Below are positions 1-25,685 of a stretch of 25,685 bases of DNA, piece after piece. Source of the DNA: a virus; the IMG/VR virus record IMGVR_UViG_3300035661_000304, positions 1 to 25,685 of that record. One strand, written 5' to 3'. Position numbers and translations under genes: made by a program. Under the pieces are notes generated by a model. The model was not told the origin of the DNA. It ran no database searches and saw only the letters and a program-made list of their open reading frames with translations. Within the stretch, counting starts at the first letter, position 1. Each line of letters opens with the position of its first letter.

Positions 1-190
1 ATAGAGTACAAAGGCTAATCCACTACCATTTACTTATAATCTACGCAAAGTGAAAAGTTCTTAGTGACTGATTTTGCGATGTTGGATGACTTTATGTACT
101 CAATAAAACATTTATTTATATATGGTTTATTTAAAGACCATAAATTTTGTTTAACCATATCTTTATCTTAGGCTTGTAAATTAATAAACT

Positions 191-217
191 CAAAGGAAGA
201 GATAAACTCTTCTTTTG
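191..217. terminator. 11-bp stem hairpin, possible terminator
   Basis: The arms 191-201 and 207-217 pair over 11 bp (one G-U on the + strand) around a 5-base loop ATAAA. It lies about 80 bp beyond the end of the leftward gene block and has T-rich sequence on one side. It may back up the hairpin at 255-279, or end transcripts arriving from the left. The rest of 1-296 holds no ORF with a ribosome binding site. It also has a weak stem (TATGGT/ACCATA) near 122-143. Confidence 0.5.
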
Positions 218-254
218 TTGTAGGGAAATTGTATCATTTATAAACTTTAATAAA

Positions 255-279
255 ACTTAAACTTTTTAGAAGTTTAAGT
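255..279 (-). terminator. Rho-independent terminator of the leftward block
   Basis: ACTTAAACTT (255-264) and AAGTTTAAGT (270-279) form a perfect 10-bp stem with a 5-base loop. Read leftward, the stem is followed by TTTTATT. It starts 17 bp past the stop codon of the helicase-primase gene, where the leftward operon would be expected to end. The stem is AT-rich, so its strength is uncertain. Confidence 0.65.
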
Positions 280-296
280 AGTTTTGTAAATATCCT

Positions 297-2405
297 TTAT
301 TTAAGTGCTGAATGTAAAATTGTACGAATTTCACTATCTGGTAATGGAGAATCTAACATTAGGTTCATTGATACAAGATGTTGTTCTATGTCTGAACTGC
401 TCATTCCTAAATCACGCATCATTTTAACTATTCTAAAACTAGAGTCATTTCTGTTCCCTTCAGCTGTTGTCAAGAAGAACCATCTATATATGCCAGCAAC
501 TCTATCATCTAAATTTAGAATCTCTACATCTTCAATTTTATTCATAAGCTGTTTACTCGTCTCCATTGAAGGTATACACTTAGTGATATCAAATAGCTTA
601 TTAGTTTTATTTACCCATATTTCTCCAGTTTCATTTGTATACCAAAGTCGGGATACATTTCTAGTTTGTCTATCGTATATTTCAACTCCAAGAATTTTTG
701 CTACGTTATCCATCATATCTTTATGTTGCTCTGATGTAACAAAATATTCTTTGTTAGTAGGGATTACTATTCTATATCTATCCCCTTTTCCTTCTTTCTG
801 ATGGCTCTTAGTTGTATATATTAAGCACAAATAATCTTTTAATAGTACCTTAGCAGTTGATAGAGGCAATCCTGAATCAATATCAATAGCTATCATATTT
901 TGTCCAGATATAAAACTTTCTGCTCTCCTATGCCCACGAGGTGCATTGTCACTTGGTTCAAAGTGAGCCAATGTGAAACAACCTACATTTGATTTAACTA
1001 AACTTTCTACTGAATGACCATCTCCTAAGAACGGTATTCTCATCGGCTTGAAGTCAATCGATTGTTCTATGTTCTTGAGTTTTGTAGAACATATGGATAC
1101 AATCATCTTGTTCAGGTTTGTTAATGGAAGAGGCTCTGCTCTATAAACTTTAAGTGCATCTCCTTCTTCAATAACGATACAGCCTTGTGATATAGCATAT
1201 TCTTTAGTAAGCCCCATATAGTCGTTGAACATTTTAATATTAGATAATCCACGAATTTCTTGTATTAAATCAGGTCGTCCTTTTGGAGATATTGATATTC
1301 TGTTGAATATATCAATATGGATAGGATATCCTTTTACTATCTGCTCCATACAAGTGTTAGTTCTATTTGCAAAATCAATGGCATATTCCATATGTTCCTC
1401 AGAAACTATTGCACTAAAATCAGCCATAGCTATAATACAAGCTAACCTTTCAATCTTAGTCTCTGAACCAATGATAGTCTGCTTTATCTGATTATGTAGG
1501 TCTCCATTATTGTATTCATCAATAAGATTTGATATATAGTTACTTAGAATTAAAGATGCTTCTTCCGATACTATAATTTCTCTTCCTGCCTTACTAAGGT
1601 CAAAGAACATTGTACTTAGTTGCATCATTTCGTTTTTATCAGAACTACTCATAGTCTTATATTTGCTATTCTTGATAATCTTATCTGTACTTTGCATATA
1701 AAAAAAACTACGTCTACCAAAGCCTTGAATTATCTCCTCTTTGAGCTTATCAAGTTTATTTTGTACATTCAAAATTCCGTATGGTGCACCGTGAAGAGAT
1801 ACATTTACTGGAACTCCCTCTACATCGAAATACCCACCTGATGCAGTAGTTTTTCCTTTTGCAGTTCCTTTAGTCCAAGCTTCTTTAATACGTGATAACA
1901 TATCAGCATTTAGCAATATATCTGAAAGTTCTCCGTGAAATATATTTACACTGAATGTAGGCAATATACTCATTCCTTGCATTAGCTTCTGGAATCCTTC
2001 TGGAGTTCCATCTATTGAGGTTCTAATTCCACTAGGTAAAAGATAGTTTGGATTAGCGATATCAATTTCAGTATATTCAGCTACCTTTGAATACTCTTTA
2101 TTGAACCTAACCTTAAGATTTTTACGATAGCTTGATGAAATATTACTAAATATACTTTCTGCATTATCCATTGTAAAATCTTTACCTCTACCACTTGGAG
2201 CTAATATAACACCAAAGTAATTCACTATTCTACTTGTATCATCATCATCATAACGCTTGTATCTAACACCCTTTACCATATTAGCTATAACTGATAGCTG
2301 ATAAAATATTGCACTCTCAACTATTTCGTCAGCTATATAGTCTCTGGATTTATCTACTATATAATTTTCCATATGCCTTATAAGTAATGGCTTACTCATA
2401 GTCAT
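297..2405 (-). CDS. Helicase-primase fusion: N-terminal DUF3987-like ATPase, AEP primase, C-terminal PriCT
   Basis: Replication protein of about 702 aa that probably unwinds DNA and makes primers. Numbering below counts from a TTG six bases upstream. The N-terminal half has a Walker A-like APSGRGKD (71-78), a Walker B-like FHGELSDIL (158-166) and GFGRR (230-234), resembling DUF3987-type ATPases. The C-terminal half has archaeo-eukaryotic primase motifs: AIDID (508-512), TTKSH (533-537) with RYRIVIP (545-551), and D580 followed by SRLWY. Residues 635-704 look like a PriCT-1 domain (GNRNDSSF, then helices). An ATPase ahead of the primase reverses the usual order. The start is ATG 2405, with AGAAG nine bases upstream; ATG 2399, which overlaps the previous stop, is an alternative. 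It is the last gene of the leftward block. Domain calls rest on motifs only. Confidence 0.85.
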   Translation of the reverse strand: MTMSKPLLIRHMENYIVDKSRDYIADEIVESAIFYQLSVIANMVKGVRYKRYDDDDTSRIVNYFGVILAPSGRGKDFTMDNAESIFSNISSSYRKNLKVRFNKEYSKVAEYTEIDIANPNYLLPSGIRTSIDGTPEGFQKLMQGMSILPTFSVNIFHGELSDILLNADMLSRIKEAWTKGTAKGKTTASGGYFDVEGVPVNVSLHGAPYGILNVQNKLDKLKEEIIQGFGRRSFFYMQSTDKIIKNSKYKTMSSSDKNEMMQLSTMFFDLSKAGREIIVSEEASLILSNYISNLIDEYNNGDLHNQIKQTIIGSETKIERLACIIAMADFSAIVSEEHMEYAIDFANRTNTCMEQIVKGYPIHIDIFNRISISPKGRPDLIQEIRGLSNIKMFNDYMGLTKEYAISQGCIVIEEGDALKVYRAEPLPLTNLNKMIVSICSTKLKNIEQSIDFKPMRIPFLGDGHSVESLVKSNVGCFTLAHFEPSDNAPRGHRRAESFISGQNMIAIDIDSGLPLSTAKVLLKDYLCLIYTTKSHQKEGKGDRYRIVIPTNKEYFVTSEQHKDMMDNVAKILGVEIYDRQTRNVSRLWYTNETGEIWVNKTNKLFDITKCIPSMETSKQLMNKIEDVEILNLDDRVAGIYRWFFLTTAEGNRNDSSFRIVKMMRDLGMSSSDIEQHLVSMNLMLDSPLPDSEIRTILHSALK

Positions 2406-2568
2406 CTGCAAATACTTCTATTGACTTAATAAGTGTTATGTTATAATAAAATGTAGCTTCATCGCCCATATCAAATATAGCCCATTGACCATCTGTATCC
2501 CATTTTACCAATGTTGAAAATTCATCAAATTCCTTTGATGTTCCATCTACGAAATTAACTGTTACCAT
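2392..2568 (-). CDS. 58-aa hypothetical protein between initiator-like and primase genes
   Basis: A short ORF starting MVTVNFVDGT and ending FADDYE; family not recognised. It is acidic, with a likely beta-rich fold (alternating V/F/I stretches). Support is contextual. Its ATG overlaps the stop of the upstream winged-helix gene (ATGGTAA). AAGGAA lies five bases before the start, and its stop overlaps the start region of the helicase-primase gene. It exactly fills the gap between the two genes. It may be an accessory subunit of the replication proteins, but that is inference from position. Confidence 0.7.
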   Translation of the reverse strand: MVTVNFVDGTSKEFDEFSTLVKWDTDGQWAIFDMGDEATFYYNITLIKSIEVFADDYE

Positions 2569-2951
2569 TGTACTTCCTTATCTTTTGAATTATTATTTAG
2601 CTTAATATATTGTTCAAACTCTTTAGGTATTATTGGACTATACGCATATGGCATTGAACCGCCACCTTCCAAAAATACTTCAGGATGAACTATTTTAATA
2701 TGACCATCAGCTTCAAGTTCACGAATAATTTTATTGAATGTCTTTCTTGTTATTCCAATATATTTTGCCCAAAACTCTTGAGTTTTATGAGGTGTTTTTG
2801 TATTGCCACGTCCAAGTGACTCCATAGCTATCCCAAGAAAAACACTTATTTTAGATGGAGAATTTATATTATTATAAGCATAATCCATCATTATACCTAC
2901 GTTCTGATAGCAATCCATTTTACTACATTTAGAACCAATTTTATTTACCAT
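2562..2951 (-). CDS. Winged-helix DNA-binding protein, second tandem copy (putative replication initiator)
   Basis: A 129-aa protein with one predicted winged helix. The segment QEFWAKYIGITRKTFNKII (about 68-86) is the helix-turn-helix, followed by a wing-like stretch with GGGSMPYAYSP. It matches its upstream neighbour along most of its length (YQNVGIM/WQNIGIM, DGHIKI, AYSP, final QW), so the two are tandem duplicates. Single-wing proteins of this kind resemble phage O-like or plasmid Rep N-terminal domains. Position between iteron-like repeats and a primase supports an initiator role; a repressor is possible. GGAGG precedes the ATG by seven bases, and the ATG overlaps the upstream stop (ATGGTAA). 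Confidence 0.75.
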   Translation of the reverse strand: MVNKIGSKCSKMDCYQNVGIMMDYAYNNINSPSKISVFLGIAMESLGRGNTKTPHKTQEFWAKYIGITRKTFNKIIRELEADGHIKIVHPEVFLEGGGSMPYAYSPIIPKEFEQYIKLNNNSKDKEVQW

Positions 2952-3337
2952 TGTTCATCCTCCATTTCTATTATTGTTTCAGGTTCATTCTTTTTACTCT
3001 TAATAAATATCCTAGCATTCTTTGAAAACACTGGACTATAAGAATAAGCATTTGAACCACCTGTTGCTACATATTCCCTCTGATGGTTTATTTTAATATG
3101 ACCATCTCTTGCAAGTTCATTCACTTGCGTATTAAATGTATTCTTAGATACTCCAAATAATTTAGACCAATATTCTTGACTTCTATGCAATGTTTTTCTT
3201 AATCCATATCCGAAAGACTCTTCAACTAAACAAGTAAAAATTTCTCTATTTTTGCGTTCTATATTTTTCCTTGCATATTGTCGCATAATACCTATATTCT
3301 GCCAACCGTTATTTGATGACTGTTCTACTATACTCAT
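2945..3337 (-). CDS. Winged-helix DNA-binding protein, first tandem copy (putative replication initiator)
   Basis: A 130-aa paralogue of the next gene downstream. Its helix-turn-helix is QEYWSKLFGVSKNTFNTQV (about 59-77), followed by DGHIKI and a GGSNAYSYSP wing. The extra N- and C-terminal residues are charged and probably flexible. The start lies inside the 3' end of the ribbon-helix-helix gene (29-bp overlap), with AGAAGG ten bases upstream. Being the nearer copy to the repeats at 3562-3652, it is a candidate iteron-binding protein. No catalytic motif is present, so it should act by binding DNA. The function is inferred from fold and context. Confidence 0.75.
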   Translation of the reverse strand: MSIVEQSSNNGWQNIGIMRQYARKNIERKNREIFTCLVEESFGYGLRKTLHRSQEYWSKLFGVSKNTFNTQVNELARDGHIKINHQREYVATGGSNAYSYSPVFSKNARIFIKSKKNEPETIIEMEDEQW

Positions 3338-3470
3338 CTTTAATCAACCTTCTTATCTCATAGCTCATAGAGTTTGAGTTTTTTTCAGCCAATTCTTTAA
3401 GCATACGTAGAACATCATCATTCAATGTAAAAGTAACAGCTTTACTTGCCTTGATTAATTTTGTTTCCAT
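3309..3470 (-). CDS. Ribbon-helix-helix (CopG/Arc-like) DNA-binding protein
   Basis: A 53-aa protein with the classic short fold: a beta strand (KAVTFTLND, 10-18), helix A (DDVLRMLKELAEKN), and helix B after SNSMSYEIRRLIKDEY. Such proteins bind palindromic operators as dimers, often to repress their own operon or a replication gene. The start is ATG 3470 because AAGGA sits five bases upstream; a longer in-frame version from 3500 lacks a site. It is the first gene after the repeat region 3513-3700, and the 12-bp palindrome at 3688-3699 is a possible operator. Confidence 0.8.
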   Translation of the reverse strand: METKLIKASKAVTFTLNDDVLRMLKELAEKNSNSMSYEIRRLIKDEYSRTVIK

Positions 3471-3498
3471 TATATTCCTTTTAGTTTTGGTATGAAGC

Positions 3499-3504
3499 AT
3501 TGTA
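3499..3504 (-). promoter_or_regulatory. Possible leftward promoter for the RHH/winged-helix genes
   Basis: On the minus strand TACAAT lies about 30 bases before the ATG at 3470. Upstream sequence is A/T-periodic (three 11-bp repeats) with no clear -35 box, a layout seen in Campylobacterota promoters. Iteron-like repeats lie just upstream, so bound initiator could repress it. Confidence 0.35.
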
Positions 3505-3512
3505 GCGTAATA

Positions 3513-3545
3513 AATATAAAACTAATATAAAACTAATATAAAATA
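3513..3545. repeat. AT-rich 11-bp tandem repeats (possible DNA-unwinding element)
   Basis: AATATAAAACT occurs at 3513-3523 and 3524-3534, with a third partial copy at 3535-3544. The stretch is almost purely A/T and directly abuts the 22-bp repeats. AT-rich direct repeats next to iterons are typical of theta-type origins, where the duplex first opens. It could also simply be promoter DNA. Confidence 0.6.
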
Positions 3546-3563
3546 TTTCTTATACCTACTTAC

Positions 3564-3622
3564 CAATTTTTGGGATATACATAATCAATTTTTGGGATAT
3601 ACCTAATCAATTTTTGGGATAT
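3564..3622. repeat. Three iteron-like direct repeats at a 22-bp period
   Basis: The 15-mer CAATTTTTGGGATAT occurs exactly at 3564-3578, 3586-3600 and 3608-3622, each start 22 bp after the last (two helical turns). The spacers are similar (ACATAAT, ACCTAAT). Exact repeats at a helical period are the signature of iterons bound by an initiator on one DNA face. The adjacent winged-helix genes are candidates for the binding proteins. Confidence 0.8.
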
Positions 3623-3635
3623 GCGGTATTTCTTA

Positions 3636-3652
3636 TACCAAAAATTGGTATC
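3636..3652. repeat. Inverted, palindromic fourth iteron-like copy
   Basis: ATACCAA-AAA-TTGGTAT is a perfect 7-bp inverted repeat. Read on the minus strand it matches the TACCAATTTTTGG core of the repeats at 3562-3574. In iteron plasmids an inverted half-iteron pair often serves as the operator for initiator autoregulation; that role is inferred here. Confidence 0.55.
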
Positions 3653-3670
3653 TCTATTATATACCTACTT

Positions 3671-3700
3671 AAAGGGATACCTTGCTAAAGGTATACCTTG
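3671..3700. promoter_or_regulatory. Paired operator-like palindromes
   Basis: AAAGGGATACCTTG (3671-3684) and AAAGGTATACCTTG (3687-3700) are near-identical copies 16 bp apart. The second contains the perfect 12-bp palindrome AAGGTATACCTT. The 11-mer ATACCTACTTA occurs at 3552-3562 and again at 3661-3671, flanking the whole repeat block. This is a plausible site for the ribbon-helix-helix dimer. Confidence 0.45.
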
Positions 3701-3716
3701 AAATAAATGAGAACCA

Positions 3717-3747
3717 ACCAACACTACCGCTTACGCTTCGTGTTGGT
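3717..3747 (-). terminator. Hairpin downstream of the SF2 helicase gene
   Basis: ACCAACAC (3717-3724) and GTGTTGGT (3740-3747) form an 8-bp stem with a 15-base loop, 32 bp past the helicase stop. There is no strong T-run after it in the leftward direction, so termination may be weak. It could instead be a structural border of the repeat region. Confidence 0.4.
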
Positions 3748-3778
3748 AAAAGGAGGGGGTATGAGTTTATTAATATAT

Positions 3779-5302
3779 TTAAAACCATCTATAAGAATCA
3801 TTGTTTGCATTCTCGATTAGAAAGTCAATAAAATAAAATAGACTTGCAATCTTCTTAGGCTGAGTAGTCTTTCCACTTTGGACTATTGCTTTGGCTCTAG
3901 TCTTAAATGCTTTAGTAAATCTACTTCTATGTTCTGGGTACTGGTTCAACTTACTTTCCCATTTATCAGAAATCCATCTTGGTAATTGAACTCCATTCTC
4001 TCTGCCACTGTAAAGAGTATCTATCAATACAATGAGTTCGCATAGCTCACTCATATCTTGGCTCGACTCAAATAATTCTATTAAGTCTTTCAAATTACCT
4101 TTTCTTTTTCTGTCCTTAACTTCTTCTATCATCATTTTAATTTGAAGGCGTGAATTAAGCTCTACAACTGATTCTTTATCTGAGACAAGTAAATCTATTC
4201 CTGAGATATTATCGTGGCTTCTAGCTATGTTTTTGTTAGTTCTATCGCTATGTTCTTGTATAGGTTCATCATACAATCCGTGAGTAGTTGTATTTTTTGC
4301 AAAATCCAACAATAAAGTATCTATTTTTGTATGATGAAGTCTACAACCTCTACCAACTTGTTGTAGATATTTTCTCTTGCTCATTGTTGGATTACAATTC
4401 ACAACACAACTGACACTTGGTTCATCCCATCCAGTAGATATCATTCCGATACTACACAAAACTTGTAATTCATCATCTAAGAATTGTTTAAATGTATCAT
4501 CATTAATCTTGGAACTAATCTTGCTATGTACTAAACCAGATTTAATACCATTGCTAGTGTATACTTGGTTCATAGCTTCAGCGTGTTCTATACCCGTACA
4601 AAAAACAATAGTCTTTCTTTCTTTAGCTAAAGTATTCCAAGATTCAAAAACTGATTGATTATATTCATCTGTATTTATTATTTTTGATAGTTGAACTTCA
4701 TTATAATCTCCAGCTTTTACATTTACTTCACTAAAATCTAGTTTCTCACTAAACCCTGCAACGAATGTTCTTATTCTAGTTAGATATCCTTGCTCTGTAA
4801 GCTCTTTTATTGTTAAACCTTGAATAATGTCTACCCCTTCAATAAAAAAGCCATCAGCGTCAATAGGAGTAGCACTAAAGCCTATTATTTGATTAGGTTC
4901 TAATCTATCTATTACATCATTCATACTTTTTGTATCAAAACTAATATGACGTTCATCAATTATCAAAACATCACACTTTAAATCTATATGTGAACGTGCG
5001 TATAAAGTTTGTTGCATTGCTACACTAACCTTTGAACCTATATATTTATCCATTCCTGCTTTATACACATTATGTTCTATATTTAGGTTTGTGAATAGTT
5101 CTATAAGTTGTGGGATTAGCTTTGATATATTTACGAGTACGCAAACAGTTAGGTCTTGGTTCACAAAGTCTTGAACCAACTTTGCAATTATTATAGACTT
5201 TCCACTTCCAGTAGGGGAATATATCAATTTCTCTTTACCGTTGTCCTCTATTTCTTTGTGTACATTATTTACTATATCCTCTTGGTATGGTCTTAGCTTC
5301 AT
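3779..5302 (-). CDS. SF2 DExH-box DNA helicase
   Basis: A 507-aa ATP-dependent helicase/translocase with a complete SF2 motif set: a Q-like LRPYQ (3-7), motif I PTGSGKS (30-36), motif II DERH (116-119), motif III SAT (143-145), IVFCTG (232-237), motif V STGWDEPS (289-296) and motif VI QQVGRGCR (314-321). The DERH box and overall length resemble phage UvsW/RadD-like or type III restriction-type helicases. A likely role is remodelling replication forks or recombination intermediates. The last 150 residues are unassigned and charged. A leader hairpin (5348-5369) separates it from the upstream gene. AAGGA precedes the ATG. The exact substrate is not visible. Confidence 0.9.
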   Translation of the reverse strand: MKLRPYQEDIVNNVHKEIEDNGKEKLIYSPTGSGKSIIIAKLVQDFVNQDLTVCVLVNISKLIPQLIELFTNLNIEHNVYKAGMDKYIGSKVSVAMQQTLYARSHIDLKCDVLIIDERHISFDTKSMNDVIDRLEPNQIIGFSATPIDADGFFIEGVDIIQGLTIKELTEQGYLTRIRTFVAGFSEKLDFSEVNVKAGDYNEVQLSKIINTDEYNQSVFESWNTLAKERKTIVFCTGIEHAEAMNQVYTSNGIKSGLVHSKISSKINDDTFKQFLDDELQVLCSIGMISTGWDEPSVSCVVNCNPTMSKRKYLQQVGRGCRLHHTKIDTLLLDFAKNTTTHGLYDEPIQEHSDRTNKNIARSHDNISGIDLLVSDKESVVELNSRLQIKMMIEEVKDRKRKGNLKDLIELFESSQDMSELCELIVLIDTLYSGRENGVQLPRWISDKWESKLNQYPEHRSRFTKAFKTRAKAIVQSGKTTQPKKIASLFYFIDFLIENANNDSYRWF

Positions 5303-5347
5303 AGCCTTTTCTTCCTTTAAAAGTAAAATTTTGGATTAATTTCCATT

Positions 5348-5369
5348 GAACCAACTATAAAGTTGGCTC
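5348..5369 (-). promoter_or_regulatory. Leader hairpin with GAGCCAACT/AGTTGGTTC arms
   Basis: In the leftward transcript GAGCCAACT and AGTTGGTTC pair over 9 bp (one G-U) around the loop TTAT. It lies 46 bp before the helicase start, between two genes. Hairpins of the same design occur at 7359-7382, 8074-8097 and 19792-19816. It may be an RNA-processing site, a weak terminator or a protein-binding site. Confidence 0.6.
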
Positions 5370-5402
5370 TAAGTAAATCAAAAATTTACATCTTTTTTAG
5401 TA

Positions 5403-5579
5403 TTAAATTTTGTTTTTTTGAATTTCTTTCCATATAGACTTGTAGGCTTCTAATGCTATTTTTTTATCAGAAAAAGTCCATTTTTTGATAAAATTAGCTC
5501 CAGAAAATGAGCTAATTTCGTGCGGGAATTTGTTGAAATCAATAGTCAAACTATCAATTTTTTTAATTTTATCTTTCAT
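5403..5579 (-). CDS. 58-aa hypothetical protein
   Basis: A lysine-rich short ORF starting MKDKIKKIDS and ending EIQKNKI; not recognised. It has an N-terminal strand-rich part and a C-terminal helix (KKIALEAYKSIWKEIQKN). Its ATG overlaps the upstream stop by 4 bp (ATGA), a strong sign of translational coupling. The ORF fills most of an otherwise empty 270-bp gap. Its positive charge contrasts with the acidic protein upstream, so a complex between them is conceivable. Confidence 0.65.
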   Translation of the reverse strand: MKDKIKKIDSLTIDFNKFPHEISSFSGANFIKKWTFSDKKIALEAYKSIWKEIQKNKI

Positions 5580-5995
5580 TTTTTAGATGTTGGACTACTA
5601 AAAAGTTCAGAAATTAGTTTTCGTACATCTTTACACAAATCTTCTCTTGATGAAACAACACACACATTCGATACCTCTAAATAATATGAGTAAATACGCA
5701 AATCGATAGTTTCTAGGTTGTTTAATGTACAAATTAGAGTTATATCTATTTTATCCTCTTCATAATCTTCAGATGGTTCTGTGTCGTCAAAGTTAATTTC
5801 TACATCTTCAAAATCAATAGAAAACTCATAGTCTAAAACTTTAATAGTATTCATAAAACCATAAATCGATTCTATTTTATCTACAACAGATGAACAATTA
5901 AGCGTATTTAAAATTTTATCAAATATCTCGTTATATTCGTTTATGTTTTTTATAACTATTTTATTATCTACAATCATTTTTTTCGTAATCATCAT
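5576..5995 (-). CDS. Acidic hypothetical early protein (139 aa)
   Basis: The protein is not recognised. The middle is strongly acidic (DFEDVEINFDDTEPSEDYEEDK, in pieces around 61-82), flanked by beta-rich segments (TLICTLNNLETIDLRIYSYYLEVSN). There is no membrane segment or catalytic motif. ATG 5995 and ATG 5992 are adjacent; AAAGGA is better spaced for 5992. Small acidic early phage proteins sometimes mimic DNA or inhibit host enzymes, but nothing here proves it. Confidence 0.7.
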   Translation of the reverse strand: MMITKKMIVDNKIVIKNINEYNEIFDKILNTLNCSSVVDKIESIYGFMNTIKVLDYEFSIDFEDVEINFDDTEPSEDYEEDKIDITLICTLNNLETIDLRIYSYYLEVSNVCVVSSREDLCKDVRKLISELFSSPTSKK

Positions 5996-6020
5996 ATTTC
6001 CTTTATTTTTTTTTATTATA

Positions 6021-6734
6021 CTAAAACCAAGTTGAGCTTATGGAATTGTATTTTTTACCATAATTGCAAACGTGGTTATAATCACAATAATATTTACATC
6101 TCATATCATTTCCAAACGTATTTTCACATTTAACGGGTATTTTTTCATCACCATTTAACATAGAAAAAACTTTTTCGTAATATTCATCAACCATTTCAAT
6201 CAATTTTTCCTCTTTAATATGAGGTATATTCACTTCCTCAATAGCGTTTGGTTGGTTTGGCTTAACTTCCGTTTGGTCTTTTAATCCCATAAAAAGTAAA
6301 AGGGAACTTTCACTACCCCATCCAAACATTAGATTATATAGATTTACTTGTACACCATACGCATCAGCTAGTGGGTCTTTCAAAATAACTGTATGCTTAT
6401 ATACCTTAGTAAGTTTAACGTCATAAATAACCTTATTTATAGGGTCTATAATATCAGGTTCACCCGTCAAATTTGCCCCTTTTTTGGTTTTATAATTAAG
6501 CCTTTTTCCTACTTCATACGTGCCTATTTTATGGTCTAAAATGATTTGTTTCATTCCTATATCAAAAATATTCCCTAGCGTAGCTTGGCTGATACCCGAT
6601 TTTTTAGGCTCAAACTTACGTTTTAAATAGCCGATTAATGGTTCATTGTCTGCCACCTCTGAAACACTTACCGTATTTAAGCTGTTTTTTGAACCACTAT
6701 AAAATTCTATTCCTTCGATATCATCTAATAACAT
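6021..6734 (-). CDS. Cas4/RecB-like PD-(D/E)XK nuclease with four-cysteine cluster
   Basis: A 237-aa nuclease. The catalytic core is GEPD (91-94; D94), DVK (105-107; D105, K107) and the helix GVQVNLY with Q129 and Y133, matching the QxxxY motif of RecB/Cas4 exonucleases. Four cysteines at 203, 213, 217 and 223 (C-x9-C-x3-C-x5-C) sit at the C-terminus, where Cas4 and AddB bind an iron-sulfur cluster. The usual N-terminal Cas4 cysteine is absent, so all four ligands are C-terminal. A likely role is DNA end resection in phage recombination or replication, alongside the SF2 helicase. There is no CRISPR array nearby, so a CRISPR role is unlikely. The start overlaps the upstream stop (TGATG). Confidence 0.85.
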   Translation of the reverse strand: MLLDDIEGIEFYSGSKNSLNTVSVSEVADNEPLIGYLKRKFEPKKSGISQATLGNIFDIGMKQIILDHKIGTYEVGKRLNYKTKKGANLTGEPDIIDPINKVIYDVKLTKVYKHTVILKDPLADAYGVQVNLYNLMFGWGSESSLLLFMGLKDQTEVKPNQPNAIEEVNIPHIKEEKLIEMVDEYYEKVFSMLNGDEKIPVKCENTFGNDMRCKYYCDYNHVCNYGKKYNSISSTWF

Positions 6735-6967
6735 CAGATTAATTCCCCTTTTTTATTGTAAGTTTCTAAGCTTATATTTTTAACTCTTGACAGCTTGTTG
6801 TATTCTGCCTGAAGTCGTGCCTTCTCTTTTCTATGTATCTCTGCTTTACTGTATAGGTTTATTATTTCGTGCCTTAGTTTCTGTAGGTCATCAATAGAAA
6901 TTTCTATTCTCTTAATTCCGTCATAATCTGCAAGATTAATCGCCTGCAATATGTTTTCAACTTCCAT
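6734..6967 (-). CDS. 77-aa coiled-coil hypothetical protein
   Basis: Small, charged and probably helical. Residues 27-60 (DLQKLRHEI through KARLQAEYNKL) have heptad-like spacing of hydrophobic residues, suggesting a coiled coil. The family is not recognised. The start lies within the previous gene (11-bp overlap). The stop overlaps the nuclease start by one base, so it is translated with the nuclease and could be its partner. Confidence 0.65.
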   Translation of the reverse strand: MEVENILQAINLADYDGIKRIEISIDDLQKLRHEIINLYSKAEIHRKEKARLQAEYNKLSRVKNISLETYNKKGELI

Positions 6968-7316
6968 TGCTTTGCTTTAAGTAAGTTACCCTATTTGAAG
7001 GAATAAAAGAAGGAGTCTCATTCACGAAGGGCTCACACCCTGCAAAATAATCGCTTCTAAGACTGTCATAAATTCTAACTATAGCATAGATTCCAAACTC
7101 ATCGTTTTGCATAATAGAAACTAGCTCTCCGTCCTCTGGCTTCCAATGATTAAATTTTTTTACAATAATCATACCATTGTGAAGGATATATTCAGTTTGT
7201 AATATATCCTCATCACACTCGCTATCGGCTCTATATCTTACTTTATCTATTCCTGCGATTTGATAAGGTTTGCCATCGACTCTCACCCAATCGGTAACTT
7301 TAAATTGTGCTTCCAT
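6957..7316 (-). CDS. Conserved-looking hypothetical protein, SH3-like (119 aa)
   Basis: It starts MEAQFKVTDWVRVDGKPYQIAGID and continues with alternating hydrophobic strands. NHWKPEDGELVSI sits near 56-68. The pattern VRVDGKPYQI followed by WKPEDGELV suggests a small SH3-like barrel and recalls accessory phage proteins of unknown function. AAAGG lies seven bases before the ATG. It follows a promoter-like box (7419-7424) and a leader hairpin (7359-7382), so it may start its own transcript. Confidence 0.65.
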   Translation of the reverse strand: MEAQFKVTDWVRVDGKPYQIAGIDKVRYRADSECDEDILQTEYILHNGMIIVKKFNHWKPEDGELVSIMQNDEFGIYAIVRIYDSLRSDYFAGCEPFVNETPSFIPSNRVTYLKQSNGS

Positions 7317-7358
7317 TCTGTAGCCTTTATTTTGATTTATGGATTTAATTCCATATTG

Positions 7359-7382
7359 GAGCCATATTTTTATTTATGGCTC
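7359..7382 (-). promoter_or_regulatory. Leader hairpin with GAGCCATA/TATGGCTC arms
   Basis: A perfect 8-bp inverted repeat (7359-7366 with 7375-7382) around an 8-base A/T loop, 43 bp upstream of the 119-aa gene. It carries the GAGCCA/TGGCTC arms seen in three other gene leaders. Confidence 0.6.
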
Positions 7383-7417
7383 TATATAGATTAAAAATAT
7401 CTATATGATAGTTTCTG

Positions 7418-7429
7418 GATTATATAATC
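7418..7429 (-). promoter_or_regulatory. Leftward promoter-like box in a 12-bp palindrome
   Basis: GATTATATAATC is a perfect palindrome. Read leftward it contains TATAAT (7419-7424), but there is no recognisable -35. Transcription from here would give a leader of about 95 bases containing the hairpin at 7359-7382. The symmetry also fits an operator. Confidence 0.4.
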
Positions 7430-7445
7430 AACACGCCCTATAAAT

Positions 7446-7691
7446 TTAATTATCTTCTTTTTCACTGTATAACCTCTCTATGATGCAATCAAATAGATAT
7501 TGCAAGTTTTCATCTAGTGACAAATACTTATCCCAATATATAGATATATTATCACTCATTAAAAACTCTTCGCTTGCTGTTATGTTATATATCCTATAGT
7601 CGTCCTCTTCACTTAGTCCATAATCTTTGAGATTAATTTCAATGATAGGATAAGTTTTCATCTCTTCAAATTGTTCAAATAGTGTTTTCAT
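7446..7691 (-). CDS. Small acidic hypothetical early protein (81 aa)
   Basis: Not recognised. Acidic throughout (for example LSEEDDYRI and SEKEDN) with a predicted mixed alpha/beta fold and no membrane segment. AAGGAG lies eight bases upstream of the ATG. It sits 12 bp after the 104-aa gene and before the palindromic box, at the promoter-proximal end of the leftward block where phages keep host-takeover genes. That role is a guess from position. Confidence 0.7.
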   Translation of the reverse strand: MKTLFEQFEEMKTYPIIEINLKDYGLSEEDDYRIYNITASEEFLMSDNISIYWDKYLSLDENLQYLFDCIIERLYSEKEDN

Positions 7692-7703
7692 CTTCTTAGC
7701 TCC

Positions 7704-8018
7704 TTAAAATACAGTGTACAAGATAGTATTATCTGAAGTTTTAACTGCCCACGTATGTTTTTGTAGATAACTAAAAACTTCCATTAGTTCATCTTCTTCG
7801 TCCTCTATTTCTATGCTGTAGTTTCTTCTAATCTCTTCAGCTGGCTCTTCGCTGAATATTCCACAAATATATGGCACGTCTAACTCTACGTATTCGCATT
7901 CTTGCTCATTATAATCTAATATATACTCATAAGCTTTTAAGCTGAATTGATCTTCTCTGTCGTGAGATTTAAACTCTTTTTGTAATTGTTCTGCTGTATT
8001 AATTTTTTTGTATAACAT
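7704..8018 (-). CDS. Conserved phage/plasmid-type hypothetical protein (104 aa)
   Basis: I recognise the layout of a widespread small acidic phage/plasmid family of unknown function. HDREDQFSLKAYEYI (about 19-33) is followed by YVELDVPYICGIF (43-55), an acidic stretch (IEDEEDELMEV) and YLQKHTWAVKT...TILYTVF at the C-terminus. No enzymatic motif is visible. AAGGA sits before the ATG after an unusual run of A residues. The leader has two hairpins (8053-8065 and 8074-8097). Early position and acidity would fit a host-interaction protein. Confidence 0.7.
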   Translation of the reverse strand: MLYKKINTAEQLQKEFKSHDREDQFSLKAYEYILDYNEQECEYVELDVPYICGIFSEEPAEEIRRNYSIEIEDEEDELMEVFSYLQKHTWAVKTSDNTILYTVF

Positions 8019-8052
8019 TGTATAATCCTTTTTTTTTTAGAGTTTAAATTTT

Positions 8053-8065
8053 GTTGCTTTGCAAC
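8053..8065 (-). promoter_or_regulatory. 5-bp stem, 3-base loop hairpin in the leader
   Basis: GTTGC-AAA-GCAAC read leftward, 35 bases before the 104-aa gene. The short stem with a 3-base loop recalls hairpin promoters of N4-type RNA polymerases, but no such polymerase is in the window. It may just be a leader structure. Confidence 0.35.
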
Positions 8066-8073
8066 TACTCCAT

Positions 8074-8097
8074 AAAACCCACTATTAAGTGAGCTTT
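8074..8097 (-). promoter_or_regulatory. Leader hairpin AAAGCTCACT/AGTGGGTTTT
   Basis: The two 10-base arms pair with two G-U wobbles around the loop TAAT, in the gap between the 39-aa and 104-aa genes. Like the hairpin at 5348-5369 it has a 4-base A/T loop and is followed by ATGGA in the transcript. Confidence 0.55.
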
Positions 8098-8107
8098 AGT
8101 AATAGTT

Positions 8108-8227
8108 TTATTTAATTTCTATTATGCAATAATTTAGATTAGTCAAAATGACCATCAAAGATATTACTTTTTCTAACTTGACCTCAACTGTATTTTTGAC
8201 TCCGTGTCCTTCGTAAGTGATACTCAT
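8108..8227 (-). CDS. 39-aa first protein of the leftward block
   Basis: A short ORF starting MSITYEGHGV and ending YCIIEIK; not recognised. The support is its control region: GAGGAG lies seven bases before the ATG, and a near-consensus promoter at 8258-8286 puts it about 25 bases from the expected transcript start. The C-terminal half is hydrophobic (VISLMVILTNLNYCIIEI, 21-38), which could be a membrane segment or a buried strand pair. As the first-expressed product it is a candidate host-takeover protein. Confidence 0.6.
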   Translation of the reverse strand: MSITYEGHGVKNTVEVKLEKVISLMVILTNLNYCIIEIK

Positions 8228-8257
8228 TTTGTAACTCCTCTTTCTTTTGATGTACTA

Positions 8258-8286
8258 ATTTTATCAAATTTTATAAAGTTTGTCAA
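8258..8286 (-). promoter_or_regulatory. Strong leftward sigma-70-type early promoter
   Basis: On the minus strand TTGACA (8281-8286), a 17-base spacer and TAAAAT (8258-8263) form a near-consensus host promoter. It lies 31 bp before the 39-aa gene and points into the whole leftward block. It is the best promoter seen in the window. Confidence 0.8.
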
Positions 8287-8334
8287 GCTTTTTTAGTAAA
8301 TTTATAAAATAATTTAATCTACATATTGAACAGC

Positions 8335-8357
8335 AAAAAAGAAGTGTTTAATCACTT
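8335..8357 (-). terminator. Weak leftward terminator upstream of the early promoter
   Basis: Read leftward, AAGTG-ATTAAA-CACTT is followed by CTTTTTT. The stem has only 5 bp, but the T-run is good. It would end leftward transcripts arising in the non-coding region before they reach the early promoter. Confidence 0.4.
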
Positions 8358-8387
8358 TATCATACATCTTGTATCTATAAATAGAGA

Positions 8388-8485
8388 TATCATCATAAAC
8401 GCTATACGCTAGAAATGATTACCCCTTGTAAATGTACACACTGAAAACAGTTCGTTGCATATACGGCAGATATAGAGCATCTTAT
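8388..8485. repeat. 98-bp element, copy A (candidate structured RNA or control site)
   Basis: It aligns without gaps to 8780-8877, with 62 of 98 positions identical by my count. Conserved blocks are TATCAT, GCTAGAAATG, ACCCTT-like, TCGTTG, AGATATA and CATCTTAT, separated by variable blocks at constant spacing. It contains ACTG-AAAA-CAGT. Its function is unknown. Confidence 0.7.
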
Positions 8486-8661
8486 TTTAAACAATAAGCT
8501 AAAAAGTATCTATTTTAAGCAATTAGTAAATAATGTTTACTTTTTAACTCTTGTTTATAGTTGCATAAGATAGCCATAGTTATAATAAAATGAAACTAAT
8601 GTAAATAAATGTTTTGTTTTCTTCAATGGTTTGATTGATTGTTTATTTCGATGAGCTGCTA

Positions 8662-8739
8662 TCTCGTTGGCTCACTAGATAGATATAACTTACTCTTTGT
8701 ATATTGTAGTAGAGTTTAGTATATTCTCTCGTTGGCTCA
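8662..8739. repeat. 13-bp direct repeat TCTCGTTGGCTCA
   Basis: Exact copies lie at 8662-8674 and 8727-8739, 65 bp apart, and each contains the over-represented 8-mer TTGGCTCA. A third 8-mer follows at 8771-8778, just before element B. The left copy can also pair TGAGC (8652-8656) with GCTCA (8670-8674). Confidence 0.7.
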
Positions 8740-8779
8740 GATAATAAAGGAATGAAGATAACCCCCTGATTTGGCTCAG

Positions 8780-8877
8780 TATCATATATAAGCTTATGCG
8801 CTAGAAATGTTTAACCCTTATAAGTACACGCTTAAGATTGATATCGTTGTACCTCGATGAGATATAAGCCATCTTAT
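8780..8877. repeat. 98-bp element, copy B
   Basis: Partner of 8388-8485, with the same length and orientation. Here ATATAAG-CCAT-CTTATAT near the end forms a perfect 7-bp hairpin, and GTACACG can pair with CGTTGTAC across a bulge. The corresponding stems in copy A are weaker. There is no ORF across it in either direction. Confidence 0.7.
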
Positions 8878-8967
8878 ATGTGTAAATAGTGTGATAAAGG
8901 CTATAAATAGGGATTGTTCAAATAATGTTTGTGATTTAGGGTATGTTATAAGGGGTAGATTAAGTGG

Positions 8968-8985
8968 TAATGCCTAAAGGCATTA
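8968..8985. other. Hairpin TAATGCC-TAAA-GGCATTA
   Basis: A perfect 7-bp stem with a 4-base loop and no T-run. It overlaps the -10 region of the leftward promoter at 8982-9008, so a transcript from that promoter could begin within it. It may be an operator. Confidence 0.5.
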
Positions 8986-9008
8986 TATCATAAGTAGAAA
9001 ATTGTCAA
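8982..9008 (-). promoter_or_regulatory. Second leftward promoter in the control region
   Basis: On the minus strand TTGACA (9003-9008) and TATAAT (8982-8987) match consensus exactly but are 15 bases apart, shorter than ideal. A transcript would cross elements B and A and reach the terminator at 8335-8357 without meeting a gene, consistent with a non-coding RNA. Confidence 0.45.
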
Positions 9009-9267
9009 ACTTTTAAACTTGTAAAATTTACCAAAGAATATCTACACTAGAAAAATAGGAATTACCGAACAACTTGTTAAGGGTACTTTAACACCGCACT
9101 TATGCACTGACACCACATCATCATTAATCAAAGTACGTTGTGTGTGTGTGATGTGCTGTCCTCTTCTAGTTATGCTTGTATGGACTCTGGACTTGATGAG
9201 ATTGCTTTTTTATGGATGGATGTTAGGTATGGGGGATGGGATTTTGGTGTGGTTGTTTTGTTGAATA

Positions 9268-9331
9268 TTGTACTTAAAAAAAATGCTATAACTTTTTTCG
9301 ATATGCGTTTTGTACTTAAAAAAAATGCTAT
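9268..9331. repeat. 22-bp direct repeat, 42 bp apart
   Basis: The same 22 bases (TTGTACTT, eight A, TGCTAT) occur at 9268-9289 and 9310-9331. The first 17 bases of the block TTTTGTACTTAAAAAAA recur at 11696-11712 inside the 196-aa gene. They may be regulatory sites for the late genes or remnants of a duplicated coding segment. Confidence 0.6.
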
Positions 9332-9413
9332 GAGTTTTTTAAAATAGAAAACTTAAACTAGTCTTACGTTTAGCAAAATGTATTTTAAAATTTGAACCTT
9401 TTTTGGTATTGAT

Positions 9414-9442
9414 ATTCCCACTATCATAAAGATAATGGGAAT
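9414..9442 (+). promoter_or_regulatory. Leader hairpin before the terminase genes
   Basis: ATTCCCA (9414-9420) pairs with TGGGAAT (9436-9442), and TATC pairs with GATA inside after one mismatch, leaving the loop ATAAA. It ends 10 bp before the AAGGAGG of the first late gene, so it could affect translation or mark the 5' end of the late transcript. Confidence 0.55.
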
Positions 9443-9462
9443 GAAGAAGAAAAGGAGGAAGT

Positions 9463-10083
9463 ATGAAAGAAAAGTACCATATAGATGAAGGCTGTTCTAT
9501 ATGGCAAGCGAAGTATATCAAAATAAAGTATAATTACACAAAAAGGATTAATATGGAAGATGGCTCAAATAACCTTATTGTTAGTAGTATGATAAGTGAC
9601 TTTAGTGATATTAAGGGTAAATACAAGATTGAAGATAAAAGGTTCTCTGATGCATTAGAGTTCTGTTTATTGCTTAGTGAGAAGAAGAATAAAGCTATAT
9701 GTTATATGGAAGTATATGATGAGCCAAATAGGAATAAGGCTACTAAGTTAGCAAATAAACTTGTTCATACTAAATGGATAAATGAAATCATAAATAGAAT
9801 GATTACATCGAACCATATTATGTATTGTGATAAACATTATCAAGCATTAGATGAGTTGTTTAATATTGGTATAAATGGAGAAGATGAAAAGAATAGAGTA
9901 TCTGCATTGAAGAGTTTTATAGATGCAACTAAGAAACCAGATATTAAAGCAGATGTTCCAATTAACATAAATATTGGTTCTGATATGTTAGATAAATTAG
10001 AACTTCATTTAAAACAGTTAAGTGATAATGCTAAGATACTAATGCGTGATGGTTCAATTATAGATGCAGAAGTAATAAAATGA
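9463..10083 (+). CDS. terS: Putative terminase small subunit
   Basis: A 206-aa protein directly upstream of the large terminase and overlapping it by 4 bp (ATGA). Small subunits bind phage DNA at the packaging site and load the motor. The segment KRFSDALEFCLLLSEKKNKAICYMEVYDEP followed by KLANKLVHTKWINEII looks like the helix-turn-helix and helical core. The C-terminus is charged. The identification relies mostly on position, because small terminases diverge strongly. AAGGAGG precedes ATG 9463; a second good site (AAGGA) precedes in-frame ATG 9553, which would give a 176-aa form. Both starts may be used. Confidence 0.7.
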   Translation: MKEKYHIDEGCSIWQAKYIKIKYNYTKRINMEDGSNNLIVSSMISDFSDIKGKYKIEDKRFSDALEFCLLLSEKKNKAICYMEVYDEPNRNKATKLANKLVHTKWINEIINRMITSNHIMYCDKHYQALDELFNIGINGEDEKNRVSALKSFIDATKKPDIKADVPININIGSDMLDKLELHLKQLSDNAKILMRDGSIIDAEVIK

Positions 10084-11579
10084 GTAAGATAGATATATCA
10101 TTCATAGATAACTATGTTCCTAAAGCTAATAGTGTTAAATTCTTTTCATTCTGTAATATGATGTGGGAAGATGATGATAATACTACTCCATTGGCTCACT
10201 ATTACTTTGCGGATGAGGTTATGACTTCTGAAAAAAGATTTTCTGCTCAATGTCATCGTGGATTTGCAAAGAGTACCATAATCTCACATCGTATGCCATT
10301 ATTCATAGCAACTTTTGGAGTGCTTCCTAGTTTTGGAGAAGTAAATAATTGTTGTATATTAAGTGATACATTTGACCAAAGTGAAGCTCATAGAAAGACT
10401 ATGATGAGCTACTATGATAGAAGTGATGTATTACAGTCATTCCTAAAGGTAGAACGTTCTGTTGAAGGAGAAGTTGTATTTATAAATAATAAAGGGCATA
10501 GGACTAGATTCTTCTGCAAAGGTACTGGTCAATCTTTTCGCGGTTCTAACTGGGAAGGTCATAGACCAGACCTAATTATTGGAGATGATATTCTTAATGA
10601 TGATATTCTTTATAACAAAGATTTAGTAACTAAACAAAAGACTTGGTTCTCATCAGTAGTAAGTAAGGCAGTAAATATTAGACACTATAAAATGATTATG
10701 ATTGGTACTCCATTATTAGAGAATGACTTACTTGGAATGTTTGCACAAAGTCCTAGTTGGCATAATGTAAAGTTACCAGTATGTCAAGAGTTTCCAGTGC
10801 CAAAGAGTGAAATAAAATCGTTATGGGCTGATAGATTTACACCAGATGCAATATATGAAGAGTATTTAGAGAATAAATCTATGGGAGAAGAGAGTACATT
10901 TTTTAGGGAAATGATGTTACAAGTAGTTAATGAAGAAACACAAATATTTAAAAAAGAATATATAAAGCACTTTAAGATAAGTGATATTGCAAAAGAGAAA
11001 CATAAGTATAATTTCTTTACAACTATGGACTTAGCAGTAAGTAAAAAGGAAAAAGCAGATAGAACTTGTATTATGACAATAGCAGTAAATAGTGATAACC
11101 ATTGGTTTATTGTAGGATTAGACTTTGGAAGATTTACTCCAACTGAGGTTTTAGATATGCTATTTAAGCAAGTTAGAAGATGGAAGCCACTAGAAGTAAG
11201 AGCAGAAAAGGCAGCATTGCAGCAAGTATTAGGACACTTTATTGAAGAGAAAATGCTAAAAGAAAACACTCACTTTTATTATAATTCATTAATATTAAAT
11301 TCAACAACAAAAAAAGAAGTAAGAATATTAGGACTTGAACCAAAGTTAAAAAGAAGAATGGTATGGTTTGCTACTGATGATAAGATAGATGAGTTTGCAT
11401 TATTAGAAAAAGAACTATTGAGCCAAACTAAAGAAACAAATACGAGTGGTCACGATGATGGAATAGATACTCTTGCTTCTTTCTTGGACGAAGGGTTTAT
11501 AGTAACTCCAAATGATTATTCAAAAGACTATAATGGAGAAATAGTACAACAAGAAATAATAGATAGTACAGTTTTCTGA
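10080..11579 (+). CDS. terL: Terminase large subunit (packaging ATPase/nuclease)
   Basis: A 499-aa DNA packaging motor. The ATPase half has a Walker A-like HRGFAKST (59-66), a Walker B-like LIIGDD (165-170) with DD rather than DE, and the coupling-type motif IGTP (208-211). The nuclease half has the RNase H-like acids: D317 in TTMDLA, E376 in RAEKA, and D459/D460/D463 in GHDDGIDTL. Length and motif spacing fit podovirus-type terminases. It works with the small subunit at the portal. The gene is intact; a TATAAT promoter follows 11 bp after its stop. Confidence 0.93.
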   Translation: MSKIDISFIDNYVPKANSVKFFSFCNMMWEDDDNTTPLAHYYFADEVMTSEKRFSAQCHRGFAKSTIISHRMPLFIATFGVLPSFGEVNNCCILSDTFDQSEAHRKTMMSYYDRSDVLQSFLKVERSVEGEVVFINNKGHRTRFFCKGTGQSFRGSNWEGHRPDLIIGDDILNDDILYNKDLVTKQKTWFSSVVSKAVNIRHYKMIMIGTPLLENDLLGMFAQSPSWHNVKLPVCQEFPVPKSEIKSLWADRFTPDAIYEEYLENKSMGEESTFFREMMLQVVNEETQIFKKEYIKHFKISDIAKEKHKYNFFTTMDLAVSKKEKADRTCIMTIAVNSDNHWFIVGLDFGRFTPTEVLDMLFKQVRRWKPLEVRAEKAALQQVLGHFIEEKMLKENTHFYYNSLILNSTTKKEVRILGLEPKLKRRMVWFATDDKIDEFALLEKELLSQTKETNTSGHDDGIDTLASFLDEGFIVTPNDYSKDYNGEIVQQEIIDSTVF

Positions 11580-11589
11580 AAATGTTTGA

Positions 11590-11595
11590 TATAAT
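11590..11595 (+). promoter_or_regulatory. Late promoter -10 box before the 196-aa gene
   Basis: TATAAT, preceded by TTTGA, lies in the 42-bp gap after the large terminase gene and 27 bases before ATG 11622. There is no clear -35. Boxes of the same type occur before 19742 and 22440. Confidence 0.5.
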
Positions 11596-11621
11596 GCGAG
11601 AAGATTATAACGGAGATATAA

Positions 11622-12212
11622 ATGATTATTACTACAGATGAATTAGTAGAATATACAGTAGACTTAGATAGTCGTATCTCTGCACAATTATCTAGTTTTG
11701 TACTTAAAAAAATAAATAATGCAGGTAGGTTATTGTCTACACAAGCTACTTGTTTTTACTCTAAAGATATATATCCTTTAGCTCAATATTATAATACAAA
11801 TATTTTAAAGTTTGATATTACTACCGCTAAAGAAGCTATATATATTTATGATACAAGTATAATAGATACATATACTTTTGAAGATGCAGATACACAAGTA
11901 ACATTTGTAAAAAATGAAGATAAGACTATTTCAGTTACTATTCCATTAGGATATTCTCAATCACTGAGCCAAAGCATATCTCTTTCTTACTTCTATAATT
12001 TAGATATACAACAAGGTGATTCTTTTGACCTTGATTATGAACTTATAGATATACTAAAAGATTTTATAAATGTAGAAGTATGGAAGTATTTAAAAGATTT
12101 TTCCAAAGTAGATTACTATCAAAAACAAGCAGATACAAGATTAGCAAGAAGAGTTCAAGGTATGCCATTAGATATGAGTTCATTTAAAGATATTAAAGGA
12201 GGATTCCTATGA
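11622..12212 (+). CDS. Hypothetical virion protein, possible head-tail adaptor (196 aa)
   Basis: Family not recognised. The N-terminal 40 residues are helical. The middle is beta-rich with tandem short hydrophobic strands (FVKNEDKTISVTIPLGY), and the C-terminus is helical and basic (KQADTRLARRVQG). Head-completion or adaptor proteins have similar size and often sit in the packaging module, but no diagnostic motif was seen. A TATAAT promoter and CGGAGA lie just upstream. The next gene overlaps its stop (ATGA). Confidence 0.6.
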   Translation: MIITTDELVEYTVDLDSRISAQLSSFVLKKINNAGRLLSTQATCFYSKDIYPLAQYYNTNILKFDITTAKEAIYIYDTSIIDTYTFEDADTQVTFVKNEDKTISVTIPLGYSQSLSQSISLSYFYNLDIQQGDSFDLDYELIDILKDFINVEVWKYLKDFSKVDYYQKQADTRLARRVQGMPLDMSSFKDIKGGFL

Positions 12213-12481
12213 TTTCAATAGTAGATTCATCATCAGAACAACAATGTGATTTTAATAAAAATATAGATAGAGCTATATATACTAGACTTCAATCTGTATT
12301 CTTATTCCCACTTGGCTCATTGAAGCAAGATAGTACACCTCCAATATCTACATATATAGAAATGTCAGAAAAGAAACAGTCAAGATTAATAAATGCAAAT
12401 GAAGCAGATATATTCTTAGGAACATTAGGGGTTACAATAATATATCCCCATAGAGATAATACATATATAGGAGTTATATAA
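12209..12481 (+). CDS. Hypothetical structural protein (90 aa)
   Basis: A small protein starting MISIVDSSSEQ and ending DNTYIGVI, predicted beta-rich; not recognised. AAAGGAGG precedes the ATG. It overlaps the 196-aa gene by 4 bp and the next fibre gene by one base (TAATG), so it belongs to the same translational unit. It could be a minor tail component. Confidence 0.6.
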   Translation: MISIVDSSSEQQCDFNKNIDRAIYTRLQSVFLFPLGSLKQDSTPPISTYIEMSEKKQSRLINANEADIFLGTLGVTIIYPHRDNTYIGVI

Positions 12482-13035
12482 TGACTTTTGTTGAGAACGT
12501 AAATTTAGTTGCTAATGCAATAGCTAATAGTGTGATAACGAATGGTACAATAACTGATGTAACAATAGCTGCTGATAATGTAGTTCTTTCAAGTGCTATT
12601 CCAAATATGGATGGAATTGCTACTACTGGAATATCTAATATTGCATCAAGAGATGACCATATACATCCATCTGATACTACAAAATCAAACTTAATAAATA
12701 CAGTTATAAAAGATTCAGATACTGGTGCTGCACATTTACCATCTGGTACAACTGCTCAAAGACCACTATCTCCTATAAATGGATATATGAGATATAACTC
12801 TGATTCTTCAGCAATGGAAGCTTATGTTGATGGAGCTTGGGGTTCAGTTGGTGGAGGAGCTACTGGCGGTGGAACAGACCATGTATTCTTTATTAGTGAT
12901 TATGTAGTAACTACAAACTATACAATACCTACGGGTAAATCTTCTATAGCAATAGGAGATACTAATGGAAATTTAATAATAAATAGTGGTGTTATGGTAA
13001 CGTTACCTGCTAATTCAAGATTGGTGGTACTATAA
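12481..13035 (+). CDS. Tail-fibre protein with LPSGTTAQRP motif
   Basis: A 184-aa protein. The N-terminal part is repeats of small polar residues with the dihistidine-like DDHIHPSD (57-64). The centre has the well-known fibre motif GAAHLPSGTTAQRPLSP (83-99) followed by GYMRYNSDSSAMEAYVDGAWGSVGGG, seen in many phage tail-fibre and baseplate proteins. A short beta-rich C-terminal domain follows. The role is virion surface/host recognition. It lies in a run of short fibre genes joined by TAATG overlaps. Confidence 0.75.
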   Translation: MTFVENVNLVANAIANSVITNGTITDVTIAADNVVLSSAIPNMDGIATTGISNIASRDDHIHPSDTTKSNLINTVIKDSDTGAAHLPSGTTAQRPLSPINGYMRYNSDSSAMEAYVDGAWGSVGGGATGGGTDHVFFISDYVVTTNYTIPTGKSSIAIGDTNGNLIINSGVMVTLPANSRLVVL

Positions 13036-13562
13036 TGTCAACTATAAACTCAAACGGAACAATGGTATTTGGTAATTCTTCTGGCGGTAGTGTAACAATA
13101 GCTCCAAAAAATAATACATCTACTAATTATACTTTAACTATTCCTGATATTAGTGGTACATTGGTTCTATCAGAATCTCCAGTATTAACTGGAACGCCTA
13201 TTGCTCCGACAGCTATTTCTGGAACTAATAACTATCAAATAGCAAATACAACTTTTGTTAATAATGCAATATCTACAATAGGTACTGGCATTGGAGTAGG
13301 TCAGACTTGGCAAGATGTAAAGGTAAATAGAGCTATAGGTATTACTTATACAAACTCCACTGGTAAGCCAATTTATATTTCTATATGTGGACTATCAAAT
13401 GGATATCCTATTGTTATTACGGTTGATAGTGTTGTATTATTTGGAACATTTACTGCTACTGGTGCAAATTATAATACACATATGTCTCTTATAGTACCTA
13501 ATGGGTCTACATATAAGATGACAAATTGTGCGTCTATTTATACATGGGCAGAATTAAGATAA
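13035..13562 (+). CDS. Tail-fibre protein with collar-like C-terminus
   Basis: A 175-aa protein. The N-terminal half has the shaft pattern LTIPDISGTLVL, LTGTPIAPTAISGTNNYQIANTTFV (in pieces, 33-75), familiar from phage tail fibres. The C-terminal half (QTWQDVKVNRAIGITYTNSTGKPIYISI) matches a small fibre head domain found in many prophages. It probably binds a receptor. Twenty bases at 13140-13159 are identical to 13919-13938 in the second fibre gene downstream, indicating a shared module. An assembly protein gene follows. Confidence 0.8.
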   Translation: MSTINSNGTMVFGNSSGGSVTIAPKNNTSTNYTLTIPDISGTLVLSESPVLTGTPIAPTAISGTNNYQIANTTFVNNAISTIGTGIGVGQTWQDVKVNRAIGITYTNSTGKPIYISICGLSNGYPIVITVDSVVLFGTFTATGANYNTHMSLIVPNGSTYKMTNCASIYTWAELR

Positions 13563-13572
13563 GGGAAATTAA

Positions 13573-13836
13573 ATGAAATATTATAAAGATATAAATAATA
13601 ATGTATTTTCATATGAACCAGATGGTTCACAAGATGAATTAATAGGAGATAAAATTATCATGACAGCGGACGAGATTGAATCGTATATCAATCAAATAGT
13701 TATGGTTGATAAAATATCAGAATCAAAAGCATACTTAGCATCTACGGATTATATGATGACTACTGATTATGATAAAGATACTACTGAGGTACATATTCTT
13801 AGACAACAAGCTAGAGCTATAATAAGAGGAGCATAA
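13573..13836 (+). CDS. Probable tail-fibre assembly chaperone (87 aa)
   Basis: It starts MKYYKDINNNVFSYEPDGSQDELIG, a layout common in small proteins encoded beside phage tail fibres (Tfa/DUF4376-type). It continues with a helical segment and ILRQQARAIIRGA. Such proteins help fibre trimers fold. It lies between two fibre genes that share a module. AGGGAAA precedes the ATG. The call rests on pattern and position. Confidence 0.65.
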   Translation: MKYYKDINNNVFSYEPDGSQDELIGDKIIMTADEIESYINQIVMVDKISESKAYLASTDYMMTTDYDKDTTEVHILRQQARAIIRGA

Positions 13837-13837
13837 T

Positions 13838-14392
13838 ATGAGTATAAAACAATATAATGATGCTGGAACTTTTAGTACTACGATAGTAGCTCAACCTACA
13901 GATAATAGAATTATAATAATTCCTGATATTAGTGGTACGTTGGCTTTAGTAGATTCTCAATCGTTCACTGGTTCCCCCACAGCTCCTACAGCACCAGCGA
14001 GCACAAGTACTACTCAATTAGCTACAACAGCTATGGTACATTCAGCAATCACTAATGACTTAAATGTAACTGGTACTGCTCCAATGTATGCTTGTAGAGC
14101 TTGGATAAACTTTAATGGAATTACTACTACTATAAATGCAAGTGGAAATATTAGTAGCATTATAAAAAATGGAACTGGGTATTACACAGTTAATTTTATA
14201 ACTGCAATGTCAGATACGAATTATTCTATACTCGGTTCAGGAAATAGAGTTTCTGCTGTTCCAAATATAGAATCTAGTACACAATTTTCATACTCAAATG
14301 CAACAACTACATCTGTATATATAGGCTCACAAGATAACGATACTAATGCTTACGGGGATAGCGTATCAATATCAGTTTCAATATTCAGATAA
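13838..14392 (+). CDS. Tail-fibre protein with CRAWINFNG C-terminal domain
   Basis: A 184-aa protein. The shaft pattern IPDISGTLALVDSQSFTGSPTAPTAP and QLATTAMV (around 29-68) is shared with the fibre at 13035. The C-terminal domain begins CRAWINFNGITTTINASGNISSII and continues GTGYYTVNFITAMSDTNYSIL, a familiar receptor-binding tip in many phage fibres. The two neighbouring fibres thus share a shaft module but carry different tips, which may widen host range. Confidence 0.82.
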   Translation: MSIKQYNDAGTFSTTIVAQPTDNRIIIIPDISGTLALVDSQSFTGSPTAPTAPASTSTTQLATTAMVHSAITNDLNVTGTAPMYACRAWINFNGITTTINASGNISSIIKNGTGYYTVNFITAMSDTNYSILGSGNRVSAVPNIESSTQFSYSNATTTSVYIGSQDNDTNAYGDSVSISVSIFR

Positions 14393-14405
14393 AAAGGAAA
14401 ATAAA

Positions 14406-14678
14406 ATGATAGTAATTTATGAGAATATAGATAAGTCAATAGCAGTATTGATACCAACACTAGAAGCGTTAAGCTTTGCTACAATCAAACAAATCGCTGA
14501 GAAAGATGTTCCTAATAATCTTCCATACTGGATAGTTGATGAAACAACTATACCAACTGAACCAATAGAACAGTGGCAATTAGATGGAACACAAGGTAAT
14601 CCAGATGGCTTTGGTGGAGAGTATAACGAGTTTGATGATACTATTTTAGTAAAATACTTAAAAGGAGTTATCTTATGA
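14406..14678 (+). CDS. Tail-fibre-associated hypothetical protein (90 aa)
   Basis: It starts MIVIYENIDKSIAVLIPTLEAL and includes IKQIAEKDVPNNLPYWIVDETTIP, a pattern common in small phage proteins encoded downstream of fibre genes, with unknown role. The start is ATG 14406, with AAAAGGAAA upstream; a longer reading overlapping the previous gene is less likely. Together with the next gene it often forms a pair beside tail-fibre genes. It may be an assembly factor. Confidence 0.65.
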   Translation: MIVIYENIDKSIAVLIPTLEALSFATIKQIAEKDVPNNLPYWIVDETTIPTEPIEQWQLDGTQGNPDGFGGEYNEFDDTILVKYLKGVIL

Positions 14679-14977
14679 TTACAATTAATATAAGTAAAGC
14701 TTTAGAACAATCAATAGTACACTTAGAAAGAACAACAGACGCTTACATTCAAAGCAAAATAGATACTTATAATTTAGAAAATGGTGTGAAATTTAAAGAT
14801 ATTGATGCATTTACTAAATACGCAATAAATACAGTAAGCGAACATAACGCTATTGCAAATAAATTCATAGAGTACGCAGATAATATCTGGAAAACTGTCC
14901 GTGCATATCAAAAAACTACAACAGTAGTTCCAACAGATGCAGAATTTCAAATGGTACTAGATGGGGTTGTTTTCTAA
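14675..14977 (+). CDS. Helical hypothetical protein (100 aa)
   Basis: It starts MITINISKALEQSIVHLERTTDAY and is mostly helical and charged. Small proteins of this type (INxxKA near the N-terminus) often follow the IAEKDVP-type protein in phage genomes, role unknown. It overlaps the upstream stop by 4 bp (ATGA) and the downstream start by one base. AAAGGAG precedes the ATG. Confidence 0.6.
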   Translation: MITINISKALEQSIVHLERTTDAYIQSKIDTYNLENGVKFKDIDAFTKYAINTVSEHNAIANKFIEYADNIWKTVRAYQKTTTVVPTDAEFQMVLDGVVF

Positions 14978-15378
14978 TGAAACAGTTTAACGGCGATGTA
15001 ATCATAGAAGAGATGAAAAACGGCTCTTGGAAATTACAAGATTATTTTAGTTATGATAATGACTATATTGAAGTAACAGTTAAATCTGATTTTATAACTG
15101 ATGGCGCATCAATTCCTAAAATATTCTGGAGCGTTGTCGGTAATCCATTAGAAAACGATTTGCTTAAGCCTTCAATTATTCACGATGGTTTATACACTCT
15201 TATGCAATTGAAAAGATTAGAGTGTGATAAATTATTAAAAGAAATGCTATTATTTAACGGAACATCTAAAGTAAAAGCATATTTTATTTATTATGCTGTG
15301 AGATTATTCGGTGGCTCATATTGGAAAAAAGATACAACAGATATGATGAAATTTGTACAAATAAATAGCAAGGGATAA
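14977..15378 (+). CDS. DUF1353-family phage protein
   Basis: A 133-aa protein with the DUF1353 signature: VKSDFITDGASIPKIFWSVVG (in pieces, 36-56), IIHDGLYTL (68-76) and the C-terminal AYFIYYAVRLFGGSYW. The conserved DGAS, HD and R residues are present. The family is widespread beside phage tail or lysis genes, and its biochemical role is unknown. Here it lies between the fibre and lysis genes, at the lysis cassette border. Confidence 0.8.
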   Translation: MKQFNGDVIIEEMKNGSWKLQDYFSYDNDYIEVTVKSDFITDGASIPKIFWSVVGNPLENDLLKPSIIHDGLYTLMQLKRLECDKLLKEMLLFNGTSKVKAYFIYYAVRLFGGSYWKKDTTDMMKFVQINSKG

Positions 15379-15380
15379 AA

Positions 15381-15635
15381 ATGGATTGGCAATGGTTAGC
15401 AAATGGATTATTTATTATAGTAGGGGCTTTATTGGGAGTAGTATCCGCAAATATTCGCAGGGATATGGAGAAACAAGATACACTTATTGAGAGTATAACG
15501 ATAAAAGTGCAGGGTATTGAGTTATTAGTTGCGGGAAATTATGTGCAGAAAACAGACTTAGAAAAAATTACTGATGCACTATTTAAAAAGCTTGACATAA
15601 TCAGCGAAAAACTAGATAGAAAGGCAGATAAATGA
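15381..15635 (+). CDS. Membrane-anchored coiled-coil protein of the lysis cassette (84 aa)
   Basis: One transmembrane segment at residues 5-25 (WLANGLFIIVGALLGVVSANI) is followed by a charged, heptad-like helix to the end (KQDTLIESITIKVQGIE, KITDALFKKLDIISEKLDRKADK). This resembles small phage membrane proteins next to holins (XhlA/DUF2730-like). It may act as a holin accessory or antiholin. It overlaps the holin gene by 4 bp. Confidence 0.65.
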   Translation: MDWQWLANGLFIIVGALLGVVSANIRRDMEKQDTLIESITIKVQGIELLVAGNYVQKTDLEKITDALFKKLDIISEKLDRKADK

Positions 15636-15904
15636 AAGAATTAAAAAGAGTTTGGTTTGTTTTATCCGTAACTTTAGTCTTATTATATATATTTATTAGT
15701 GGATATTATGAGAGCTTACCTGCTGTAATTCAGCTTGTACTTTCCAAGTTCTTATTAGTAACGGCTGGGGTATTAACTGCTCATATAATTAGGAAATCAA
15801 TACTTCCAGAAGTAAATTGGAACAATGATTATAAGTGGCAACTTACTAGTGCTGTTATAGCATTTTATTTAATCGTAATCTACTGCTTTGCTATGGGTGG
15901 ATGA
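15632..15904 (+). CDS. Putative holin (90 aa, three membrane segments)
   Basis: Three hydrophobic segments are visible: about 7-25 (VWFVLSVTLVLLYIFISGY), 29-50 (PAVIQLVLSKFLLVTAGVLTAH) and 69-88 (LTSAVIAFYLIVIYCFAMG). The size and position directly before the endolysin fit a holin that permeabilises the inner membrane. Because the endolysin has a signal peptide, the protein could be a pinholin-like trigger. The stop overlaps the endolysin start (ATGATG). Confidence 0.75.
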   Translation: MKELKRVWFVLSVTLVLLYIFISGYYESLPAVIQLVLSKFLLVTAGVLTAHIIRKSILPEVNWNNDYKWQLTSAVIAFYLIVIYCFAMGG

Positions 15905-16476
15905 TGAAAACTCTTGTACTTCTTATTATAGCGATGTCGTTTGCTTATGCACAGCGATGTGAGCTATATATTCAAGAAGTACGAAAAGCACATTACTCTC
16001 AATTTGGTGTAGATTTTCCTTATCAATATGGTGTGGGTCAACTGCAACAAGAGAGTGGATGCAGAAATATTATATCTAGTGATGGTGTTGGTTCAGAAGG
16101 ACTACCACAGATTACATATCGTGTTTGGCAAAAACCTCTTAGAACCAAAGGTGTAGAAAGTATTACTGCAATATCAGACCAATTAAAAGCACAAGCAATT
16201 ATAATGCATTCAGTTTATAAGTATCAGTATGGCTTATGGGTCACGTACCAAATATATAATGGTGGCGGATTAGTTCTAAAAGAAATTAATCGTGCTAAAA
16301 TAGCGCAGTGGGATAAAGCTAAAGAGAAATGTCGTAGAGGACAAAGTTGTTTCACATATAAAGGTATTACTACTTGTAGAAGTAACTGCGATATCAATTA
16401 TGATTACTCGCAAAGAGTTTTCAAATATGGAGAACCATATGCGAAAGTTGAATCTAAAAATTTTAAATATTGGTAA
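15901..16476 (+). CDS. Exported SLT-type endolysin (lytic transglycosylase-like)
   Basis: A 191-aa peptidoglycan-degrading enzyme. An N-terminal Sec signal (MMKTLVLLIIAMSFAYA, likely cleaved after AYA17) suggests export without a holin channel. The catalytic pattern is QQESG with E51, GLPQIT (67-72) and YNGGG (119-123), matching soluble lytic transglycosylase-type folds. Six or more cysteines in the mature protein (such as C20, C54 and the C-terminal CRRGQSC) could form disulfides in the periplasm. It is preceded by the holin and followed by the spanins. Confidence 0.8.
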   Translation: MMKTLVLLIIAMSFAYAQRCELYIQEVRKAHYSQFGVDFPYQYGVGQLQQESGCRNIISSDGVGSEGLPQITYRVWQKPLRTKGVESITAISDQLKAQAIIMHSVYKYQYGLWVTYQIYNGGGLVLKEINRAKIAQWDKAKEKCRRGQSCFTYKGITTCRSNCDINYDYSQRVFKYGEPYAKVESKNFKYW

Positions 16477-16486
16477 AGGAGAATAA

Positions 16487-16843
16487 ATGTGGATTGAATT
16501 AATTAAACGATATTGGTTAGAAATTATAATTGTTTTAGTAGCTAGTGTTTTGCTTACATATATAAAACAGTTAAATAATGAGATATCATCTCTTAGTAAA
16601 GATAAGGCAGTTTTGCAAAGTAAGTTAAGTGAAAGTGACGCTTATTTACACGTTCAAAATGCTACTATACTTGCAAATCAAGCGGATTATAATGCATCTA
16701 TCGCAAAGCTTCCAACGGTACTACATAAAATAGATACTAAGTATATTACTAAAACTATACAAATTGAAAAATGGAGGGATAATAATGAAACATCAAATGA
16801 TTGTAACGCTTCTATTAGCTATATTAATAATTATCAGTTTTGA
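16487..16843 (+). CDS. Inner-membrane spanin (Rz-like)
   Basis: A 118-aa type II membrane protein: one N-terminal membrane segment (YWLEIIIVLVASVLLTYI, 9-26) and a periplasmic coiled coil (LNNEISSLSKDKAVLQSKLSES). Rz-type spanins pair with an outer-membrane lipoprotein to fuse the two membranes at lysis. AAAGGAG precedes the ATG. The 3' end overlaps the outer spanin in another reading frame, the usual embedded Rz/Rz1 arrangement. Confidence 0.8.
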   Translation: MWIELIKRYWLEIIIVLVASVLLTYIKQLNNEISSLSKDKAVLQSKLSESDAYLHVQNATILANQADYNASIAKLPTVLHKIDTKYITKTIQIEKWRDNNETSNDCNASISYINNYQF

Positions 16844-17048
16844 TTTAACTGGATGTAGTGAGCCACAACCAGAGCCTAAAATTATATATGTTCCTCAAAA
16901 GTGTGTTATCCCTTTAGTGGATGAGCCAACTATTGATAATACTAGCTATACAAGAAGTAAAGACGTAATTGCAAAAGCTATATTAAACTACGAAGCGATG
17001 AAAAGATATGCTGAGAAGTTGCTATCATCTCAGGAGGTTTGTAAATGA
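16785..17048 (+). CDS. Outer-membrane lipoprotein spanin (Rz1-like)
   Basis: An 87-aa lipoprotein starting MKHQMIVTLLLAILIIISFD and ending its signal in the lipobox LTGC (C24 after cleavage). The mature part starts SEPQPEPKIIYVP, proline-rich as expected for Rz1. The start is ATG 16785, with GGAGG upstream; a TTG 21 bases earlier is not needed. It overlaps the inner spanin gene by 59 bp in a different frame. Its presence implies a host with an outer membrane. Confidence 0.8.
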   Translation: MKHQMIVTLLLAILIIISFDLTGCSEPQPEPKIIYVPQKCVIPLVDEPTIDNTSYTRSKDVIAKAILNYEAMKRYAEKLLSSQEVCK

Positions 17049-17347
17049 ATTATGATGAAAATAATGTTCCGTTGCTAGGTAGAACTAATGATGATTTTGC
17101 TTTATCTATCGATGTAGGAGAGTTAATTGGTTCACGTATTCCAAAGATGTTTATTGGTTCAATTGATATATCATCTTATTTTATAATCACGGGTCCAAAT
17201 ACTTTTATGCTAAATATAAACGCTTCTAAGATGACTATACTCGGAGTTGGTACGTTTCAATATGATGTTATTTTAGAGATAGATGCAGATAATAATAAAT
17301 TCTTATTCGGTGGTATATTTATAATCAACAAAGGAGTTACGCCGTGA
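17045..17347 (+). CDS. Beta-sandwich hypothetical tail protein (100 aa)
   Basis: It starts [23 protein letters not shown] and ends [13 protein letters not shown]. Alternating hydrophobic residues throughout suggest a beta-sandwich. Small proteins of this pattern ([11 protein letters not shown] near the end) are commonly encoded just upstream of collagen-like phage fibres, with unknown function. It overlaps the spanin stop by 4 bp, with AGGAG upstream, and the collagen-like gene's GTG start (GTGA). Confidence 0.65.
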
Positions 17348-17841
17348 TAACATTAAATACAGAGACAAATACTATTACATTATCTCCAGTAGGTAGTCAG
17401 GGGGCGGCTGGGCCTGCTGGTGCTACTGGACCGATTGGACCTATTGGATTAACTGGACCATCTGGAAGTCAAGGCCCACAAGGACTTATAGGACCAACTG
17501 GACCGCAAGGACAAAAGGGAGATATTGGTGTAACGGGTTTAACTGGACCAATAGGGCCGCAGGGTCCAATAGGTAATACTGGGGCAACTGGGGCACAAGG
17601 AGTTCAGGGAGTACAAGGTCTAACTGGACTTACTGGTGCAACTGGAAGTCAAGGGCCTCAAGGTATACAAGGCCCTATTGGTTCTACGGGTGCAACTGGT
17701 GCTACTGGTAAAGGCGTAGTAGTAGGTGGAACAGCTGGGCAATTATTGTCAAAGATAGATAGTACAGACTATAATACGCAGTGGATAGATGCACCAGCAT
17801 CAACAAATAATCAACTTAATCAACTTATAGGAGTAATATAA
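17344..17841 (+). CDS. Collagen-like tail-fibre protein
   Basis: A 165-aa protein. After a short N-terminal strand region, residues 17-124 are about 36 uninterrupted Gly-X-Y triplets, which would form a rigid triple helix. The C-terminus [16 protein letters not shown] and [10 protein letters not shown] is the usual trimerising tail of phage collagen-like fibres. The start is GTG 17344, with AAAGGAG seven bases upstream. Local G+C is raised by glycine and proline codons. The role is probably a fibre or spike shaft. Confidence 0.88.
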
Positions 17842-18224
17842 TGGCAACAACACCACAATACGCAAGCACACCGATAAATAGTGCAGTAAATATAGCAACA
17901 GCAAACGCACTACGTGATGGAACTGGAACACTAGGAACGCTTATCACAGCAGGAACAAATGGTATAAGAGTAGATGATATTTATATTGCAGCTACTGGAA
18001 CGACAACAGCTGGAACTGTTCGTATGTTTCTTTCAAATGGAACAACAAACTATCTTATTCAGGAGCTTATCGTATCAGCAGTAACGGTATCTGCAACTAC
18101 CCCAGCTTGGTCTCAACCTATAAATAGTAAAGGACTTATTTTACAAAGTGGATGGTCTTTAAAATTCTCTACAGAGAAAGCAGAGTCATTTAATATAGTT
18201 ATTACTAGAGCAGGGAGTCTATAA
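17841..18224 (+). CDS. Phage tail/virion protein with TTTAGTVRMFL motif (127 aa)
   Basis: Beta-rich, with the pattern LRDGTGTLGTLITAGTNGIRVDDIYIAATGTTTAGTVRMFL in pieces (25-64), followed by SGWSLKFST. It matches a widespread small virion protein family that accompanies fibre genes in phages. The exact role is unknown. It is joined to the collagen-like gene by TAATG and ends one codon before the next start. Confidence 0.65.
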   Translation: MATTPQYASTPINSAVNIATANALRDGTGTLGTLITAGTNGIRVDDIYIAATGTTTAGTVRMFLSNGTTNYLIQELIVSAVTVSATTPAWSQPINSKGLILQSGWSLKFSTEKAESFNIVITRAGSL

Positions 18225-19217
18225 ATGAACTCAGGAATTGAGGGAAATAGCTATGGGTCTGTTATAAGCCCTAGCAGAATAACTTATAAAATAGGGCAAG
18301 GTTCTAATCAGGTGCTAAGAGATGCTGTACTCATAGGAACTAACGACGATGAAGTAAACTATGGTAGTACTCAGACTTCTACTGATTTAATATTGCAAAT
18401 GCCGATGATGTATAATAATGGAATAATTGTAGGTTCTGGAGCTCTATCTCTTCAAGTTCCTGATGGAACTATAAAAGGGGGTAATACTAGAGGACAAGGT
18501 GCAGTTGATTTACAGACTCGTAGAGATAGTGCTAATCAAGTTGCTAATGGTGCTTATTCTGTAGCTATGGGAGGTATTAATATAGTATCTGGTGCTTATT
18601 CTGTAGCTATGGGAGCATTTAGTACGGTATCTAATAGTTATTCTTTAGCTATTGGATATTATAATACTGCATCTGGTAATGCTTCTATAGCTATTGGAAT
18701 GAGCAATTATGCATCTGGAGACTATTCTGTATCATTAGGATATAAAAGTTATACAAATGGTATAACTTCCAAAGTTACAATTGGTACTGGATTTAGTCAA
18801 GCTAGTGGTACCCATCAGATAGGTCAACTAGGACTTGGTGCTATAACTACAGATTCTACAGCTACTATACTAAAATCAGATGTTAACTCAGTATCAGCAT
18901 TAAACCAATGTACACTCCAAAATAACAATGCTATAGCATTTACTATAGAAATAGTAGCTAGGAATACATCAACTGGAATGGCTGGTAGATGGGAGACTAA
19001 GGGGCTTATAAAACGTGGAGCTAATGCATCTACAACGGCTTTAGTAGGAACTCCAACAGTTACACTTACAAATGCAGATAATGAGGCTTGGATTGTAGCT
19101 GGAGCCATTGCTATAACTGCTGATACAACAAATGGGGCTTTAGCAATAACTGCAACTGGTGCAGCTTCTACTACTATCCATTGGTTAGCTAAAATTTTAA
19201 CAACAGAGGTTTTATAA
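18225..19217 (+). CDS. YadA-head-like fibre / receptor-binding protein
   Basis: A 330-aa protein. Residues about 106-180 contain repeats of 14 residues (YSVAMG, YSVAMG, YSLAIG, ASIAIG, YSVSLG), the left-handed beta-roll pattern of YadA heads found in trimeric adhesins and phage fibres. At DNA level a 26-bp block repeats exactly (18548-18573 and 18590-18615), so unit number could change by recombination. The C-terminal third (TGMAGRWETKGLIKRGANAST) is a small beta-rich tip domain seen in other fibres. It is probably the main receptor-binding spike, followed by its chaperone. Confidence 0.82.
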   Translation: MNSGIEGNSYGSVISPSRITYKIGQGSNQVLRDAVLIGTNDDEVNYGSTQTSTDLILQMPMMYNNGIIVGSGALSLQVPDGTIKGGNTRGQGAVDLQTRRDSANQVANGAYSVAMGGINIVSGAYSVAMGAFSTVSNSYSLAIGYYNTASGNASIAIGMSNYASGDYSVSLGYKSYTNGITSKVTIGTGFSQASGTHQIGQLGLGAITTDSTATILKSDVNSVSALNQCTLQNNNAIAFTIEIVARNTSTGMAGRWETKGLIKRGANASTTALVGTPTVTLTNADNEAWIVAGAIAITADTTNGALAITATGAASTTIHWLAKILTTEVL

Positions 19218-19684
19218 TGTATTACAATGAAAAAGCAGGAAATTTCGCACTAACTCAACCAAGTATTACAGATAGTGTAATCGATGAAGTGACTAATGAG
19301 ATGACAGAGATTGTTATTGGACTTGATACTGATTATATATTAATTGCGGATAAACCATCAGAAGATTATATATATGATGGAACTCAGTGGGTTGCTAAAG
19401 TTCCAGTTCCACTAACTGATTCAGAATTAAAAGCTATTGGAATGCCATATACTCTCAATGGAGTAGTATATCAAGTGCCACTAGACTCAGATGCTCAATC
19501 TATTATTACTGCTTTAACTGTTGGATATATAGCTGCCAATATGATGAACACAGTAACAGCCACAACGATAAGCACGGTTATTCGATTTAGTAACGGTACA
19601 AATATGCCTATAACTACACCTGATTGGATAGCTTTTGCAACTTGGTTCAAAGATAAAAGAAGTAGCTTTTTTGCTATAGTTTAG
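19217..19684 (+). CDS. Tail-fibre-associated protein, DUF4376-like (155 aa)
   Basis: It starts MYYNEKAGNFALTQPSITDSVID and contains DYIYDGTQWVAKVPVPLT and MPYTLNGVVYQVPLDSDAQ. This arrangement (short N-terminal fibre-assembly part plus DUF4376-type C-terminus) is common directly after phage fibre genes. It probably aids assembly of the YadA-like fibre. It overlaps the fibre stop by one base and ends at a promoter region, closing the fibre cluster. Confidence 0.7.
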   Translation: MYYNEKAGNFALTQPSITDSVIDEVTNEMTEIVIGLDTDYILIADKPSEDYIYDGTQWVAKVPVPLTDSELKAIGMPYTLNGVVYQVPLDSDAQSIITALTVGYIAANMMNTVTATTISTVIRFSNGTNMPITTPDWIAFATWFKDKRSSFFAIV

Positions 19685-19703
19685 AAAGTAATTATTTATA
19701 TGA

Positions 19704-19709
19704 TATAAT
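19704..19709 (+). promoter_or_regulatory. Late promoter -10 box before the 14-codon ORF
   Basis: TATAAT preceded by TGA, with TTAGAA 17 bases upstream as a weak -35 (19681-19686). The transcript would start near 19716 and cover a 14-codon ORF and a hairpin before the 192-aa gene. Confidence 0.55.
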
Positions 19710-19741
19710 TGATTTATTAAATTTAATATAAAGGAGATAAT

Positions 19742-19786
19742 ATGGGTTGCAAAATAAAAGGAACTGGAACTAAACCTAAAAAGTAA
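19742..19786 (+). CDS. 14-aa ORF with strong ribosome binding site
   Basis: It encodes MGCKIKGTGTKPKK, a small basic peptide. AAAGGAG lies seven bases upstream, as good a site as any in the block, and a TATAAT box sits just before it. A hairpin (19792-19816) follows at once, then the next gene at 19843. It may be a real micro-protein (basic, one cysteine) or a leader peptide that controls the hairpin. There is no known family to lean on. Confidence 0.5.
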   Translation: MGCKIKGTGTKPKK

Positions 19787-19791
19787 TTTTA

Positions 19792-19816
19792 TAGAGCCAC
19801 TATTATTGTGGTTCTA
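19792..19816 (+). promoter_or_regulatory. Leader hairpin TAGAGCCAC/GTGGTTCTA
   Basis: A 9-bp stem with one G-U around the loop TATTATT, 26 bp before the 192-aa gene. The arms repeat the GAGCCA/TGGTTC design of 5348-5369, but on the opposite strand. There is no T-run, so it is not a typical terminator. Confidence 0.6.
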
Positions 19817-19842
19817 ATAAAATTAAATTAAAAGGAAACTAT

Positions 19843-20421
19843 ATGAATTTACCACAAGACTTTTTACCATTATTTGAGGCTATGTATACAAGTGTACAAA
19901 GTAAAATAGTTAATGAATACAATGAAGGAAGAATTACTGATAATAATTATGCTGGTGTATTAGCTTCTGCATTAAGAGATATTGTTAATGCTTCAGTATC
20001 TGCTACATTAAGTGCAGTAGATGCTCAAATTAAACTAGATAATAATGTATTTCAAAAAGAAATGTTACAGAGTCAGGCAAATATGTTAGCAGTTGATGAA
20101 TTAAATAAAGCAACAATGGTAGCATTGGATATAACTTCCAAACAAAAACAACAAGCACAGATACAAGCAGATATTGATTTTAATGTATCTAAAAGAACAG
20201 TAATGGAATGGACTCGTAAAGATAATGTTCGTATGCAAGCAGCTAGAGAGTTTGCAGAACTTCTTAAATATATTAGTGCAGCAGGAGCAGTTCCAGCTGA
20301 AACAGACTTTGCAAATATAAGGACTTTAATTAATGGAATTAATCAAGGTGTTATGGTTGAAGATTTTCAAGCTACAATTACTAATCCATCATCTGGTTCA
20401 TCTTGGGTAAAAGTAGTATAG
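19843..20421 (+). CDS. Helical virion-associated protein (192 aa)
   Basis: Not recognised by name. It starts MNLPQDFLPLFEAMYTSVQSKIV. RITDNNYAGVLASALRDIVNASVSATLSAVDAQIKL is a pattern I associate with phage internal or tail-associated helical proteins. The middle is a long Q/A-rich helix (KQKQQAQIQADI). No membrane segment is present. AAAAGGAAA precedes the ATG. It starts the segment leading to the portal, so a virion or ejection role is likely but not shown. Confidence 0.6.
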   Translation: MNLPQDFLPLFEAMYTSVQSKIVNEYNEGRITDNNYAGVLASALRDIVNASVSATLSAVDAQIKLDNNVFQKEMLQSQANMLAVDELNKATMVALDITSKQKQQAQIQADIDFNVSKRTVMEWTRKDNVRMQAAREFAELLKYISAAGAVPAETDFANIRTLINGINQGVMVEDFQATITNPSSGSSWVKVV

Positions 20422-20422
20422 T

Positions 20423-20719
20423 ATGGGTGTATTTGGTAGAGCTAGAGGTAATGTTTCTGATGTGTTATCATTAAAGAACAATAACCATCTTGTTACTTAT
20501 GATGTTTCAACTATTTCAGGAATAGCATATTCAAATAAAGCTAGACTTGATATAGATGAACTAGGAATAGCTAATCACGAAACCAGAATACATAATCTTG
20601 AATTAGTTACTGGATATACTGGTTCAATAACAGTTGTAGTAGGAGTTAATTTTTCTAACTTAACAACCACTACTAAGATACTTACATATTCAAATGGAAT
20701 ACTTACTGGAGTTGTATAA
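20423..20719 (+). CDS. Hypothetical virion protein (98 aa)
   Basis: It starts MGVFGRARGNVSDVLSLKN and ends NLTTTTKILTYSNGILTGVV, a beta-rich C-terminal pattern resembling small phage structural proteins. Not recognised. It has no ribosome binding site of its own; it follows the previous stop by one base and overlaps the next start by one, so it is translationally coupled. Confidence 0.55.
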   Translation: MGVFGRARGNVSDVLSLKNNNHLVTYDVSTISGIAYSNKARLDIDELGIANHETRIHNLELVTGYTGSITVVVGVNFSNLTTTTKILTYSNGILTGVV

Positions 20720-21021
20720 TGTTAGAACCAAAACTAGCTCTATATGCATTTGAACATTGTAATAAATATCCATCTCATAATCTTAAATTATTTATTAAAA
20801 AATCAATAGATTGTAAGCATATATTATTAAATGATTGTTGTTTAGTTCAATATATAGAAAATGAAGATTATAAAATAATTTATCATATATTATTTGATAA
20901 TGAAAAATGTGATTTTAAATTAAGTATATATAAGAACATAAGAAAATGGTTTACTGATGAAAAATATATACTAATGTTTGAACCAATAGATAGGTTTAAG
21001 AAAGTAATTGGACTAAAATAA
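20719..21021 (+). CDS. Hypothetical protein (100 aa)
   Basis: Lysine-rich and beta/alpha mixed, starting MLEPKLALYAFEHCNKYPS, with four cysteines (15, 32, 40, 41 or so). Not recognised. It lies between structural genes with one-base overlaps on both sides. Its size and position before a large putative internal virion protein recall the small internal proteins of podoviruses, but no sequence match supports it. Confidence 0.5.
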   Translation: MLEPKLALYAFEHCNKYPSHNLKLFIKKSIDCKHILLNDCCLVQYIENEDYKIIYHILFDNEKCDFKLSIYKNIRKWFTDEKYILMFEPIDRFKKVIGLK

Positions 21022-22400
21022 TGGGTGGAAGTATTGGAGATTTAATTGGAGATGTAGGAAGTTTTATATCTAAAGAGTTTTCAGATATAGAAAATTTTGT
21101 ATCTAAAGAACTAACAAATGTATGGAAAAATGATTTACTTCCTATTGTTAAAGACGCCACAATTGCTACAATAGATATAGCTACTCTTGGTGGAGGTCAA
21201 TTTGATTTTAATTTTGGAAATAATATATATTACAATATATCAGGAGAAAAAGCAGATGATATACAAAGGCTTGATAGATTAAAGAATAACATAGATACTG
21301 AATATAACTTAATTAATAGCACTCAATTATTATTAGACCGTAAGGTTTTCTTAGAAAATGCTTTTAAATATGTAGATAGTAGAAAATTAAAAGAGTTAGA
21401 TTCAGCATATACAAATTTAGTTAATCAATATAATAAAATATCACATAATATTGAAAAACATCAAATACATGGATTCTTTGAGGGAGTTATTGCACTTCCA
21501 TATACTATTACAGCAGGCTTCATATATGGAATACGTGATTACTTAGAAACTGGTAACTCAAAATATATTATACAAGCTATTGAGATAGCAGTCCTAACGG
21601 TCGTAATAATATTATCAGTAATGGCTATGCAACCAGGGTTTACAATTCAATTTATAGGCTTAGTATTAGCTGTTCTATCAGCTACACTTACGCTTGATGC
21701 AATGGTAAATGACTCAGCTTTACTAGGTGGAGTTTTTCAAGTATTAGACTTAGTACTTAACAAAATTATTGGACTAAATAATTACTTAGATACTGGTGGT
21801 TTAAATAGCCATAGTAAATATTATGAGAGTAATCTTATGTGGACTAGAATGATAATAGCCGTATCTGCAATCTTAACTAATATATATACTTGGATTGTTC
21901 CGTCTGCTCCAGTAGCAACTTTAACTCCAGAAGCAGTTGCAGCACAACAAACTGAATTAGCTACTAAGATGGCAGCTATTGGCTCAATGAAAGTAATTGG
22001 AACGGTAACATTATCTCAAATATTTGAAGCATATCAACTAGCTGGGAGTATAGGTGCAGTTGCAGATGCTATTAAATTAAAGGGAGAGCTTGAGTCTAAA
22101 CTAAAAGAAGCTAAAGAAGCACTTGAGAAACAAGTAATAGATGCAGACAGAAGAAATATGCAAGAATCTTATGGAGATGCAGAGTACGTAGCTAATCAAG
22201 TAGATTTAGTATATTCAGAATATGCATTACAAATGTCTGAACAAAATATTACTGATGTATATGACCCAGAAGGGACAATAGCTATGAATACAAGATTTAA
22301 ACCACAACCTAAATATACGTTTGGATTTGAAGCAATATTTAATGAGGGAATTCAAGCTGGTTCAGATATGTATGTTTATAACATTTTATGGAGAACTTAA
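21021..22400 (+). CDS. Putative internal virion / DNA-ejection protein with membrane segments
   Basis: A 459-aa protein with three hydrophobic segments (about 185-203, 208-227 and 273-294) in an otherwise helical, charged protein, and an A/E-rich coiled coil at 340-390 (GELESKLKEAKEALEKQV). Membrane-inserting helices in a structural gene next to the portal fit an ejection protein that helps DNA cross the envelope, as in podoviruses. The family is not recognised. The N-terminus MGGSIGDLIGDVGSF is amphipathic. A TATAAT box follows its stop. Confidence 0.6.
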   Translation: MGGSIGDLIGDVGSFISKEFSDIENFVSKELTNVWKNDLLPIVKDATIATIDIATLGGGQFDFNFGNNIYYNISGEKADDIQRLDRLKNNIDTEYNLINSTQLLLDRKVFLENAFKYVDSRKLKELDSAYTNLVNQYNKISHNIEKHQIHGFFEGVIALPYTITAGFIYGIRDYLETGNSKYIIQAIEIAVLTVVIILSVMAMQPGFTIQFIGLVLAVLSATLTLDAMVNDSALLGGVFQVLDLVLNKIIGLNNYLDTGGLNSHSKYYESNLMWTRMIIAVSAILTNIYTWIVPSAPVATLTPEAVAAQQTELATKMAAIGSMKVIGTVTLSQIFEAYQLAGSIGAVADAIKLKGELESKLKEAKEALEKQVIDADRRNMQESYGDAEYVANQVDLVYSEYALQMSEQNITDVYDPEGTIAMNTRFKPQPKYTFGFEAIFNEGIQAGSDMYVYNILWRT

Positions 22401-22409
22401 ATTGTATAG

Positions 22410-22415
22410 TATAAT
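22410..22415 (+). promoter_or_regulatory. Late promoter -10 box before the portal gene
   Basis: TATAAT in the 39-bp gap after the 459-aa gene, 25 bases before ATG 22440. There is no convincing -35. It would allow separate expression of the head genes (portal, scaffold-like, and whatever follows). Confidence 0.5.
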
Positions 22416-22439
22416 TCTAAAATTAAACAAGGATAAACA

Positions 22440-24440
22440 ATGATAGATGGAAACAAAATATTAGCAGATTTACAGAAAAATTATAAAGCTTCAGTAGTTT
22501 CAAAAACTAGGGTTGATTCTTCTATAAGAGGTTGGGTAAAAGCTTATAATGGAGATAAATATGGGAATGAAGTAAAAGGTCGTTCTCAAATAGTTATGAA
22601 GGATGTTAAGAAAGCTATTAAGTCAATGAGTCCATCTATTATTGAACCATTCTTAACAACTGCATCTATTATTAATGCAAAAGCTACAAAAATAGGCAAT
22701 GAACAAAAGGCTGATTATGTATCAGATATTTTAAATTATCAATATCAAAATGAATTTGATAGACTTGAATTTATTACATCTATCTCTACAATACTTCCAA
22801 AAGAAGGAACAGTATTTATAAGAACTGGTTGGGCGTATGAAGAGAAGCAAGAAGTTAAAACATTAAGCAAATTAGATATGGATGATATCGATGCTATGAA
22901 AAAGCAAGGAGTAAAAGGTATATCTAAAATAGAAGATAATAAAGATGGTACATTTAATGTAACTATGAAAAGAACTATTATTAAGAAGAACTGTCCTACT
23001 GCTGTTATATGTAAAAATGAGGCTATTACAACTGACCCAACTGCATCTTCATTTTCTGATAGTAAGTTTATAACTTATGAATTTGAAATGAGTTTAAGCG
23101 ACCTTAAAAAACAAAAAGATATATATGATTATCAAGAGATAAACAGTTCGCTTATTGATACAGTGGTAAGTGCATCTTTATATCCAGATACTGCATTAGG
23201 TGGACAACGTGCTACTGATAACTATAATAGTGGTGTTGACTATAACTTTAACTTTGCAGAAAAAACAAGTAAGAAGATAAAACTTGTTGAATACTGGGGA
23301 GAATATGATATTGATGGTTCAGGTATAAATGAACAGATAGTTTGTGTATGGATAAAGGGAACTGATAAGATTTTAAGACTAGATAAAAACCCATATCCAG
23401 ATGGAGAAATACCATTCGTTTCTTGTCAATATAACTTTGAACCATTTACAATATGGGGAGATGGAGTAGCAGATGTAATTGGAGATGGACAACAAATTCA
23501 TACTGCTATTATGCGTGGTTTTATTGATAATATGAGTCTTGCAAACAATGGTCAAAAGCTTATTCAAAAGGGTGCAATAGACTATGTGAACCTAGCTAAA
23601 CTCCAACGTGGAGAAAAGTACATTGAAGTAAATAATATTGAAGGAGTGAGAGATGGTACATATAATAATCTTCCTCCATCTGCTTTCAATATATATAATA
23701 TGATTACTGATGAAAATGAAAGACTATCTGGTGTAACTAAGTCAATAGATAGTTTAGACTCCGCAACTATTGGTAGAAGTGCAAGTGGTATGAGTATAGC
23801 TACAAATACTGCACAAAGACATATGGTAATCTTGGTTCAAGTAATAGCAGATATGTATAAAGATATGTTTAATAAATGGGCTTCTTATAATCTTGCATAC
23901 TTAGATGACCAACAAGCTATGGAAATAGCAGGTACATTAGTTCCCGTTGATAAGAACCAACTTACAGATGATATTAGAATAGAAATTCAAGTACAACTTG
24001 ACTCACAAAATCAACAAAAAATACAACAAATAAATATGATGTTGCAACAAGCGCATATGTATCAACAACAAATGCCACCACAAGTTGTTCCACTACTAAT
24101 GGGAGAATTCTTTGATGCTTTAGGTAAATATGAAGAAGCAGAACAGATAAGACAATATCAACCTCAACCAGACCTAATGCAACAACAAATGGCTCAATTA
24201 CAAATGCAAAAACTACAAGCAGAGATAGCATTATTAAATTCAGAAGCTGGATTATCACAATCTAAAGCAGGAGAAGCACAAGCTAAAATGACTAAGCATC
24301 AGGCAGAAACAGACAATATTGATACTAAAACAATGGCTATTCCACAAGATATAGCATTAAAAAATCAAGAATTTGGGCATAATGTTAAAAATGATTTAAT
24401 TAACAATATGATTAAATCACAAAAAACTGGAGGGAATTAA
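22440..24440 (+). CDS. Portal protein (P22-like)
   Basis: A 666-aa portal, the dodecameric ring at one capsid vertex through which DNA enters and leaves. It has the features of the P22/podovirus-type portal: N-terminal SRIRGWVKAYNGDKYGN-like start (about 23-40), FVRTGW-like TVFIRTGW, FNFEPF-type YNFEPFTIWGDGVADVIGDGQQ (about 338-359) and ERLSGVTKSIDSL. Residues 520-600 are extremely glutamine-rich, then a coiled coil, suggesting a C-terminal barrel reaching into the capsid. AAGGA is upstream. The scaffold-like gene lies just downstream, with a 94-aa gene between. Confidence 0.88.
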   Translation: MIDGNKILADLQKNYKASVVSKTRVDSSIRGWVKAYNGDKYGNEVKGRSQIVMKDVKKAIKSMSPSIIEPFLTTASIINAKATKIGNEQKADYVSDILNYQYQNEFDRLEFITSISTILPKEGTVFIRTGWAYEEKQEVKTLSKLDMDDIDAMKKQGVKGISKIEDNKDGTFNVTMKRTIIKKNCPTAVICKNEAITTDPTASSFSDSKFITYEFEMSLSDLKKQKDIYDYQEINSSLIDTVVSASLYPDTALGGQRATDNYNSGVDYNFNFAEKTSKKIKLVEYWGEYDIDGSGINEQIVCVWIKGTDKILRLDKNPYPDGEIPFVSCQYNFEPFTIWGDGVADVIGDGQQIHTAIMRGFIDNMSLANNGQKLIQKGAIDYVNLAKLQRGEKYIEVNNIEGVRDGTYNNLPPSAFNIYNMITDENERLSGVTKSIDSLDSATIGRSASGMSIATNTAQRHMVILVQVIADMYKDMFNKWASYNLAYLDDQQAMEIAGTLVPVDKNQLTDDIRIEIQVQLDSQNQQKIQQINMMLQQAHMYQQQMPPQVVPLLMGEFFDALGKYEEAEQIRQYQPQPDLMQQQMAQLQMQKLQAEIALLNSEAGLSQSKAGEAQAKMTKHQAETDNIDTKTMAIPQDIALKNQEFGHNVKNDLINNMIKSQKTGGN

Positions 24441-24724
24441 TGGAAAGAGAAGAGTTGGAATTTTTGCAGGCAGAGCTTTCATTGGCAGAGTCGATGAATA
24501 AACTTTTAGGAAATAAAGATTTTAAAAAGATTTTTATTGAAGGATTTATGAAAGAAGATATGGTTCAAATAGGATATAACTTTACAAATATCAAACCAGA
24601 AAATAGACAACTGTTAGTTGAAAACTTACTTGCAAGAGGAATTTTTAAACAATATATTGACTCTATAATTTCTTCTGGATTAAAAGCTAAAGAAAGTATT
24701 GAACTAAATGAAGGGGAAAATTAA
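24440..24724 (+). CDS. Helical hypothetical head-module protein (94 aa)
   Basis: Not recognised. Acidic and helical (MEREELEFLQAELSLAESMNKLLGNK, then KDFKKIFIEGFMKEDM). It overlaps the portal stop by one base and the next gene's start by one (TAATG). Small helical proteins between portal and scaffold occur in other podovirus-like phages and may help prohead assembly; that is inference from position. Confidence 0.6.
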   Translation: MEREELEFLQAELSLAESMNKLLGNKDFKKIFIEGFMKEDMVQIGYNFTNIKPENRQLLVENLLARGIFKQYIDSIISSGLKAKESIELNEGEN

Positions 24725-25685
24725 TGGAAGAAAAATTAGATAACTTGGAACAATCGGTAGAAAATACGAACTCCAATGAACTCAATTTTGAATCTGAAAA
24801 TGATTTATTAGATAGTGTTCGTAACTTAGCGGAACAAATGAAAAACGGTATTCATAGTGAGCCAAGTGAAGAATCAAGTGAAGAAACTAAAGATAGTGAA
24901 GATGATGTTGAGGCTACTGAAGATAACGAGGAAACTAAACCTGACGGGGAGATAGACCTTGCTGATTGGCTCGATAAGTATGAATTACCTTATGAATTAA
25001 CACTTAAAAGTAAAGGACTTGAAACTAAGACTAAAAAACTTAGTGAGTTGTTTACACTAGCAAACGCTGGACTTGATTATACTAAGAAGCGTCAAGAGGA
25101 AGCTCCGCTAAGAAAAGTAGGAGAATATGCTAATCAACAAGGGATTAGTTTAAATGACCTACAAATCCTTGCGGATGCTAAACGTGGAGATAAGACAGCA
25201 TTTGGAACACTTGCAAAACAGTATGGTGTAGATGTATATGATATTGACGCAGATGCAAAATATAATCCTACTCCACAGTCGGCGTATATTGAGCATAATG
25301 AAGCTGATGATATAGCAAGAGAAATACATTCAGACCCAGTTTTATTGCAAGAAGTACAGAATAGTTTTAAATCTATTCCACAAGATATTGCTGAAGAGAT
25401 TATATCAAGAGCAGATTTGCTAGATGGTTTTAGGAGAGATGTTTCTTCTGGTGTTGCACAAAATGTTATTCCAGAAGTAAACAAAAGAATGACAATCGAT
25501 AGTATTAATAGAAACAATATTGGTAAAACATTTTATCAGTATTATGGAGATGTAGCTAACGATTTGTATAATAAACAACAAGCGGTGCAACAAGTGGAAC
25601 AAAAGCCACAAGTTGTTAATTCTATTGATAAAGCAAAAGCTGGAGTATCTTCAACAAAGATTTCAAATTCTACTAATAGTGGAGA
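24724..25685 (+). CDS. Scaffolding-like protein, 3' end cut by window edge
   Basis: An open reading frame of at least 320 codons running off the window. It starts MEEKLDNLEQSVENTNSNEL. The N-terminal 80 residues are strongly acidic (SEPSEESSEETKDSEDDVEATEDNEE in pieces). The rest is helical and charged, with GISLNDLQILADAKRGDKTAFGTLAKQYG and a Q-rich C-terminal part. This acidic-then-helical profile just after the portal fits a scaffold that directs capsid assembly and is then removed. The capsid gene is expected next. The end and total length are unknown. Confidence 0.7.
   Translation, partial: MEEKLDNLEQSVENTNSNELNFESENDLLDSVRNLAEQMKNGIHSEPSEESSEETKDSEDDVEATEDNEETKPDGEIDLADWLDKYELPYELTLKSKGLETKTKKLSELFTLANAGLDYTKKRQEEAPLRKVGEYANQQGISLNDLQILADAKRGDKTAFGTLAKQYGVDVYDIDADAKYNPTPQSAYIEHNEADDIAREIHSDPVLLQEVQNSFKSIPQDIAEEIISRADLLDGFRRDVSSGVAQNVIPEVNKRMTIDSINRNNIGKTFYQYYGDVANDLYNKQQAVQQVEQKPQVVNSIDKAKAGVSSTKISNSTNSG

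Follow-up and report, generated by a model that had tools for sequence, protein, structure and literature searches.

A candidate iteron-type replication origin beside a winged-helix gene in a small N4-related phage

The viral record analyzed here (25,685 bp without host sequence, hereafter the window) harbors at positions 3513-3700 an array of repeats that is real and well beyond chance. Because the array is combined with easily melted DNA and a lambda O-like gene in a phage for which no DNA polymerase A, B or C was detected, the element is a probable start of DNA copying. With moderate confidence, we favor its interpretation as the theta-type origin of a small podovirus that is related to N4 and relies on the DNA polymerase of its host; the iterons would be bound by the winged-helix protein wH1, while a small RHH protein would exert a separate regulation.

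The comparison covers a sister phage (G001, 38,187 bp, with which G002 agrees fully in this region) as well as a distant 93-kb relative (G003). The sister extends past both ends of the window and, should its gene order apply here too, the genome would amount to about 42 kb when complete.

Anatomy of the repeat array and its surroundings

The features of the region are listed below, with the strand where one applies.

297-2411, minus strand: DNA primase of the N4 gp43 kind (PHROG 2135, E=3.6e-72; PF08708)
2392-2568, minus strand: conserved 58-aa protein with no assigned function, 77.6% identical in the sister
2562-2951, minus strand: wH2, 129-aa paralogue of wH1, 39% identical to it
2945-3337, minus strand: wH1, 130-aa winged-helix protein and candidate iteron-binding initiator (PHROG 428; predicted fold)
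3309-3470, minus strand: RHH (Arc/CopG-like) protein of 53 aa, candidate operon regulator (PF01402, E=1.3e-5; PHROG Arc-like repressor, E=4.6e-6)
3471-3778: intergenic region with the whole element, at 308 bp the widest gap between genes of the leftward block 297-8018
3499-3504, minus strand: possible, weak second -10 box TACAAT, directly before the RHH gene
3511-3545: putative DNA-unwinding element with AT-rich 11-bp tandem repeats (3513-3523, 3524-3534, partial 3535-3543)
3559-3629: iteron array with 22-bp units at 3564-3585, 3586-3607 and 3608-3629
3633-3651, minus strand: inverted fourth iteron copy, forming a palindrome of 17 bp (arms ATACCAA / TTGGTAT)
3656-3661, minus strand: putative -10 box TATAAT of promoter P1 (RHH-wH operon), kept in the sister
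3672-3699: two 12-bp palindromes, AAGGGATACCTT / AAGGTATACCTT, with 16-bp spacing beside P1, candidate RHH operators
3717-3747: possible terminator following the helicase gene, a stem-loop formed by ACCAACAC...GTGTTGGT
3779-5302, minus strand: SF2 (ResIII/DEAD-type) DNA helicase, upstream of the element (PF04851, E=2.5e-23; PHROG 16, E=8.1e-68)

According to the gap table, the remaining gaps of the leftward gene block measure at most 129 bp. Within the wide gap, the 15-mer CAATTTTTGGGATAT recurs exactly at 3564, 3586 and 3608, i.e., with the strict 22-bp period given in the preliminary description, and the inverted fourth copy reported there was recovered at 3633-3647 with two mismatches. When up to two mismatches are allowed, the whole window contains only these four matches, as opposed to an expectation of 0.2, and four were reached in no shuffle. 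The first iteron copy reaches left to 3559 and thereby forms the near-palindrome TTACCAATTTTTGGGATA; like the inverted copy it is a near-complete palindrome centred on CCAATTTTTGG, and the middle two iterons retain chiefly the right half. Overall, 39 repeated 11-mer pairs occur within a 200-bp stretch, compared to a maximum of 5 in 2,000 shuffles of the same stretch and of 7 in the best 200-bp stretch among 20 whole-window shuffles. Each genome carries a single array. The exact 15-mer scan of viral contigs yielded single, scattered matches, presumably due to chance, and an Rfam search returned no match.

The flanks of the array likewise bear out what had been described. On one side, the AT-rich 11-mer AATATAAAACT is present in tandem at 3513-3534, followed by a partial third copy up to 3543, and the stretch 3511-3545 represents the lowest-stability 35 bp of the window according to nearest-neighbour energies (rank 1 of 25,651); when stability is scanned over 50 bp, a single other locus is weaker. 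On the other side, the palindromes AAGGGATACCTT (3672-3683) and AAGGTATACCTT (3688-3699) are the sole copies with at most one mismatch in the window. No good -35 box was found for the putative P1. The stem at 3717-3747 does form, is devoid of a T tract and has an unexceptional folding energy. A search across 3300-3900 for the DnaA box TTATNCACA revealed no 9-mer with one mismatch or less.

Replication genes, namely those for the primase, the SF2 helicase and a nuclease, lie on both sides of the element. The primase features a PriCT-1 domain and an N-terminal DUF3987-like stretch, and its relative is annotated as the N4 gp43 homologue in Schitoviridae; the "helicase-primase" named earlier is this primase, any helicase activity of it being hypothetical. 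The neighboring RHH gene is present as claimed, though its start is most likely the ATG at 3470 behind AAAAGGA, rather than 3500. The 58-aa protein gave no family match. With respect to the sister, the genes found only in the window at their place are wH2 and two coding for proteins with no assigned role (5576-5995 and 6957-7316), while the sister (L003) features insertions of approximately 76 bp just right of the element, at window position 3784, and of approximately 210 bp downstream of the primase (L003 about 10296-10506).

The winged-helix protein wH1 and the iterons

The predicted structure of wH1 is a winged helix (mean pLDDT 74) comprising helices 11-25, 28-43, 54-60 and 65-77 and a strand wing. 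All four winged-helix sequences of the family match PHROG 428 (replication initiation protein), albeit weakly (best E 1.2e-5), and three of the four show weak matches to O-like or other initiator families; the weak O-type matches include PHROG 678 (O-like, 0.0021) and PF04492 (0.049, below cut-off). For each of the four, models of phage replication initiators fit better than those of regulators; in general Pfam, the winged helices come nearest to a Crp-like HTH. Moreover, a structure search of viral proteins (Foldseek) matched wH1 to a model of the lambda gpO N-terminus at 3.3e-4, and named replication proteins are also among the top matches. Being weak, these matches to PHROG and by fold could be given by any winged helix. 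The fold search of the PDB retrieved generic winged helices only, and querying PDB sequences with the winged-helix profile gave no significant match. Neither wH1 nor wH2 has a Pfam match to Rep_3, and wH1 has none to RepA_N. At the sensitivity applied, relatives of wH1 were absent from 50,697 phage and 72,556 plasmid records; none was found in the genome collection contigs either, nor any relative of wH2 in viral contigs. Judged by profile and predicted fold, wH1 appears to be akin to phage initiators and to the DNA-binding part of lambda O, and not to plasmid Rep_3.

The architecture of 22-bp spacing, inverted copy and AT tract recurs in the sister, where, however, each of the four iteron cores is altered in the same way, from CAATTTTT to CAAATTTT, which constitutes a T-to-A core change; in the inverted copy GGTAT became GGGAT, matching the other copies. 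Identity to the sister amounts to 94% in the AT repeats (33 of 35 bases of 3513-3547 kept), 92% in the stem-loop region (3716-3752), 88% across promoter and 16-bp palindromes (3652-3700), where TATAAT is kept, and 75% in the iteron array. The proteins diverge to different degrees: RHH is identical at 51 of 53 residues (dN 0.016) and the helicase is 96% identical (dN 0.017), the primase has a dN of 0.036, whereas wH1 retains 95 of 130 residues (73%) with a dN of 0.187, roughly tenfold that of RHH or helicase. Among the exchanged wH1 residues are some of the predicted recognition helix (T70S, N73K, A76S, R77D) as well as of the wing (R87N, E88G, Y89R, A91E, T92G). Since RHH has hardly changed while wH1 diverged together with the iterons, the repeats track wH1 in this sample of one close pair and one distant relative, which points to wH1 as the candidate reader of the iterons and makes the 16-bp-spaced palindromes, rather than the 22-bp repeats, the likely RHH sites. 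Because dS of wH1 is raised as well, recombination could contribute to its divergence.

Regarding the duplicated winged-helix genes, the paralogues do exist in the window, yet they are not a conserved part of the module, as the sister and G003 each possess one winged-helix gene. wH2 is missing in the sister, where its best match is the sister wH1 (47.5%), and is therefore dispensable; being not conserved, the duplication is not needed. A split two-domain Rep composed of wH1 and wH2 was rejected on account of the single winged helix of the sister.

In G003, the wH1 relative shares 62% identity with wH1, whereas portal (34%), terminase (22%), primase (28%) and helicase range from 22-34%; the wH1 gene may hence be horizontally exchanged between phages. 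As in the window, an RHH gene overlaps wH1, but the two RHH proteins show no detectable similarity and are not alignable. Directly upstream of the RHH-wH1 genes lies an array of at least four 15-bp palindromes, CCGTAAAATTTACGG, spaced by 23-50 bp and found nowhere else within the 93 kb. No exceptionally unstable DNA adjoins this array, and the module is located about 36 kb from the primase. Repeats with a 10-bp period (AATAGACATC) occur downstream of the wH1 relative (L002 6667-6726).

Proposed origin function and competing readings

In the origin that we favor, wH1 would occupy the inverted copy as well as the palindromic 22-bp iterons, in helical phase, and the complex would open the adjoining AT-rich stretch 3511-3545. 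Subsequently, the N4 gp43-type primase encoded by the same operon would prime synthesis there, together with a host or phage helicase, and the host polymerase would extend from the primers. RHH, in turn, would bind the 16-bp-spaced AAGGTATACCTT palindromes at P1 and thus limit transcription of the operon, which would pass through the iterons, while wH2 would be an optional paralogue. The analysis itself establishes the anatomy and how far it is kept, the linked change of wH1 and iterons, the low stability of the AT tract and the failure to detect DNA polymerase A, B or C; binding partners, melting, primase recruitment and origin activity are inferences.

Terminase, portal and primase identify the window as distant kin of Schitoviridae (N4-like phages). 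The latter employ PolA and a giant virion RNA polymerase. Here, the search that detected PolA in the N4-like phage Piffle (6.8e-44, positive control) gave neither PolA, PolB nor PolIII alpha for window, sister or G003, and a giant virion RNA polymerase was not seen, no ORF of window or sister exceeding 976 aa. Since no such DNA polymerase was detected, the phage probably uses that of the host. The likeness to Schitoviridae encompasses the gp43-type primase, a Sak4/AAA-type protein, SSB and the related terminase and portal, while the differences lie in the two polymerases not seen here and in the lack of a wH1 relative in any phage record. The sister also carries Sak4-type, SSB, RusA, ThyX and methyltransferase genes; host assignment via the phage methyltransferase gave two weak matches only.

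The main and strongest rival is a purely transcriptional operator array, in which wH1 (and wH2) together with RHH would bind the 22-bp and 16-bp repeats to regulate their own primase operon, any origin being located elsewhere. We consider this somewhat unlikely, but it draws on several observations: in the window, the sister and G003 alike the array immediately precedes the RHH-wH gene pair, it is flanked by putative -10 boxes, the winged helices have Crp-like HTH as their nearest general Pfam match, and the G003 module is not adjacent to the primase. The placement of the array, which fits an operator too, and that of the G003 module also count against an origin, as do the lack of exceptionally unstable DNA beside the G003 array, the lack in wH1 of the C-terminal part by which lambda O recruits the helicase, the absence of DnaA boxes from the region, and a cumulative GC skew whose turning point lies near 8.3 kb, along with transcription direction, and not at 3.6 kb. 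On the other hand, an array in strict helical phase that ends at the lowest-stability DNA of the window, and of which there is one per genome, is not readily accounted for by an operator, nor is the better fit of all four family members to phage initiator models; in addition, an integrase was not found and nothing indicates a lysogeny switch, a candidate that was rejected for this lack of an integrase. The large noncoding region 8019-9462, as a possible alternative origin, holds few and weak repeats.

RHH proteins often bind repeat arrays, and RHH is the nearest gene. It could accordingly be the main iteron binder, the array then being a centromere-like partition site or an RHH operator as for plasmid RHH partition proteins; we regard this as very improbable, given that 51 of the 53 RHH residues are identical between phages with differing 22-bp repeats and that the G003 protein is not alignable. 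A partition site of type Ib (ParA/RHH) was dismissed since no ParA ATPase (AAA_31) is encoded in the window, the sister or G003. The AT-rich 11-bp repeats, for their part, might constitute the periodic AT upstream tract of a Campylobacter-type promoter without a -35 box instead of an unwinding element. Promoters with a periodic AT tract in place of the -35 box are described in Campylobacter jejuni (PMC3656092), and both the 11-bp period and the -10-like TACAAT next to it (3504-3499, minus strand) would conform to them. Nevertheless, the phage host is not assigned, the iterons would be left unexplained and promoter and unwinding roles are compatible with each other, so that the AT tract 3511-3545 may double as part of a promoter; as a replacement of the unwinding element we deem this improbable. 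A packaging site was rejected for the window, where TerS/TerL are 6 kb off across the divergent junction, but is possible in G003, in which the module lies some 3 kb from the terminase genes.

Beyond an origin as such, wH1 and its palindromic iterons might represent an exchangeable replicon cassette whose specificity is rewritten as a unit and which moves between distant N4-related phages, enabling polymerase-less phages to use host replisomes, with wH2 acting as a competitor or decoy against iterons of rival phages or satellites. This extension is speculative and, in our estimation, unlikely.

Known replicons and further elements of the window

The nearest known kind appears to be a lambda O-like or PLE-like replicon. 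In lambda, about four iterons are served by a winged-helix-type initiator and the host polymerase takes over synthesis; lambda O recruits the helicase through its C-terminal part. The present element shares with oriLambda (PMC7466680) about four iterons beside an AT-rich tract, a winged-helix-type candidate initiator and the probable use of a host polymerase; it comprises four copies with a palindromic core and adjoins the lowest-stability 35 bp. However, oriLambda lies within the O gene while the array here is intergenic and upstream, wH1 (130 aa) is a stand-alone DNA-binding domain without the C-terminal part corresponding to the helicase-recruiting part of O, and the candidate partner is an N4-type primase instead of lambda P. 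In PLE satellites, the DNA-binding domain of the initiator and the semi-palindromic iterons covary between relatives (PMC8263062). The intergenic array of three semi-palindromic iterons and the joint variation of initiator and iterons are common to both (PMC8263062), though PLE is a satellite of phage ICP1 with a RepA_N initiator, whereas here the phage itself encodes a primase, and wH1 shows no match to RepA_N.

Rep_3 plasmids (R6K, pPS10, F) typically contain three to seven iterons, 22 bp long in R6K and pPS10, an AT-rich unwinding region and an inverted site near the rep operator (see PMC4980987). Of the direct repeats that such replicons have in helical phase, 17-22 bp in length, the window offers three of 22 bp. 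By contrast, their Rep combines two winged-helix domains per chain while wH1 and wH2 have one each, and here a Rep_3 match and DnaA boxes in the region are missing and the repeats are palindromic. The likeness to an iteron-type origin that had been proposed from the sequence is thus strengthened by iterons adjoining the lowest-stability DNA, by the fit of wH1 to initiator families and by an architecture that is kept while the array changes together with wH1, but a strictly plasmid-style unit is not upheld: Rep_3, an intergenic DnaA box and wH1 relatives in plasmid records are all lacking, and the repeats are palindromic after the fashion of lambda O or PLE RepA sites. In the Sulfolobus plasmid pRN1, orf56, which codes for a small RHH repressor, is the first gene of an operon that includes a primase-helicase (PMC4234260), similar to the RHH gene at the head of the primase-containing operon here. 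A 100-nt stem-loop that follows the replication gene is the presumed origin of pRN1; a counterpart downstream of the primase was rejected, as no long inverted repeat exists at 1-300 or in the sister.

If correct, the favored interpretation as an origin would provide a compact origin for an N4-related branch without the usual phage DNA polymerase, a natural case in which initiator and binding sites change in concert, for which documentation otherwise comes mainly from satellites such as PLE, and an example of a lone DNA-binding domain doing the job of the two-domain initiator of lambda.

Several further elements of the window were recorded. Two related noncoding elements, 8375-8485 and 8767-8877, are 392 bp apart within the 1.4 kb of noncoding sequence from which transcription diverges and share GCTAGAAATG.TTA.CCCTT.TAA.TACAC ... 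CATCTTAT; the pair has no Rfam match, the second is conserved in the sister, and a phage RNA or regulatory element is possible. Upstream of the late genes, a 31-nt direct duplication, TTGTACTTAAAAAAAATGCTAT..., occupies 9268-9298 and 9310-9340. Finally, a collagen-like protein with Gly-X-Y repeats (GPTGPQG...) is encoded at 17344-17841 among variable tail-region genes, in the highest-GC part of the window.
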